Assembly (NCBI RefSeq): GCF_004362895.1
Contig: NZ_SNXI01000003.1
Coordinates: forward strand, 124,001 to 188,000
Direction of reading: 5' to 3'
Source: Idiomarina aquatica
GTDB taxonomy: Bacteria; Pseudomonadota; Gammaproteobacteria; Enterobacterales; Alteromonadaceae
Length of the DNA: 64,000 bases
In this document: piece by piece, positions 1-64,000 of the stretch
How positions within the stretch are numbered: position 1 is the stretch's first letter
Layout: each line of letters opens with the position of its first letter
Translations under genes and position numbers: made by a program
The notes under the pieces: generated by a model
What the model was told of the DNA's origin: nothing
The model's database searches: none
What the model saw: the letters and a program-made list of their open reading frames with translations, nothing else

Positions 1-834
1 CTTGATGAACATTTGCAGCGCGCCAGCATTGACGAGTCCCTGGCCGCAGCGATGCGGTACGGCGTGTTACTTGGCGGCAAGCGTATCCGGCCCTATCTGA
101 CACTGGCTGTAGCTGAAATATGCCGTGGTGATATGTCAGCCGCATTAACTGCCGCATGCGCCATCGAATCAGTCCACGCATACTCGCTGATTCATGACGA
201 CTTGCCGGCCATGGATGACGACGCCCTGCGGCGAGGTAAGCCAACCTGCCATATTCAATTTAACGAGGCCACAGCTATATTAGCCGGTGACGCCCTGCAG
301 TCTTTCGCTTTTCAGTTGCTATCGCAGCCTCTGCCCAACATAACTCCGGAGCGCCAGTTACAGATGATGCATGTGCTAGCCAAAGCCAGCGGTGGTAACG
401 GCATGTGCGGTGGTCAGGCACTGGATTTAGCAGCCACTCATAAAACACTATCAGAAAACGAATTGCAGCAGGTACATCTGCACAAGACAGGGGCATTGAT
501 TCAAGCCAGTGCTGAGCTGGGTGCTTTGTGTGGCGAAGAAGATGCCCTGGCTTATCGGCGACAATTTAGTGAATTCGCACAACAGCTGGGGTTAGCATTT
601 CAAATTCAGGATGATATTTTGGATGTCACCAGCTCTACCGATGTTTTAGGGAAGCCTCAGGGTTCTGATGAACTTGCCGAGAAATCAACTTACGTTAAGC
701 TACTCGGGCTTGACGGCGCCCGGCAAAAACTGCTTTTATTGCACCAACAAGCACTACAGTCGCTAGCGGATATACCGTACAATACTACACAGCTAGAACA
801 ATTTTCTACGGTTCTGTTAACCCGGGACCATTAA
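1..834 (+). CDS. ispA: Farnesyl diphosphate synthase (5' end cut by window)
   Basis: Polyprenyl synthase that condenses isopentenyl diphosphate with DMAPP/GPP to make farnesyl diphosphate in the cytosol. The reading frame is open to the first base of the window, so the true start lies upstream. The first aspartate-rich motif (DDLPAMDDD), the GxxxQxxDL segment (GGQALDL) and the second aspartate-rich motif (QIQDDILD) are all visible. The frame ends 13 nt before dxs, the common ispA-dxs arrangement. Only a short N-terminal piece, perhaps 20-25 residues, should be missing compared with the usual ~295-residue family length. Confidence 0.95.
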
Positions 835-847
835 ACCAAAGAGTATT

Positions 848-2689
848 ATGACTTCACTTCTTGACCGTATCGAGTTACCTGCGGATTTACGCCGCCTGCC
901 CAAGCACCAACTCAAGCAGGTTTGTGATGAGGTTCGCCAATTTTTACTAAACTCGGTGAGCAAAAGTAGTGGCCACTTAGCGTCGGGCCTGGGAACCGTC
1001 GAACTGACCGTTGCCTTGCATTATGTTTACAACACCCCGGACGATAAGTTGGTCTGGGATGTTGGCCATCAGGCCTATCCGCATAAAATTTTAACCGGCC
1101 GTAAACAGCAGCTACATACGATTCGTCAAAAAGATGGTTTACACCCCTTCCCCTGGAGGGACGAGAGCCCTTATGACGTGCTTTCGGTCGGCCATTCGAG
1201 TACTTCAATATCTGCTGCTCTGGGTATGGCTGTTGCAGCTGAGCGTCGTCGCAGCCGGGAAAAAGTCGTGTCTATCATAGGCGATGGCGCAATGACGGCA
1301 GGCATGGCCTTTGAGGCCATGAATCACGCCGGTGATATTAAACCCGACATGCTGGTGGTGCTTAACGACAACGACATGTCGATATCGGAAAATGTTGGCG
1401 CACTTAACCGACACTTTGCGCGATTATTGTCGGGTAAAGTCTATACCTCGATACGTGAACAAGGCAAAAAGTTACTCAAGCCACTGCCGCAAATTCATCA
1501 CCTCGCCAGCCGCGCCGAAGAGCACATGAAGGGCATGATGGCGCCGGGAACGATTTTTGAAGAGCTTGGCTTTAATTATATTGGCCCGATTGATGGTCAT
1601 GATGTTGACGAACTGGTCGAGACCCTGGCCAACATGCGCGACTTAAAAGGTCCGCAACTACTTCACATTGTGACGCAAAAAGGTAAAGGCTATCAGCCGG
1701 CGGAAAACGACCCGATTGGTTATCATGGCGTGCCAAAATTTGATCCCACGCTGTCGTCATTACCGGTGAAAGCCCCGGGCATTCCCAGTTATTCAGAAAT
1801 TTTTGGCCAGTGGCTTTGTGATGTTGCGAGTCAGGATTCTGCACTCATGGCGATCACTCCCGCAATGCGCGAGGGCTCGGGTATGGTTGAGTTCTCAAAA
1901 CGTTTCCCGCAGCAGTATTTTGATGTTGCTATAGCCGAACAGCATAGCGTTACTTATGCGGCAGGTTTGGCCATTGCCGGTCTTAAACCTGTAGTCGCTA
2001 TCTATTCGACATTTTTACAGCGCGCTTATGACCAACTGATTCACGACGTTGCACTTCAGAACCTCGATATGTTGTTCGCTATCGACCGGGCTGGCGTGGT
2101 CGGTGCTGATGGCCCTACCCATCAGGGTGCATTTGATCTGAGTTATCTGCGCTGTATTCCTAATATGGTGGTCATGGCGCCCAGTGATGAACAAGAATGC
2201 CGTGATATGTTATACACGGGCTATCATTACGCAGGCCCCGCCGCAGTAAGATACCCGCGCGGTAGTGGTAACGGCGTTACCTTGCGCGAAGCTGACCAAC
2301 AGTTAACCCTCGGTAAATCAAACACTGTTCGGCAAGGTAAAAACATTGCCATTTTGAACTTTGGGGTGTTGTTACCTGACTGCATGCAAGCAGCTGAGGA
2401 GCTGGATGCGACCGTTATCGATATGCGCTTTGTAAAACCGATAGATGAACAAGCGATCATCGATGCAGCTAGAGCTCATCAACTTATTGTGACAGTAGAA
2501 GAAAATGCGGTTAGCGGTGGCGCCAGCAGTGCTGTGCTGGAGGTGTTGGCACAACACAAATTATCAGTTAACACGCTAACTCTGGGGCTACCTGACGAAT
2601 TTATTAAGCATGGCTCGCAAGATCAGGTTAGGGCCGAGCTTGGTTTAGACGCCGCTGGCATCGAAGCTCAAATAAAATCGCAGCTATAA
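848..2689 (+). CDS. dxs: 1-deoxy-D-xylulose-5-phosphate synthase
   Basis: Thiamine-diphosphate enzyme that condenses pyruvate and glyceraldehyde-3-phosphate, the entry step of the MEP isoprenoid pathway. At 613 residues it is family length. The N-terminal transketolase half has GHQAYPHK and the ThDP/Mg motif GDGAMTAG...NDNDMSIS. The pyrimidine-binding and C-terminal transketolase domains follow ([26 protein letters not shown]). It lies 13 nt after ispA and is probably co-transcribed, so DXP and FPP synthesis are coupled. Its 3' end overlaps the convergent pgpA by 6 nt. Confidence 0.97.
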
Positions 2690-3160
2690 CAACGCGTGCT
2701 GCCCGGCGTGTATTAGCAGGCAGCTGACGATGCCTGCTAATACGTCATCCATCATAATTCCGCTACCGCCCGTCAGTCGCTTGTCGACCCAGCCAATAGG
2801 CCAGGGCTTTAAAATGTCAAAAAAACGGAATAGAACAAAAGCAGCGAGCACATAAGTCCAGCTAAACGGTAACGCAAACATCGCGATTGCATAGCCGATA
2901 ATCTCGTCCCAGACAATCGCCGGATGGTCATGAACCCCCATTTTGTCAGCGGTTTTACGGCAAATAAGGATACCCGCCAACGTTCCAACAACAATAAATA
3001 CAGCCATCACAGAAAGCGGGAACAAACTTAATAACCCTACCACTGGAATAGCTGCCACCGTGCCCCAGGTGCCAGGCGCCTTTTTTATCAGCCCGCTACC
3101 AAAACCCAGCGCCAGAAAGTGTACTGGGTTAAGCAGACTGATTCCGGGCCAGCGCTTCAT
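2684..3160 (-). CDS. pgpA: Phosphatidylglycerophosphatase A
   Basis: Inner-membrane phosphatase that dephosphorylates phosphatidylglycerol phosphate in phospholipid synthesis. At 158 residues with about four hydrophobic segments it fits the family. Conserved features are the N-terminal GFGSG...APGTWGT segment and the WDEIIGY motif near residue 85. The start overlaps the thiL stop by 4 nt, so translation is probably coupled. It is the last gene of the leftward nusB-thiL-pgpA group and meets dxs tail to tail. Confidence 0.94.
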
Positions 3161-4152
3161 GATGGGTCAGCCTCAATATTGGCGAAATGATTATAACCGG
3201 AACGCGGCAAGCTTAATGTGTATTCCTCACCGAACAATTTAAAGGTAATTGGTTCCGACGCCACCTTTTGTATTCGTCCAATGCAAATTGGGCGATTTTT
3301 AAGGTGTGCGGTTAGTGTTTCCAGCCGTCCACGATTAGACTCTTCGACCGTAAAACACAATTCATAGTCGTCACCGGCCGTAAGTGCTTTAACAAATGCA
3401 TCTTCTTGCGATAACGTTTCCGTCATCGCTAACGACAGCGGTAATCGGTCTAATTCTATTTCAGCACCAACACCGGAGGCTGACAAAATATGTTGCAGGT
3501 CGGCTAATAATCCATCCGACACATCTATACAGGCGCTGGCGACGCCGCGTAATGATTGCCCAAGGGCTACTCTGGGCGTTGGATAGTGCAAGCGCTCAAC
3601 CAGCTTTTGCAGGTGCGGACTCGCTTTCGGATAGCGTTGTTGGGTGATATCAAGTGCTAGCCCCGCGTCCCCGAGGGGGCCACTCACATACAACCAGTCA
3701 CCGGCCTTTGCACCATCTCGAGTCAGTGCCGAACCGGTTGGTAATTGTCCCTGTGCTGTTACCGTAACTGTTAACGGACCGCGGGTCGTATCACCACCAA
3801 TCAGGGTGCAGCCGTAATACTGACAAACCTCGTGTAATCCCGCGGCGAACTCATTTAGCCACAATTCATCGATATCAGGTAACGTTAGCGCCAAACTGAT
3901 CCAGCAAGGTTCAGCGCCCATTGCGGCCAAGTCACTTAGGTTAACCGCGATACATTTGTGCCCAACCGCGCGGGCGGGCGTGGTCTGATCAAAGTGCACC
4001 CCCTCAACCAGCGTATCGGTAACCGTGACTAACTGATGTTCAGGCTGAACTTGGGTAACAGCACCGTCGTCACCAATACCTATGACCACGTCGCTGCGTT
4101 GTTTTTCCTGACGCTTGAAGTAGTGTTCGATAATGTTAAATTCGTTCTGCAT
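3157..4152 (-). CDS. thiL: Thiamine-monophosphate kinase
   Basis: Phosphorylates thiamine monophosphate to thiamine pyrophosphate, the cofactor used by Dxs encoded nearby. At 331 residues it matches the AIR-synthase-like ThiL family. Visible motifs are GIGDDGAV near residue 25, the VNLSDLAAMGAEP segment, GGDTTRG in the middle, and SDGL and TAGDDYEL in the C-terminal half. It follows nusB after about 60 nt that contain a strong hairpin, and it overlaps pgpA by 4 nt. nusB-thiL-pgpA is a classical gammaproteobacterial order. Confidence 0.95.
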   Translation of the reverse strand: MQNEFNIIEHYFKRQEKQRSDVVIGIGDDGAVTQVQPEHQLVTVTDTLVEGVHFDQTTPARAVGHKCIAVNLSDLAAMGAEPCWISLALTLPDIDELWLNEFAAGLHEVCQYYGCTLIGGDTTRGPLTVTVTAQGQLPTGSALTRDGAKAGDWLYVSGPLGDAGLALDITQQRYPKASPHLQKLVERLHYPTPRVALGQSLRGVASACIDVSDGLLADLQHILSASGVGAEIELDRLPLSLAMTETLSQEDAFVKALTAGDDYELCFTVEESNRGRLETLTAHLKNRPICIGRIQKVASEPITFKLFGEEYTLSLPRSGYNHFANIEADPS

Positions 4153-4172
4153 GGGGAAAGCCGTGGCGGGTC

Positions 4173-4195
4173 GCGAGCAGCCGTAGGCTGCTCGC
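4173..4195. repeat. Perfect 10-bp hairpin with GTA triloop (REP-like)
   Basis: A 10-bp perfect stem (gcgagcagcc / ggctgctcgc) closes a three-base loop, GTA, in the thiL-nusB gap. No T-tract follows directly on the minus strand, the coding direction, so an intrinsic terminator is unlikely. The short GC stem and triloop resemble the hairpins at 62663-62750 and the repeats at 47744-47820. It could be a REP-like element or an mRNA-processing/stability hairpin. Confidence 0.6.
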
Positions 4196-4211
4196 TATGT
4201 TGATTTTTAAA

Positions 4212-4631
4212 TTACTGACGCACAGGGCGCAGAGAGTCAACCGCTTTATCCAGCACACCATTAACAAAACGGTGACTGTCATCAGCGCCAAAGGATTTAG
4301 CTAGTTCAATCGCTTCGTTAATGGCTACTTTATAAGGTACATCCAGACGCTCTCTTAACTCGAACGCGGCAATTCTCAGCACTGCCAATTCGACCGGGTC
4401 AAGCTCTTTAATTGGGCGATCCAGAAAAGGAGCTATCGATTCATCGAGGCTCTTATAATAGCTACCAACACCACGCAATAAATCGAGGAAGTAGTCGACA
4501 TCAACCTTACTGGTGTCGGTGTCTGTCAGGTACTGAGCTTCGATGTCAGAAAACGTATTTTGTGACAACTGCCAGGAATAGACCGCTTGTACCGCTAATT
4601 TGCGTGCTTTACGTCGTGCTGCAGGTTTCAT
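4212..4631 (-). CDS. nusB: Transcription antitermination factor NusB
   Basis: Small all-helical RNA-binding protein that joins NusE (S10) at boxA in rRNA antitermination complexes. At 139 residues it is typical. The N-terminal [19 protein letters not shown] and C-terminal [26 protein letters not shown] segments are the family hallmarks. It lies 10 nt downstream of ribH on the same strand, the usual ribH-nusB pairing, and is probably co-transcribed with it. Confidence 0.96.
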
Positions 4632-4641
4632 TATTTTCTCC

Positions 4642-5106
4642 TCACAGCTTGGCTAAAACGTTAACCATTTCGAGCGCGCTCAGCGCAGCTTCCGAGCCTT
4701 TATTGCCGGCTTTCGAACCGCTTCGCTCAATCGCCTGCTCGATGTTCTCGGTGGTGATAACACCATTAGCAACAGGCAGTCCAAACTCAGTAGCAACGCG
4801 ACCCAATCCGCTATTGCATTCACCTGCAACGAAATCGAAATGCGGCGTGCCGCCGCGAATTACCGCTCCAACAGCAATAATCGCATCGTAATCACCCGAT
4901 GCAGCCAGTTTTTTTGCGGTGACCGGCATTTCATAGGCGCCTGGCACCCGGATCACGGTGATATCATCACTACTGACCTGGCCGTAATGTTGCAATGTTT
5001 GAACTGCACCATCTAACAAGCTTTCGACAACAAAGTGGTTAAACCGTGAAACAATGATGGCGAATTTTTTTCCGCTAGCGGCGATACCGCCTTCGATAAC
5101 TTGCAT
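4642..5106 (-). CDS. ribH: 6,7-dimethyl-8-ribityllumazine synthase
   Basis: Penultimate step of riboflavin synthesis: joins 5-amino-6-ribitylamino-uracil and 3,4-dihydroxy-2-butanone 4-phosphate. At 154 residues it is family length. Key segments are FAIIVSRFN near the N-terminus, [22 protein letters not shown] (containing the catalytic-region His) and [15 protein letters not shown]. It is followed by nusB at 10 nt. The other rib genes are not in the window. Confidence 0.96.
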
Positions 5107-5165
5107 ATCAATTTCCCTTATTCAATTTGGCGCGAATAATAGCATAAAATCCGTCTATTTGCGGT

Positions 5166-5819
5166 TTATTTGCGCGCTAAAGTATAAGAATAGAAGCGCT
5201 CCTGAGTATCACGGTTTTGGCCAACAAACCGTGCTGAGCTGCTCTCTAATAATGAAATGGTCACGCGGTTGTTGTCGGCGACGGGGAATAAAACTTGCTG
5301 CCAGGGCCAGCTGGAACGTAACCAATCCACTAATAGTTGAAACAGGTCATTATGCAGGCTGGCATTAACGGCCGGTTCAGTAAGCCACCAGGTAATTTCT
5401 GCATTAAATTTGCTGCCCTGTATTGTACCTGATTGACCGCGTTGTTCCGGAACGGGCACAAAATACACCGCTCCGACCACCATATCGCGCTCGCGATCAA
5501 TAACAAGATAGGTAAACGCTGTTTGTTGCTGCCACTGTTTTAGATGCAGCTTTACCATGGATTGGTTTTGTTCTAAGGAGCTTTTTTCTGAAGGCCAACT
5601 CCAACCGAGTTGGCTATAGAGATAGCGTTGAGACCCCATATAGCTATGGAAGAGACGCTCTGCATCGGCAGCCTCAATGGGGCGCACTAGCAATGATGAC
5701 GACTCCGCCTTTTGCGGTGTCGACCAACCGGATTGCCAAAATTCAGCGGCATTGACGAATGATCCCCAACACAGACTGACTATAACAATGCCACAGCAAG
5801 CCAATAGCCGGTTCATCAA
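5166..5819 (-). CDS. GNAT-fold acetyltransferase-like protein with signal peptide
   Basis: A 217-residue protein starting with a typical signal peptide: MNR, a hydrophobic core to about residue 20, and an NAA cleavage-like site. The mature part looks like a GNAT fold: an LVRPIEAADAERLF N-terminus, a VVGAVYFV strand, an EITWWLTEPAVN strand/loop, and a C-terminal NNRVTISLLESSSARFVG segment. GNAT enzymes normally use cytosolic acetyl-CoA, so export would be unusual. The start overlaps the upstream acyltransferase stop by 4 nt (ATGA). The substrate is unknown. The alternative is that translation starts internally and the protein stays cytosolic. Confidence 0.65.
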   Translation of the reverse strand: MMNRLLACCGIVIVSLCWGSFVNAAEFWQSGWSTPQKAESSSLLVRPIEAADAERLFHSYMGSQRYLYSQLGWSWPSEKSSLEQNQSMVKLHLKQWQQQTAFTYLVIDRERDMVVGAVYFVPVPEQRGQSGTIQGSKFNAEITWWLTEPAVNASLHNDLFQLLVDWLRSSWPWQQVLFPVADNNRVTISLLESSSARFVGQNRDTQERFYSYTLARK

Positions 5820-6418
5820 CTATACTCCGCGCGCTTACCCTGAGCATGGGCAAAAAAGCTTTTTACGCGTTCCAGTTCTTTTTCTATCTCACCAGCAACC
5901 ATGACTGCCGGACCAATATCGATAGCTTTACGAGCAAAATCCATCGCTACAGGAATAATCGGCACATTAGCTTGTTTGGCCATATGTAAGAAGCCTTTCT
6001 TCCATTGCTGGACTTTTTTTCGGGTTCCTTCCGGCGTTATGACCAAAATAAGTTCATTTTGACTTTCAAATTCCGACACCATTTTACCCACGACGCCATT
6101 GGCCGCGCTGCGGTCAATCGGAATGCCGCCCAGCTTTAACATTAACCCCTTAATAGGAAAACGGAACAAGCTGGCTTTACCAAGATAATTAAGTTTTAAT
6201 CCCAGTGCCAGCATCACAAACACGCCCACAGGAAAGTCCCAGTTGGAAGTATGTGGGGCTATCGGAATTATCGCTTTTTTGACATCCGGCATCTGGCCAT
6301 TGATCTTCCAGCCTCCGAATAACCGTAACCCAACGCGGCCAACCCACTTTAAAAACCGCCCTTTACGTGTAGGGAATTCGCCTTTTGCGTGGGCTGGAAC
6401 CTTCTCTATCTCATTCAT
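5816..6418 (-). CDS. PlsC-like 1-acyl-glycerol-phosphate acyltransferase
   Basis: Lysophospholipid acyltransferase family protein of 200 residues, probably acting on glycerophospholipids at the inner membrane. The catalytic HX4D-type motif is HTSNWD (residues ~57-62), and the acceptor-binding PEGTRKK motif lies near residue 130. It belongs to the short PlsC-like subgroup often annotated as 1-acyl-sn-glycerol-3-phosphate acyltransferase. It overlaps both neighbours by 4 nt, so the DUF3014 protein, this gene and the exported GNAT probably form one translationally coupled unit. Confidence 0.85.
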   Translation of the reverse strand: MNEIEKVPAHAKGEFPTRKGRFLKWVGRVGLRLFGGWKINGQMPDVKKAIIPIAPHTSNWDFPVGVFVMLALGLKLNYLGKASLFRFPIKGLMLKLGGIPIDRSAANGVVGKMVSEFESQNELILVITPEGTRKKVQQWKKGFLHMAKQANVPIIPVAMDFARKAIDIGPAVMVAGEIEKELERVKSFFAHAQGKRAEYS

Positions 6419-7326
6419 AGGTTTGCTTTAAATACTCGTCTAATGTCGCGCAATTTCTGCTTGATACGTTTTATGTTGTCAGGCCCCATGCGTAACAATT
6501 GTTTTTGCGCAGGCGGCAAGCCCTCGTAAGCAGGGTCAGCATAGGTATACATAACTTCGTCATCTTTTACCTGAACCAATGTTTCTGGTACCGGTGTTGC
6601 CAGCAATACATCAATTGCGTCCAACATCGCATCGGTAAAGTCAGCGTCTGGATAACCGATTTCGCCGTAGGCTTGCTGCATTAGCGGTTTAAACAGTTCG
6701 TAATTTTCAATTAGTGCCTGCTCTTCGATGCTGACGAACCAGTCAACCAATGCGTCGTAGCGTTGATAACTGCGCTCATCAATATAGAGTTCCCCGTCTA
6801 TTTCCATCACTTGAAAACGGCCGTCGGGACGCTGAACAATGGTTCTGTCTCTAACCAGCGTACCGTTGCGCAAATTATCGATAATGACTACTGCATCGCG
6901 AACCAGTTGTGAGCTCTTCAACGGCTGTATTACCACACCGCTGGTGTCCAGAGTTTGCAACACAGTTGGGGTGCTCTCATCTAACGCCGGTAGCTGTGGC
7001 TCGGGGACAGGTTCTGGTTCGGGCTTTGCTTGGGGCTCAGGCGTTGCAGCCTGTTCGGGCTCATCAACTTCAACGGCTGCAGGCGATGGTTCCGGTTTAG
7101 GTTCAGTTGTGGCCTGCTGTTCATCCACTACTGCCGTCTCAGACACTGTGTTGGCAGGTTCCGCTACTTTTTCGGTCGTGGTCTGCTGGTCTGCCGGCAG
7201 CCACCACCATACAACGGCGATAATTACCGCAATAATAACAATAGCAACCGCGATAACGGTAGTACGACTTTTTGAAGCCGCACCATCGGCATATTCTTGC
7301 TGCTGTTCCGTATTATTATCTGTCAT
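6415..7326 (-). CDS. DUF3014 membrane-anchored protein
   Basis: Uncharacterised protein of about 303 residues. I start it at the ATG giving MTDNNTEQ, because the longer frame would add an unconserved 32-residue leader reaching into yaaA. A short cytosolic segment precedes one transmembrane helix rich in Ile/Val/Ala (about residues 20-43). Then comes a low-complexity Pro/Glu/Ala linker to about residue 125, and a folded C-terminal DUF3014 domain, presumably periplasmic. Function is unknown. It overlaps the PlsC-like gene by 4 nt and begins 34 nt after yaaA. Confidence 0.8.
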   Translation of the reverse strand: MTDNNTEQQQEYADGAASKSRTTVIAVAIVIIAVIIAVVWWWLPADQQTTTEKVAEPANTVSETAVVDEQQATTEPKPEPSPAAVEVDEPEQAATPEPQAKPEPEPVPEPQLPALDESTPTVLQTLDTSGVVIQPLKSSQLVRDAVVIIDNLRNGTLVRDRTIVQRPDGRFQVMEIDGELYIDERSYQRYDALVDWFVSIEEQALIENYELFKPLMQQAYGEIGYPDADFTDAMLDAIDVLLATPVPETLVQVKDDEVMYTYADPAYEGLPPAQKQLLRMGPDNIKRIKQKLRDIRRVFKANL

Positions 7327-7360
7327 AATATTTCCGCCATTGCTACAAGGATTAAGGAGC

Positions 7361-8140
7361 CTACCGATTAGCTTCTGCGCGTTTGAATACCAGTTGTTTA
7401 TCACTGGATTCATCGGCGTCAAATTGATATCCAGCCAAATTAAACGCTTTTAAGTCAGACACAGATTGTGGTTTTTGGTTCACCATAAAGCGTGCCATCA
7501 AGCCACGAGCTTTCTTGGCATAAAAACTGATCACTTTATACTGACCGTTTTTTTCGTCTTTGAATACTGGTGTCACCACGGTCGCGTTTAACTTTTTAAC
7601 GTTTACCGCCGAAAAGTACTCATTAGAAGCCAGGTTAACCAACGTATCAGCGCCCTGCTCTTGCAAGTCGTTATTTAACAACTCGGTAATGGTATCGCCC
7701 CAGAACTCATAGAGGTTTTTGCCACGGGGATTGTTTAGCTTTGTGCCCATTTCCAGACGGTAGGCTTGCATCAAGTCGAGCGGCCGCAACAATCCGTATA
7801 AACCTGAAAGAATACGTAACTGTTGCTGCGCCGAGGTCAATGCTTGTGTATCCAGGGTTGCAGCATCCAGGCCTGCGTAAACATCACCGTTAAACGCAAA
7901 TACCGCAGGTCTTGCGTTACCCTCGTCAAACGGCAACTGCCAATCACTAAAGCGAGCAGCATTGAGGCCGGCCAGTTTATCGCTGATCTTCATCAGTGAA
8001 GCCAACTGTTGTGGACTCAAATCACGGCAAACCTCCACCAAAGACTGAGCATCATCCAGTAACCGTGGTTGTGTTACATCGACTGAAGCGTATTCCGTCT
8101 CATAATCTAAGTTTTTCGCCGGTGACAATACTGCTAGCAT
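7361..8140 (-). CDS. yaaA: Peroxide stress protein YaaA (DUF328)
   Basis: DUF328/UPF0246 family protein, 259 residues, cytosolic. In E. coli YaaA limits free iron and protects DNA and proteins under H2O2 stress. The start [15 protein letters not shown], the [23 protein letters not shown] segment and the C-terminal ARGLMARFM are characteristic. It lies 47 nt after secF, separated from it by an intrinsic terminator, so it likely has its own promoter or depends on read-through. Confidence 0.93.
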
Positions 8141-8160
8141 TTTTTATTCCTCACTTTAGC

Positions 8161-8197
8161 AAAAAGGCTATTGCCCTAACCGCTGGGTTAAGGCAAT
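8161..8197 (-). terminator. Rho-independent terminator of the yajC-secD-secF operon
   Basis: Read on the minus strand, a 12-bp stem with one mismatch (attgccttaacc / ggttagggcaat) and a short loop is followed after four bases by five T residues. It starts inside the last codons of secF and ends the leftward Sec operon. Confidence 0.75.
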
Positions 8198-9135
8198 GGG
8201 TCCTGATCGGCACCCTCTTTTTCTACCTCGGTTGGCATCAAGTCCTCACGGCTCACGCCAAAGGTTATCGCAACCGAACTCGCGATGAAAATTGACGAGT
8301 AAGTACCGATAACAACACCAAATAGTAACGCGGTAGAGAAGCCGTGGATCAATGGCCCACCTAAAAAGAATAGCGTTAACAACACTAAAATGGTGGTTAA
8401 CGAGGTTACCAATGTCCGGCTCAATGTATCGGTTAACGCTCTGTTAACCGTTTGCATTGGGGTTAGCTTGGCATATTTGCGGAAGGTTTCCCGGATACGA
8501 TCAGACACCACCACGGTATCGTTTATCGAATAACCTATCACCGCCAGCAATGCTGCCAACACGGTAAGATCAAATTCTAATTGCAAGAACGAAAATAAAC
8601 CCAGCGTTAAAATCACGTCATGAGCCAAGGCTGCAACTGCACCCACCGCCAGGCGCCATTCAAAGCGCAATGCGATGTAAATGAGGATACAGATCAGCGC
8701 CGTTAACATCGCCAGGCCGCCTTGTTCGATGAACTCATCACCGACGTTCGGGCCAACAAACTCGATACGGCGCATTTCGATACCCGCATCGATATTTGCC
8801 CTTAACGCGTCGAGTATAGTTGTACCAAGCTGCTCTGCTTTGACGTCAGTGCGTGGCTCGAGACGAATCAACAAGTCCTGCTGAGTACCGTAGTTTTGCA
8901 CTACCGCGTCGCCAAAGCCGTTATCATCAAGTACCGACCGCACTTGATTCAGATCAGCCGGTTGCTGAAAACCAACTTCGATTAAAGTACCGCCGGTAAA
9001 GTCTAGTCCAAAATTCAACTTATTAACCGACAAGGACACAATCGATGCAACCAGCAGTAAGCCACTGATTATCGCGAACACGCCCCGGAAGCGCATAAAC
9101 GGAATTCGTTCGTCTGTACTTATTATTTCTCGCAT
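8188..9135 (-). CDS. secF: Protein translocase subunit SecF
   Basis: Inner-membrane Sec accessory subunit that works with SecD to drive late steps of protein export with the proton motive force. It has 315 residues and six expected membrane helices. Visible landmarks are LDFTGGTLIEV in the periplasmic domain start, GPNVGDEF, and the RND-type VIGYSINDTVVVSDRIRE segment. It follows secD after 8 nt in the usual yajC-secD-secF order. Confidence 0.97.
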   Translation of the reverse strand: MREIISTDERIPFMRFRGVFAIISGLLLVASIVSLSVNKLNFGLDFTGGTLIEVGFQQPADLNQVRSVLDDNGFGDAVVQNYGTQQDLLIRLEPRTDVKAEQLGTTILDALRANIDAGIEMRRIEFVGPNVGDEFIEQGGLAMLTALICILIYIALRFEWRLAVGAVAALAHDVILTLGLFSFLQLEFDLTVLAALLAVIGYSINDTVVVSDRIRETFRKYAKLTPMQTVNRALTDTLSRTLVTSLTTILVLLTLFFLGGPLIHGFSTALLFGVVIGTYSSIFIASSVAITFGVSREDLMPTEVEKEGADQDPLP

Positions 9136-9143
9136 AATATCGC

Positions 9144-10988
9144 CTAAATCGAGAGTTTGCTCAGGCGTTTACCGCCCCAGACTGAATTAACAATAGCGCG
9201 CGTACCGACGATTGCTGTGAACATCGAGGTAATAATACCGATTGCCAGGGTTATCGCGAACCCTTTGATTGGACCATTACCAATCGCGAACAAGATTAAT
9301 GCCGCAATCAGTGTGGTCACGTTGGCGTCGGCAATGGTCGATAGGGCGCTGTCATAGCCGTGGTGTATTGCTTGCTGTGGACTACGCTTGTCTTTGATTT
9401 CTTCGCGTATCCGCTCAAAGATCAACACGTTTGCGTCCACTGCCATACCAACAGTTAAGACGATACCTGCCATACCCGGTAAGGTCAGTGTCGCGCCTGG
9501 AATCATCGACATAACACCAATGATCAACACGAGATTTGCTGCTAGTGCACAGTTCGCAACCAGACCAAATTTACGGTAATAGGCGACCATAAACAGTAGC
9601 ACTAAGATAAAGCCCCACATGATGGCTTGCGTACCCGCATCAATATTTTGCTGACCCAGGCTCGGGCCGACCGTGCGTTCTTCAACAATTTGAATGGGTG
9701 CGATCAAAGCCCCGGCACGAAGTAGCAAGGAGAGGTTTTGCGCCTCTTGCGCCCCGACACCAGTAATGCGGAAGCTACTACTCAAGCGTGACTGAATAGT
9801 CGCGACGTTGATTACTTCAGCGCTCTTAGTGAACTGTAAATTACCGTTCTCGTCGCGCTCTCCAGTGGCATTGTACTCAATAAATACGGTTGCCATGGGT
9901 TTGCCAACATTATCCTTGGTTGCCATCGATATTTTGTTACCGCCGGCTCCGTCCAAAGTAATGTTAACCTGCGGGCGGTTATACTCATCATAACCAACAC
10001 CAGCATTCACGATATGATCACCGGTTAAAATGACATCTTCTTTTAGCAACTGCTGCGGACCGTCACGCATTGGCAGTAATTCACTGCCGAATGGCACGCG
10101 ACCACTGGTCGCATCGCGCACGTCATTTTCAGTATCTACCATGCGGAATTCAAGCGTCGCAGTAGCGCCCAGAATTTCCTTAGCTCGCGCCGTATCCTGC
10201 ACACCCGGTAGCTCAACAACAATACGGTTAGAGCCCTGGCGTTGAATGACCGGCTCTGCCACGCCCAGTTCATTAACGCGGTTACGCATGATCGTGATAT
10301 TCTGAGATACCGCATAATCACGAGTTTCCGCCAGCTTTTGCTCGGTCATACGCAATTCAAGCAATTGCTCATCGGGTGTTTCGAACAGCTGGTAACCCTG
10401 GTAGCGATTATCCAAGTAAGTCGCAGCCGCCTGGTAAGCTTCGTCACTGCGAAGTTCGACTCGAACGCCAGTGCCATCAACATCGACAGCCGTATAACGA
10501 ATACGCTCTTCACGTAATTCGTTGCGTACGGTGTCTTTCATGCCGTCAAGAATTTTGCGCATGGCTTCATCCATGTCGATTTCCATCAGGAAGTGAACAC
10601 CACCACGCAAGTCGAGGCCTAGTTTCATGGGTTGTGCGCCAACGGCTTTTAGCCACTCAGGCGTTGCCGGGGCCAAATTAAGCGCAACGATATAATTATC
10701 GCCCAATGCGTCAACTAACGCTTCCCGCGCCTTGAGCTGTTCGTTGTCAGAGTTAAGTCGAACCAGGATCTGCTGCTCTTCTAAAGCAACTGACTTTGGC
10801 GAGATGTTCTCGCTTGAGAGCGTATTGCGTACACGATCAAGTGTCGCGGTATCAATAGTGGCCTGTCGATCTGCGGAAATTTGAACTGCTGGGTCTTCGC
10901 CGTAAATATTTGGCAGCGCATAAAGCGCTGCCACCAGAACGACAAAAATAACCAGCAGGTTTTTCCACAACGGGTATTTATTTAACAC
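9144..10988 (-). CDS. secD: Protein translocase subunit SecD
   Basis: Partner of SecF in the SecDF-YajC complex, 614 residues. An N-terminal membrane helix is followed by the large periplasmic P1 region ([16 protein letters not shown]) and then five membrane helices, with [15 protein letters not shown] as the conserved TM motif. The length and order of domains match gammaproteobacterial SecD. It lies 28 nt downstream of yajC and 8 nt upstream of secF. Confidence 0.97.
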
Positions 10989-11016
10989 GTCGTGCCTGCC
11001 TTTGTTGTTACTGCAA

Positions 11017-11352
11017 TTACAGTGACTTCATGGTGCCTTTAGGTAGTACCGAGGTTACCGCTGCCTTTTGCACGGTGACTTCCATTTCTTCAGTCAATGC
11101 AATCACGATAAAATCTTTGTCATCGCTTACTTTTGTAATGCGACCAACCATTCCGCCCTGGGTAAGAACTTCGTCGCCTTTGCTTAGCGATGATACCAAC
11201 TCTTTGTGCTGCTTAACGCGCTTCGCTTGCGGGCGATAAATTAAAAAGTAAAAAATCAGACCGAACATGACCAGCATGAAGATAAGTTCCATACCGCCAC
11301 CTTGCGCTGCGCCAGCGTCTTGAGCATAAGCAGGACTAATAAAAAAGCTCAT
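11017..11352 (-). CDS. yajC: Sec translocon accessory protein YajC
   Basis: Single-span membrane protein of the SecDF-YajC complex, 111 residues. I use the ATG giving [10 protein letters not shown] because a GGGGAA Shine-Dalgarno sits about 5 nt before it; a TTG four codons upstream falls inside that ribosome site. A membrane helix ([19 protein letters not shown]) is followed by the [13 protein letters not shown] motif and a small domain with [12 protein letters not shown]. It is first in the yajC-secD-secF group; tgt and queA, often upstream, are absent here. Confidence 0.95.
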
Positions 11353-11480
11353 AAGTTTCCCCAATCAAATTAATTTATATTGTTTTATTGCACCCTGTCA
11401 TACATAGGGACAAGGTGCCGCAATTACAAGTGGAACAGGTCGGATAGTCTAGCAAAAATTTGGCAGGAAAGAATACTCAA

Positions 11481-13004
11481 TCAAATATCATAACCCATGG
11501 CTTTCAATCGCCGCCGCATACCAACTTGAGAAACCTGCAGTTCCCACATCATCTGTTCGGTATCCCCGCGATATTTTTCGTAGCACGATTTTAGCTCCTG
11601 CTCAGCCAGATCCTGGGCAGTTCTTAAACCATCAAAGCGTTGTATTAACTGATAAACCGACGCACGTGATATCGATAGTTCACGCGCCGTTGCCTGCAAC
11701 TCGAAGCGGTTTTTCTGCAATGCCTCGGTCAATTCCTCACGCCCAATGGTATTGGGCTTGCGACCATTGCCATTATGCTTAACGGTATCGGTCACATCAC
11801 GAAGATTGGGTTTTGGCTTTAATATAGACAACAGTTGCTGATCTAACTGTAGCGATTCTTGTTCACGGCTATCAATAACCGCCTGCCGGGCAACATTGCG
11901 CAGCTGCCGTACATTACCGGGCCAGTTGAAACTTAAAATCCGGGCAATAATAGCGGGAGGTATCCGCAACTCAAATGGTCGACCCGGATAAATCTTTTGC
12001 CACTGTTGCTTAACAAAGTGCAAAAACAAAATACTTACGTCTTCCAGCCTGTCGCCTAATGGCGCTAAGAATACCTGATAAGCAGCAAGTAAATTAGTTA
12101 ATTGCCACAATTTGGAACCATGTGAACAAGGGCAGGCATCATAAATACTAGTGGCAATAATACGACAGGTCACCGGCTGCTGCTGATCGCCATTAACAGC
12201 CACATAAGAACCACTCGCCAGTGCAGCAAATAAGCTTGAGATTACAACTTCAGAGGCATCCTCTAAATCTTCGAGTACTAACGTCCCGCCTTCGGCTTGC
12301 GAAAAATAGCCCGGCGATGTTTGCCCCGAACGGCTTACACCGAACAGTTCTTCTTCTGCGACCACATCATGAATCGCCGCCAGATTGACCACCACAAATG
12401 GCTTGTCGCAGCGTGAGCTATCGCAATGAATTTTATAGGCGGCCTGCTCTTTCCCCGAGCCTGTTGCGCCCCGAATAATCACCGGAATATCCAGTTGCGC
12501 GATGTGCTCAAGCTTACCCGTTAACGCATGAATATCCGGACTGATGCCTTTTAACAAGGCGTCTTTTTTTAACCGACTGTCTTGCAACGGCAAAAGCTTA
12601 AGTAGCAAAACGACTTTATTACTCAGGGTGATAGTAACCCCGCTGCTTATATCGCTCTGGCTCAGTAAATATTCACTTTGCTGCGCACGACCTTCAATAC
12701 GAACACGCGTGCTGGTTGAATGTCCCCGAATCCGGTACACGTCATCATTGTCCTTTTGGATGATTACCGGGGAGCGACTTAAATGAGGGTCGTTTAATGG
12801 TTTTCCCGCATGACCATTTTTACTGAAGTCGGGTCGATTACGGCTAACGTAATCCCGCTCGTCAGTAACCATACCAAGCAGAGGGGCTGTCTCGCCGACT
12901 CGCTCCAGGTCCGGGTGAAGTGCGATAATTAACGTGGGCACATACTCTACACGACAAGCAATATCGTCGTCAGTATGTTGGGTTTTCATTTCTGCAACAT
13001 TCAT
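11481..13004 (-). CDS. FHA-AAA+-HTH transcriptional regulator lacking the GAFTGA loop
   Basis: Regulator of 507 residues. A degenerate FHA-like beta domain spans about residues 75-140 (VYRIRG...RVRIEG...SDISSGVTITLSNK). A sigma-54-activator-type AAA+ domain covers about 155-390, with Walker A GATGSGKE, ELFG, a Walker-B-like GTLVLEDLED and WPGNVRQLRN. A C-terminal Fis-type HTH region follows (ATARELSISRASVYQLIQRF), then a second possible HTH near the end. The sigma-54 contact loop GAFTGA is missing: after ELFG the sequence reads VSRSGQTSPGYF. It may therefore act without sigma-54, as TyrR does. No partner kinase is adjacent and its target is unknown. Confidence 0.8.
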   Translation of the reverse strand: MNVAEMKTQHTDDDIACRVEYVPTLIIALHPDLERVGETAPLLGMVTDERDYVSRNRPDFSKNGHAGKPLNDPHLSRSPVIIQKDNDDVYRIRGHSTSTRVRIEGRAQQSEYLLSQSDISSGVTITLSNKVVLLLKLLPLQDSRLKKDALLKGISPDIHALTGKLEHIAQLDIPVIIRGATGSGKEQAAYKIHCDSSRCDKPFVVVNLAAIHDVVAEEELFGVSRSGQTSPGYFSQAEGGTLVLEDLEDASEVVISSLFAALASGSYVAVNGDQQQPVTCRIIATSIYDACPCSHGSKLWQLTNLLAAYQVFLAPLGDRLEDVSILFLHFVKQQWQKIYPGRPFELRIPPAIIARILSFNWPGNVRQLRNVARQAVIDSREQESLQLDQQLLSILKPKPNLRDVTDTVKHNGNGRKPNTIGREELTEALQKNRFELQATARELSISRASVYQLIQRFDGLRTAQDLAEQELKSCYEKYRGDTEQMMWELQVSQVGMRRRLKAMGYDI

Positions 13005-13162
13005 CTTTAGCGCTAGTCCTTAGCATTACGACGTCTCGTTAGATAATTCATTGTACGAGATTGATGATAAAATAGCCAAATAATTTAAACCGCCCAATGC
13101 TACCAATCTCGCCGTTATAATGACAAACTGCATTAAAAAGTACGTTATGGATTGCAGCCCAA

Positions 13163-13780
13163 ATGGACATTATATTTTATTGGACAGACCAAGCTGGCGT
13201 GGCGGTATTTGCAGTCGCGGGCACGCTGTTAGCCTTTCGTAAGCACATGGACGGATTCGGCGTTATTATTTTGGCATCAACCACCGCCATTGGCGGCGGT
13301 ACCGTCCGTGATCTTATCCTCGGCCTGCCGGTATTCTGGGCTCACGACCCAACGTATATATACACGATTCTTGTCGCCGCTTTGTTAACTATTATCTGGT
13401 TACGCTATAAAGCATACATCCCGATGACCACGTTGCAAATCGCCGATGCGGTCGGTTTAGCATTCTTTGCGACAATGGGCGCACAAAAGGCATTAGCGGC
13501 AGGATTTGAGCCATTTATTGCAGTCATTATGGGCACTATTTCGGCTTGTTTTGGCGGCATGATACGAGACGTTCTGGCCAGAGATATACCCATGGTGCTA
13601 AAAAGCGAGCTTTATGCAACAACCTGTCTGGTGGGTGCGAGTGTTTATGTGCTGTTGGTTCCCTACTATCCGGTCATTGCCCTGGCGGCCGGTATGTTGT
13701 CGACGCTTGTAATACGGCTGGGTGCGATAAAGTATCTATGGTCGCTACCCGTGTTTCCCGATCATAACGAGCCGCATTAA
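13163..13780 (+). CDS. TRIC/UPF0126 family membrane protein (YicG-like)
   Basis: Integral membrane protein of 205 residues. It has the two internally repeated three-helix units of the UPF0126/TRIC-like family, each with a glycine-rich GGGTVRDLILG or GGMIRDVLARDIP signature. Prokaryotic TRIC relatives form cation channels; the physiological role of YicG is not established. It ends 2 nt before the large sensor kinase gene, so the two are likely co-transcribed from the promoter region at about 13005-13160, divergent from the FHA regulator. Confidence 0.88.
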   Translation: MDIIFYWTDQAGVAVFAVAGTLLAFRKHMDGFGVIILASTTAIGGGTVRDLILGLPVFWAHDPTYIYTILVAALLTIIWLRYKAYIPMTTLQIADAVGLAFFATMGAQKALAAGFEPFIAVIMGTISACFGGMIRDVLARDIPMVLKSELYATTCLVGASVYVLLVPYYPVIALAAGMLSTLVIRLGAIKYLWSLPVFPDHNEPH

Positions 13781-13782
13781 CC

Positions 13783-16700
13783 ATGCTCTCAGTTACCCTA
13801 ACCGTCGCGGTTGCCGTTGTTTACCTGCTGGTTTTATTTACCATTGCCTATCGCGGTGACCGCACCTCCACGCAACCTCCTAAGCCCTACCGCTATGCAT
13901 TGGCACAAGGGGTTCACTGCACGTCGTGGGCTTTTTTTGGCACCGTAACGCAGTCGGCACATTATGGCTGGGCCTTCGCCCCTACCTATATCGGTGCCAT
14001 TTTTGTGTTTTTAGTCTTGCATAGCGTACAACTGAAATTACTCAATTATTGTAAAAAGCAGAATATCACATCCATTGCCGACCTGATCGGTACTCGTTAC
14101 GGCAAATCCCCCTTACTGGCCAGCATCGTAGCAATTATCGCATTAATTGCAGTGGTTCCTTACATCTCGTTGCAACTACGTGCGGTTACCGCAAGTTTTG
14201 CTGCGGTAACCGGCTTTGAACATGAGCCGTTTTGGATGTTTGACCTGTCGGCCTTAGTTGCACTGGTGATGATTGGTTTCGGCTTTTTATTCGGCACGCG
14301 ACGACTCAGCTTAGCCGAGCAGCACGGTGGCTTAATGGACGCCGTTGCGTTTGAATCGGTAGTCAAACTTATCGCGTTTGTTGTGGTTGGGCTTTACGCG
14401 ACCTACGGTTTGTTCGATGGCTTTACCGACCTACTGACACAGAGCTTGAATAACGACCTGACACGTGAAGCGCTGCAGGGCGCCGAGAGTGGCACATACA
14501 TCTATGTCGTGCATATTTTACTGGGTGCACTGTCTATGTTCTGCTTACCGCGTCAGTTTCATGTCAGTTATGTAGAGAACACCCACAGCGACGAACTTCG
14601 TATTGCGCGATGGGGTTTTCCGCTGTATCTGTTTGCCATTAACCTCTTTATTTTGCCCATTGCCCTGGCAGCATTATTAATCGCGCCGGAACAAGCGTCC
14701 ACCGATACTTTTATGCTGGTTATTCCGCTTTCCAGCGGCTCGCAAAGCTTATCCCTTACCGCCTTTATCGGCGGGCTGGCAGCTGCCACCAGCATGGTGA
14801 TTATTGCGCTACTGGCACTGAGCATCATGATTTCTAACGATGTGGTGATGCCATTGTGGTTGCGCATTGCGCGTCGACGGTTAACCACGTTTAATTTCTC
14901 ACCTGGCCGTATTCTCTGGGTTCGCCGCATCACCATTGTGGTTGTTATGCTGCTTGCGTACTTTTATTACCAACTAACCATCGACTCTTTACCGCTGGTT
15001 AACTCGGGGCTACTGTCTTTGGCTCTGCTGGCACAACTCGGTCCGGGTATCGTCGGCAGTGTGGTTTGGCAACGCAATAGTCAGTTAGCTGTTTTTAGCG
15101 GGCTGAGTTTAGGCACCTTAGTTTGGTTTTTATTATTATTTATACCGGCACTGGATACGGCTAATCCGATTTCTGACGTACAGGTTGCTGATGGCGTTGT
15201 ATGGAGCTTATCGTTAAACCTACTCACTTATATCGTCGTCTCGCTATGCTCGCGGCCGGTAACCGAGCTAGGTAGTGGTTCAGCGTTCAATGCAGAGTTC
15301 TCACGTCAGCCGAGCATTACCTGGCAACGGTTACGGTTATTGCTCGAGCGCCTTTACAATCCGACCCAACTGAGCGCCCTGCAGCGCAAACTGGCCATTG
15401 ATCTGGTCAGTCACGATAGTTACACCGGTGTTCCTGCTCCCACCCTAATGCGACTAGAGCGTGAACTTGCCAGTATTATCGGAACCTCAGCGACACGGCT
15501 GTTGTTAGACACCATTTCTGAGCAACAGGATTTGCCGGTAACCAAGGTCGTTGACTGGGCAACAGAGGCATCTAAACTTTATCAATTTAATCGTGAATTA
15601 CTGCAAGCCTCGGTCGAAAATATCCCGCAGGGAATAAGCGTTATTGATGGTGATTTACGTCTGGTAGCCTGGAACCGTCGCTATCTGGAAATTTTTGATT
15701 ACCCCGATGGTTTGGTACGCGCCGGTATGCCGGTTAAAGAGTTATTGCAGTACAACGCGGACCGTGGCCTGCTCAGTGGCGTTGAAAATGGCGATACCGC
15801 GACTGAAATTAAAAAGCGCTTAACCTACTTACGCGAAGGTAGTGCTTATAAATACCAGCGCGCCCAGGGTAGCTCGATTATCGAGCTACAGGGCAATCCC
15901 ATGCCCGGCGGCGGCTTTGTTACCACCTACAGTGACATTACTGAAAGGGTGCAGGCTCAGCGAGCATTGCAACGTATCAATACCGAACTGGAACAGCGCG
16001 TTAACGAACGAACCGAGCAGTTACTGCAGGCTAAGCAAGCAGAGGAACGAGCGCATCAGAGTAAGTCGCGATTTTTTGCCGCCGTCAGCCATGACTTGAT
16101 GCAACCCTTTAACGCCGCCAGCTTATTCTGCGAAATGCTACAGGCACAAAGTAACCCGCAACAAGCACCGATGGTATTAAATGTGCGTCGTTCACTGGAT
16201 CATGCTGAAGAATTACTCACCATGCTACTCGATATGACCAAGCTTGATGCCGGTAATCTTAAGCCCGAACCACAAACTATCTCGCTTGACTCTATTCTGA
16301 CTCCGCTGGTTGAGCGATACCACGCGATGGCAGCGGAAAAAGGCATAAAGTTAAGTTATTTATACAGCTCTGCATCAATTTCCAGTGATCGCAAGTTGCT
16401 CACCCGTATCATTCAAAACCTCCTCTCCAATGCGCTGCGGTATACCCACCAGGGTCGCATTGTCGTTGGTAGCAGACGCCGCGGCGAACAACTTGAACTG
16501 TGGGTTATCGACACCGGCGAAGGGATTCCGGAGCATAAGCAGAAAGAAATTTTTAAAGAGTTCCATCAACTGCAATCTGGCGGTGATAACCCCGGGCTTG
16601 GTTTGGGACTCTCCATTGTGGAACGTATTTGCCGGCTCATGGACCTCAGCATTGATCTGTATTCTAAACCCGGCAAGGGCACAGCCTTTAGCATAAAACT

Positions 16701-17148
16701 CCCGGTCGTAAGCTGGAGCAAGCAACCTCTTGAAGAACGCACTCAGGCGCCAGCCCTGGTTAACGAAGCATTGTTAAATAACGTGCGGGTTTTGGTGGTT
16801 GATAACGATCCTCGCGTATTAAACGCGACGGCGTCACTGTTGGAACAATGGGGGGCAGACGTACAAACCGCACAAAACTTGGCACAGGCCAAATCAGCTC
16901 AACGCGTTGACTTACTGTTTGTCGATTATCATCTGGATGACGGTTTAACCGGTATAGAGGTGGTTAAAACGCTGCGCAATCAGTGGCATGCTGATGTCAC
17001 TGCCATTATTAATTCAGCTGATCCTGACGAGCAATTACGCGAGCAGGCGCTGGAAATAGGCGCACATTTTATTCCTAAGCCGTTAAAAAGTGGCGCTTTA
17101 AAAAGACTCATCAAACGACTCAGAAGCAGCCAGCATTTGCCTGAATAA
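13783..17148 (+). CDS. crbS: CrbS-like hybrid sensor kinase fused to a sodium/solute symporter domain
   Basis: A 1121-residue inner-membrane hybrid kinase. Residues ~1-490 form an SLC5/SSS (PutP-like) transporter domain with about 13 helices. A linker, a PAS domain (~600-720, VENIPQGISVIDGDLRLVAWN) and a coiled coil follow. The kinase core has SHDLMQP with the phospho-acceptor His at about 770, NLLSNALRYT, DTGEGIP and GLGLGLSI. The C-terminal receiver has its acceptor Asp at about 1048 (LLFVDYHLDD). Domain order and length match CrbS, the acetate-switch kinase of Vibrio and Pseudomonas. The 3' end overlaps the convergent crbR-like gene by 51 nt. The ligand here is inferred, not shown. Confidence 0.85.
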   Translation: MLSVTLTVAVAVVYLLVLFTIAYRGDRTSTQPPKPYRYALAQGVHCTSWAFFGTVTQSAHYGWAFAPTYIGAIFVFLVLHSVQLKLLNYCKKQNITSIADLIGTRYGKSPLLASIVAIIALIAVVPYISLQLRAVTASFAAVTGFEHEPFWMFDLSALVALVMIGFGFLFGTRRLSLAEQHGGLMDAVAFESVVKLIAFVVVGLYATYGLFDGFTDLLTQSLNNDLTREALQGAESGTYIYVVHILLGALSMFCLPRQFHVSYVENTHSDELRIARWGFPLYLFAINLFILPIALAALLIAPEQASTDTFMLVIPLSSGSQSLSLTAFIGGLAAATSMVIIALLALSIMISNDVVMPLWLRIARRRLTTFNFSPGRILWVRRITIVVVMLLAYFYYQLTIDSLPLVNSGLLSLALLAQLGPGIVGSVVWQRNSQLAVFSGLSLGTLVWFLLLFIPALDTANPISDVQVADGVVWSLSLNLLTYIVVSLCSRPVTELGSGSAFNAEFSRQPSITWQRLRLLLERLYNPTQLSALQRKLAIDLVSHDSYTGVPAPTLMRLERELASIIGTSATRLLLDTISEQQDLPVTKVVDWATEASKLYQFNRELLQASVENIPQGISVIDGDLRLVAWNRRYLEIFDYPDGLVRAGMPVKELLQYNADRGLLSGVENGDTATEIKKRLTYLREGSAYKYQRAQGSSIIELQGNPMPGGGFVTTYSDITERVQAQRALQRINTELEQRVNERTEQLLQAKQAEERAHQSKSRFFAAVSHDLMQPFNAASLFCEMLQAQSNPQQAPMVLNVRRSLDHAEELLTMLLDMTKLDAGNLKPEPQTISLDSILTPLVERYHAMAAEKGIKLSYLYSSASISSDRKLLTRIIQNLLSNALRYTHQGRIVVGSRRRGEQLELWVIDTGEGIPEHKQKEIFKEFHQLQSGGDNPGLGLGLSIVERICRLMDLSIDLYSKPGKGTAFSIKLPVVSWSKQPLEERTQAPALVNEALLNNVRVLVVDNDPRVLNATASLLEQWGADVQTAQNLAQAKSAQRVDLLFVDYHLDDGLTGIEVVKTLRNQWHADVTAIINSADPDEQLREQALEIGAHFIPKPLKSGALKRLIKRLRSSQHLPE

Positions 17149-17799
17149 AATGCCAGCTTGCGTACGGTTGATGCAATCTAGCTTGCGCAAAATCGCTGAC
17201 GCATGCTGTTTAATCGTTGTCTCCTGCACGCCCAGCTCGTAAGCAATTTGCTTGTTTAACAAGCCATCAGCGATGCACTTAAGTACTTTAAATTGCTGTG
17301 GCGTGAGTTGTTCCAGTTTATTGGCGAACGCGGTCATTTCTTCATCCGTATCATCGATAACGTTCTGCATCGTCGCAGGTAGCCAATTATCACCAGCTAA
17401 TACCGTCTGCACAGCTACTTTCCACTCCGGTAAGGGCACCGATTTAGGAATATAGCCGCTGGCACCCAGTGCCATCGCCTGACGAACGACGCGCGTATCT
17501 TCGTTGGCAGAGACAATGACCACCAGCACGTCCGGATACTGGCTGCGCAGTAGCGACAAGCCTGTCAGGCCTTGATTGCCCGGCATGGAAAGGTCGAGAA
17601 AAACCAGTTCAATCTGGGGGTGTTCCGGCAATACTTCTTCAAGCTGTTGAAAGCTTGAAACTTCGATAATATCTGCTGATAAACAGTCGGCGATGGCTTG
17701 TTTCATCGCTGCGCGAAATAACGGATGATCGTCAGCAATTATAGCTCTGGCCATTGGTGTTGTCGGTGTTGAAGAATTGATAATGACCATGCTAACCAC
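17098..17799 (-). CDS. crbR: CrbR-like LuxR-family response regulator
   Basis: Response regulator of 233 residues, possibly a little shorter if translation begins at the ATG before ARAIIADDHPLFR. The N-terminal receiver has ADDHPLF and the acceptor Asp in LVFLDLSMPG. The C-terminal LuxR-type HTH is LTPQQFKVLKCIADGLLNKQIAYELGV with TTIKQHASAILRKL. It is convergent with the CrbS-like kinase, overlapping 51 nt. CrbR proteins activate acetyl-CoA synthetase genes in Vibrio and Pseudomonas. No acs homologue of the classical type is in the window, but an acyl-CoA synthetase lies 4 kb away. Confidence 0.85.
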   Translation of the reverse strand: MVSMVIINSSTPTTPMARAIIADDHPLFRAAMKQAIADCLSADIIEVSSFQQLEEVLPEHPQIELVFLDLSMPGNQGLTGLSLLRSQYPDVLVVIVSANEDTRVVRQAMALGASGYIPKSVPLPEWKVAVQTVLAGDNWLPATMQNVIDDTDEEMTAFANKLEQLTPQQFKVLKCIADGLLNKQIAYELGVQETTIKQHASAILRKLDCINRTQAGILFRQMLAASESFDESF

Positions 17800-17850
17800 T
17801 TTTTAAAAAAATGCCAGCGGCCAGGCTCACAGGGAGTGGCCTAACCGCCG

Positions 17851-17871
17851 GCAAACCACGAGAGGGTTTGC
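17851..17871 (-). terminator. Possible terminator hairpin after the TonB receptor gene
   Basis: A 7-bp stem (gcaaacc / ggtttgc) with a six- to seven-base loop lies just past the receptor stop on the minus strand. A run of T residues occurs only some 40 nt further on, so classical intrinsic termination is uncertain. Confidence 0.35.
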
Positions 17872-17883
17872 TTGCCAGATTAA

Positions 17884-20097
17884 CTAGAAGCGATAGCCAA
17901 CTGACAGTGACACCGTGCGCGGGTCGCCGTAGTAACCAGTGACGATATTTTCGCCAAAGGTCGAACCGAAGTTATAACCTGACACACGATATTCCTCGTC
18001 GAGCACGTTTTTGGCGTGCAAGCCAACAGTCCATTGTCCAGAGTTTGAATACCACACCAGACTGGTATTGGTTAGGCTATAAGCTTCTTCATCCAATGGT
18101 GACGGCACTTCAAAGATTTGTGTATCGTCGCGGTAAGAAACACTACCCGACCACACCAATGAGCCACTTTCCAGCGCAAACTCTTTGGTAAAGCCAAGGT
18201 TAGCCGTTACTTTTGGCGTATTTTGGAATGACCACAAGTCGGACACATCTTCAACCTGCTGGGTTTCGGGGTTAAAGAATTCAACTGAATCAAACTCGGC
18301 ATCGATATAACCCAAAGAGCCGGTAAAGTTCAGCGTTGATGTCGCGGCAAAAGTCAACTCAATTTCAAAACCCTGTACCGTCGAATCAGCAGCATTTAAC
18401 ACCTGAGAGGCCACACCACCGCCCTCAATCGCGCGCTGTACGGTTACCTGCATGTCTTGATAATCGGAGAAGAAGGTCGCCGCGTTTACGCGCATGCGTC
18501 CATCGAGTAGCTCACTCTTAACACCAAATTCTACAGTATCCACAGTTTCTGGATCGTAAGGGTTCGAGGCATCAGGGTTTAGTGATACGTCTGCGCGCAT
18601 GTCAACACCGCCCGACTTAAAGCCATTGCTATAACTTGCATACAGCATAACGGCCGGATCGACCTGGTAACTGACACTAGCATGCGGACTGAACTTGCTC
18701 CAGTCTGCCTGGGTAGTAAAGTCAGAGTTGATTACAATCGGATCAGCGGAGTAATTGCCGCGGTCAAGAAACTTAACGCCGGCATAGGTGTAACGGTAAA
18801 CATCAGCAGTTTTATCGTCCCGCGTGTAACGTCCGCCTACAGTCACTGACCATTGGTCATCAAGCTGATAAGTCGCCTGTCCAAATAATGCCTCGCTGGA
18901 TGTATCAACACAACCACCATTATCAATCGATAGACCCAGTAAACCTAAGACCGTTCCAAATTCACCGCAAGCCTCGCCGTCGTAAAAATATAGTCCACCG
19001 ACAAAGTCCAAACGATCGTCACGATACATGAACTGGAATTCCTGCGTGGTTTGCTCATCTTCGTAGATAGCAGGAACGAGCAGTACTGGGTTAACCGTTG
19101 AGTCAAAGTCGATGTTGGTATTGGTTAAACCCTCACGGTATGCCGTTACTGATTTGAACATCCAGTCGTTATTAATTGCCCAGTCCACGGTCATTGAATA
19201 ACCTTCGGTCTCGACTTCGTTCCAGGTAGGCATTGCTGTGTAGGCGTCGTAAACGTCATGTAGTCGCGGTTCGTCGCTAAGCAGAGACTCTTGCTCACGA
19301 TGTCCACCACGCGCATTGGAGTCGTCTTTGGTCCAGTCAGCCGCAAATTTAACGTTGATGTCTTTGCTTACCAGCCATTTCGCATTCAGACGACCGGTCA
19401 TTAACTCTTTGTTATAGTTCTCGTCACCGGTATTAACGAACTCGCCAAAACCATCACTATTCAGGGTCGCGAACGCACCGCCAACATAAAAATTGTCAGC
19501 CAGCGCGGTCTGTCCGGAAACTTTTAAATCTGCCTGGCTGTATGATCCGACGGTTCCTTTTACTTCAAACTCGTCATAGCCGGTCAATTCGCGGGTGACA
19601 TACTTCATGGCACCACCGATGGTGTTCTTACCATACAGAGTTCCCTGCGGTCCGCGCAGCACCTCTACCCGCTGCACATCCAACACTTCCAGCACCGCAC
19701 CTTGCGGGCGGGCGACATAAACATCATCGATATAAATACCGACACCCGGTTCGAAACCCCACAATGGATCCTGCTGACCCACACCACGAATGTAGGCCGT
19801 CAGGGTAGAGTTAGTACCACGGCTAACCTGGAAGGTTGTGTTCGGCATTTTATATTGCAGTTCAGTAATATCCTCGATGCCATCACGCTCGAGTTCGCCT
19901 TCACCGAAGGCGGTTACCGCAACCGGCACTTCCTGCAAGCTTTCACTGGTTCGGCGCGCGGTGACTTCAATACGCTCCAGCTTGCCGTCTTCGGCCTCCG
20001 TTGTATCCTGTTGTTCCTGAGCCAAAGCCATTGGGCTGGAGAGCAAAGTAGCGACCGCCGCTGCGACTAACGAATGTTTAAATTTGGGTGTATTCAT
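17884..20097 (-). CDS. TonB-dependent outer-membrane receptor
   Basis: Outer-membrane active transporter of 737 residues. A signal peptide (to about residue 26, ALA/QEQ) is followed by a TonB-box-like segment (ERIEVTA). The plug domain runs to about residue 160 (VPVAVTAFG, YIRGVGQQ, VEVLRGPQGTLYGKNTIGGA). A 22-strand-type barrel follows, ending in the aromatic VGYRF. It belongs to the large class often tied to carbohydrate, aromatic or hydrophobic substrate uptake rather than to classical siderophore receptors. It is divergent from gntP. The shared upstream region holds a perfect 14-nt palindrome. The substrate is not determined. Confidence 0.92.
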   Translation of the reverse strand: MNTPKFKHSLVAAAVATLLSSPMALAQEQQDTTEAEDGKLERIEVTARRTSESLQEVPVAVTAFGEGELERDGIEDITELQYKMPNTTFQVSRGTNSTLTAYIRGVGQQDPLWGFEPGVGIYIDDVYVARPQGAVLEVLDVQRVEVLRGPQGTLYGKNTIGGAMKYVTRELTGYDEFEVKGTVGSYSQADLKVSGQTALADNFYVGGAFATLNSDGFGEFVNTGDENYNKELMTGRLNAKWLVSKDINVKFAADWTKDDSNARGGHREQESLLSDEPRLHDVYDAYTAMPTWNEVETEGYSMTVDWAINNDWMFKSVTAYREGLTNTNIDFDSTVNPVLLVPAIYEDEQTTQEFQFMYRDDRLDFVGGLYFYDGEACGEFGTVLGLLGLSIDNGGCVDTSSEALFGQATYQLDDQWSVTVGGRYTRDDKTADVYRYTYAGVKFLDRGNYSADPIVINSDFTTQADWSKFSPHASVSYQVDPAVMLYASYSNGFKSGGVDMRADVSLNPDASNPYDPETVDTVEFGVKSELLDGRMRVNAATFFSDYQDMQVTVQRAIEGGGVASQVLNAADSTVQGFEIELTFAATSTLNFTGSLGYIDAEFDSVEFFNPETQQVEDVSDLWSFQNTPKVTANLGFTKEFALESGSLVWSGSVSYRDDTQIFEVPSPLDEEAYSLTNTSLVWYSNSGQWTVGLHAKNVLDEEYRVSGYNFGSTFGENIVTGYYGDPRTVSLSVGYRF

Positions 20098-20222
20098 TGT
20101 TGTTCCCCTGACAATATTGTCATTCTTATTAGATTTCCGTTGCTGTTAACGTTGTGTTCTGAACGGACCAGAGTCATGGCTGGTTATTAAGCTAGCGCAA
20201 TTTGTTAAAAAAGTGATCTGTA

Positions 20223-20236
20223 CCATAGTACTATGG
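20223..20236. promoter_or_regulatory. Perfect palindrome CCATAGTACTATGG, candidate operator
   Basis: A perfect 14-nt inverted repeat with no spacer lies in the 223-nt divergent region between the TonB receptor and gntP, about 85 nt before gntP and 126 nt before the receptor start. Its form suits a dimeric regulator. The CrbR-like protein encoded 2.4 kb away is the nearest candidate, but that pairing is inference. The rest of this gap shows no other clear structure. Confidence 0.45.
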
Positions 20237-20320
20237 GGCAAATTTTGTAGATAGCGCACAATACAGCTCATGCAACGACTGGAGCATGGCTGTTTCTATT
20301 GACTCGTTGCGAGGTATCTC

Positions 20321-21613
20321 ATGTTAAGTATGATTGGACTTGTCGGTGGCCTGGTGCTGCTGATTATCCTTACCCTTCGGGGAATGAACCTGTTTATCAG
20401 TGCGCCCTTGTGTGCCGTCGTCGTTGCCTTGTGCAGTGGCATACCGCTATTTACTGGTGAGGTTAATTTTGTAGCTGCCTACATGGATGGCTTTGCCAGC
20501 TTTGTCGCCGCCTGGTTCTTTATGTTCTTACTCGGCTCCATGTTCGGTAAGTTTATGGAGGATACCGGCGCCGCCGATAGCGTCGCGCAATGGATTATCA
20601 ACAAACTCGGCCGTAAACAAGCCGTATTGGCGGTAGTTCTGGCCTGTGCGATCCTGACCTATGGCGGTGTCAGCGTTTTTGTGGTGGCATTTTCCGTGTA
20701 CCCCATGGCGTTGTCACTATTTAAAGATGCCAACTTGCCCCGTCGGTTTATTCCTGCCGCACTGGCGTTTGGTTCCGTCACATTTACCATGACCTCGGCC
20801 GGCTCACCCGAAATTCAGAACTGGATCCCCATTAAATATCTGGGCACATCGCCTTATGCAGCCTGGGAGGTCAGCCTGGTGGTTGCTGTATTAATGGCAA
20901 CCTTTGGCTACTGGTGGTTACGTAAAATTATCAACCGGGCAATTGCCAATGGCGAAAAATTTGAAGCCCGTGAGGGTGATCCGGTGTTACTGGATCGTAA
21001 GCTACCGCGTCCCATTTTAAGCCTTATTCCACTGCTTGTGGTGCTGGGGCTATCGTTTAGTTTTCATGACACATTGGCACAAAACGCATTGATCGTAGCC
21101 TTACTTGGCGGCGTCATTTCTATTGCCATCATTAACTTTAAACACTTTCATCGTCCCCAAACAGCCATATCCGAAGCAACTACCGGCGCTCTGGTTGCCA
21201 TTGGTAACACCGCCGCAGTGGTTGGTTTTGGCAGTATTGCCAAGATCACACCTGCGTTTGATACCGCAGTAACCGCAATGACCAACTTACCCGGCAACGA
21301 ACTCGTCGGTGCCGCTGTAGCAGTAAGTGTCATCGCCGGCTTAACCGGTTCGGCATCAGGCGGACAGGCTATTGCACTACCGGAAGTCGGTCCACATTAC
21401 TTGCAGGCCGGCGTTAATCCCGACCAACTGCATCGTATTGTTTCTATTTCGTCAGGTGCACTCGACTCGCTGCCTCACAATGGCTACGTAGTTACTACCA
21501 TCCGCGCCATCTGTAACGAGACACACAGTGCAGCATACTGGGCTGTTGCCGCGGTTACGGTTGTTGTGCCGTTAATGGGACTTGCTGTCGCTATTGGCTT
21601 ATTCATGCTGTAA
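20321..21613 (+). CDS. GntP-family permease
   Basis: Inner-membrane carboxylate/H+ symporter family protein of 430 residues with about 12 hydrophobic segments. GntP members carry gluconate or, in the BdhT/HbcT branch, D-3-hydroxybutyrate. Family-like segments include GGVSVFVVAFSVYPMA, TFTMTSAGSPEIQNWIP and SGALDSLPHNGYV. It is followed 9 nt later by an acyl-CoA synthetase, which fits import of an organic acid that is then activated to a CoA thioester. The exact substrate is unknown. Confidence 0.87.
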   Translation: MLSMIGLVGGLVLLIILTLRGMNLFISAPLCAVVVALCSGIPLFTGEVNFVAAYMDGFASFVAAWFFMFLLGSMFGKFMEDTGAADSVAQWIINKLGRKQAVLAVVLACAILTYGGVSVFVVAFSVYPMALSLFKDANLPRRFIPAALAFGSVTFTMTSAGSPEIQNWIPIKYLGTSPYAAWEVSLVVAVLMATFGYWWLRKIINRAIANGEKFEAREGDPVLLDRKLPRPILSLIPLLVVLGLSFSFHDTLAQNALIVALLGGVISIAIINFKHFHRPQTAISEATTGALVAIGNTAAVVGFGSIAKITPAFDTAVTAMTNLPGNELVGAAVAVSVIAGLTGSASGGQAIALPEVGPHYLQAGVNPDQLHRIVSISSGALDSLPHNGYVVTTIRAICNETHSAAYWAVAAVTVVVPLMGLAVAIGLFML

Positions 21614-21622
21614 GGAATAAAC

Positions 21623-23278
21623 ATGCTAGTATCACCAACCTCAGGAAACATGATGCAGCGGCCGTTGCAAGTTATTGACTTGCTTAAGTTCGGCGCTGCC
21701 CGCCATGCCAAACAAGAAATTGTAACGCGCCGTTTAGAAGGCGACATCCACCGCTATACCTATGCCGATTGTTACCGGCGTAGCGCACAAATGGCCCATG
21801 CGTTAACGGCTTTAGGCATCAGCCCCGGCGAGCGTGTTGCCAGTCTTGCCTGGAATACCTATCGTCATATGGAACTCTATTACGCCGTTAGCGGCATCGG
21901 TGCGGTAATGCACACCGTCAACCCACGACTGTTTGCTGAGCAGATTAGCTGGATTATCAACCATGCAGAAAGTGGCTGGGTCTTTGTTGACTTGAGCTTT
22001 GTTGAATTGCTGGAGCAAATCGCTGGCCAGCTGCCTCAGGTAAAAGGCTTTATTATTATGACCGATAAAGCCCATATGCCATCAACATCGCTACCCAATG
22101 TTCACTGCTACGAGGCTCTTATTGAAGAGCAGCCCCGCGATTATGACTGGCCTGACATCGATGAAAATAGCGCAGCATTATTGTGTTATACCTCGGGTAC
22201 AACAGGAAACCCCAAAGGCGTTATTGCTTCTCACCGAGCGATGGTGCTGCATGCTCAGGCAACCATTAGTCGTGACATGCTCGACTTAAGCACCAACACG
22301 GTACTGATGCCAATGGTGACCATGTACCACGTAGCGGCTTGGGGAGCACCCTATGCCGGGCCTATCTCAGGTTGTAAGTTAGTATTTACCGGCGATGGAA
22401 CGTCTGGCGAAGCAATGGCTGAAATGATCCGTTCAGAAAACGTCACGGTTGGGTTAGGTGTGCCAACCATTTGGCTAACCTTGCACAATTATTTAGCTGA
22501 AAATGGTCTGGATATACCCAGTTTAGAACGCGTATGCGTCGGCGGCGCGGCATCACCACTGGGGCTGGTTAAAACCTATGACCAAACCTACGGTGTTTAC
22601 TGGCAACCTATTTGGGGCATGACCGAAACGGGTCCACTAGTACATTCAGCCCCACCCCAGGCCGACATATTGTCACGCAGTAAAGATGAGCAGTATCGCA
22701 TACAAACCACCGCCGGACGGCCGGTGTTTGGCATTGACGCACGTATTGTTGATGCCGATAACCAACCCTTGCCGCACGACGGCGAAACCCGCGGCGAGCT
22801 TCAGGTTCGGGGGCATTGGATTGCCTCGCAGTACTTCCGTAACGACGACCTCAGCAGCTTTCCCGACGGCTGGCTGGCAACCGGCGACATTGCGGTGATT
22901 GACGAAGAAGGCTTTATGAAGGTCGTGGACCGGAAAAAAGATGTGATTAAAAGCGGCGGTGAATGGATTAGTTCTCTCGATATCGAAAACATTGTAAGCC
23001 AACACCCCGCCGTTAATGAGTCCTGTGTTATTGGCGTCAAGCACCCTAAGTGGGACGAACGTCCGCTATTGCTGGTGGTCCTTAATAAAGGCGAAACGCT
23101 GACAAAAGACGCAATCAAACAATTTTTGGATGGCAAAATAGCCCGCTGGTGGACGCCGGACGACGTTGTATTTGTTGATGAATTGCCGCATACCGGCACC
23201 GGCAAGCTGGTAAAAAATGAGTTGCGAAAAGCCTACCAAAACTACCTAACAGAAAACTCAACGGAGATCGTAAAATGA
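21623..23278 (+). CDS. Acyl-CoA synthetase (AMP-binding, fatty-acid--CoA ligase-like)
   Basis: ANL-superfamily enzyme of 551 residues that activates a carboxylic acid through an acyl-adenylate to its CoA thioester. The AMP-binding P-loop is YTSGTTGNPKG near residue 190. GMTETGP, DGWLATGD and the C-terminal catalytic-lysine segment GTGKLVKNELRK are present. An AAGGA ribosome site precedes the chosen ATG; the second methionine pair at residues 10-11 is an alternative start. It lies between the GntP permease (9 nt) and an exported hydrolase (4-nt ATGA overlap). Chain-length preference cannot be read from the sequence. Confidence 0.9.
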   Translation: MLVSPTSGNMMQRPLQVIDLLKFGAARHAKQEIVTRRLEGDIHRYTYADCYRRSAQMAHALTALGISPGERVASLAWNTYRHMELYYAVSGIGAVMHTVNPRLFAEQISWIINHAESGWVFVDLSFVELLEQIAGQLPQVKGFIIMTDKAHMPSTSLPNVHCYEALIEEQPRDYDWPDIDENSAALLCYTSGTTGNPKGVIASHRAMVLHAQATISRDMLDLSTNTVLMPMVTMYHVAAWGAPYAGPISGCKLVFTGDGTSGEAMAEMIRSENVTVGLGVPTIWLTLHNYLAENGLDIPSLERVCVGGAASPLGLVKTYDQTYGVYWQPIWGMTETGPLVHSAPPQADILSRSKDEQYRIQTTAGRPVFGIDARIVDADNQPLPHDGETRGELQVRGHWIASQYFRNDDLSSFPDGWLATGDIAVIDEEGFMKVVDRKKDVIKSGGEWISSLDIENIVSQHPAVNESCVIGVKHPKWDERPLLLVVLNKGETLTKDAIKQFLDGKIARWWTPDDVVFVDELPHTGTGKLVKNELRKAYQNYLTENSTEIVK

Positions 23279-24453
23279 AACCATTAATTCAACTGGGTAG
23301 CCTGCTTTTTGCAGGGCTATTTAGTGTCGCGAGTATCGCTCAGCAATCACTACTGGTAGAAAAACAGACATTTACCCTGGATGAGTACACCACCCACGGC
23401 GGCGAAACCATCCGTGATGTTAAAGTCGGCTGGGAAGCCTATGGTGAACTAAACGAAGCTAAAGACAACGTGATTTTAGTCACCCACTTTTTTTCGGGAA
23501 ACAGTCACGCCGCCGGTAAGTATACGCCGGATGATGCTCAGGCCGGTTATTGGGACGCCATTATTGGTCCGGGTAAGGCCATAGATACTAATGAGTTTTA
23601 TGTCGTGAGTGTTGACTCGCTGGTTAACGCTTACCCCAATTTACCCACGGTTGTTACTACCGGCCCCGCCAGTATTAACCCGGAAACCGGCAAACCTTAT
23701 GGTCTCGACTTCCCGGTTGTCACCATCCGCGACTTCGTCAACGTGCAAAAGGCGGTATTAGAATCACAGGGTATTGATAAATTGCACGCGGTTATCGGTG
23801 CTTCAATGGGGTCACTGCAAGCCATTGAGTGGGCTGCAGCCTATCCTGATTGGGTAGAGCGCATGGTATCGGTAATCGGCACGGCATCCATGGATGCCTG
23901 GACCATAGCCGGCCTGGAAGCCTGGTCGCAAGCAATAAAACTGGATCCCAACTGGAACGCCGGTGATTATTACGACGGCGAAGCACCGCTAGATGGAGTC
24001 ACCATGGCACAAGCGTTAATCACCCACGGCGCAATGTACCCAACGATTTTCAACCAGGTAGCGCCAGCCCAGCAAACCCTGCCCACCGAAGGTCTGGCTA
24101 CCGTTAACAACCAGCTACCAGCAGCCAAATGGCTCTATGACAGCAGCCGCCAACGCGCCCCGCTGGCCGATGCCAATCATATTTTGTACTTGGTACGTGC
24201 CAATCAATTGTTCATTGCCGGCCACCAGCAAACACTAAAAGAAGGCCTGAACAACATCAGTGCAAAAACGTTATTCCTGCCCGCCAGCAACGACTTACTG
24301 CTAATGCCTTACATGGCAGAAAACGCCGCCGAACAACTCAAAGCACTGGATAAAGAAGTCGAAATCGATCATATCGACGGCCCCTGGGGCCACCTGGACG
24401 GCATCTACAGCATCCAGCAAAAAGCCGACAAGTTAAAATTCTTCCTACAGTAG
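23275..24453 (+). CDS. Exported alpha/beta hydrolase of the homoserine acetyltransferase (MetX) fold
   Basis: A 392-residue protein with a signal peptide (about residues 1-22, ending SIAQ) and a MetX-like alpha/beta hydrolase domain. The nucleophile elbow is GASMGS with Ser at about 177. The acid and base are likely in ASNDLLLMP and GPWGHLDG near the C-terminus. Real MetX enzymes are cytosolic, so a periplasmic esterase or acyl hydrolase is more likely than a methionine-pathway enzyme. The start overlaps the synthetase stop by 4 nt. Its TAG stop is the first part of the outer arm of the palindromic element that follows. Confidence 0.83.
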   Translation: MKPLIQLGSLLFAGLFSVASIAQQSLLVEKQTFTLDEYTTHGGETIRDVKVGWEAYGELNEAKDNVILVTHFFSGNSHAAGKYTPDDAQAGYWDAIIGPGKAIDTNEFYVVSVDSLVNAYPNLPTVVTTGPASINPETGKPYGLDFPVVTIRDFVNVQKAVLESQGIDKLHAVIGASMGSLQAIEWAAAYPDWVERMVSVIGTASMDAWTIAGLEAWSQAIKLDPNWNAGDYYDGEAPLDGVTMAQALITHGAMYPTIFNQVAPAQQTLPTEGLATVNNQLPAAKWLYDSSRQRAPLADANHILYLVRANQLFIAGHQQTLKEGLNNISAKTLFLPASNDLLLMPYMAENAAEQLKALDKEVEIDHIDGPWGHLDGIYSIQQKADKLKFFLQ

Positions 24454-24850
24454 CTCGCGCATCCTGCGCGAGGGCGTGGCAGTCAGCAAGACAAGCCCTT
24501 TTTAGCCAGCAGCGTTCCTGTATTCAGGGGGACGCTGCAAGTACATCCATGTACGCTTGTTTCCGGCCATCCATGGCCTCCAACACCCCCTGAATACAGG
24601 AACGCTGCTGACTAAGGGCTTGTCTTGCTGACTGCTGGAATAAATGCTTGGAAGTGACTGGGCGTACGGGTCAAAAACGGCGTTAAGGTGATTGAGCAGC
24701 TCCTTAGCCAAGGGTGTCTGGCGCCATGGATGGCGCCAGTCAAGCCCTACAGGGATGTACTTGCGGGCGTCCCTTGGCTAAGGAGTGTCAATCGCCCGCC
24801 GTTATTGGCCCGTACGCCCCGGCCCCCCTCGCGCAGGATGCGCGAGCTAC
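24450..24850. repeat. Nested palindromic intergenic element with CATCC/GGATG-tipped hairpins
   Basis: The 393-nt gap between two convergent genes is almost wholly inverted repeat. Outer arms 24450-24473 and 24827-24850 are perfect 24-nt inverses, and each is itself a hairpin (ctcgcgca/tgcgcgag). Inside, the left half pairs 24479-24500 with 24614-24635 and 24507-24531 with 24586-24610, around tips gtacatccatgtac (24541) and ggccatccatggcc (24565). The right half pairs 24660-24670 with 24809-24819 and 24700-24714 with 24771-24785, around a tip at 24718-24739. Every tip carries CATCC or GGATG. The outer arms contain the stop codons of both flanking genes. No protein is encoded. Confidence 0.85.
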
Positions 24851-26607
24851 GAGTTGCCGAAGAGGCGGTCTTTGAGTTTGTCTTTTAGGTTGTCTTCGAT
24901 TTTGGATTTTAACAGTTCTTCCAGCTGTTGGTTGAAGTCGCCGGCCTGGCTGTTGAGTTGCGTAATGTTTTGTAGCAACTCGGTGTTGGGGCCTAGCTGT
25001 TGTTCAACTTTGGCGGTCAAGTCGGCTCTTATTTCGTTCAGCTTGCCTTGTGCTTCTGCCATGGCGGTGTCACCCAGCAGTTTGCCGAGCTGTTGGTCTA
25101 GGTCGGAGTTTAAGTTTAAGCTTAAGCTTGGGCTTAGGATATCGCCGGCAATTTCGGTATTAATGTCCAGCCGGTTCAATTGCTTTAATGCAGCGGCGAT
25201 GGCATTGGTAATTTTACTGCTACCCTGCGCCAGCATCTCTAAATCCAGCATGCGAATAATGGCTTCACCATCAAGTTGGTTGCCACGCACTAACACGGTG
25301 CCGTCGCTGTCGAGCAGCGCTGACGCGATTGACGCGGTCAGCTCGTCGCTTTCGCTCAGCCCCAGGCTTTTCAGGTTAGCGCCTTTTAACTGCCATTGTT
25401 GCTTGGCATCAATGCCCGACTCCAGTAACGACAATTCACCATCCAGGTTAAACGCGTTCCACAGATCACTGTTATCTACCCGCGCCTGGTAGGTTGTTGG
25501 CTGGCCGAGTAAATTATGTTGATGAGTAATGTTCTGCCAATCGATATTAACCGCTGTGCCTGCAATCAATACTTCGGTGCGGGCATTCTTAATCCAGAAT
25601 TCAGGCGGTGCATCAGCCTCGACAAATGACAAGCTTTCGCCAGCGCCACGTGCCTTTTCTACTGTTTGCGAATTGGCTGAACGCGCTAGCATCGGTGCGA
25701 GTTGTTCGTATGCTAGTAGTAAATACTCACTCCACTGACGTGCTCTATCACCCAAGAGTAAGCCGGTAACATTTTGCAGACCGGTTTCGTTTAACTGAAA
25801 GAAGTTTTGGATTCGATCGATATCGTTACCCGGGGCATCTTTAACACGAGCTATTTGCGTCTTTACGATCTCAGCAGATTCGCTTAACTGCGCTCTAAAG
25901 CGTTCTATTGCGGCTTTATCTTCGCGAATAGCATCCTTCAACTGGTCGAGTTTTTTCTTCCGCGCGGCCACATCGCCTAAGCCCTCGACGTCACCCTCTG
26001 TAATTTCTTTAATCTGTTGCTGGTAGGCGGCAATTTTTTCTTTATCCGGTAACGCTGCTTTAGCGTCATTGAACTGAGTCCGCTGCTGCTCAATCTTCTG
26101 TTCCGCGTCGGCCAACACTTGATCGGTTTGCAGGCCAACTTGCTGAACGATTTCGTCGGTCGAGGGCAATGATACTTTCAATTGCTCCCAGTTTGCCGAT
26201 GCCCAGTTTTTTACATCATCTTTTGACGGCGTGACATAAACCTCGCCTTCGCCTTGTTCACGCGGTTGATCAACTCTCACACCCAGCACGTCAAGCTGTT
26301 CGATATGAATACGTCCTAATAAAAGCTCGGCTGCAGATATGTCCGCGCTGAAGCTTTCCAACTGTACCTGGTTGTGAGTCGGCTTGGCGGCATCTGTTGC
26401 CTGAACGCCATAGGCTCTAAGAGTTAGCGGTGACCACTCATGCTCAACCCGCGCTATGTTGACTTCCGCACCATTGACACGGCCAAGTCCATATTCCATC
26501 GAGACTTTTAAAATCGCGTCTAAAAACAGCCACGATACAATTACTATCAACGCGACGATGCCACCAAATACGGCCAATCCCGGCCAACGAATTACACTAC
26601 GCTTCAT
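24847..26607 (-). CDS. TIGR03545 family membrane-anchored protein
   Basis: Uncharacterised protein of about 586 residues. I start it at the ATG giving MKRSVIRW, preceded by a GGGGGT ribosome site. One N-terminal membrane helix (about residues 10-35) is followed by an AsmA-like beta-rich segment (VEHEWSPLTLRAYGVQATD...HIEQLDVLGVRVDQP). A long helical/coiled-coil region follows (about 150-270), then a C-terminal region rich in Leu, Gln and Asn. Its partner gene TIGR03546 lies 2 nt upstream in the same operon; the two families occur together. Function is unknown; an envelope role is suggested by topology only. Confidence 0.8.
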   Translation of the reverse strand: MKRSVIRWPGLAVFGGIVALIVIVSWLFLDAILKVSMEYGLGRVNGAEVNIARVEHEWSPLTLRAYGVQATDAAKPTHNQVQLESFSADISAAELLLGRIHIEQLDVLGVRVDQPREQGEGEVYVTPSKDDVKNWASANWEQLKVSLPSTDEIVQQVGLQTDQVLADAEQKIEQQRTQFNDAKAALPDKEKIAAYQQQIKEITEGDVEGLGDVAARKKKLDQLKDAIREDKAAIERFRAQLSESAEIVKTQIARVKDAPGNDIDRIQNFFQLNETGLQNVTGLLLGDRARQWSEYLLLAYEQLAPMLARSANSQTVEKARGAGESLSFVEADAPPEFWIKNARTEVLIAGTAVNIDWQNITHQHNLLGQPTTYQARVDNSDLWNAFNLDGELSLLESGIDAKQQWQLKGANLKSLGLSESDELTASIASALLDSDGTVLVRGNQLDGEAIIRMLDLEMLAQGSSKITNAIAAALKQLNRLDINTEIAGDILSPSLSLNLNSDLDQQLGKLLGDTAMAEAQGKLNEIRADLTAKVEQQLGPNTELLQNITQLNSQAGDFNQQLEELLKSKIEDNLKDKLKDRLFGNS

Positions 26608-26609
26608 CA

Positions 26610-27116
26610 CTACCCCCGTAAATCCGTGTACAGTTGCCAAAAGCGGCTGCCTCGCAACATTTGCACCACTTTTAATTTTAGCAAGGCTTTTTGAATGCGT
26701 TTGCGGTAATTATTGACCACAAAATAGGTCACCACCGCAACAACCGGGCTAATTAACAAGCTGAACACAAAACTTCCCATGGTAATGGTGTGGTAAAACT
26801 GACTTACCCGACCCACCGCCGTTGCGTACGCGGCCTCATAAATACCTTGCCAGCTTGATGCTTGCAAAATAGCTAAACCAAAATCGTGAAACATGGGATC
26901 GAGCAGGTAGGCAATACCCGAGAACAAGCCAAACGAGAGCAAAAACAGCGTCAGGTTGACCCGAAAAATTAATGCCCCCAGTAAAATCACAAGGTTGTGT
27001 ACTCGCCATAGCGGCGTCAGACCCAAAAACATACCCAGCACCATTGCCATAGCCAACGCCCAGGGACTGGTCTCTGAATTCAGGGCCTTAAAAAGTTTGG
27101 CCAACAACGTCAACAT
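26610..27116 (-). CDS. TIGR03546 (DUF2062-like) membrane protein
   Basis: Membrane protein of 168 residues. The ATG giving MLTLLAKL is chosen because AAGGAG lies 8 nt before it, while the TTG two codons earlier sits too close. Four or so hydrophobic segments follow the family segment ETSPWALAMAMVLGMFLGLTP, with RVNLTLFLLSFGLFS in the middle. It is the upstream partner of the TIGR03545 gene. The biochemical role is unknown. Confidence 0.82.
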   Translation of the reverse strand: MLTLLAKLFKALNSETSPWALAMAMVLGMFLGLTPLWRVHNLVILLGALIFRVNLTLFLLSFGLFSGIAYLLDPMFHDFGLAILQASSWQGIYEAAYATAVGRVSQFYHTITMGSFVFSLLISPVVAVVTYFVVNNYRKRIQKALLKLKVVQMLRGSRFWQLYTDLRG

Positions 27117-27193
27117 ACACAAAGCTCCTTGTCTTTATTTCCTTTTCTAATATAGTGTCGCTTAAGTCTCTCTCGCAACTAACTTTTCACTTT

Positions 27194-28654
27194 ATGCAGC
27201 AACACGTTCACGTAGTGATCAATGATATCGACGACTGGCAACCCTATTACCCCAGCCAATCGTTGTTAACGGCTAACGAATATTTGAGTACGCAAAAAAG
27301 TAAAGCGCGCTCGCATATTGTCAACTTATGTAATGACCTCAGCTATTTGTCCACCGGCTACTATGTTAGCTTGCTGGGCGAGGCTCGTGGGCAACGTGTG
27401 CTGCCATCGGTAACCACGATCAATGACTTAAATAATTTTCGTCACTACCAGCTGTTGACGAATGTGCTGGATAAAACAGCGTCTAAGTATCTTCTTAACT
27501 ATACCGATAATACGCTCGAATTGATCATTTGTTTTGGCGTCTCTCCCATTGCCGCCTTTGCTGGTTTTGCGCGACAATTATTCGAACGCTATCCCTGCCC
27601 GATTCTGCGGGTACAGTTGCGCCACGAGAGCCGTTGGTATATTCACTCGCTCACCGCGGGGCAACTCAATCAACTATCTGATGAGCAACAAACGTTTTTT
27701 GGCGATTCGCTCGACGCCTTTAATAAACGCGTGTGGCGAAAAGCTCGTGCCAAAAAGGAATACCGTTACGACTTAGCGATTCTTTATAACCCTGACGAAG
27801 CCATACCAACCAGTGATAAAAAAGCACTAACACAGTTTATTAAAGCAGCGAAAGAGGCGGACATTGAGGCGGAACTGATAACAGCTGAGGATTACAGTCG
27901 CTTATTAGAGTTTGATGCGCTATTTATTCGTGAAACTACGCGCATAAATCATTATACCTACCACTTTGCTAAAAAAGCCGAAGCGAATGGCATGGTCGTC
28001 ATCGACCATCCAGAATCCATTGTGAAGTGCGCTAATAAAGTGTTCTTAAAAGAGCTGTTAGAACAGCATAATGTCGGTATGCCTAAAACCGAACTGCTGC
28101 TAAGTGGTACTTCCCTTAATTATGCCGCGTTAGGTGAGTCGCTGGGTTATCCCGTTGTGCTCAAAATTCCGGATGGTTCGTTTTCGATTGGTGTCGAGAA
28201 AGCCGATAACGCTGAAGAATTTGAGCAGGTAGCCAATAAGCTCTTTGAACAGTCGACTATTTTGCTGGCACAGGAGTTTCTTAAAACCGATTATGACTGG
28301 CGTATTGGTGTACTTAACAACCGTCCGATATACGCTTGCCAATATTTTATGGCACGCAACCATTGGCAGATTTATAACCATAAAGAGTCGTCAGCGCGTG
28401 CCAAGAGTGGTTCGTTCGAGACTTTTGGGGTTCATCAGGCCCCCAAAGACGTGGTTAAAGTCGCTTTGCAGGCAACCCGGCTGATTGGCGATGGCTTATA
28501 TGGGGTTGATGTAAAAATGACCCGTGATGGTCCGGTGATTATCGAGATTAATGATAATCCATCAATTGAGTCAGGCGTTGAGGATAAGCATTTAGGCTAC
28601 GAACTTTACCGCCTTATCATGGCAGATTTCGGACGTCGACTGGATGAGCAATAA
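27194..28654 (+). CDS. RimK-like ATP-grasp ligase
   Basis: Protein of 486 residues. I start at MQQHVHVVINDIDDW because this matches the usual family N-terminus, although no strong ribosome site precedes it. Residues ~1-215 are the N-terminal domain of the long RimK family. The C-terminal ATP-grasp domain has GMVVIDHPESIVKCANK, GYPVVLKIPDGSFSIG, QEFLKTDYDWRIGVLN and the metal site IEINDNPSIESG. Such enzymes join an amino acid, often glutamate, to a carboxylate. The acceptor is unknown. It overlaps a GNAT gene by 11 nt, the gene partnership usual for this family. Confidence 0.87.
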   Translation: MQQHVHVVINDIDDWQPYYPSQSLLTANEYLSTQKSKARSHIVNLCNDLSYLSTGYYVSLLGEARGQRVLPSVTTINDLNNFRHYQLLTNVLDKTASKYLLNYTDNTLELIICFGVSPIAAFAGFARQLFERYPCPILRVQLRHESRWYIHSLTAGQLNQLSDEQQTFFGDSLDAFNKRVWRKARAKKEYRYDLAILYNPDEAIPTSDKKALTQFIKAAKEADIEAELITAEDYSRLLEFDALFIRETTRINHYTYHFAKKAEANGMVVIDHPESIVKCANKVFLKELLEQHNVGMPKTELLLSGTSLNYAALGESLGYPVVLKIPDGSFSIGVEKADNAEEFEQVANKLFEQSTILLAQEFLKTDYDWRIGVLNNRPIYACQYFMARNHWQIYNHKESSARAKSGSFETFGVHQAPKDVVKVALQATRLIGDGLYGVDVKMTRDGPVIIEINDNPSIESGVEDKHLGYELYRLIMADFGRRLDEQ

Positions 28655-29111
28655 CCCGACCATCAGACGCGCAACAGCCGATGACCTGGATAGCCTGGTG
28701 CGGCTTGAACAAAGAACCTTTGATTACAGCCGCATTAGTCGTCGTAACTTTAGGCGACTGATGCAATCCCCGTCTGCACATTTTTGGGTTGTCATTGAGC
28801 AACAAAATGTCATTGCTTATGCCGTTGCATTAAGCCGCAGCAATAGCCGGTACTGGCGTGTGTACTCGTTAGCTGTAGACATGCATCATCGCGGCAGGGG
28901 GTTGGCACGAGCGATGTTAGAACACGTTATTATTGAAGCTAAAAAGGCGCAGTGTCGCGGACTATCACTGGAAGTGAAGTCTGATAACCGCGCCGCTATT
29001 GCGCTGTACCAACACTATCACTTTGAGACCATCGACTTGCTGCCCGGCTATTACGATGACGGCACCGATGGTCTTAAAATGCGTGTTACTTTTGGTCTGG
29101 AAAATCACTAA
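28644..29111 (+). CDS. GNAT acetyltransferase (RimI-like)
   Basis: GNAT-family N-acetyltransferase of 155 residues. The acetyl-CoA-binding motif A is SLAVDMHHRGRGLARAMLEHV, followed by SDNRAAIALYQHYHF. It overlaps the RimK-like gene by 11 nt and so is probably translationally coupled. In many relatives the RimK-linked GNAT is fused to a C39-like peptidase domain; that second domain is absent here. The last 26 nt overlap the convergent glycerophosphodiesterase gene. The substrate is unknown. Confidence 0.87.
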   Translation: MSNNPTIRRATADDLDSLVRLEQRTFDYSRISRRNFRRLMQSPSAHFWVVIEQQNVIAYAVALSRSNSRYWRVYSLAVDMHHRGRGLARAMLEHVIIEAKKAQCRGLSLEVKSDNRAAIALYQHYHFETIDLLPGYYDDGTDGLKMRVTFGLENH

Positions 29112-30132
29112 AGGCGCCAACTGCACCTGCTTTTTTTAACCATTCACGTAATTGCTTATGGGAGCTTACGCCGTCCGGCAAATCGTCAGCGCGCAAGGTA
29201 TATACGAACACCGGTAATTTAGCGCGACTGGCATCATCCAAAATACCACTCCACTGCGGTTCACCGTCTTTTACACCGACCAACACGTGATCTAACCATA
29301 CCCCAATAGAGTCGGCATAAGCGGACAACGATTCCAGCCCGGCGTATGTTTTCATCGCATCATAGTCAACATCGCTCTCGTTCCAGCTATTGTCTGCTAT
29401 TAGCTGAACCAACGGATAGTTAACGTGAAACTCTCGCTTCAAGCGCCGCAATGTCTCTGGATTAAACGATTGCAGATAAATAGGCGTCGGCAACGCATCA
29501 TCTTTATAGCCCGCCTCTTCTAATACCCGCATTGTTGACGCTGTAATATCGTAGTCTTGTTGGTGGTACCAACGTGGTGCTTTGATTTCAACGTACACGC
29601 CGGTGTTAGTATCTCTGACCCGGTTCATCTCCTGAATCAGACTCAGGTTCTCTGCTAACGTTTGAATTTTAAAGGTTAGGTCAGATGCACTGAATCGAGC
29701 GGGGTAAACACGCTCACCCGCCTCGTTATGGCGGGCTGACAAGGTCAGCTGCTGCAAATGATTTAAGGTGAAATCAACAACGTAGTAGCGGCCATCGGGA
29801 CGATGGCGATCAGGGAAAACCTCTGCCACATTCGAAATCGCATCAAGGTATATATCATGCAGAACAACCGGAATGCCATCACGACTTAACTGCACGTCTT
29901 GTTCAATGTAATCGGCACCCAGCGCATGCGCCATCACGGTAGCCTCGCGACTATGCTCCGGCAGGTAGCCCGACGCTCCCCGGTGAGCCACGTCAATAAA
30001 GTCAGGTACCGAGAGCGTCTTTAATGAACCGACTTCGGCAGCTGCATCCATCGATTGCATGCTGGCGGCAACAACACTCTGCGCAGCCACCAACAAACAC
30101 GAAAAAACACCAACTGCTAACTTGAGCCGCAT
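29086..30132 (-). CDS. Periplasmic glycerophosphodiester phosphodiesterase (GlpQ-like)
   Basis: Hydrolyses glycerophosphodiesters to glycerol-3-phosphate and an alcohol. It has about 348 residues. I start at the ATG giving MRLKLAVGVF, because the GTG three codons earlier overlaps the likely ribosome site. A signal peptide ends near residue 22. Catalytic motifs are VAHRGASGYLPEHSREA and DYIEQDVQLSRDGIPVVLHD. The C-terminal GAFSDFPD is also typical. The closest known type is E. coli GlpQ rather than cytosolic UgpQ. It starts 12 nt after the cysteine-synthase-like gene stop. Confidence 0.92.
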   Translation of the reverse strand: MRLKLAVGVFSCLLVAAQSVVAASMQSMDAAAEVGSLKTLSVPDFIDVAHRGASGYLPEHSREATVMAHALGADYIEQDVQLSRDGIPVVLHDIYLDAISNVAEVFPDRHRPDGRYYVVDFTLNHLQQLTLSARHNEAGERVYPARFSASDLTFKIQTLAENLSLIQEMNRVRDTNTGVYVEIKAPRWYHQQDYDITASTMRVLEEAGYKDDALPTPIYLQSFNPETLRRLKREFHVNYPLVQLIADNSWNESDVDYDAMKTYAGLESLSAYADSIGVWLDHVLVGVKDGEPQWSGILDDASRAKLPVFVYTLRADDLPDGVSSHKQLREWLKKAGAVGAFSDFPDQK

Positions 30133-30144
30133 TAGCCTCACCTT

Positions 30145-31212
30145 TTATTTACCGCGCGCTGCTTGCCCGCGCCAATGTGTTGATATGATTTTATCACCCA
30201 AGTTGCCATAGCGCTCGAGCAATTGTTCAATGGGCTCAGGCTGTGGGTTAAGACCACGGCCTTTTAAGTAGGCTTCATTGTACAGCTTACTTGCTGATCT
30301 CTCGCCCAGGTCACAGGCAAAGGTAACAATGCGCTGGCCTTTGCCTTTATGCAACGCCGCAGCCAGTGCCGCGGCAACATTTAATGCAGAACTGCTGCCC
30401 AACACAATGCCATCCTGTTCACGCAAATAGCGTGACAAGGTAACCAAGTCCTGATCCGGCAAATTAACGGCATGATCAATCTTTGCCTGATTAAAGTTCT
30501 CGACTAACCGCATTATGCCGATTCCTTCGGTCATCGAGCCGCCTTCAGATACATAGTCACCTGACTTTAAGAACTCGAATATACCGGAGCCGTCCGGGTC
30601 AGCCAGCCAGACATCAACGTTTTCATCCTGTTCTTTAAAAAACATCGAGTTGCCGCCGATGGTTCCACCGGTACCTGCGACCGATACAAAGGTATCAATT
30701 CGACCCTCCATCTGTTGCCAGATTTCAGGGCCGGTGTGCAAGTAATGGGCACGTGCATTACTGGTGTTTTCAAACTGATTAGCCCACCAGTAATCGTCAC
30801 GTTCTTCGGCTATACGGCGGGCTGTGTGGTAAAAATGATTTTCGTTTTTAAACGGCACCGGGTCGACAGCCATCAGCTCGCCACCATGTAAGGCGATCAT
30901 GCGTTCCTTTTCCGGCGATTGGTCATTCGGCATAACAGCCAGCATATTCAAGCCGTAAGACTTTGCCACCAGCGCCAAGCCAATACCTGTATTGCCCGCT
31001 GTTCCTTCAACTACCGTCATACCCGGACGTAATTCGTCGCGCTCAAAAGCGTCTTCGATGAGCTGCTTAGCGGCACGATCTTTAATCGACCCGCCCGGAT
31101 TTTGAAATTCACACTTTAAGAAAATATCACTACCGGTAAGCTTGGATAGCGACGGAATTTTTACCAGATCAGTTTGCCCAATCAAGTCACTCATGCGCTG
31201 GCCTACTAACAT
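30145..31212 (-). CDS. PLP-dependent cysteine synthase-like enzyme
   Basis: Fold-type II PLP enzyme of the CysK/CBS family, 355 residues. The ATG giving MLVGQRMSDLIG has a GAGAGG ribosome site; a GTG 16 codons upstream is an alternative. The PLP lysine is in NPGGSIKDRAA, the phosphate cup is SVAGTGGTIGG, and the asparagine loop is EGTAGNTGIGLA. The form with a long C-terminal tail (KLYNEAYLKGRGL) matches a subgroup distinct from CysK/CysM, usually called cysteine synthase A-like. Whether it makes cysteine, degrades it to sulfide or uses another substrate cannot be told from sequence. Confidence 0.87.
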   Translation of the reverse strand: MLVGQRMSDLIGQTDLVKIPSLSKLTGSDIFLKCEFQNPGGSIKDRAAKQLIEDAFERDELRPGMTVVEGTAGNTGIGLALVAKSYGLNMLAVMPNDQSPEKERMIALHGGELMAVDPVPFKNENHFYHTARRIAEERDDYWWANQFENTSNARAHYLHTGPEIWQQMEGRIDTFVSVAGTGGTIGGNSMFFKEQDENVDVWLADPDGSGIFEFLKSGDYVSEGGSMTEGIGIMRLVENFNQAKIDHAVNLPDQDLVTLSRYLREQDGIVLGSSSALNVAAALAAALHKGKGQRIVTFACDLGERSASKLYNEAYLKGRGLNPQPEPIEQLLERYGNLGDKIISTHWRGQAARGK

Positions 31213-31297
31213 TGGCGCCCTCTCACGTTGATATGTTCGTTCAATATAGTATCTCGTCACTCTGTTATTGGTTCAACTAACTTTGCGTTATAAGCCA

Positions 31298-31314
31298 TGC
31301 ACATCTGCGGTGCA
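31298..31314 (+). promoter_or_regulatory. NtrC-type enhancer site upstream of glnK
   Basis: The 17-nt sequence TGCACATCTGCGGTGCA closely fits the NtrC consensus TGCAC-N6-GGTGCA type. It lies about 83 nt before the -24 element of the glnK promoter, a usual enhancer distance. A second partial site (TGCACC...GATGCA, 31317-31332) follows directly. Confidence 0.7.
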
Positions 31315-31396
31315 ACTGCACCGCAGGATGCACCAGCTCGGTTCCGGGTAAATTCAAAAAATTACAATAATCTTTTATTTTTCAAAGCATTATAGT

Positions 31397-31413
31397 TTGG
31401 CACGACAATTGTA
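31397..31413 (+). promoter_or_regulatory. Sigma-54 promoter of glnK-amtB
   Basis: TTGGCACG-ACAA-TTGT matches the -24/-12 consensus TGGCACG-N4-TTGC with one change in the -12 element and correct spacing. Transcription should start near 31425, about 25 nt before the glnK ATG. NtrC sites upstream complete a nitrogen-limitation promoter. Confidence 0.8.
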
Positions 31414-31450
31414 ACGCTAGTCATCGTTAGTCCATATCCAGGAGACAACA

Positions 31451-31789
31451 ATGAAAATGGTCGTTGCATTAATTAAACCTTTTAAACTCGATGACGTGCG
31501 TCGCGCGCTGGCCGATATCGGCTGCACCGGCATGACGATATCCGAAGCGCGTGGATTTGGCCGGCAAAAGGGGCATACCGAACTATACCGCGGAGCCGAA
31601 TACCAAATCGATTTTTTACCCAAGATCCGCATTGAGATAGCGGTCGCTAATGACATGGAGGAGCGCGTAACCGAGGCGATAGCTGAACATGCTCATACCG
31701 GCAACATTGGCGACGGCAAAGTATTTGTTTGGGAACTGACACACTGTACCCGCATTCGCACCGGCGAAACTGATCAGCAAGCGCTGTAA
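31451..31789 (+). CDS. glnK: Nitrogen regulatory protein P-II
   Basis: Trimeric P-II signal protein of 112 residues that reports nitrogen and carbon status. The T-loop has the uridylylated Tyr at position 51 (RGAEYQIDF). The C-terminal signature GNIGDGKVFV is intact. It is followed by amtB after 10 nt, and a sigma-54/NtrC promoter lies upstream, so it is the GlnK paralogue that gates AmtB rather than housekeeping GlnB. Confidence 0.95.
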   Translation: MKMVVALIKPFKLDDVRRALADIGCTGMTISEARGFGRQKGHTELYRGAEYQIDFLPKIRIEIAVANDMEERVTEAIAEHAHTGNIGDGKVFVWELTHCTRIRTGETDQQAL

Positions 31790-31799
31790 GGAGCAGATA

Positions 31800-32969
31800 A
31801 TGGAATCAACTAACCTGGCTTTTGCCCTTGATACATTTTACCTGTTAATATCCGGTGCCTTAGTTATGTGGATGGCCGCAGGCTTTGCCATGTTGGAAGC
31901 CGGGCTGGTAAGGGCTAAGAATACCACTGAGATTTTAACTAAAAATATCACCCTCTATGCACTGGCTTGTGTCTGTTATTTACTCATCGGCTATCAGCTC
32001 ATGTACGGCGAGGGCGGTTCTGATACCTACGCTGACGCCGCGGACTTTTTCTTTCAAAGTGTTTTTGTGGCAACCGCTCTTTCTATTGTTTCCGGTGCGG
32101 TTGCTGAGCGCATGAAGCTCATTAGTTTCTTGTTGTTTAGCATCGTCCTGGCCGCCTTTCTATATCCAGTTCAGGGCGCATGGAGTTGGGGCGGAGGCTT
32201 TTTATCAGCATGGGGATTCGTTGACTTTGCGGGTTCGGGCATTGTTCACTTAGCCGGCGCCGCTGCTGCGCTAGCTGGTGTTATTGTGTTGGGCCCACGC
32301 CGCGGTAAATACAAAGACGGCAAACCGCAGGCCTTTCCGGGTGCCAATATGCCACTGGCTGCATTAGGCACCTTTATCTTGTGGTTTGGCTGGTTTGGTT
32401 TTAATGGCGGCTCGCAGTTACAATTAAGCGGAGCAGGTAATGCTGATGCCATTGCGCTGATTTTTGTAAACACGAATAGTGCGGCGGCGGCCGGTACCTT
32501 AGGCGCACTGCTATTAACCAAACTAACAGCCAAAAAAGCCGACCTTACCATGATCCTAAATGGTGCGTTAGTCGGTTTAGTGGCGATAACCGCGCAACCT
32601 GCCACACCATCCCCTGAACTCGCTGCCGTTTTCGGTTTCGTTGCGGGCTTAGTCGTCGTGGTATCAATTCTATTGTTCGACAAAATACGCATTGATGACC
32701 CTGTCGGCGCGCTCTCGGTACACGGTGTTGGCGGCATTTTTGGCTTGCTGATTGTGCCGCTTAGTGACAGCACAGCCACCTTTAGCGGACAACTCAGCGG
32801 AGCCGCGGTTATCTTCGCATGGATGTTTTTTACCAGCCTGGCCGTGTGGTGGATTCTGCACAAAATTATCGGCATTCGTGTTTCGAAGGAACAGGAGTAC
32901 CAAGGTGCTGACAGCGTCGACTGTGGCGTTGAAGCCTATCCCGAATTTGTTCGCTCAAGTCCACGGTAA
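31800..32969 (+). CDS. amtB: Ammonium transporter
   Basis: Inner-membrane ammonium channel of 389 residues with about 11 helices. Family landmarks are the twin-histidine region DFAGSGIVHLAGAAAALAG, FGWFGFNGGSQL and SVHGVGGIFGLL. There is no obvious cleaved signal peptide, as in the shorter Amt group. It is co-transcribed with glnK, which blocks it when nitrogen is plentiful. Little lies between its stop and cfa (124 nt). Confidence 0.95.
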   Translation: MESTNLAFALDTFYLLISGALVMWMAAGFAMLEAGLVRAKNTTEILTKNITLYALACVCYLLIGYQLMYGEGGSDTYADAADFFFQSVFVATALSIVSGAVAERMKLISFLLFSIVLAAFLYPVQGAWSWGGGFLSAWGFVDFAGSGIVHLAGAAAALAGVIVLGPRRGKYKDGKPQAFPGANMPLAALGTFILWFGWFGFNGGSQLQLSGAGNADAIALIFVNTNSAAAAGTLGALLLTKLTAKKADLTMILNGALVGLVAITAQPATPSPELAAVFGFVAGLVVVVSILLFDKIRIDDPVGALSVHGVGGIFGLLIVPLSDSTATFSGQLSGAAVIFAWMFFTSLAVWWILHKIIGIRVSKEQEYQGADSVDCGVEAYPEFVRSSPR

Positions 32970-33093
32970 TTGCCGACATAGTTGCTCCCATCGGGCTGAG
33001 CGTTGTCATAAGTTGTACATCCTGTTAGCGTATTCCTGTTGAATGCGCTAATTTTTTAACCATAACAACAACATTCTCAAAAAAGGGAATCAC

Positions 33094-34209
33094 ATGGCAA
33101 CCTCGAAAGCTTATGTGGAAGAGCTGTTAGCTCGCGCCGATATCCGTATCAATGGCGAACGCCCATGGGATATGCAGGTGCATGATGAAAGCGTTTTTGA
33201 TCAGGCACTCTCGCGGGGCAATCTAGGCCTGGGAGAATCTTATATGGCAGGGCTTTGGGACGTTGCCAAGCTGGACCAGTTTTTTCACCGGCTGCTTCGT
33301 TCCGGGGTTCAACACGAAGTTAATCCGGCGCGGCTGATATTTCATTCCCTGAAAGCGCGTATGTTTAACTTACAGGACAGCAAGCGAGCCTGGGAAGTCG
33401 GCCAACACCATTACGACATCGGTAATCAGCTTTATCAACACATGCTGGATCCACGTATGGTTTACACCTGCGGCTACTGGCGTCACAGCGATAACCTGAA
33501 TGACGCGCAGCGGGATAAATTAGAGCTATGCTGCCAAAAGCTCGGCCTAAAGCCCGGCATGCGGGTATTGGATATAGGCTGTGGCTGGGGCAGTTTTATG
33601 CAATATGCAGCTGAGAATTACCAGGTCGAATGTGTTGGCGTAACCATATCTAAAGAGCAGGTTGCATTGGGCCAACAACGGTGTGAAGGGTTACCGGTTG
33701 AATTTAGACTGCAAGACTATCGGGACCTCGACGAACGCTTCGATCGTATCATCAGCCTGGGTATGTTCGAACATGTTGGACAAAAAAACTACGACGACTA
33801 CATGACCGTCGCCCAACGCTGCCTCAAAGAGGATGGGTTATTTTTACTACACTCCATCGGCAAGAATGTATCCGATACTGCCGCCGACCCCTGGATTAGT
33901 CGTTATATCTTCCCTAACGGCGAGATCCCCTCTATCGCACAAATTGGACAGGCTATTGAAGAGCGCTTTGTATGCGAAGACGTGCATAATTTCGGTGCTG
34001 ACTATGACAGAACATTAATGGCCTGGTTTGCCAACTTTGATCAGGCCTGGCCGGAAATCAAAGGCGATTTTGACGATAACTTCTACCGCATGTGGACTTA
34101 CTACCTGCTGTCCTGCGCAGGCGCATTCCGCGCCCGCGATATCCAGCTATGGCAGTGGGTGTTATCACCGCAAGGCCTTGAGGGGGGATACGAACGGCCT
34201 TTTTACTGA
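33094..34209 (+). CDS. cfa: Cyclopropane-fatty-acyl-phospholipid synthase
   Basis: SAM-dependent enzyme that adds a methylene bridge across cis double bonds of membrane phospholipid acyl chains. It has 371 residues, typical length. The SAM-binding motif is VLDIGCGWGSFMQYAAE near residue 155. Other family segments are SKEQVALG, GMFEHVGQKNYDDYM and SIGKNVSDTAADPWISRYIFPNG. It ends 2 nt before the convergent AI-2E exporter family gene. In other gammaproteobacteria it is a stationary-phase and acid-stress gene; no promoter signature was confirmed here. Confidence 0.95.
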   Translation: MATSKAYVEELLARADIRINGERPWDMQVHDESVFDQALSRGNLGLGESYMAGLWDVAKLDQFFHRLLRSGVQHEVNPARLIFHSLKARMFNLQDSKRAWEVGQHHYDIGNQLYQHMLDPRMVYTCGYWRHSDNLNDAQRDKLELCCQKLGLKPGMRVLDIGCGWGSFMQYAAENYQVECVGVTISKEQVALGQQRCEGLPVEFRLQDYRDLDERFDRIISLGMFEHVGQKNYDDYMTVAQRCLKEDGLFLLHSIGKNVSDTAADPWISRYIFPNGEIPSIAQIGQAIEERFVCEDVHNFGADYDRTLMAWFANFDQAWPEIKGDFDDNFYRMWTYYLLSCAGAFRARDIQLWQWVLSPQGLEGGYERPFY

Positions 34210-34211
34210 TT

Positions 34212-35267
34212 TTAACCTGACTGCCCGTCAACGTTAAATTCACGCATGAAAATATCCCAAAACGCCATAAACAGGGCCGCTACCAGCGGCCCAATCACGA
34301 ACCCTGTGATACCGAACAGTGATAGTCCGCCCAGGGTTGAAAATAAAACAATATAATCAGGCAGTTTGGTATCGCGACCCACTAGTAAGGGCCGCAAAAT
34401 ATTGTCGGCTAAGCCAATAACCACCGCACCGTAAGTGATCAATACGACGCCTTCCCATACACTACCCGTAGCAAGCAAATAAACAGCTACCGGCAACCAA
34501 ACAATGCCGGCACCAACGGCTGGGATAAGCGATAAAAAGGCCATCACCACACCCCAAAGCAATGCCCCCGGAATACCGAGAATCGCAAATATTATACCGC
34601 CCAGTGCGCCCTGCACCATGGCGACAACAATATTGCCTTTTACCGTGGCCCGGGTTACCTCTGCGAACTTGCCAAACAATTCGCGTTCACGTTGATCTCC
34701 CAGCGGTAACGCTCGCACCATTAAATTAATCAATAAATGCCCGTCACGTAGTAAAAAGAACACCAGGTAAATCATTAACGCAACGCTCACCACAAAACTA
34801 AAGGTGTTCTGCCCCACCGTCAGCGCTTGTTCTGCCAGTGTGCGGCTGGCACTTACCGCGAACTCAGAAATTTTCTGGCGCAGGTTATCGGTTTCTATAC
34901 CGAGTTTTTCCAGTAACTCCGGAATAAACGGAAAGGCCGTCTCTATCTGCTGAATAAACTGACCGGGGCGAATCTCGCCCGAATCTACTTTCTGATAAAA
35001 CTGAACACCTTCCTGAATAAAGGAATAAGCGATGCCCAACACGGGTATCACCACAATCACAACGGCAATGAGCAATGTTAATAGCGCGTTGCGGTTGGGC
35101 TTGTCACCCAAAGAATGTTGTAACTTACGTTGTAATGGGTAAAAAATTACCGCCACCGCGCAAGCCCAGAAAATCGACATCCAGAAAGGTTTAAGCACCC
35201 ATAAAAACGCGATGCTTACCAGCAGTAGCATAATGATAAATGAACGCGTTTCTAACTTGTCTTTCAT
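34212..35267 (-). CDS. AI-2E transporter family membrane protein (PerM/YdiK-like)
   Basis: Polytopic inner-membrane protein of 351 residues with about seven to eight hydrophobic segments. The family segments are PLQRKL, GALLWGVVMAFLSLIPAVGAGIVWLPVA, IGLADNILRPLLVGRDTKLPDYIVL and GLSLFGITGFVIGPLVAALF. Members include the AI-2 exporter TqsA and Na+/H+ antiporters, so the transported species is uncertain. It is convergent with cfa. Confidence 0.9.
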   Translation of the reverse strand: MKDKLETRSFIIMLLLVSIAFLWVLKPFWMSIFWACAVAVIFYPLQRKLQHSLGDKPNRNALLTLLIAVVIVVIPVLGIAYSFIQEGVQFYQKVDSGEIRPGQFIQQIETAFPFIPELLEKLGIETDNLRQKISEFAVSASRTLAEQALTVGQNTFSFVVSVALMIYLVFFLLRDGHLLINLMVRALPLGDQRERELFGKFAEVTRATVKGNIVVAMVQGALGGIIFAILGIPGALLWGVVMAFLSLIPAVGAGIVWLPVAVYLLATGSVWEGVVLITYGAVVIGLADNILRPLLVGRDTKLPDYIVLFSTLGGLSLFGITGFVIGPLVAALFMAFWDIFMREFNVDGQSG

Positions 35268-35400
35268 TAAAGTTTCCTTTAAAACGTACGTTATACTGTT
35301 GTAATTATGATATTACGCATGCTAAATGCTTGACACAACGCAACTTAATTAACACTCTGTAACCGTATATAGAACAAAAAGGTTAGTCTACTTAACAACA

Positions 35401-37089
35401 ATGACCAAACCCAACGATCCATACAGCTTTGCGGCCTGGTGCCGCGAGAGCCTTGTTGACTTTACCAAGTTAAACGCCGAAAAACAGGTGTTTATTGGTT
35501 TTGTGTTGGCTATTGTTGTCGCTGCGTGCGTAAAACTTATCGAGACGACAACGGGCTTACCCAGTGTCTACGAACACCTTATTTATGTGCCACTATTTTT
35601 TGCCGGGCTATTACTCGGGCCTCGTATTGGCGCCCTCGGCGGATTTGTGTGCGGAGTTGCTTTAAGTCCTCTGTCATTCGCCGATGCCGCATTTGCCGAC
35701 AGCGAAATTAGTACCGGTTGGCTACTGAGATTATTATTGTTGACCTTAATGCCATTAATTGCCGGTCTTATAGCGAATTCCGTTAAAGACCTGGTGGCAT
35801 TGGAGAAAAAAGCCAAACATACCTACCAGGGTACTGAGCTACCCAATATGGCAGCCTTTGTTGAGCAACTCAAATCCATAGGTAACGAAGAAGACGCCGA
35901 TACCAAAGATTTAGTCGACATATTTAACTTTAAGCTGCAAAACATGGAGCGTATCCAGCATCAAATAGGTACTGAACGAACCGAAAAGCTAATGCGCCAG
36001 TTAGCAGAACAACTACGCAATATTATCGGTAAGTCAGCTCACATTGGGCAGACCTCTAATAACGAACTAGTTGGTGTGAGTACTGACACGCAGCACTCTC
36101 ACAAAGAACTCGAACAAAAACTAAAAAAGTTACTCGAACGCCCTATTGTCATTGATGGTGTACCCTATCAACTTGATAGCGCAACCGGTGTTCTGCGCAC
36201 CAACCGCGGGCAAGTCAAAGAAAAAGCAGAGCAAGTTGTCGAGCAAGCACAACACCACGCGTTCGAAGCCCGTGAACAAAATAAAAACTTTTCGTTTTTA
36301 GAGCAGGACGATGCCATAGAATCTATTTCCGACGTGTCGTTCTCACGGCAGCTAACCGAAGCCATCGAAAGCAATGACATCCGCTTATATTACCAGCCAA
36401 GGCTAAACGCCAATACCGGCTATTTTTCGGTCTTAGAGGCCATTGTTAAATGGACCGATCCCAAGCGCGGTGATATGACTACCGATGAATTCCGACCTCT
36501 CATAGAAGAAGCAGCGTTAACCGAACAATTTACGTCGTGGATGGTGAAAAAAGCCTTTGAAGATATTCGCGAATGGCAAAAGAATAGCTTTGTGGTACGC
36601 GTTTCACTGCACATTACCTTAAATGATATCGTCGAGCCCAACGTCCTCAACGCGGTCGCCCGAGAGCTACAGGAATCCAAGTTCCCGCCCCGCGACTTCA
36701 GCCTGGAAGTGAGTGAAAAGTCGTTGATGCGAATATCCGATAAAGCAAAACGTTATTTAGAAAAACTACGTGGTATTGGTGTAAACATTATTGCCGATCA
36801 TTTTGGTGAAGGCGCTTCTACCATACAGTCCTTATTCGTTTTGCCCGTCGATGCCGTGAAGCTCTCAGAAGACTTGGTTAAAAAGGCGACCTCTAACAGC
36901 GATAAAAAACGGGCCTTGTCATCCATGGTTAAAATGGCACGTTCGCGCGGCTTAAAAACGATCGCGACAGGGGTAGATGACCGTAGTAAGTTATTACTAT
37001 TAAAACAAATTGGTTGTGAGGAGTTACAAGGCGCTATTTTGAGTAAAGCACAGCCAAAAGACGAAATACCATGGGCAAGAATACGATGA
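35401..37089 (+). CDS. Membrane protein with degenerate GGDEF and degenerate EAL domains
   Basis: Protein of 562 residues with an N-terminal membrane region of about four helices (residues ~28-125). A GGDEF-like domain (~140-275) follows in which the signature is reduced to NNELV. The EAL domain (~320-560) has EAI in place of EAL, SLHIT where the catalytic Asn is expected, and ADHFGEG in place of DDFGTG. The residues needed for metal binding and hydrolysis are thus partly lost. It is probably a c-di-GMP receptor or a partner protein, not an enzyme. The stop overlaps the next GGDEF-EAL gene start. Confidence 0.85.
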   Translation: MTKPNDPYSFAAWCRESLVDFTKLNAEKQVFIGFVLAIVVAACVKLIETTTGLPSVYEHLIYVPLFFAGLLLGPRIGALGGFVCGVALSPLSFADAAFADSEISTGWLLRLLLLTLMPLIAGLIANSVKDLVALEKKAKHTYQGTELPNMAAFVEQLKSIGNEEDADTKDLVDIFNFKLQNMERIQHQIGTERTEKLMRQLAEQLRNIIGKSAHIGQTSNNELVGVSTDTQHSHKELEQKLKKLLERPIVIDGVPYQLDSATGVLRTNRGQVKEKAEQVVEQAQHHAFEAREQNKNFSFLEQDDAIESISDVSFSRQLTEAIESNDIRLYYQPRLNANTGYFSVLEAIVKWTDPKRGDMTTDEFRPLIEEAALTEQFTSWMVKKAFEDIREWQKNSFVVRVSLHITLNDIVEPNVLNAVARELQESKFPPRDFSLEVSEKSLMRISDKAKRYLEKLRGIGVNIIADHFGEGASTIQSLFVLPVDAVKLSEDLVKKATSNSDKKRALSSMVKMARSRGLKTIATGVDDRSKLLLLKQIGCEELQGAILSKAQPKDEIPWARIR

Positions 37090-39296
37090 GCAAGCAGCAA
37101 GACAAACCTTGGTACCAACGCTCAACGCTTCGCTCTGTTGCGTTGTATGTTACCTTGATTGTAGCCATGGAAGCTATCATGATTGTCGTGTCCGAATGGG
37201 CGAGCCTACCTGATGACGTTACGCTCTGGTTACGCCACGCACAACCGTGGGTGGTAATTGTTTTATCGGTTATTTTTATTGTCATATATGGTCGCTCCTG
37301 GCAAAAACACTACCGCCGACCCACTGACTTGCTCAGTGATTACCTGGAGAATAGCCCTACTATTCATTTTGAGTTACGTCGTGAGAACGATAATTTTCGA
37401 GTGCATTGGGTTAGCAAGAATGCAGAAAAGCTTTTAGGTTATTCTGTCGATGAAATTAAAGCGTCAAACTGGTGGTTCAATCATTTACATCCGGCGGACC
37501 GCAATACGGTAGTTAAAAAAGCAATTCGCGGCGTCGAAGAACCTGAATTTCTTTACGAATACCGCTTTCAACATGCCGATGGGCATTACATCTGGATCCG
37601 CGATCAAATCCGTCAGGACGACGACTCCGGCAAGCGCATAAAAGGCTCCTGGCTAAATATTTCGACGGAATTTAATTCCCCTGCCGACTCTCCCAATACT
37701 GAGATCAGCCAACATTTTATGATTGGCCAGGCGGAGTTAGATAACGAAAGACGCGTCAGCCACATTGATAAACATTTTGAGAAAATCATCGGCCTGAGTA
37801 ACGACGAAGTCAAAGGTACACGGCTGGAGGATATTCTCACCCCAGTTCATTCACAGAAAAGTGCCACATTTGAGCCCGGCGAAACCCTAGCTGTTGTGGG
37901 CCGACGCAAGGATTTCACACGTTTTAAAGCACAACTTATTGTAAAACAGTGTGACAAAACCGACCGCTTAATTGCCTGTCTGGCCGACCTCTCTCATATC
38001 GAGCAACAATATCACCAGCTTGTGCAAGAGGCTTATCACGACGAAACAACGGGCTTACCCAACCTTCGTAACTTACATGAGAGCTTTAATGAGTTGATCA
38101 ACAGCTTACCTGATGATCGCCTTGCCGCATTGGTCACCATTAACATCAACCAGTTTTATCAGCTTACCAAGCGCTATGGTGGGCTAGTTGGCGCTCAGGC
38201 ATTGCAACGCATAGCCCGCCGCTTAAAAGAGGCCTTGCCTTTTGGCAGTAAACTTTACTCCGCCGGTAACGACGAGTTTATTGTGTTGATTAATAACATC
38301 ACTGAATACATTGATGTTCAGGTTATTAGCGATAAGTTACTCTCAGTTTTCGAGCAAAAATTAGTTATTAATCACGATGCACAGTTTCACCTAACCTGCA
38401 GCGCAGGTGCCAGTATCTATCCACTGGATGGTTATGATAGTGAGCAACTGGTCACTCAGTCCAGAGCGGCTATGTTAGCCGCTCGCCATGGTCACGCCAG
38501 TAATGCAGTCATTTTTCAGCAGGATGTCGAGCAGCCGTCACATACACAATTGCAATTGGCCGAGGATATTCAGTCAGCCTTACAAAAACAACAACTCGAA
38601 ATGTTTTACCAGCCTATCCTGGACGATCAGCGCCGCGTTGTCGCCGCCGAAGCGCTGTTGCGCTGGCATCATCCAGAGTTCGGTTTATTGAGTGCCGGTG
38701 AGTTCCTGCGCCATGCGGAGCATGGCAACGCCTTAACTGAAATCGGTTTTTGGGTATTGTCATCGGTATGCAACCAATTAGCGCAATGGCAAGATGACAA
38801 TTCGCCCATCAAACGGGTGTCCATAAATTTATCAACTTCACAGCTGTCCAGCCAGTTGAGCAGTGAGTTTGCGCGTCAACTAGCCGATAATCCCGAGTTA
38901 CAAGGTGGATTGGCGATAGAGGTGTCAGAAGGCGCGCTTAATGAAGCTGATGAGGCCATCAACGGCACCATTCAGCAGTTATCACAACTCGGTATCGCAG
39001 TAATTATTGACGACTTTGGTACCGGCTTTTCTAGTTTAAACTATTTAGCCGATTACCCCATTGATACCGTAAAAATCGATCGTAGCTTAGTTCGAAGCCT
39101 GACCGATAATGAACGCACGCAACGCATTGTGGCGGCAATGATTAAAATTGCAAAAGAAGCCGGTGTCGAGGTTATCGCCGAAGGTATCGAGAATGAAAAG
39201 CAATTGGAACTGATACTGCAACTTGGCTGTCAGAAGTGGCAGGGTCATTTAATTCATCCCGCAAAACCTGTCGGTGAACTAATTAACCTCGACTAA
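37086..39296 (+). CDS. PAS-GGDEF-EAL protein, probable c-di-GMP phosphodiesterase
   Basis: Protein of 736 residues if started at the ATG overlapping the previous stop (ATGA); an in-frame ATG 15 nt upstream is also possible. Two N-terminal membrane helices precede a PAS domain (~85-185, EKLLGYSVDEIKASNWWFNHLHPAD, HYIWIRDQIR), a second PAS-like segment, and a GGDEF domain with the altered signature AGNDEF. The EAL domain has all main residues: EALLRW, SINLS, EVSE, DDFGTG, KIDRS and EGIE. It is therefore likely an active c-di-GMP hydrolase with a defective or regulatory GGDEF. Coupling with the inactive upstream paralogue suggests they act together. Confidence 0.88.
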   Translation: MSKQQDKPWYQRSTLRSVALYVTLIVAMEAIMIVVSEWASLPDDVTLWLRHAQPWVVIVLSVIFIVIYGRSWQKHYRRPTDLLSDYLENSPTIHFELRRENDNFRVHWVSKNAEKLLGYSVDEIKASNWWFNHLHPADRNTVVKKAIRGVEEPEFLYEYRFQHADGHYIWIRDQIRQDDDSGKRIKGSWLNISTEFNSPADSPNTEISQHFMIGQAELDNERRVSHIDKHFEKIIGLSNDEVKGTRLEDILTPVHSQKSATFEPGETLAVVGRRKDFTRFKAQLIVKQCDKTDRLIACLADLSHIEQQYHQLVQEAYHDETTGLPNLRNLHESFNELINSLPDDRLAALVTININQFYQLTKRYGGLVGAQALQRIARRLKEALPFGSKLYSAGNDEFIVLINNITEYIDVQVISDKLLSVFEQKLVINHDAQFHLTCSAGASIYPLDGYDSEQLVTQSRAAMLAARHGHASNAVIFQQDVEQPSHTQLQLAEDIQSALQKQQLEMFYQPILDDQRRVVAAEALLRWHHPEFGLLSAGEFLRHAEHGNALTEIGFWVLSSVCNQLAQWQDDNSPIKRVSINLSTSQLSSQLSSEFARQLADNPELQGGLAIEVSEGALNEADEAINGTIQQLSQLGIAVIIDDFGTGFSSLNYLADYPIDTVKIDRSLVRSLTDNERTQRIVAAMIKIAKEAGVEVIAEGIENEKQLELILQLGCQKWQGHLIHPAKPVGELINLD

Positions 39297-39360
39297 TATC
39301 CCCTGTTAAGTACAACATTTGTTATTATTAATGGGAACGATTCTAACTTAAGAGATAATA

Positions 39361-39687
39361 GTGACTATGAACCCGGAAGTGATGAGAGCCTCATCCGCTC
39401 AGGCGGCGCGAGTGATGCAACTGTTGTCGCACCCTGACCGGTTATTAATTTTATGCTTACTTAGCGAAGGTGAGTTTACTGTAGGTGAAATCGAGCAACG
39501 ACTCGAGTTACACCAGCCGATGTTGTCGCAACATTTAAACCGCTTGCGTCAACAAAACCTGGTCAGCACGCGACGTGAAGGTAAATACATTCATTATCAG
39601 CTAGCTGACGAGCGTACGGAAAAAATAATGAATCTTCTATACAGTTTATACTGTCACAACGCAAAATCAGTTGAGACATCAGTATGA
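39361..39687 (+). CDS. ArsR-family repressor with BigR/SqrR-type cysteine pair
   Basis: Winged-helix ArsR/SmtB regulator of 108 residues (GTG start; ATG two codons later is possible). The recognition region is VGEIEQRLELHQPMLSQHLN. It has exactly two cysteines, C32 in LLILCLLSEGEF and C98 in SLYCHN, 66 residues apart. The known persulfide sensors BigR (C42/C108) and SqrR (C41/C107) have the same spacing, and E. coli YgaV has the same motifs. No metal-binding motif is seen. It is likely a repressor released by sulfane sulfur; the sulfide-oxidation and cytochrome bd genes at 46.9-58.7 kb are plausible targets. Confidence 0.85.
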   Translation: MTMNPEVMRASSAQAARVMQLLSHPDRLLILCLLSEGEFTVGEIEQRLELHQPMLSQHLNRLRQQNLVSTRREGKYIHYQLADERTEKIMNLLYSLYCHNAKSVETSV

Positions 39688-39899
39688 CCACAGATAGCAA
39701 CGATCGCGATAGAGACCGCATTTATCAAGTGTCCACTAATCGCGGTCGCTCGTCACACAAGCTGCGCTATGTCGAGGCATCGGCCCCGGCTGACGGCGAC
39801 TGCCGCATGTGCATAGGTTCAATTGCTGACCAACCTAAGGCTCGTCCTGTAACATCGGTTCAAGATGACGACGAATCGCCTCGACGTGAGGATCAGTGA
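39684..39899 (+). CDS. Possible small CxxC protein coupled to the ArsR gene
   Basis: A 71-codon frame whose ATG overlaps the ArsR stop (ATGA), which favours coupled translation. The product is very hydrophilic, rich in Asp and Arg, with one DCRMC (CxxC) motif near residue 40. I do not recognise a family. The last 65 nt overlap the convergent ChaC gene, which weakens the case. It may be a real short protein or a chance frame. Confidence 0.35.
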   Translation: MTTDSNDRDRDRIYQVSTNRGRSSHKLRYVEASAPADGDCRMCIGSIADQPKARPVTSVQDDDESPRREDQ

Positions 39900-40410
39900 C
39901 CCCGAGTTCGGCCAACCCATCCGACAGCTTTAGCAAGTACTCGGTATTTTTACCGCTGGGTCCTACTGAATCAGCTATATGTTTTGCGATATCAGCCTCG
40001 TCAGCTTCACCTAAGAACGCTGCATTATCCTCTGTAGCGATGTAAACCAAGCCCTCAGCCTGAGTTCCGTCAGTAAATGTCATTGGGGTAAAAAAGCGCA
40101 AGTAGCCGTTTTTCTCGCGATGATCCAGGTGCTCAAAGACGTCCGGACTAACCCGGTAGGCCATGCCTGTGCAACGCTCGCCGGGAGTTTTTATTAATGT
40201 CAGCACTCTGCCTGGCTGTTCCGGTGTGCCACGGTGGTCATGCGAGCCTTGCCAAAAGCGACGACTCCAACCCTCTATAGAAGCAGGTTGGCGTTCAAGG
40301 TATGGAAAATCTACCTTATAGATTAGTGACCCGTAGCCAAACAGCCAAACGGACTCATGCTGACTTAAATCCTGACGTTGTTTATTGATCGCGGTGGTGT
40401 CATGCGGCAT
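39835..40410 (-). CDS. Gamma-glutamylcyclotransferase, ChaC-like
   Basis: Enzyme of 191 residues of the ChaC branch, which cleaves cytosolic glutathione to 5-oxoproline and cysteinyl-glycine. The substrate-binding motif FGYGSLIYK is at the N-terminus, followed by GWSRRFWQGSHDHRGTPEQPGRVLTLI. The expected acidic catalytic residue lies in the segment DHREKNGY. It stands alone on the minus strand, with 25 nt to the chemotaxis receptor upstream. A role in glutathione turnover fits the thiol/sulfur theme of the region, but this is circumstantial. Confidence 0.9.
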   Translation of the reverse strand: MPHDTTAINKQRQDLSQHESVWLFGYGSLIYKVDFPYLERQPASIEGWSRRFWQGSHDHRGTPEQPGRVLTLIKTPGERCTGMAYRVSPDVFEHLDHREKNGYLRFFTPMTFTDGTQAEGLVYIATEDNAAFLGEADEADIAKHIADSVGPSGKNTEYLLKLSDGLAELGVTDPHVEAIRRHLEPMLQDEP

Positions 40411-40435
40411 ACAGCTTTCTCGCTTGTTGGCATCG

Positions 40436-42001
40436 TTATGCAGGCCTATAGCCTACCCGAAAACCTCCCCAATGTTTACCCTCCACATAAATCGGAACGG
40501 AAAGGTCGTGCATGACTTCACCTGTGTCACGTTTATAAGTCTGCAATAGCAATTTCTGCGTATGAGCACCACAGCGGCTACCCGTTGGGTCATCAAAAAT
40601 ACGACGTGAACGATTACCCACTAAGTCTTGCTCATAATCACCGGTTAAAGGCTGATTAAAACGATCATTGTGGCGCGCAACATAGCCATTGGGATCCGTG
40701 GTAATCGCATAGATAAGATCACTATTCTGACCGAGCACTGGCTCTTGAATGGGCGGTAGGTGTTGTGCCAGATATGCCGTATATGCGGTTTCATACTTTG
40801 CCGGAGAGACGCCCTCGACTGGCTGATAATTGCGATCAAATAGCTGCTCGCGGGTTAATTCATTGCGCGCCAGCGCATTCTCAAAACAAACTGCAATTTG
40901 ATCAGCAGCCGCACGTGCAAGACGGAATATTTCACCATGTTCGGTACCATCATTTTCGTCAACCAGTAGCCCAAATAGTTGCTCTGACTGCTGCTCTAAT
41001 TGTTTTGCCTGCTTTTCTACTTGTCCCAGCTGTTGCTTGCGTGTACTGAGGTCGTTTAACGCATGTAGCACATTATCAGCGTTCGCTTGCATCAATTCAC
41101 GGTTATTGGTCGATAAACTAGCCATCGTTGCTACTTTTTCACTGGCATCTGATGACTGCTCCGCGAGCTGCTGTAGTTGCTCCGACAACTGTTCACTACT
41201 AGCCGCCTGCACGCTAATATCCTCGGCTAATTGTCGAATACTTGTTACCGCCGCCGACGTACGTGTACGAATACTACCAACCAGTTCAGATACTTCTACA
41301 GTGGCTGTGCCCGTTCGTCCCGCGAGCGTTCTTACCTCGTCGGCAACCACCGCAAATCCGCGTCCATGTTCTCCCGCTCGAGCCGACTCAATTGATGCAT
41401 TTAATGCCAGCAGATTGGTTTGTTCTGCAATGCTTTCAATCACATCCGTAACCTTGGCAATTTTATCAGCGGTTTGTTGCAGCTCGTCCAGCGTAGCCGC
41501 AGCTTCGCGATTTTGTTCCACGATCTTCCTAATACCATTTGCTAATTGCTGCATAGACAACTTGCCACGTTCGCTAATGGTCTTGGTTTGCTCCGTGGTA
41601 GCAGCAACCGAATCCGTCGCCAGGTTAATTTGTTCTGCCTGCTGTTGCGCTTGATTAGCAGACGCTGCCGACTCATCTAATCGCTCATTGACCGCACTAA
41701 TCACTTTTACCAGGTCACTAATTGCAAAACTCAGCTCAGCGGTAGCAATCGCGTTAGAACCGGAGTTTTCAGTGACGTAACGTAAGGTGTCATCGAGCGG
41801 CTGTGTATCCTGAGCAGACGCAGCCGACGTCTGTATTTGTTGTTGCCGACGCAGTAGTACAAACATCGAGCTCAGTAATAACGCCATTAACATCGCGTTT
41901 ATGAACATCATTAAAACTGATTCCTGAAACAGAAGTGGCAACAACACCAACCCAACAGCACTGGCAACGGCTACTATCCAAACCAAATAGCGCGTACTCA
42001 A
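40436..42001 (-). CDS. Methyl-accepting chemotaxis protein with C-terminal sensor domain
   Basis: Receptor of 521 residues. Two closely spaced membrane helices at the N-terminus (about 5-48) leave almost no periplasmic domain. The signalling domain spans about 90-340 with the hairpin tip [34 protein letters not shown]-terminal cytosolic Cache/PAS-like domain (about 390-521) carries [44 protein letters not shown]. Input is therefore probably an intracellular signal rather than an external ligand. No other chemotaxis genes are nearby. Confidence 0.9.
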
Positions 42002-42163
42002 TGGTCTAACTCCTCAACGCTAAAATTGTCTACTTGGCTATGATTCGCGCAAAAAACATACAAAGTAAACCCGACGATAGTCGTAATAGCCGTATTAATT
42101 GACACACGACAAAGGACATTGCACTCTTTACACAATTAACTCTAGCTGCGGACGGAGCAAGCC

Positions 42164-42658
42164 ATGAGCAACAAAACCGTTGCTGAACATTTAGCCCAAT
42201 ACGGCGATTACCATCGTGACCGCCGTAATATCATGACCCACTTAGTCGGCATACCGATGATCGTTATCGCCATTTTGACGTTACTCAGCCGTCCCGAGTT
42301 CTCGGTGGCCTATCTATTGCTGACGCCGGCCAATATTGTGGTTTTTGCCGCTGTCATTTTCTATATTCGGCTAGACATTAAGCTCGGTCTGTTGATGACT
42401 GTGCTGCTGTGGCTCTGCCTAAGTCTGGGCCGTGACATTGCTGCGATGAGTACCCTAGCCTGGCTCAGCTGGGGAATCGGCTTATTCATTGTTGGCTGGA
42501 CTTTTCAGTTTATCGGGCATTATTACGAAGGCCGTAAACCGGCATTTGTCGACGACATTATCGGTTTAGCGATTGGCCCGCTATTTGTCGTTGCTGAGGT
42601 AGTATTTATGCTGGGACTTCGTCCGGAACTGAAGCGTCAAGTTGAGCAACAGCGATGA
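42164..42658 (+). CDS. Mpo1-like (DUF962) membrane protein
   Basis: Membrane protein of 164 residues with about four helices. The family motifs are NIMTHLVGIP near residue 25, FQFIGHYYEGRKPAFVDD near 115, and GPLFVVAEV. Conserved histidines fit the Fe(II)-dependent dioxygenase activity shown for yeast Mpo1, which shortens 2-hydroxy fatty acids. The bacterial role is not established. It overlaps the downstream MscS-family gene by 4 nt. Confidence 0.9.
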   Translation: MSNKTVAEHLAQYGDYHRDRRNIMTHLVGIPMIVIAILTLLSRPEFSVAYLLLTPANIVVFAAVIFYIRLDIKLGLLMTVLLWLCLSLGRDIAAMSTLAWLSWGIGLFIVGWTFQFIGHYYEGRKPAFVDDIIGLAIGPLFVVAEVVFMLGLRPELKRQVEQQR

Positions 42659-43920
42659 ATTACCCTCAGTGGTTTACAGACTGGGCTGACCAACAGCCCT
42701 GGGCCTACACAATGGCTGCCCTGGCTATCCTGATTATTGCGGTTTGGCTATCGCAGTTTATTACTAAGCACATCCTGCTGCGCGGGGTCAGCAAACTGCT
42801 GTCGCGTACCGAACTAGGCAGTGACCCAAGTGTCGGCTTAAAAATTATTGTTGGGCGCTTGGCACAAGTTGTTCCGGCCTTGATATTGTCAGCCGGTATC
42901 GCCTATGTCCCCGAGTTGCCCGAGTGGGTCGTTACCGTTATCCGTAACGTTGCCATAGCCTATATTGCATTAACTGTGGCTCGTGCCTTTAGCGCCGCGA
43001 TGAGTAGCGTTAATGAAATCTACATGCGCCGCCCCGGATCTTATTTAAAGCCAATAAAAGGCTATTTGCAGATTGCCCAGATTATTGTTTATCTGATAGC
43101 TGCCATTCTGATCATTGCCGCGTTAATTGATAAGTCACCAGTCATTTTACTGTCCGGTATCGGTGCTATGGGTGCGGTAACACTGTTGGTCTTTCAGGAT
43201 ACTATTCTATCTTTTGTTGCCAGCATTCAGCTGTCATCAAACGATATGATCCGCGTCGGTGACTGGATTGAAATGCCCCAGGTTAATGCCGACGGTGAAG
43301 TTATTGATATGGCGCTACACACCGTACGCGTTCAGAACTGGGATAAAACCATTACCTCCATCCCCACTAAGCGTCTGATATCTGACTCTTTTAAAAACTG
43401 GCGCGGCATGCAAGATGCGGGTGGCCGCCGTATAAAACGCTCGCTGTTTATCGATCAAACCAGTATCGATTTTCTCAACCAGGATAAACTCAACGAATTA
43501 AGCAAACTGGCGCTATTAAAAGACTACGTCAATACCAAACAATGTGAGATTAACGACTGGAACCGTGAGCTTGTCAGTCAGGGCAAAGACGCCATGAATG
43601 GTCGCCACATGACCAATATTGGTACCTTTAGAGCCTATGTTCAGAACTACCTGATCCATCACCCTAAAGTTCATCAGGGCATGACCCTGATGGTGCGCCA
43701 ACTAAGCCCTACGCCACAGGGCCTGCCGCTGGAAATCTATTGTTTTACCAATGATATTCGGTGGGAATATTATGAAGGCATCCAGGCTGATATTTTTGAC
43801 CACTTGTATGCCATTTTACCGCGTTTTGGCCTGGCTGTGTTCCAGGAGCCCAGCGGCATTGACATCCGGAACTCTGTTGCGAAGTTAGCAAGTCTTAGCG
43901 TTGAGCCTGGCAAAGGTTAG
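42655..43920 (+). CDS. MscS-family mechanosensitive channel (YbdG-like)
   Basis: Inner-membrane channel of 421 residues. About five helices precede the pore helix GIGAMGAVTLLVFQDTILSFVASIQL. The cytosolic beta domain follows (VGDWIEMPQVNADGEVIDMALHTVRVQNWDKTITSIPTKRL). Length and the long C-terminal domain resemble the YbdG branch rather than the short MscS. It is translationally coupled to the Mpo1-like gene (ATGA). Confidence 0.91.
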   Translation: MNYPQWFTDWADQQPWAYTMAALAILIIAVWLSQFITKHILLRGVSKLLSRTELGSDPSVGLKIIVGRLAQVVPALILSAGIAYVPELPEWVVTVIRNVAIAYIALTVARAFSAAMSSVNEIYMRRPGSYLKPIKGYLQIAQIIVYLIAAILIIAALIDKSPVILLSGIGAMGAVTLLVFQDTILSFVASIQLSSNDMIRVGDWIEMPQVNADGEVIDMALHTVRVQNWDKTITSIPTKRLISDSFKNWRGMQDAGGRRIKRSLFIDQTSIDFLNQDKLNELSKLALLKDYVNTKQCEINDWNRELVSQGKDAMNGRHMTNIGTFRAYVQNYLIHHPKVHQGMTLMVRQLSPTPQGLPLEIYCFTNDIRWEYYEGIQADIFDHLYAILPRFGLAVFQEPSGIDIRNSVAKLASLSVEPGKG

Positions 43921-43960
43921 TTGTATAGTTCCACGACTCTTTGTGGTAACAGGCGCATTC

Positions 43961-44779
43961 ATGACAACTATCAAGTGGTACACTTTTTTTATTACCTTTG
44001 CGTTATTACTGATACCGTCAGCCGCGGCTGACCAAAATGTCAGTTTTAGCGCAGTGCTTGATCAACCTTTTAACGAGCCATCCGGTCAGCTTGTTTATGG
44101 CCATGACGAGAACCAAAAAGTCATGCACTGGACCGCCGCTGATGCCAAAGCTGACATTGTCTTTATTCATGGTGGCTGCTGGTTGTCTGCTTACGATATA
44201 AAGCACACTTACGCGATGAGTAGCGCGCTTAATGAGGCCGGCTATTCAGTTTATTCAATCGAATATCGCCGCACCGGCGATACTGGCGGCGGCTGGCCGA
44301 CCACCTATAACGATATTCAACGCGGTTTTTCTGAAGTTTTAACGCACCGGACTTCAAAGCGCCCGCTTGTCGTTATGGGTCATTCTGCCGGTGGACATTT
44401 GGGCTTATTATTAGCAAGCAGTGAAGACTTTAAGCAGCAAATCGATGGGGTTATCGGCCTGGCTGCGATAACCGATATTAATGCCTATGCGCAAGGCAAG
44501 AACAGTTGTGAACGTGTTACCGCTGATTTTATGGGTGGCACACCACAGCAACGTGCCGACGCTTACCGGGATGCGAATCCCGTCAACTACTCGGCTCACA
44601 GCAATACCACCTTATTACAAGGCGATGCTGATCGCATTGTGGCGCCATCCTACGCTGCAAAGTTACCTCGGGCTGCGGTAAAAGTCGTACCCGAAGCAGG
44701 ACACTTTGACTGGGTTCATCCCAATACCAAAGCCTTTACTACCTTGCTGGACACCCTGGAGCAGTTAACTAATGATTAA
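43961..44779 (+). CDS. Exported alpha/beta hydrolase, kynurenine formamidase-like
   Basis: A 272-residue protein starting at MTTIKWYTFF; the longer frame has a 20-residue unconserved leader overlapping the MscS gene. A signal peptide ends near residue 22 (PSAAADQ). The oxyanion motif HGGCW and the nucleophile GHSAGGHLG are those of the arylformamidase/carboxylesterase group. The final acid and His are likely in LLQGDADRIV and PEAGHFDWVHP. It overlaps kynureninase by 8 nt, which supports N-formylkynurenine or a related ester as substrate. A periplasmic formamidase would be unusual, so a general esterase remains possible. Confidence 0.8.
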   Translation: MTTIKWYTFFITFALLLIPSAAADQNVSFSAVLDQPFNEPSGQLVYGHDENQKVMHWTAADAKADIVFIHGGCWLSAYDIKHTYAMSSALNEAGYSVYSIEYRRTGDTGGGWPTTYNDIQRGFSEVLTHRTSKRPLVVMGHSAGGHLGLLLASSEDFKQQIDGVIGLAAITDINAYAQGKNSCERVTADFMGGTPQQRADAYRDANPVNYSAHSNTTLLQGDADRIVAPSYAAKLPRAAVKVVPEAGHFDWVHPNTKAFTTLLDTLEQLTND

Positions 44780-46016
44780 GCTCGACGAAATTAAAACGTT
44801 AGACAAGCAAGATCCGTTGCACTCTTATCGTGATCAATTTTCGTTACCCAAAAATACCATTTACCTTGATGGTAATTCACTAGGCGCCTTACCGACGCGC
44901 GTAAAGCAGCGCGTCAAAGCGGTTACCGAACAACAGTGGGGTGAAGACTTAATCAGTAGCTGGAATACCCATGACTGGGTCAGCTTACCGCAACAAGTCG
45001 GTAATAAGATTGCACCCGTCATTGGTGCCAACCCAGGCGACGTGATTTGCTGCGATTCTATTTCGGTTAATTTATTTAAATTACTGAGCGCTGCCGTGCA
45101 GTTTAATACCAGCAGGCAGCGCAATAAAATTATTTCCAGCAGTGATAACTTCCCCACAGACCTATACATTGCTCAAGGCCTGCAGGGCTTGCTGGGTAGC
45201 GAGAAGTGTCACTTCGTTGATGTTGAAGAGGAACAGTTACTGAGTCAAATCGACGACTCGGTTGCCATTGTATTGGTAACAGAAGTTAACTTTCGCAGCG
45301 GTAAACGACTCGACATTGCTGCACTAACGCGCAAGGCACACCAACACGGTGCATTAATTATTGTCGATTTAGCCCACAGCGCCGGTGTTATGCCGATACA
45401 CCTAAACGACTGGCAAGTGGATATGGCTGTTGGCTGCACTTATAAATACCTGAATGGCGGACCGGGAGCTCCAGCCTTTGTTTACGTCAACCGGGCTCTG
45501 CAAGGCCGGCTGCAACAACCTATCGCTGGTTGGTTTGGTCACCGTTCACCGTTCGAATTCAGTCCCCACTATGTAGCCGATACCGGAATCAAGCAGTTTC
45601 TGGCCGGTACGCCATCTGTTATTTCTATGGCCGCAGTCGATGCTGCATTAGAACTGTTTGCCGATCTGGATCTACAATCGGTGCGTACTAAGTCGTTACA
45701 ATTAGGGTCATTGTTTGACGAGCTCATTGAGCAACACGGCTTACAGGATAAGTTACAGCGCCTGTCACCGACAGAACCAGAGCAGCGTGGCAGTCAATTG
45801 AGCTATGCTTTTGATTACGCCTACGAGTTATGCCAGGCACTCATTGACCGTGGGGTGATTGCTGATTTTCGCGCGCCAAATTATATTCGCTTTGGTTTTG
45901 CACCACTTTATAACAGTTTTGAAGATATCTGGCATGCGGTGCAGGCGATTAATGACGTGATTGCTTCAGAAGCTTATAAAGAGCCGCGCTGGTCAAAGCG
46001 TCAGGCAGTAACCTAA
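44772..46016 (+). CDS. kynU: Kynureninase
   Basis: PLP enzyme that cleaves kynurenine to anthranilate and alanine, 414 residues. The start overlaps the hydrolase gene by 8 nt. Family landmarks are YLDGNSLGALP near residue 30, SDNFPTDLYIAQG, VDLAHSAGVMP and the PLP lysine at about 225 in CTYKYLNGGPG. Tryptophan dioxygenase is not in the window. With the neighbouring formamidase-like gene it forms a partial kynurenine route. Confidence 0.94.
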   Translation: MIKLDEIKTLDKQDPLHSYRDQFSLPKNTIYLDGNSLGALPTRVKQRVKAVTEQQWGEDLISSWNTHDWVSLPQQVGNKIAPVIGANPGDVICCDSISVNLFKLLSAAVQFNTSRQRNKIISSSDNFPTDLYIAQGLQGLLGSEKCHFVDVEEEQLLSQIDDSVAIVLVTEVNFRSGKRLDIAALTRKAHQHGALIIVDLAHSAGVMPIHLNDWQVDMAVGCTYKYLNGGPGAPAFVYVNRALQGRLQQPIAGWFGHRSPFEFSPHYVADTGIKQFLAGTPSVISMAAVDAALELFADLDLQSVRTKSLQLGSLFDELIEQHGLQDKLQRLSPTEPEQRGSQLSYAFDYAYELCQALIDRGVIADFRAPNYIRFGFAPLYNSFEDIWHAVQAINDVIASEAYKEPRWSKRQAVT

Positions 46017-46042
46017 CGAATTAATCTAAAGTGGAGGTTTTA

Positions 46043-46882
46043 ATGTCAACTAACGAATACCAGCCCCCAAAAGTTTGGACATGGGATCAAGAAAGCGGTG
46101 GTAAGTTCGCTAACATTAACCGACCGGTTGCCGGCGCAACCCATGATAAATCATTACCCGCAGGCGAACACCCTCACCAACTGTATTCGTTAGCAACGCC
46201 AAACGGCCAAAAGGTCACGATACTGTTTGAAGAGCTGCTGGAAAAAGGCATTGCTGCTGCCGAATATGACGCCTACAGTGTGGATATTACTGAGGGGGAG
46301 CAATTCAGTAGTGGCTTTGTCGAGATTAATCCTAATTCTAAGATCCCCGCCTTACTGGACGTTTCAAAAACTCCCGCAACACGCGTGTTTGAGTCAGGTT
46401 CAATACTGCTTTATCTGGCCGAAAAATTTGACGCCTTTATCCCCAACGAACCCGGCAAGCGTACCGAGTGTTTAAACTGGTTATTCTGGCAAATGGGAAG
46501 TGCGCCAATGCTAGGGGGTGGATTTGGGCATTTTTATGCCTACGCACCAGAGAAGCTGGAATATCCGATTAACCGTTACACTATGGAAGTTAAGCGACAA
46601 CTAGACGTACTTGACCGGCAGCTCGCTAAACACGACTTTATCGCCGGCGACGAATACACCATTGCCGATATGGCCATCTTCCCATGGTACGGCGCTTTGG
46701 TACTGAACGAAGTTTATGACGCGGCTGAATTTTTACAGGCACATGAGTACAAAAATGTTATTGCCTGGGCCAACCGCATCAATGAACGCCCGGCGGTTAA
46801 ACGTGGTCGCCGCGTAAACAAAGTGTGGGGCGATGAGAGCGAACAGTTGCGCGAACGCCACTCAGCTGCAGACTTTGATTAA
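46043..46882 (+). CDS. yghU: YghU-type glutathione S-transferase
   Basis: GST-fold protein of 279 residues, started at the ATG after a GGAGG ribosome site. The N-terminal YQPPKVWTWDQESGGKFANINRPVAGATHDK segment is diagnostic of the YghU/YfcG Nu class, which has disulfide-bond reductase activity with glutathione. The C-terminal helical domain has DEYTIADMAIFPWYG. It lies 26 nt after kynU and may share its transcript. The stop overlaps the convergent TSUP gene by 4 nt. Confidence 0.93.
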   Translation: MSTNEYQPPKVWTWDQESGGKFANINRPVAGATHDKSLPAGEHPHQLYSLATPNGQKVTILFEELLEKGIAAAEYDAYSVDITEGEQFSSGFVEINPNSKIPALLDVSKTPATRVFESGSILLYLAEKFDAFIPNEPGKRTECLNWLFWQMGSAPMLGGGFGHFYAYAPEKLEYPINRYTMEVKRQLDVLDRQLAKHDFIAGDEYTIADMAIFPWYGALVLNEVYDAAEFLQAHEYKNVIAWANRINERPAVKRGRRVNKVWGDESEQLRERHSAADFD

Positions 46883-47631
46883 ATAACGGACTTGGCGATA
46901 ACAAAGATGCCCATAGCCACCAGGAAAACTGCAAAGCCTTTTTGCAGTTTTTCTTTTGGCAATGAACGACCCAGTTTAGAGCCGAATACACTACCTAAAA
47001 CACCACCAGCAATCATCAAACCAATAATAAACCAGTCAAACTGAACATCCTGAGCAGCCATCACCGCATAATATTTGAAGAACCCTGCGATCGACTTAAT
47101 GACTATGATCAGTAGGCTGGTACCAATCGCTACCGGCATTGACAAGCCGGCGAGTAGTACTAATGCAGGAACAATTAAAAAGCCACCGCCAACACCCACA
47201 AAACCCGTGATAATACCGACAATTAATCCCTCTAAGGTGACCTTGGCATAATTCATTTGCGGCTGCTGCTCAACAGGCTTAGGCTTGCTGCGCCACATCA
47301 ACACCGCCGCCGCAATCATCAATAGTGAGAACACCAATAACTGCCAGCGACTATCAACTATCGTACCCAACCAAGCGCCGCCATAGGTGCCGATCATTCC
47401 CGGAATACCAAACACCCAGAAGTGCTTCCAGCTAACCGTTTTGCGGCGAATATAAGAAATAGAACCAAACAAGCTGATACCCGCCACAATCAACAGCGAT
47501 GATGCAATGGATACATCTGCAGGCATCTCGACCAAATACATCAACACCGGCACCGTCAATATCGAACCGCCCGAGCCAAATAGCCCTAATGACAGACCAA
47601 TGATCACAGCCCCTAAAATGGCGAGTAACAT
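46879..47631 (-). CDS. TSUP-family (TauE/SafE) exporter
   Basis: Inner-membrane protein of 250 residues with about eight helices. Family segments are the N-terminal GLFGSGGSILTVPVL and the mirrored GFVGVGGGFLIVPALVL. TSUP members move sulfite, sulfoacetate or other small oxyanions. Next to peroxiredoxin, persulfide dioxygenase and SQR genes, sulfite or thiosulfate export after sulfide oxidation is a fair guess. About 188 nt separate it from the peroxiredoxin gene, with a terminator and repeats between. A GTTATAAC sequence lies about 31 nt upstream of its start. Confidence 0.87.
   Translation of the reverse strand: MLLAILGAVIIGLSLGLFGSGGSILTVPVLMYLVEMPADVSIASSLLIVAGISLFGSISYIRRKTVSWKHFWVFGIPGMIGTYGGAWLGTIVDSRWQLLVFSLLMIAAAVLMWRSKPKPVEQQPQMNYAKVTLEGLIVGIITGFVGVGGGFLIVPALVLLAGLSMPVAIGTSLLIIVIKSIAGFFKYYAVMAAQDVQFDWFIIGLMIAGGVLGSVFGSKLGRSLPKEKLQKGFAVFLVAMGIFVIAKSVI
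46925..46951 (+). terminator. Possible intrinsic terminator for kynU-yghU inside the TSUP gene
   Basis: On the plus strand an 11-bp perfect stem (aaaactgcaaa / tttgcagtttt) with a five-base loop runs into T residues 43 nt past the yghU stop. It lies within the 3' coding part of the convergent TSUP gene, so it must satisfy both functions. It could be chance in coding sequence. Confidence 0.5.
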
Positions 47632-47703
47632 AAATTACCTCATATTCCTTAATTGAATATCGTTATAACTATTTTAATTTATTTATTCGTTAATTGAAAG
47701 CAT

Positions 47704-47740
47704 AAAAAAGGGCCACACCAGCTATATACCGGCGCAGCCC
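47704..47740 (-). terminator. Rho-independent terminator after the peroxiredoxin gene
   Basis: Read on the minus strand, a 12-bp stem with four G-U pairs (gggctgcgccgg with ctggtgtggccc) and a seven-base loop is followed at once by six T residues. It ends the peroxiredoxin transcript and isolates the TSUP gene downstream. Confidence 0.75.
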
Positions 47741-47743
47741 TAT

Positions 47744-47820
47744 ACCGCGAGCATCGCGAGCCTAAACCGGCCGCAGGCCCCAAACCGCGAGCACAGCGAG
47801 CCTAAACCGGCCGCAGGCCC
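47744..47820. repeat. Two near-identical 37-nt direct repeats
   Basis: Units 47744-47780 and 47784-47820 differ at only two or three positions and are spaced 40 nt apart. Each holds small hairpins with three-base GCA loops (cgcga-gca-tcgcg in the first unit, ggcc-gca-ggcc in both). The last base of the second unit is the first base of the peroxiredoxin stop codon. Style resembles the REP-like hairpins at 4173 and 62663. Confidence 0.7.
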
Positions 47821-48449
47821 TATTTAATATCAGTCAAGCGCAAGTATGGGCGCAGTGTTTCCCAGCCTTGTGGAAATTTAACTTTAGCATCATCATCCGA
47901 AACACTTGGACGAATGATCACAGGCTTCCCGGGCTCCCAATCTGCCGGGCAGGCAACTTCCTGGCTATCGGTTGTCTGCAGCGCATCGATTACCCGCAGG
48001 ATTTCTGCAAAGTTACGACCCACGGTCATTGGGTAAGTCATGGTCAGACGAATTTTCATATCCGGATCGATGATGTATACCGAGCGAATCGCTGCGTTGT
48101 CGTCTTCATCCGGGTGAATCATGTCGTACAGTTCTGCCACTTTCTTGTCTTTGTCCGCGACGATAGGGAACTCAAGCACGGTGTTCTGTGTTTCGTTAAC
48201 GTCCTTGATCCAGCCAAGGTGCTCTTCAACTGTATCCGTCGACAGGCCTAAAGGCTTAACGTTACGCTTTGCAAACTCAGGTGCCAACTGTGCAGTACGG
48301 CCCATTTCAGTGGTACACACCGGGGTGTAGTCCGCAGGATGGCTGAAGAAAAATGTCCATGAACCTTTCGCCCACTCATGAAAATCAATCGTGCCGGTAG
48401 TCGTTTCGATTTTAAAGTTTGGTGCGATAGTACCAATACGTAAACTCAT
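47820..48449 (-). CDS. 1-Cys peroxiredoxin (Prx6 type)
   Basis: Thiol peroxidase of 209 residues that reduces H2O2 and alkyl hydroperoxides. The peroxidatic Cys is at position 45 in HPADYTPVCTTEMG. The length and the C-terminal segment ADWEPGKPVIIRPSVSD with PQGWETLRPYLR are those of the Prx6/AhpC1 group. A second cysteine lies near residue 160. It sits between the TSUP exporter and the persulfide dioxygenase, 42 nt after the latter's stop, so read-through from that promoter is possible. Confidence 0.92.
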   Translation of the reverse strand: MSLRIGTIAPNFKIETTTGTIDFHEWAKGSWTFFFSHPADYTPVCTTEMGRTAQLAPEFAKRNVKPLGLSTDTVEEHLGWIKDVNETQNTVLEFPIVADKDKKVAELYDMIHPDEDDNAAIRSVYIIDPDMKIRLTMTYPMTVGRNFAEILRVIDALQTTDSQEVACPADWEPGKPVIIRPSVSDDDAKVKFPQGWETLRPYLRLTDIK

Positions 48450-48491
48450 AATAATTTCCTCTTGTATTGTATCAATGTATTTAATCAGTGA

Positions 48492-49388
48492 TTAAAATTT
48501 ATTGGCTGGAATCTTGAAGTAATGTTCTCCATCATTCTCAGCCGGTGGTAATTGCCCTGCGCGTAAATTAACTTGCAGTGCGTGTAACATTCTGTCCGGT
48601 AATGCCAATGTCGCATCACGTTCATCGCGAACCGAGCGGTACTGCTGCTCGCTCACATCACCTGACAGGTGAACATTGCTTTGCTTGTGTTGCGCCACGG
48701 TGGCTTCCCATTGCGCTTCACGGCCACCTTTGCCGTAATCATGTCCGACAAATAGACGGGTTTCGTCTGGCAGGCTCAAAATCCGTTGCAACGAGTCCCA
48801 CAAATCTTTCGAAGAGCCGCCCGGGAAGTCAGCCCGCGAGGTACCGCTGTCCGGATACATAAAGGTATCGTGGACAAATGCCGCATCACCGATAACATAG
48901 GTAATAGAGCCTAATGTGTGACCCGGTGAGAGCCAGACATCTACCTCAAGCTCACCAATTTTGAACTTGTCACCTTCTTTAAACAGATGGTCAAAATCTT
49001 TTGTCGGATCGAACAAGCCCGGTACGTTGTAGTAGTCACTCCAAAGCTTGGCAATTTCGCAAGCCTTCTCGCCAATAGCGTTAGGAGCGCCGGTTTTTTC
49101 TTTCAAATACGCTGACGCCATTAAGTGGTCAGCATGCGGGTGAGTGTCTAAAACCCATTGGATGCTTAGGTCGTTATCCTTAGCAAGTTGTAAAACCTCG
49201 TCAGCGCTCTCGTACGAACATTTGGCACTGCGTGGATCGAAATTCTGCACCACATCAATTAAAGCCGCTTTTTTAGTTTTGGGATCAGCGACAATATATT
49301 GCACTGACCCGGTATCTGCCTCGTAAATTCCCCAGACGTCCGGAGACTGAGGGCCTATTGAAGGGCTTTTGCGAATAATGCTTGTCAT
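48492..49388 (-). CDS. MBL-fold persulfide dioxygenase-like protein (paralogue 1)
   Basis: Metallo-beta-lactamase-fold protein of 298 residues related to ETHE1/Blh, which oxidise glutathione persulfide to sulfite. The start MTSIIRK follows AGGAGG by 8 nt. Metal ligands are HPHADH, GHTLG, VHDTF and GHDY; the usual Gly before the metal Asp is His here. The C-terminal half shares SVRDERDATLALP...QVNLRAGQLPP with the divergent paralogue at 49659. A 16-nt perfect palindrome lies 48 nt upstream. Confidence 0.86.
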   Translation of the reverse strand: MTSIIRKSPSIGPQSPDVWGIYEADTGSVQYIVADPKTKKAALIDVVQNFDPRSAKCSYESADEVLQLAKDNDLSIQWVLDTHPHADHLMASAYLKEKTGAPNAIGEKACEIAKLWSDYYNVPGLFDPTKDFDHLFKEGDKFKIGELEVDVWLSPGHTLGSITYVIGDAAFVHDTFMYPDSGTSRADFPGGSSKDLWDSLQRILSLPDETRLFVGHDYGKGGREAQWEATVAQHKQSNVHLSGDVSEQQYRSVRDERDATLALPDRMLHALQVNLRAGQLPPAENDGEHYFKIPANKF

Positions 49389-49435
49389 AATGTAAGCCTC
49401 CTGGCAGTTGACTGCCGTTTGCAATCGCTTAATTG

Positions 49436-49451
49436 GTTATAAGCATATAAC
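49436..49451. promoter_or_regulatory. Perfect palindrome GTTATAAGCATATAAC, candidate operator (site 1)
   Basis: Six-base arms GTTATA/TATAAC with a four-base spacer, 48 nt upstream of dioxygenase paralogue 1. On the minus strand it reads GTTATATGCTTATAAC; its first 13 bases recur exactly at 49601 and 58716. Size and symmetry suit an ArsR-type dimer. Confidence 0.6.
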
Positions 49452-49600
49452 AAAATGTTTCTTACGCAAGTGATAGAACCCTTTCGTTGGTCGATTACCA
49501 TAATCGATTTTTGCGATGAAATAATTCGTTCTAATAGACTGTTTAGTTATAGCGTATTGCTATTTGATCCGGATCTATTTTAGGAGTAAGGTTACCTCAA

Positions 49601-49616
49601 GTTATATGCTTATTGC
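49601..49616. promoter_or_regulatory. Candidate operator GTTATATGCTTATTGC (site 2)
   Basis: Shares 13 consecutive bases with the perfect palindrome at 49436 and lies 43 nt upstream of dioxygenase paralogue 2. One half-site is intact, the other degenerate. The rest of the 270-nt divergent region is AT-rich, as expected for promoters. Confidence 0.55.
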
Positions 49617-49658
49617 TTTTAGATATATAAAGAAAATGTATTTTATGAGGTATTCACC

Positions 49659-50552
49659 ATGTCAGTAGCCGTAACAAACACGAGTAGTATTGAACCGGTC
49701 GTCACGCATTTTTTCGACGAACCCACTAATACCTATAGCTACGTAGTGCAGGATCCGCAATCAAAGCATTGTGCCATTATCGACTCAGTACTCGATTTTG
49801 ATTATGCTGCCGGCCGCACTAACACCGAGTCGGCCGAGGCTATTTTAGCCTTTATTAAAGAGCATGATTTAACCGTAGATTGGATTTTAGAAACCCACGT
49901 ACACGCCGACCATTTATCAGCAGCGCCTTATTTGCAACAACAGACCGGAGCTAAACTAGGCATCGGCGAGCATATCAAAACGGTACAAGACACCTTTGGC
50001 AAAGCATTTAATGCCGGTACCGAATTTGCCCGTGACGGTAGCCAGTTTGATCAACTGTTTGCCGATGGCGATACATTTAATATTGGCAACATCGAAGCCC
50101 GGGTATTACACACCCCAGGGCACACGCCGGCGTGTTTAACCTATGTGATGGGTAATGCAGCCTTTGTTGGCGACACCTTGTTTATGCCGGACTTTGGCAC
50201 AGCCCGTTGCGACTTCCCCGGCGGCGATGCCCGCACACTGTACCGCTCTATTCAAAAGGTATTCGCATTGCCTGATGATACCCGCTTGTTTATGTGTCAC
50301 GACTATAAAGCACCTGATCGCGAGGACTATGCGTTCGAAACAACCGTGGCAGAAGAAAAGCAAAATAACATTCACGTTGGCGGTGGCAAAACCGAAGATG
50401 AGTTTGTAAAAATGCGTACCGAACGCGACGCGACACTGGCAATGCCGCGGCTAATCCTACCCTCGGTACAGGTCAATATGCGCGCAGGAGAAATGCCTGC
50501 GCCCGAGGGTAATGGCCAGCGCTACCTTAAAATTCCACTTAATTTATTCTAA
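49659..50552 (+). CDS. MBL-fold persulfide dioxygenase-like protein (paralogue 2)
   Basis: Protein of 297 residues of the ETHE1/Blh group. Metal-site motifs are canonical: HVHADH, PGHTPACLTY, FVGDTLFMPDFGTARCDFPGG and CHDY. It should convert glutathione persulfide or related sulfane sulfur to sulfite, in the cytosol. It is followed 13 nt later by the DUF442-SQR fusion, so sulfide oxidation and persulfide removal are made from one transcript. It is divergent from its paralogue at 48492-49388. Confidence 0.9.
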   Translation: MSVAVTNTSSIEPVVTHFFDEPTNTYSYVVQDPQSKHCAIIDSVLDFDYAAGRTNTESAEAILAFIKEHDLTVDWILETHVHADHLSAAPYLQQQTGAKLGIGEHIKTVQDTFGKAFNAGTEFARDGSQFDQLFADGDTFNIGNIEARVLHTPGHTPACLTYVMGNAAFVGDTLFMPDFGTARCDFPGGDARTLYRSIQKVFALPDDTRLFMCHDYKAPDREDYAFETTVAEEKQNNIHVGGGKTEDEFVKMRTERDATLAMPRLILPSVQVNMRAGEMPAPEGNGQRYLKIPLNLF

Positions 50553-50565
50553 CCGGGGTCTTGCT

Positions 50566-52308
50566 ATGGAACGTCGTAAACTCAGCCCGTTTATCAGTGT
50601 TTCGCCACAGATCTCTGTCGAAGATGTTGGTGTCGCAGCCTCACTCGGGTTCAAAACTATTGTCTGTAACCGTCCTGACAACGAGGGTGAAGACCAGGTC
50701 AACGCCGATAAAATTCAACAAGCTGCAGAAAAAAATGGGTTAGCATTTGAACACTTACCGGTGGTTTCCGGCAATATCACCGATGACGATGTCAGCGCCT
50801 TTACTAAGCTCATGGCAACCGTTAAAGGCCCGGTACTGGCTTATTGCCGCACTGGCACCCGTTCATGCACATTGTGGGCGTTAGCAGAAGCCGCCCATTT
50901 GGCGCCACAAACCTTGTTGGATACTGCACAACAAGCCGGCTATGACCTATCCGGTCAGCAGTCACGACTGCAACAACGTTTTGATCAAAGCGCAGCAGCA
51001 AACGCTTCCGCCGCCCCACAATCAGTCAGTAAACACACTGTTGTTATTGTTGGCGGTGGTGCGGGTGGCCAGGCTACCGCAGCCAGTATTTTAAAACGCC
51101 AGCCGCAAACCGATATTGCCATTGTCGAGCCAGCCGAAGCGCACTATTACCAACCGGGGTGGACATTAGTCGGTGGGGGCGTCTTTGAACGTGAACAAAC
51201 GAAAAAACGAATGCGCGATATCATGCCCAAAGCGGCAACATGGTATCAAACGGCGGTTAGTCAGTTTTTGCCCGAGCAACAGCGCATTGTGCTTGAAAAC
51301 GGCGACCAACTTGCATACCAATGCCTGGTCGTCGCCACGGGACTCAAATTAGACTGGGAGGCCATTCCGGGGTTAAAAGAGAGTCTGGGCCAGCACGGCG
51401 TCACTTCAAATTATCGCTTTGACCTGGCGCCTTATACCTGGAAATTAGTGCAGGCAACCCGCAAGGGCAAGGCTATTTTTACGCAACCACCCATGCCGAT
51501 TAAGTGCGCTGGTGCGCCACAAAAGGCCATGTATTTGTCTTGTGATGAATGGCAACGCAATGAACTTCTAAAAGACATTAACGTTGAGTTTTGTACCGCT
51601 GGCGCCGCCCTTTTTGGGGTCAAAGAGTATGTCCCGGCGTTACAAAAATACGTTGATCGTTATGGCATTGAGTTGCAGTTTCAACACAATTTGATTGCTG
51701 TAGACGGACCCCAGCAAAAAGCAACTTTTGCAGTCACGGATAGCAACGGTGAAACCACGCAGGTTGAAAAATCCTTCGACATGCTACACGTGTGCCCGCC
51801 GCAAGTCGCACCTGATGTTATTGCCAGCAGTCCGTTAGCCGATAGCAACGGATGGGTTGACGTTAGTGCCGAAACCTTGCAACACAAGCATTTTGGCAAC
51901 GTTTATGCGGTTGGTGATGTAGCTAACGCGCCTAACGCCAAAACCGCCGCTGCAGTGCGCAAGCAAGCACCTGTTGTAGCAGAGAACGTGTTATCAACGC
52001 TAGCCGGCAAAAATGCGATGGCTGTTTACGAAGGCTACGGCTCATGTCCATTAACCGTTGAGCGCGGCAAAATCGTGTTAGCAGAGTTTGGTTATGGTGG
52101 TAAGTTGCAACCGACCTTCCCTGCCTGGCTGGTCGATGGCACTAAGCCCTCGCGCATGTCGTGGTTTTTGAAAGAAAAGATGCTGCCCTGGCTGTACTGG
52201 GATGTCATGCTTAAAGGTAAGGAATGGCTGGCAAAACCCAAACACCTTAGCCACCGACCCGAACCGCACAGCGCCCCCGACGCTTGTAATTTCGAAGACA
52301 AAAAATAA
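50566..52308 (+). CDS. DUF442-sulfide:quinone oxidoreductase fusion
   Basis: Two-domain protein of 580 residues started at MERRKLSPF. Residues 1-110 are a DUF442 (Blh N-terminal, phosphatase-like) domain with CRTGTRS at 94-100. From about 155 to the end is an FAD-dependent SQR: GGGAGGQATAA dinucleotide motif, KCAGAPQK with Cys314, YAVGDVANAP, and GYGSCPLT with Cys494. The 180-residue spacing of these cysteines is close to that of human SQOR (201/379), so it is a type II-like SQR. It oxidises sulfide to persulfide and passes electrons to quinone, feeding cytochrome bd. The role of DUF442 is unclear. Confidence 0.88.
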   Translation: MERRKLSPFISVSPQISVEDVGVAASLGFKTIVCNRPDNEGEDQVNADKIQQAAEKNGLAFEHLPVVSGNITDDDVSAFTKLMATVKGPVLAYCRTGTRSCTLWALAEAAHLAPQTLLDTAQQAGYDLSGQQSRLQQRFDQSAAANASAAPQSVSKHTVVIVGGGAGGQATAASILKRQPQTDIAIVEPAEAHYYQPGWTLVGGGVFEREQTKKRMRDIMPKAATWYQTAVSQFLPEQQRIVLENGDQLAYQCLVVATGLKLDWEAIPGLKESLGQHGVTSNYRFDLAPYTWKLVQATRKGKAIFTQPPMPIKCAGAPQKAMYLSCDEWQRNELLKDINVEFCTAGAALFGVKEYVPALQKYVDRYGIELQFQHNLIAVDGPQQKATFAVTDSNGETTQVEKSFDMLHVCPPQVAPDVIASSPLADSNGWVDVSAETLQHKHFGNVYAVGDVANAPNAKTAAAVRKQAPVVAENVLSTLAGKNAMAVYEGYGSCPLTVERGKIVLAEFGYGGKLQPTFPAWLVDGTKPSRMSWFLKEKMLPWLYWDVMLKGKEWLAKPKHLSHRPEPHSAPDACNFEDKK

Positions 52309-52323
52309 CCCTTTCCCAACCTT

Positions 52324-52363
52324 GTGGCGGCTACTCACTCTCTCCGGTAGCGGCCACTTTTTT
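52324..52363 (+). terminator. Rho-independent terminator after the SQR fusion gene
   Basis: An 11-bp stem with one mismatch (gtggcggctac / gtagcggccac) and a 12-base loop is followed by six T residues, 15 nt after the stop. It closes the rightward dioxygenase-SQR transcript just before the convergent cydC stop. Confidence 0.85.
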
Positions 52364-53999
52364 AATAAGGTTGTAATTCAATGCGCTTGCCTCCGGGCAC
52401 ATTCGGATATTCCAGTTGTTGCGGTCCTATATGACTGATAATCAGCCAGAGTTTGTCTTTATTAGCGGATACCATGTTTTCCAGCATACGCTTGGCTAGG
52501 TCGCGCTCTAAACCGGCAAAGGGTTCATCTAACAGCATAATTGGCCGCCCCTGCAACAGCACCCGCGCCAATGCCAGACGTCTTAATTGACCTCCGGATA
52601 AGGTGATACCCCGAGCCCCCAACAGCGAGTCTAACGCCTTGGGCAATGTATTGATAACCACGTCCAGTTCGACAGTTTTCAATACAGACCAGATATCCTC
52701 TTCGGACAACGGCCGCTGAGCCGGATTAAGATTTTCCCTGACCGTACCATCAAGAACTTCGGTTTTTTGTGTCAAAAAACTAACCTGAGAAGAAATTTCA
52801 GTGCCATTGGATAAGGTTATTTTGCCGCCTGCTGTAGGCAGCCAACCCATGATGGCCTCCGCTAACGAGCTTTTTCCTAGTCCTGACGGCCCCTGTAACC
52901 AATGGACTGCGCCGGTTTCAAAACAAGCTGAAACAGGTTTTATTAACAGACGTTGATTGCGCATCACGCTCACCTGGTTCAGGGTTAACGTTGCAGTGTG
53001 ACTCGCTTTGTGAACCGCCTTACCTTGCGGGCTTACTTGCGAAGACTGCCCATCAGTAAGCAAGCGCCGCGCTGCTGCGAGCGTCTTACCGTAACCACCC
53101 CATTGCGATGGCAAATCAGCAGCTAACTCTTGCCATGCTAATGCTGACAGTACCAGCATGATCATCTCGGCTGCGCTTAAATTCCCCGCCTGAAATGTAA
53201 GTGAAGACAGTATCACCACAACCATAAAAATAACCTGTGAAAGTAGCTCAACCAGCCATAACGCACGGTGTTGCAGCGCTAACTGTTGGTCATCGAGCTG
53301 TTCTTGCCGCTGGGCTTGCTTTAAAAGGCTTTGCTGTTGCGCCGCATAGGCATCCCATGCCACCAGTTCAGTAATCGATTCGGTGAGTGCCATAGCCTGC
53401 CGACGCAGCCGTTGGGTGGACTGCAACTGCTGCAGCGCCAGTCGCCGGGTTATTGCCGCCATGCGGCCGCTGACTAACAGCACTAGCGCCATGACTAACA
53501 CTAGCGCCAGCGCCGCGGCGGGAATATACAAATACCAAAATACCGTTAGTGAAAACGTTGCAGCCACAAATACAATGACCGGCGCAACCAGCCGTAACAG
53601 CAGGTTATCCATGGCATCCAGATTGCGGGTAAGGTTTTGTACGCCATCGGCAACACGCAACGACGCTAACTGCGCCATCGCCTGCTGCTTTAACCGTTTA
53701 AATAATGCAATGCGCCAGCGTGCCTGCAGCTTTAACACCATGTCGTGGTTTACCAGCCGCTCAATGTATCGACTCAGCGTTCGGGCGATAGCAAAAAAAC
53801 GAATACCGGCCCCCGGCGTGTAAATATCAAAGGCCGTGTATAAAGCCGCAGCGGTAATAAACCACCCCGACAACGACAACAAACCGATACCAAACAATGC
53901 CGTCGCCACAGCCAGAGCTAATCCAACAACTAACTGCAACCGCGCACTCTTCAGTTGTTTCAGCCAGGGTTTTAGCAGCTGCCAGTCTCGCTTTATCAT
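52362..53999 (-). CDS. cydC: Thiol reductant ABC exporter, CydC subunit
   Basis: Half-transporter of 545 residues that pairs with CydD to move glutathione/cysteine, needed for cytochrome bd assembly. Six membrane helices (~20-310) precede the ATPase domain with Walker A GPSGLGKSS, signature LSGGQLRRLALAR and Walker B IMLLDEPFAGL. It overlaps cydD by 4 nt and is last in the leftward bd operon. Confidence 0.93.
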   Translation of the reverse strand: MIKRDWQLLKPWLKQLKSARLQLVVGLALAVATALFGIGLLSLSGWFITAAALYTAFDIYTPGAGIRFFAIARTLSRYIERLVNHDMVLKLQARWRIALFKRLKQQAMAQLASLRVADGVQNLTRNLDAMDNLLLRLVAPVIVFVAATFSLTVFWYLYIPAAALALVLVMALVLLVSGRMAAITRRLALQQLQSTQRLRRQAMALTESITELVAWDAYAAQQQSLLKQAQRQEQLDDQQLALQHRALWLVELLSQVIFMVVVILSSLTFQAGNLSAAEMIMLVLSALAWQELAADLPSQWGGYGKTLAAARRLLTDGQSSQVSPQGKAVHKASHTATLTLNQVSVMRNQRLLIKPVSACFETGAVHWLQGPSGLGKSSLAEAIMGWLPTAGGKITLSNGTEISSQVSFLTQKTEVLDGTVRENLNPAQRPLSEEDIWSVLKTVELDVVINTLPKALDSLLGARGITLSGGQLRRLALARVLLQGRPIMLLDEPFAGLERDLAKRMLENMVSANKDKLWLIISHIGPQQLEYPNVPGGKRIELQPY

Positions 54000-55654
54000 G
54001 CCACCACCCTAATCTGTCGCGTTGCGCTAGCGATTAGTGCAGGATCATGGGTTGCCACGATAACCGTATGCCCGCTGGCACAGTATTCCTTCAAACAATG
54101 CCGAATCGCTTGTGCGGATATTTCATCAAGATTTTCCGTCGGTTCATCGGCAATCAACACCGCGCGCCTGGACAAAAGGCAACGCGCTAGAGCCAGGCGG
54201 CGCTGCTCACCACCCGATAAACCTAACCCACCCTCTGCCAGTTTAGTATCTAAACCGAGCGGCAGATTGGCGACTAATTGATCCAGTTTAACCTGCTCCA
54301 ACGCCGCCGTAATTTGCGCATCACTATGCTGTTCAAATAAATTCATGTTGGCTCGCAGGCTGCCTGCGCTTAAAAACGGTTGCTGAGCAAAGTAGGCGAT
54401 GTCAGTGGTCGCTTGCTCAGACCGAGTCAGTTTGCCATTAAACGGCATGAGTCCAATCAGCACCTTTAGCAAGGTTGTTTTGCCACTGCCCGAATTGCCG
54501 TTAATCACACATAAATCGCCGCAGGCAATCTCGTTATCTGAAAAATCTATTGGTTTACCGCCAGCGTCATCTGCTTGACTTAGGTTTACTTTTAAACCAC
54601 GCCACTGGTAAAGCGTATTGGGGCTCGACGTTTTTTGTATTCGTGACTGAGTTGGGGGCTGAGAATAAGATACATCCGCCTTGTTCACTTCACATAGCAA
54701 AGTTGCCGCGCCTATGGCAGCCGCGCGATCGTGATAACTTTGTGCAAATTGCCGTAGCGGTGCGAAATATTCCGGCGCCAGTAACAACACCAGCAAACCG
54801 CTAAAAAGTGTCAACTGGTCTGCGCCCAGCCAGTCAATGTACCCCAACAACCCGAAGCCGACGTAAAGGGCAACTCCTGCAATCGCAACACTGGAAAAGA
54901 ACTCCAGCACAGCCGACGATAAGAAAGCGATACGTAGCGTCGACATCGTTGCTTTGCGATAGCCCTCGCCCGCTGCAGCAACATCGTTCACGGCCACGGC
55001 GCCCGCGTTAAATAGCTTCAACGTAGTAATATTGCGTAACTTGTCGGTAAAAACCCGGCTTAATGCAAAACTTTGCTGCGCATGTTTTTGGCTGAGCTTT
55101 TCAGCCCCGAGCCCAACCAGCGCCATAAAGACCGGAATAATCGGCCCTGAAAACAGTAACAGTACACCGACTACGGTATTGAGATAAAAACATACCAACA
55201 GAATAATTGAAGGCGATGCCACCACCAGATACTGCTGCACAAGATAGCGACTGAAGTAGCCTTTTAGCGATTCAATAGGATCTAACTGTAATGCGCCATC
55301 AGCCGCAGCAAGAACTTGTCCTGACTGAGCCTTGTGTTGCCAGTCTTGAGTCAATTGGTGACGCGCACGCTGGCTGGCAATAAGTGTCGCACGGCGTAAA
55401 TACCGCTGCTGCCATAGGGGCACTATAGTCCGCACCAGGCTTGTGGCGGCTAACCCGGCGATTAATAACAGTTGGGATTCAACAGCGTTTCCGTTCACAA
55501 ATAGCCGTTCGGCTAACAAAGCCAATAGGGCTAACTGGCCAATGACAACGACCGTTTTTAACAGCCCTAATAAAAACGCCCACTGAATGGGGCGTTTTAC
55601 TGCAGCGGCAAGTTGCCGAAGATAGCTTGAAGCGGACGCAAATGCTGCGTTCAT
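53996..55654 (-). CDS. cydD: Thiol reductant ABC exporter, CydD subunit
   Basis: Half-transporter of 552 residues, started at MNAAFASASS after an AGGAAG ribosome site; a longer frame would run back into cydB. The membrane domain is followed by Walker A GNSGSGKTTLLK, Q-loop FAQQPFLSAGSL, signature LSGGEQRRLALARCLL and Walker B VLIADEPTENLD. It lies 31 nt after cydB and overlaps cydC by 4 nt. The gene order cydA-cydB-cydD-cydC in one operon differs from E. coli, where cydDC is unlinked to cydAB. Confidence 0.93.
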   Translation of the reverse strand: MNAAFASASSYLRQLAAAVKRPIQWAFLLGLLKTVVVIGQLALLALLAERLFVNGNAVESQLLLIAGLAATSLVRTIVPLWQQRYLRRATLIASQRARHQLTQDWQHKAQSGQVLAAADGALQLDPIESLKGYFSRYLVQQYLVVASPSIILLVCFYLNTVVGVLLLFSGPIIPVFMALVGLGAEKLSQKHAQQSFALSRVFTDKLRNITTLKLFNAGAVAVNDVAAAGEGYRKATMSTLRIAFLSSAVLEFFSSVAIAGVALYVGFGLLGYIDWLGADQLTLFSGLLVLLLAPEYFAPLRQFAQSYHDRAAAIGAATLLCEVNKADVSYSQPPTQSRIQKTSSPNTLYQWRGLKVNLSQADDAGGKPIDFSDNEIACGDLCVINGNSGSGKTTLLKVLIGLMPFNGKLTRSEQATTDIAYFAQQPFLSAGSLRANMNLFEQHSDAQITAALEQVKLDQLVANLPLGLDTKLAEGGLGLSGGEQRRLALARCLLSRRAVLIADEPTENLDEISAQAIRHCLKEYCASGHTVIVATHDPALIASATRQIRVVA

Positions 55655-55685
55655 GGATTCTTCCTGGTGATAACCTAGTAAGAGC

Positions 55686-56693
55686 CTAGTGATAACCCTG
55701 GTCGGCTTTAACCTTACCGCGGAACACCCAATAGGTCCAAGCGGTATAAACCAGCACAATAGGGATCACAAACAGTAAACCAATTAATAAAAACAGCTGC
55801 GATTCGTGTGCAGAGGCGGCGTCTGCCAGAGTATAGTTTGGCGGTACCACGTACGGCCATTTACTCGCTAACAAGCCCAGATAAGTGAAGACAAACAATG
55901 CCATGGTTGCGATAAATGGCGTACCCTCGCGGCGTTGGCTAACCGAACGATAAATCCAAAACGCACTAGCCAGCCCCAAAATAGGCAGTAACCATATCGC
56001 TGATATACCATCAAACCAGCGGTCTGCAACAAATGCATCGACAAACGGCGTCCCAATACTGATGGCAAAGAAAATGACCAAAACGGCAGCCAGTAATGGC
56101 TTGACCAGCTTATAAGCCCACTCCTGAGTCGAGCCCTCTGACTTCATGATCAACCAGGTAGCACCAAGCAGCGCATAACCTGCCACTAAACCAATGCCCG
56201 TCAGTACGGTAAACGGTGTCAGCCAGTCCAGCGCACCACCCACATAACGCATGTTTTCGGTTTCGAAGCCTTGAATGTAAGCACCCACTACCGCGCCCTG
56301 TGCAAAGGCTGCCACGGTTGAGCCAATCGCGAATGACCAGTTCCATAAATAGCGGGATGAATGCGCCTTAAAGCGAAACTCAAAGGCAACGCCACGAAAT
56401 ATCAGCCCGGCGAGCAGTAAAAACACGCCAATGTAGAGTGCCGGTAAAAAGATGGAATAGACCAACGGAAAGGCGGCTAACAATCCCGCGCCACCCAGCA
56501 CCAGCCAGGTCTCGTTACCGTCCCAAACCGGTGCCACTGAATTCATCATAATATCTCGATCATGGTCGCTCGGCGCAAACATAAACAAGATACCCTGACC
56601 CAAATCAAAGCCATCCATCAATACATACATAATAACGCCAAAAGCAATGATTCCGGCCCAAATGTAGGTTAAGTCAAAAACAGGTTCACTCAT
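55686..56693 (-). CDS. cydB: Cytochrome bd ubiquinol oxidase subunit II
   Basis: Inner-membrane subunit of 335 residues (start MSEPVFDLTYIW, with AAGG upstream). About nine helices are present. Family segments are MDGFDLGQGILF, NSVAPVWDGNETWLVLGGAGLLAAFP and RGVAFEFRFK. It starts 11 nt after cydA. Confidence 0.95.
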   Translation of the reverse strand: MSEPVFDLTYIWAGIIAFGVIMYVLMDGFDLGQGILFMFAPSDHDRDIMMNSVAPVWDGNETWLVLGGAGLLAAFPLVYSIFLPALYIGVFLLLAGLIFRGVAFEFRFKAHSSRYLWNWSFAIGSTVAAFAQGAVVGAYIQGFETENMRYVGGALDWLTPFTVLTGIGLVAGYALLGATWLIMKSEGSTQEWAYKLVKPLLAAVLVIFFAISIGTPFVDAFVADRWFDGISAIWLLPILGLASAFWIYRSVSQRREGTPFIATMALFVFTYLGLLASKWPYVVPPNYTLADAASAHESQLFLLIGLLFVIPIVLVYTAWTYWVFRGKVKADQGYH

Positions 56694-56704
56694 AACGGCC
56701 ATCC

Positions 56705-58087
56705 TTAATCAAAACTTGCTTCAGCAGCAGACAGTGGACGTTTAGCACGATGTTTATCATCCTCGTGCTGCTCGGTTCCCTCGGTTCCCGTGCGAATGAC
56801 TCGCGTAAGGTAATATGCACCAGCAGCGAAAACACAGGCATAAACCAGGAAGTAACCAATCAGTGTAAATAACGCCATCCCGCCAGTTAGAGAAGGCGTC
56901 ACGCCTTCAGCGTGTGTCATTTGTCCGTATACCAAATAGGGGGCTCTCCCCACTTCAGTAACGAACCAACCTGACAGCACCGCAATAAACGGGCTTAGGG
57001 TCATTAACCTGAGTGTCTGTAAGTACCAACGCTTGTGCATATAGGCGCGATTACGACGCAGGAACAAGCCGATAACCGACACCAGCACCATCAGTAGCCC
57101 CATCGCGACCATCACCCTGAACGACCAAAACACAATGGGGACATTAGGCTGTAGTTCCGGTGGTTTTTCTTTTACGCCGGGCAGTTCCCCGTCCCAGTCA
57201 TGAGTTAAAATAAAGCTTGCCAGCTTAGGAATGCCTACCTCGAAGTGGTTGGTTTGCTGTTCCTGGTCCGGAATCGCGAACAACAACAGCGGCGCTCCTT
57301 TGCGGGTATCCCAGTTACCCTCCATCGCTGCTACTTTAGTCGGCTGGTGTTCCAGCGTATTCAAACCATGCAAGTCGCCAATAAATACTTGCAGCGGCGT
57401 TAAGAACAACAGCAACCACAACGTCATCGATAAAGCTTTGCGATGCAGTTCAGTATCGCGCTTTTGAATCAGGAACCAGGCACTGACACCGGCAACAACG
57501 AACCCGCCAGTAAGGAACGAAGCCATTCCCATATGCGCAAAGCGATACCAAAATGATTCATTGAAAATAGCTGTCGACCAGTCGACCACGTGATAAATAC
57601 CATCACGAATTTCGACGCCGGCCGGCGTCTGCATCCAACTGTTGGCGGACAAAATCCAGAACGAGGAAATAAAGGTTCCGATCGATACCATCAATGCAGC
57701 AAAAAAGTGAACGCCATTAGGCACTTTACCGCGTCCAAACAACAGCACACCAAGGAAAGCGGCTTCCAGAAAGAACGCCGTCACCACTTCATAGCTTAAT
57801 ACCGGCCCCAGGAAGTTGGCCGTGGCCAGCGAGAAATTACTCCAGTTGGTGCCGAACTGAAATGACATGACAATACCGGATACAACGCCCATGCCAAAAA
57901 CCACCGCAAAGACCTGCGTCCAAAAAGCGCCGAGACGCTCCCACTTAGGGTTATTGGTTTTAAACGCGAGTCCGTAAATCAGTGCAATATAGGATGCCAA
58001 ACCGATGGTGAAAACCGGAAAGATGGCATGGAAGGACACAACAAACGCGAACTGAATTCGCGAGAGTAACAGCGGGTCAAGTTCCAT
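56705..58087 (-). CDS. cydA: Cytochrome bd ubiquinol oxidase subunit I (short Q-loop type)
   Basis: Quinol-oxidising, haem-bearing subunit of 460 residues. An axial His is expected in SFHAIFPVFTIG near residue 19. The Q-loop has GDLHGLN...HQPTKVAAMEGNW. The length indicates the short Q-loop/CIO-like group rather than the long E. coli CydA. Cytochrome bd resists sulfide, which suits its neighbourhood beside SQR. It is preceded 48 nt upstream by a haem-c protein gene that probably shares its promoter. No cydX-like frame was noticed. Confidence 0.95.
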   Translation of the reverse strand: MELDPLLLSRIQFAFVVSFHAIFPVFTIGLASYIALIYGLAFKTNNPKWERLGAFWTQVFAVVFGMGVVSGIVMSFQFGTNWSNFSLATANFLGPVLSYEVVTAFFLEAAFLGVLLFGRGKVPNGVHFFAALMVSIGTFISSFWILSANSWMQTPAGVEIRDGIYHVVDWSTAIFNESFWYRFAHMGMASFLTGGFVVAGVSAWFLIQKRDTELHRKALSMTLWLLLFLTPLQVFIGDLHGLNTLEHQPTKVAAMEGNWDTRKGAPLLLFAIPDQEQQTNHFEVGIPKLASFILTHDWDGELPGVKEKPPELQPNVPIVFWSFRVMVAMGLLMVLVSVIGLFLRRNRAYMHKRWYLQTLRLMTLSPFIAVLSGWFVTEVGRAPYLVYGQMTHAEGVTPSLTGGMALFTLIGYFLVYACVFAAGAYYLTRVIRTGTEGTEQHEDDKHRAKRPLSAAEASFD

Positions 58088-58135
58088 GATAAGAACTCCT
58101 CATTTTATGACTCAAATTCAACGTATGCTGAACAA

Positions 58136-58684
58136 TCAGTTTTCGCGCACGACAAAGGCACCGCGGATATCGCCAACCTCAAAACCCGTTGCCTGATCAT
58201 CCGGGTAACGTGCATTGATCGCCTGCTTCAACTCCGGTTTAACGTTGCTACCATGACAGGCCGCGCACTGCGGTTGCATAACAATCGCCTTCATCCATAC
58301 CGTTTTGCCGGAATCATCCGTGTAGGTCTGACTTGGCACCTTGTCTTTACTTTTTTGCCATTGTTGCTGAAAGGCTCGCAATACATCTTGTTGCGCTTCA
58401 GATGCCGTATTGCCTGGGTTTCGTACTTTTAAAGCAGTACGCCCAACCTGTACATTTAGATCGTCACTAACCGCCTGCGCAATAGCAGGAGCCTGTTCAT
58501 TACAAACGGCAATAGCGGCAATATGTCCTTCGCTTTGTATCGTGGACATAAGCACTTTTCCCAAACGCTGTTGTAGTTGCTTTGCAGCCTCCGAATAGCT
58601 CGGTTCACTAGCGAAAACAAAACTTGATGGTGTTACTATGCTTAAACATGCAATAACTGACAGAATTCGTAACTTAACTGACAT
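58136..58684 (-). CDS. Periplasmic haem-c protein, Tll0287-like (DUF3365)
   Basis: A 182-residue protein with a signal peptide (to about residue 26, FAS/EPS) and one haem-c motif CAACH at 140-144. The N-terminal helical part (SEAAKQLQQRLGKVLMSTIQ...AVCNEQAP) and C-terminal segment with DVRG-like GDIRGAF match the DUF3365/Tll0287-like sensory or redox haem proteins. It begins the leftward run into cydABDC. Site 3 of the shared palindromic motif lies 32 nt upstream. Role in the oxidase is unknown; redox sensing or electron input are possible. Confidence 0.85.
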   Translation of the reverse strand: MSVKLRILSVIACLSIVTPSSFVFASEPSYSEAAKQLQQRLGKVLMSTIQSEGHIAAIAVCNEQAPAIAQAVSDDLNVQVGRTALKVRNPGNTASEAQQDVLRAFQQQWQKSKDKVPSQTYTDDSGKTVWMKAIVMQPQCAACHGSNVKPELKQAINARYPDDQATGFEVGDIRGAFVVREN

Positions 58685-58715
58685 GGTTAACTCCTGCTTG
58701 GGAATTTTTACCTAT

Positions 58716-58731
58716 GTTATATGCTTATTCG
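58716..58731. promoter_or_regulatory. Candidate operator GTTATATGCTTATTCG (site 3)
   Basis: Same 13-base core as the sites at 49436 and 49601, here 32 nt upstream of the haem-c gene that leads the cyd operon and 98 nt upstream of the divergent HDOD gene. One half-site is intact. Confidence 0.55.
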
Positions 58732-58828
58732 TTTTGGTTCTACATGTTCAGCTGTGTCGTTTTGTCGCAGCGCAATAACAAGTGTAGTTGATACTTTACA
58801 ATTTTATAGAGTAATAGATGACAAGGTT

Positions 58829-59767
58829 ATGACAGAGCAGCATCCCGACGAAAATTTGCCCAGTGTTGAAGGCGTTGATATTGACGATATTCGCAAGAAT
58901 ATTCAGAAGTTGCCGATGCTGCCGGTGGTCGTATACGAATTAATGAAATACGACCCCAACAGTAAAGATTTTTATGACATTGTGCTTAAGCTGGCTCAGT
59001 CCGATCCACCGCTCGCTACTGCTTTGCTAGGTTACGCAAACTCTGCGGCCTTTGCCCAGCATCAGGCCACCCGTATATCCAGTGTTAAAGCAGCACTATC
59101 CCGAGTCGGCGCGAAGCGTCTGTTTGAATTACTGTTTGCAAGCTCTGTGACGCGTGTCTTTCTGCCGCACAAGACCGAACACCGGCAGTTGTGGCAGCAC
59201 TCGCTTCAGGTCGCTCATTTTGCTACCTATCTGGTAGAGCATGCCGAGCATCAGCATGTTGATCCGCAACAAGTGTACATGGCGGGTTTGTTGCATGATG
59301 TCGGTCGCTTCGTCATGTTGCAGTTAGCTCCTCATGCCTTGGATAAAACAGACGCGCAAGGCTGGCATACCGCTGTCGAACTAGTCGACGTAGAGAAACA
59401 AGTTACCGGTCATACTCATGCCGAAGTCGGTTTAAGTGCCTGCAAAAAGCTCCACTTACCACGTTTGATCAGCATCGCAGTGCAATATCATCACTCGCCT
59501 GAAGTATTTGAGAGCCGCTCGCTGTCCCACGAAAATAGACAGTTGCTTGCAGCCATCATGGTCGCCGACGAGCTGAGCTTCTTTTTAGCTGCTGATAGTA
59601 AAAATAGTCACCTGCCGCCAGCGGAAATTAAACAACAAATCGCGGAAGACGTGCTTAACGAAACGATTGATACCGAGCTAATCGCGCTAAACAAAATCTG
59701 TTATGAACTACCAAAATTATTGCGTAAAGTCAGTGAGGTACAAAGTTCGTTAGGGCTAGGCAGCTAG
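58829..59767 (+). CDS. HDOD-domain signalling protein
   Basis: Protein of 312 residues, started at MTEQHPDENLPS; the frame is open further 5' but that part lies in the promoter region. The HDOD domain starts with KNIQKLPMLPVVVYELMKYDPNS and covers about residues 25-220. It has HSLQVAHFATYLVEHA and MAGLLHDVGRF, which keep HD-like histidine/aspartate pairs but not a full HD-GYP signature. HDOD proteins act in signalling networks without a known enzymatic activity. Divergent from the cyd operon, tail to tail with the YdgA-like gene. Confidence 0.87.
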   Translation: MTEQHPDENLPSVEGVDIDDIRKNIQKLPMLPVVVYELMKYDPNSKDFYDIVLKLAQSDPPLATALLGYANSAAFAQHQATRISSVKAALSRVGAKRLFELLFASSVTRVFLPHKTEHRQLWQHSLQVAHFATYLVEHAEHQHVDPQQVYMAGLLHDVGRFVMLQLAPHALDKTDAQGWHTAVELVDVEKQVTGHTHAEVGLSACKKLHLPRLISIAVQYHHSPEVFESRSLSHENRQLLAAIMVADELSFFLAADSKNSHLPPAEIKQQIAEDVLNETIDTELIALNKICYELPKLLRKVSEVQSSLGLGS

Positions 59768-59787
59768 TGCCCAGCCCCTTATGCGCA

Positions 59788-61176
59788 CTACATCAACGGC
59801 AGCTGTTTACCATTTAACATTAACGAGCCCTGTTTTAATTCCACGGCGCTTTGATATTGCTGTTCGTTTTCCACGATAAACCCTTGCTGCAGATAAACCG
59901 CGATGACCTGCTCGACTTGCTGCTCAATCATTGCCTGAAACTGCTCTGAATTTACGTCCTGGTTAGGCATTTGCTGCGCAAGCACCGTTTGCAGTTGCAG
60001 CCTGAGCGCGTCTTTTACTAACGGTTTAGCAGCTTCGATAGCGCCCTCAGCTAAAATATGCTGCAACCAAAAATCCGTTGTCGGGTTCGCTGGAATAGTC
60101 GCAATATCAGCAAACGTCACGTTAGCCTGACCGCTAAACGAGCCTTTGGGTAGGTCTCCCGAAAGCTCAGTGATGCTGAACTCCGGTTTGGCTGCCAATA
60201 CCTGCTGCTGGTATTGTTCAAACAAGGCCGTTAACTGTTGTTGCATAACTTCCTGCGGCTGACCATAAGTTGAATTTACCAGCTGTTGATACGCTTGCGT
60301 AAATTCCTTGTCGATACGGCTAAAGGATACGTTCATAACCAGATTGCTGGCTGTACCGGACGGCAGCTGTGCCGCTTCTACAGCGGTATTAACATTAACA
60401 CTCAGAGTATCGCCGGTCTCTGCAAGCTCGCTGCCTGCCGTCATCGTAAAGCCCGACAACACCTCTTCACCTGATTGCGTTGCGTTAGCAACCGACAACA
60501 CAATATCGCTCTCGAGTAACTCACCGTTTAAGGCATCAATTAAACTGCCATTAGCGCTGGTTTGCAGATCAATACCAGTGATCGTAGCAGGATCAGAGGC
60601 CTCGCCCATCACCAGGGTTTTATGACTACCGCTGTAACTAAATGCGTCGTTACCGAATGTACCATTACCCCGGTAACCGCTCATTTCGACGATAAAATCA
60701 CCATCAGCACTGCGGTAGTTAACATCAGCGATTTGGTCGTCATAAGTAGCATTACCGGTTAGTCCCATGGAGCCGGTCAATTGGTAAAGCGCCTGGTCCT
60801 CACTCCAATTCAGTGAGGTGCGTTTGTTGTCATCATTAGCTGTTAGCTGCCATGACAATAAGCCCAAGCCACCGTCAAACTGTGTTAACACAGGCCCGTG
60901 TTGCAATTCTAACAACATCTCCCCGCTATCCAGCGTCATGACCTCGGTGCTGCCGTCCGGCTGCGGCATAGGCAGCTCCATACTGACTGTTAACACACCG
61001 CGTGAACTAAACCAGCTGCGCTCATAAGAGGCAATCTCAACCGTGTAAGCGGGGTTAGCATCAATCGCGTCAGCAATTGCCTTGACCTCGCGTTCTGCAT
61101 TTTGACCAATAAATGTGGGGGCGATAAGTGCGCCGGCAACAGCGACGCCAATAACTGAGAGAAGAACCTTTTTCAT
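59788..61176 (-). CDS. YdgA-like DUF945 protein
   Basis: Protein of 462 residues started at MKKVLLSVIG; an upstream in-frame start lacks support. The N-terminal hydrophobic segment (about 3-20) is a signal anchor or signal peptide. The rest is a DUF945 envelope domain with repeated beta segments (ERSWFSSRGVLTVSMELP, HGPVLTQFDGGLGLLSWQL) and a Gln-rich C-terminal half. E. coli YdgA is about 500 residues. Function is unknown. It is divergent from gdhA. Confidence 0.87.
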   Translation of the reverse strand: MKKVLLSVIGVAVAGALIAPTFIGQNAEREVKAIADAIDANPAYTVEIASYERSWFSSRGVLTVSMELPMPQPDGSTEVMTLDSGEMLLELQHGPVLTQFDGGLGLLSWQLTANDDNKRTSLNWSEDQALYQLTGSMGLTGNATYDDQIADVNYRSADGDFIVEMSGYRGNGTFGNDAFSYSGSHKTLVMGEASDPATITGIDLQTSANGSLIDALNGELLESDIVLSVANATQSGEEVLSGFTMTAGSELAETGDTLSVNVNTAVEAAQLPSGTASNLVMNVSFSRIDKEFTQAYQQLVNSTYGQPQEVMQQQLTALFEQYQQQVLAAKPEFSITELSGDLPKGSFSGQANVTFADIATIPANPTTDFWLQHILAEGAIEAAKPLVKDALRLQLQTVLAQQMPNQDVNSEQFQAMIEQQVEQVIAVYLQQGFIVENEQQYQSAVELKQGSLMLNGKQLPLM

Positions 61177-61184
61177 TATAATAA

Positions 61185-62657
<1,473 letters not shown>

Positions 62658-62662
62658 ACTTT

Positions 62663-62750
62663 GCTGCTACGCAGCGGCTTTTTGTTGGCGTAGCCAACGG
62701 CTATTTTGCGGCTCGCTGCGCTTGCCGCAGGCTGTTTGCGCCTTCGGCGC
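62663..62750. repeat. Cluster of four short GC-rich hairpins (REP-like)
   Basis: In the 114-nt gdhA-DUF3750 gap four small inverted repeats follow each other: gctgc-tac-gcagc (62663), gttggc-gta-gccaac (62684), gcggc...gccgc (62708-62728) and gcgcc-ttc-ggcgc (62738). Three have three-base loops. The second is followed by tgcgg-type sequence, not a T-tract, although ttttt lies between the first two, so the first could weakly terminate gdhA transcription. Confidence 0.6.
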
Positions 62751-62771
62751 GAATTAAACCAAGGACATTTT

Positions 62772-63317
62772 ATGCGTAAAGCTTTTAGTTTAGTTGGATT
62801 CTTGCTGGGGGCTGTAATGCTAACGGCCTGCTCGTCAGGTGATTGGCGTACGGCATCTCGTAAGTCTGCGGGAATTGCGCCTGAGCCTGCCATGCAACAA
62901 CAAGCGGTGATTGAAGCCTACGCTGCTGATGCGTTTGGCTGGCGTGGTTGGTTTGCTGTGCATACCTGGTTAGCGGTTAAACCCGCCAACGCCGATCAAT
63001 ATACCGTCTATGAAGTGGTGGGCTGGGGCGTCGAAAACGGCCGCGATGCGCTGCGTGTATATCAAACCCCGACACCCGACCGTTATTGGTACGGCGCCAA
63101 ACCAGAAAAGCTGTTATCCATAACCGGTGAAAAAGCCGCGCAATTGATCCCGCGCATTCAGGAGGTATCACAAAATTACCCGTGGATGGACGAATACGAG
63201 GCGGTACCCGGACCCAACAGTAATACCTACCCCGCCTGGGTCGCACTGCAGATTCCCGAGCTCGGCCTAAAGTTACCCTTCAGCGCTATAGGCAGTGGCT
63301 ACGCCGACAATAAATAA
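62772..63317 (+). CDS. DUF3750 lipoprotein
   Basis: Protein of 181 residues started at MRKAFSLVG. It carries a lipoprotein signal with lipobox LTAC at about residues 16-19, so it should be membrane-anchored in the envelope. The DUF3750 domain is visible in AADAFGWRGWFAVHTWLAVKP and YEVVGWGVENG. The function is unknown. The more upstream in-frame start runs through the hairpin cluster and is not credible. Confidence 0.85.
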   Translation: MRKAFSLVGFLLGAVMLTACSSGDWRTASRKSAGIAPEPAMQQQAVIEAYAADAFGWRGWFAVHTWLAVKPANADQYTVYEVVGWGVENGRDALRVYQTPTPDRYWYGAKPEKLLSITGEKAAQLIPRIQEVSQNYPWMDEYEAVPGPNSNTYPAWVALQIPELGLKLPFSAIGSGYADNK

Positions 63318-63398
63318 ATTGTTGACTGACGTTTGCTCGTAAAAAAGGCATAATACGCGCAAATTCTGATCAATGACTATCTGCGGTTTTACTCCCTT

Positions 63399-64000
63399 AT
63401 GGAAATCAACGTACGCTTTTTAGAAAACATGCGCCTTGAGGCCAAGTTTGACGACTTTACCGTAATCTCAGACCAACCGATTCGCTATAAAGGTGATGGT
63501 TCGGCACCGGGCCCGTTCGACTATTTTTTAGCATCCTCGGTTATGTGTGCCGCACACTTTATTCGTCTTTATTGTGATGCGCGTGAGATACCGACCGAGA
63601 ACATTCGAATTTCTCAGAATAATGTTGTCGACCCAGAAAACCGCTACCAGCAGCTATTTAAAATTCAGGTTGAGTTACCCGCAGACATTGACGAGAAAGA
63701 CCGCAAAGGCATTATTCGCGCGGCTGAACGCTGTGCCGTTAAACGCGTGATCGAAAACGATTTGGCATTTGACGTAGAAGCCGTTGAAAATATTACCCAA
63801 GATGCTCAGGCGTTGCTTACCATCGACCCAAACGGGGATGAAAAAACCTATATCGAGGGCAAAGATCTGCCCTTAGAAGATACCATCAACAACATGACTC
63901 GGTTGCTGGCTGACCTGGGCATGAAAATCGAGGTGGCTTCCTGGCGCAATATCGTGCCTAATGTATGGTCACTTCACATTCGCGATGCCGCCTCGCACAT
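63399..64000 (+). CDS. OsmC-YcaO fusion protein (3' end cut by window)
   Basis: A frame of 200 codons open to the window end, starting MEINVRFLENMRL. Residues ~1-145 are an OsmC/Ohr-type domain with YKGDGSAPGPFDYFLASS and MCAAHFIRLYC. The sequence after it (DEKTYIEGKDLPLEDTINNMTRLL...IEVASWRNIVPNVWSLHIRDAA) is the N-terminal part of a YcaO domain. The fusion is known as OsmC domain/YcaO domain-containing protein in Shewanella and Vibrio relatives. YcaO domains use ATP to cyclise or thiolate backbone amides; the OsmC part is linked to peroxide chemistry. Its target is unknown. Confidence 0.85.
   Translation, partial: MEINVRFLENMRLEAKFDDFTVISDQPIRYKGDGSAPGPFDYFLASSVMCAAHFIRLYCDAREIPTENIRISQNNVVDPENRYQQLFKIQVELPADIDEKDRKGIIRAAERCAVKRVIENDLAFDVEAVENITQDAQALLTIDPNGDEKTYIEGKDLPLEDTINNMTRLLADLGMKIEVASWRNIVPNVWSLHIRDAASH

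Follow-up and report, generated by a model that had tools for sequence, protein, structure and literature searches.

In the 64-kb stretch of the Idiomarina aquatica genome analysed here (the window; the genome, G000, spans 2.95 Mb), the same 13-nt sequence, GTTATATGCTTAT, stands upstream of two persulfide dioxygenase-type genes, pdo1 and pdo2, and of a cytochrome bd operon, which raises the question of whether a single regulator links sulfide oxidation to the bd oxidase, as an earlier note on this DNA had proposed. Exact copies were located at 49439–49451 (−), 49601–49613 (+) and 58716–58728 (+), the three places named in that note, and nowhere else in the genome, against a chance expectation of about 0.10 in 2.95 Mb at the GC content of the window. 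The genome count was taken as the exact copies among the 26 places within three mismatches of GTTATATGCTTATAAC, so that a copy three or fewer bases from a contig end would escape it. Recomputing the chance figure for 64 kb returned the value first given, about 0.002. The gaps to the start codons, initially put at 48, 43 and 32 nt, were close to those measured: 47 nt for pdo1 (ATG 49388), 45 nt from the 13-mer for pdo2 (ATG 49659) and 31 nt for the Tll0287-like gene leading the cyd operon (ATG 58684).

The 13-mer proved to be the core of a 16-bp sequence, GTTATA-N4-TATAAC, found ahead of five transcription units. Operator 1 (GTTATATGCTTATAAC read toward pdo1; 49436–49451, −) contains the exact 13-mer and precedes pdo1 (48492–49388, −), encoding a metallo-β-lactamase (MBL) protein of persulfide dioxygenase type, with the gene for a 1-Cys-type peroxiredoxin (prx; 47820–48449, −) downstream. 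This site (GTTATAAGCATATAAC) had been described as a perfect 16-nt palindrome; 14 of its 16 bases are symmetric, and the pair 7/10 breaks the symmetry. Operator 2 (GTTATATGCTTATTGC; 49601–49616, +), also with the exact 13-mer inside, lies ahead of pdo2 (49659–50552, +), a gene of the same type in line with a sulfurtransferase (TIGR01244/BLH)-sulfide:quinone reductase-type fusion gene (50566–52308, +). Operator 3 (CGAATAAGCATATAAC; 58716–58731, −), with two to three mismatches to the palindrome, is read toward the gene for the Tll0287-like haem-c protein (PF11845; 58136–58684, −), followed by cydA (subunit I, PF01654; 56705–58087, −), cydB (subunit II, PF02322; 55686–56702, −) and the ABC exporter genes cydD and cydC (52362–55759, −; ORFs 53996–55759 and 52362–53999, assigned by reading). 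Operator 4 (GTTATAACGATATTCA read toward the gene; 47654–47669, −), with up to three mismatches, precedes a TSUP/TauE-SafE exporter gene (PF01925; 46879–47631, −). The weaker site noted earlier before this gene had been under-read, the full site being TGAATATCGTTATAAC, present with three or fewer mismatches in all eight genomes compared, G000 included.

A fifth site, outside the window (G000:C4:22768), lies ahead of a cysteine desulfurase-rhodanese gene. A cysteine desulfurase joined to a rhodanese is described in the available portion of a report on Pseudorhodoferax CD-Rhd (PMC8931425); relative to the protein as presented there, the Idiomarina fusion is longer (711 aa), contains in its middle part a stretch of some 190 residues that matches no Pfam family, and would belong to a sulfide regulon. 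Searches gave no support for reading this middle part as MBL-like.

In G000 the exact palindrome occurred twice, against 0.21 expected and none for the reversed control. Looser matching carried no such signal: GTTATATGCTTATAAC was found within three mismatches at 26 places and the reversed control at 25. Since one-mismatch matches to the palindrome were likewise no commoner than the reversed control, only exact or orthologous sites were used as evidence; all five remaining one-mismatch sites of G000 fell inside ORFs. Across Idiomarina, every one of the 21 exact palindromes lay at the desulfurase or the pdo1/prx promoter (15 genomes with exact matches listed; 19 in 14 genomes and two in G016). 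Outside the genus none of the 45 exact matches read, of 54, was at these sulfur promoters.

The sites were also retained between species. The exact palindrome stands at the desulfurase promoter in 16 of 18 genomes, in which none of the four centre columns and only 3 of 40 flank columns were invariant; the site is degraded in G012 and G014, the latter retaining a version with two mismatches. Operator 1 was present in all eight pdo1-bearing genomes, G000 among them (seven exact, one with one mismatch), and in G001, where no match to pdo1 was found, an exact operator is followed first by the peroxiredoxin gene, at a distance of 194 nt. Operator 2 was found with two or fewer mismatches in the eight genomes carrying the pdo1/pdo2 pair, with 10 of 12 arm columns invariant, and operator 3 was clear in six of the nine genomes with the Tll0287 gene, doubtful in one and absent in two. 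Over the five promoters, 51 of 60 arm columns were invariant in Idiomarina alignments versus 35 of 200 flank columns (rows from 16/18 genomes for the desulfurase gene, 6/9 for Tll0287 and 8/8 for the other promoters), a contrast somewhat favoured by placing the sites by best match; pattern-free alignments displayed the same conserved blocks. The scan of the genome and its relatives, set beforehand as a possible refutation, found the core neither frequent elsewhere nor unconserved.

The positions of promoter elements around the sites were all assigned by eye. Operator 1 overlaps a candidate −10 element, TATGCT (49442–49447), spaced 16 nt from TTGCGT (49464–49469). At operator 2, a TATAT element follows GTTATA by 17 nt in six of eight aligned genomes. 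The right arm of the desulfurase site in G000 is itself the −10 of TTGACG-N17-TATAAC, with similar spacing in G004, G018 and G003. Because the sites overlap or adjoin −10/−35-like elements, a repressor operator is the most likely reading. The coincidence of the arms with −10-like hexamers would also be expected if the shared sequence were simply a preferred −10 region, either TATAAC or, in extended form, TATGCTTATAAC, and CTGATATGCTTATAAC, present in 17 of 19 genomes, has a promoter-like setting in G000, where its context was read and where it ends 2 nt before rhlB. This sequence, which reads there as a leaderless promoter, was dropped as a regulon site. A −10 element would not account for both arms being kept around a varying centre at four of the five promoters (the pdo1 promoter keeps its centre as well), for the weaker arm of the TSUP and cyd sites still lying in the symmetric place, or for the finding that exact palindromes, in the 15 genomes whose matches were listed, occur at sulfur genes only, and we regard it as improbable.

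The cyd promoter invites a further explanation. Expression of cytochrome bd oxidases is usually governed by oxygen, and this promoter carries a second conserved inverted repeat, TGCGACA-N3-TGTCnCA, both of which would suit a general low-oxygen or stress regulator unrelated to sulfur. Such a regulator is the least probable of the explanations considered, as exact sites are few per genome and all at sulfur genes, and the palindrome is, to our knowledge, unlike the FNR, ArcA or CRP consensus. The retention of the palindrome in several Idiomarina species, the sulfur-gene specificity of its exact form and its overlap with or adjacency to promoter elements instead bear out the proposal that one regulator links sulfide oxidation to the bd oxidase. 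GTTATA-N4-TATAAC is very probably a genuine sulfide operator of Idiomarina, with cytochrome bd in its regulon.

The leading candidate for the factor is a BigR/YgaV-class ArsR protein encoded in the window (39367–39687, +), whose best solved relative is BigR (3pqj) and which has both sensor cysteines (Cys32 and Cys98, numbered from the GTG ORF at 39361); against the NCBIfam BigR equivalog it scored 106 bits, under the cut-off of 155. Its candidacy stems from its BigR/SqrR/YgaV class with both cysteines and from the fitting target set, and we hold the chances that it is the factor to be evenly balanced. Two ArsR types were found in the genus, and 17 of the 19 genomes carry exactly one of them; ten of the 19 have only the other type (type B), 38–40% identical. 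Neither type is present in G012 and G014, the genomes with the degraded desulfurase site. These two, with G329 of a neighbouring genus, also have the most divergent desulfurase proteins, so that the matching absence of regulator and site may be one event. The site is missing from G329, which encodes both a type-B-like ArsR and the desulfurase. The pdo genes of the type-B genomes G003 and G017 are without the site (best matches with three and five mismatches), as are those of G005, G006, G007 and G015, likewise type-B genomes, where pdo lies in another gene setting.

Operator and regulon may also be real with a different protein acting on them, the ArsR acting on TCTAAWTTAG or GTTCTAATAGA and the factor being another conserved Idiomarina transcription factor. 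Species with different ArsR types share an unchanged operator, and no site with one or fewer mismatches was found in about 1.5 kb around arsR at any of 17 loci, leaving the gene without an autoregulatory site; the single two-mismatch match, in G004, lies within a coding frame. The type-B cluster (MMPL, lipoprotein-like, DUF2892-like, arsR) likewise lacked a palindrome with one or fewer mismatches in five congeners, and its operon is marked by a distinct conserved element, TCTAAWTTAG. G014 keeps its two-mismatch desulfurase site without either ArsR type, and the alignment of the pdo1/pdo2 intergenic gap contains additional conserved elements. A one-mismatch site ahead of TSUP in G023, in a gene run reaching arsR, is given little weight, since a separate conserved promoter serves the MMPL part. 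Against another factor, the targets match those of SqrR/BigR/YgaV-class regulators elsewhere; CsoR/CstR (PF02583, E 1e-5) is absent from G000 and from 18 of 19 genomes, being present in G014; and a non-systematic reading of ORFs in the G000 stretches found no gene for another regulator adjoining a site. We consider another factor a substantial possibility, about one in three in our judgement.

Comparison with related systems places the dithiol ArsR in context. SqrR/BigR/YgaV regulons resemble the one described here in their PDO, SQR and exporter targets, in inverted-repeat operators near the promoter and in an encoded dithiol ArsR; Escherichia coli YgaV, according to the accessible parts of two reports, represses the cytochrome bd genes (PMC9774250, PMC11858517), which adds bd to the shared targets. 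They differ in that the Idiomarina arsR lies apart from the genes it may control and has no site ahead of itself, and in their half-sites, ATTC-N8-GAAT for SqrR (from the accessible part of PMC9774250), TATAT-N6-ATATA and TTAG-N6-CTAA, versus GTTATA-N4-TATAAC. The TATAT-N6-ATATA box was derived de novo from BigR-class relatives (the best 79 of at least 585 confirmed stretches, Idiomarina left out) and was exact in 19 of 79 upstream regions against two or fewer in shuffles; with up to one mismatch it occurred in 46 of 79, a count made without a shuffle control. As an explanation of the Idiomarina sites this box was rejected, four of them scoring −6 to −13 against it; in a two-mismatch search of the 19 genomes, the matches read for G000 amounted to one. 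Among YgaV-class relatives TTAG-N6-CTAA occurred in 5 of 14 loci; it has the same geometry as the Idiomarina operator with TTA in register, only TTA and the spacing being common.

HlyU of Vibrio cholerae, of the same ArsR class, binds an imperfect palindrome of similar size, which in the excerpts available (PMC4330345) has its own sequence, TAATTCAGACTAAATTA, is 17 bp long, lies 173 bp upstream and is activating. In Acinetobacter baumannii, as far as the consulted sections of one study go (PMC7315123), sulfide raises expression of the PDO, SQR, TauE and cydAB genes; the sigma-54 regulator FisR controls PDO/SQR/TauE and BigR a second set, with no regulator named for cydAB, whereas in Idiomarina one operator stands over all units, its sites placed, as judged by eye, at sigma-70-like elements. 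Literature searches with motif or Idiomarina terms returned no title on this motif among the matches listed.

Taken as a whole, the explanation that we find somewhat more probable than its alternatives combined is that GTTATA-N4-TATAAC serves as the operator through which one transcription factor, most likely by repression, holds five units under joint control: pdo1-prx, pdo2 with the sulfurtransferase-SQR fusion, TSUP, Tll0287-cydABDC and the desulfurase-rhodanese gene. A rise in sulfide or persulfide would cause the factor to leave its site, and derepression would then switch on persulfide oxidation, sulfite/thiosulfate export, a persulfide relay and a sulfide-tolerant quinol oxidase together. 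The likeliest factor would be the one dithiol ArsR assigned to the BigR/SqrR/YgaV class, its place being taken in other congeners by the second ArsR type, which belongs to that class too. It is a tentative further suggestion, and on balance a doubtful one, that the operator, its half-site unlike those of the SqrR/BigR/YgaV-class systems compared, has stayed constant while the sensor was swapped in different species between two dithiol ArsRs only 40% identical.

One short operator would thus unite persulfide dioxygenases, sulfide:quinone reductase, an exporter, a desulfurase-rhodanese and a bd oxidase. Sulfide sensing may in this way directly choose the respiratory oxidase, an idea that a single motif, the five promoters and at most two small proteins would suffice to test, and a conserved operator with a candidate sensor that varies between species would offer a test case for the evolution of ArsR specificity.

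The 13-mer GTTATATGCTTAT, which the earlier note had placed before two persulfide-dioxygenase-type genes (pdo1 and pdo2) and the haem-c gene Tll0287 heading cydABDC, occurs in three exact copies in the 2.95-Mb source genome (G000; window G000:C3:124001-188000), all at those promoters, where approximately 0.10 would be expected. The first site had been described as a perfect palindrome, which was wrong; 14 of its 16 bases are symmetric. Alignment of relatives resolved a 16-bp inverted repeat, GTTATA-N4-TATAAC, the predicted operator. It precedes pdo1 in all eight genomes having that gene, G000 included (seven exact), and in the same genomes precedes pdo2 with at most two mismatches and the TSUP exporter gene with at most three. 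Among nine genomes with Tll0287, the operator was clear in six (2-3 mismatches). G010 was a doubtful case, and no operator precedes the gene in G008 or G013, where the Tll0287 protein is only approximately 50% identical. Genome G001 has no pdo1 match and retains an exact operator, the next gene being the peroxiredoxin gene prx, 194 nt away. In G001, G018 and G009 the pdo2-like gene has a site with 2, 2 and 3 mismatches, respectively; the best site at the pdo genes of G003, G005, G006, G007, G012, G014, G015 and G017 had no fewer than three.

A fifth target was identified at G000:C4:22768-22783, the sole exact palindrome of this genome besides that of pdo1. The gene that starts 36 nt beyond it (711-aa frame) encodes a cysteine desulfurase domain (PF00266) and, at the C terminus, a rhodanese domain (PF00581); by reading, it follows an apparent nqr operon and apbE. 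All but one of the 19 genomes of the genus have this gene, and 16 of these 18 carry the exact palindrome before it, with three different spacers (complements counted as one). These 16 rows were picked for their exact arms; within them, invariant positions numbered 0 of 4 in the centre and 3 of 40 in the flanks. For the five promoters together, invariant columns made up 51 of 60 in the arms versus 35 of 200 in the flanks (desulfurase, 16/18 genomes; Tll0287, 6/9; others, 8/8; sites placed by best match), a count whose Fisher value overstates certainty, given the row selection, the best-match placement and the shared ancestry of the species. Alignments made free of any pattern revealed the same conserved blocks.

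The 21 exact palindromes in 15 Idiomarina genomes (19 in 14, and two in G016) all lie at a desulfurase or pdo1/prx promoter; this list omits G003, G011, G012 and G014, and for G003 and G011 the promoter comparison supplies the desulfurase site. Elsewhere in the family, 38 of 142 genomes carry the exact palindrome, at 54 sites by our own count of the list. Of the 45 sites read, 29 fall within reading frames and none, judging by the ORFs shown, precedes a persulfide dioxygenase, TSUP, desulfurase or cyd gene. TSUP genes in two other genera (G023 and G035) carry a site that departs from the palindrome at one or two positions. One-mismatch palindromes are no commoner than the reversed control in most genomes (7 versus 9 in G000). 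One of them, in G006 (L099; identical 16-mer in G005 and G015), precedes a response-regulator gene by 24 nt, and another, in G005 (L156), separates fldA-like and fur-like genes; both are possibly extra targets or chance. At locus L351 (G371), an exact GTTATAAATTTATAAC was seen by eye near position 1007 between divergent genes for another ArsR-type regulator and an AHSA1/SRPBCC-like protein.

Promoter elements were placed by eye. At the G000 desulfurase promoter the right arm of the operator forms the -10 of TTGACG-N17-TATAAC; in G004 and G018, TTGACC-N17 leads up to the right arm, and in G003, TTGATC-N17 leads up to the left arm. At pdo1, a hexamer with a conserved TTG lies 16 nt upstream of a TATGCT in mid-operator, and at pdo2 a TATAT element follows GTTATA by 17 nt in 6 of 8 genomes. 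Since overlap with the core promoter is a usual location of a repressor operator, we infer from these positions that the operator-binding factor acts by repression.

Other elements were also noted. The gap between the pdo1 and pdo2 operators holds three that are kept, with some variation, in an alignment of eight genomes: CGATTACCATAATCG (49492-49506), GTTCTAATAGAC (49528-49539) and TATAGC-N5-GCTATTTG (49548-49566), the last with paired changes in several species. At the cyd promoter, a conserved TAGAAC adjoins the operator, and a conserved inverted repeat, TGCGACA-N3-TGTCnCA (58753-58769; weak in G010), may mark a second regulator of the oxidase. In the rhlB/trxA gap (L004), CTGATATGCTTATAAC is present in 17 of 19 genomes and in G000 stops 2 nt short of the rhlB start codon, which suggests a leaderless rhlB transcript there.

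As to the regulator, the earlier note had proposed the ArsR protein encoded at 39361-39687. By sequence this protein belongs to the BigR/SqrR/YgaV class, with both cysteines (Cys32 and Cys98) present; the best solved relative is BigR (3pqj), with 6o8k, which we take to be SqrR, also high, and the NCBIfam BigR cut-off was missed (106 versus 155 bits). Close copies occur in seven genomes of the genus, G000 included; in ten other congeners, a gene for a DUF2892-like protein is followed by one for a 38-40% identical ArsR (type B). Neither type is present in G012 and G014. These two retain the desulfurase gene with a degraded operator (3 and 2 mismatches, respectively), a match that may reflect a single event because they are the most divergent congeners. 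GAATATATATAT-type repeats occur upstream of pdo in both (G014, L040; G012, L042).

No operator with one mismatch or fewer was found near arsR of either type (17 loci), nor any operator in G329 or before pdo in six type-B congeners. The palindrome matches neither box derived from the class: AYAwTATAT-N6-ATATAwTRT, derived from the regions preceding arsR in 79 BigR-class relatives (L221-L299; 46 have its core with no more than one mismatch), or TTAG-N6-CTAA, found at 5 of 14 readable YgaV-class loci (21 tried), against 0.06 expected and a shuffle maximum of 4 for any pattern, and flanked by A and T in three. The latter does share the geometry of the palindrome, with TTA in register. The type-B arsR operon has its own, different conserved element, TCTAAWTTAG; the promoter element TATATTTC..TCTAAWTTAG is kept in eight genomes of four genera (L213-L217, L195, L196 and L198), before an operon encoding an MMPL transporter, a lipoprotein-like protein, a further exported protein, a DUF2892-like protein and ArsR. 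Of the 19 genomes, 18 lack CsoR/CstR, which is the other persulfide repressor family known. Because the class fits and CsoR/CstR is mostly absent, yet the operators differ and arsR lacks a site, ArsR is kept as the leading candidate, with about an even chance of being the regulator.

The biology is of a known kind, because published accounts describe E. coli YgaV as repressing cytochrome bd oxidase genes, among others (PMC9774250, PMC11858517), and sulfide in Acinetobacter as inducing PDO, SQR and TauE genes via FisR, with cydAB induced too (PMC7315123). The new parts are the operator, the extension to the desulfurase-rhodanese gene and the unlinked candidate regulator.
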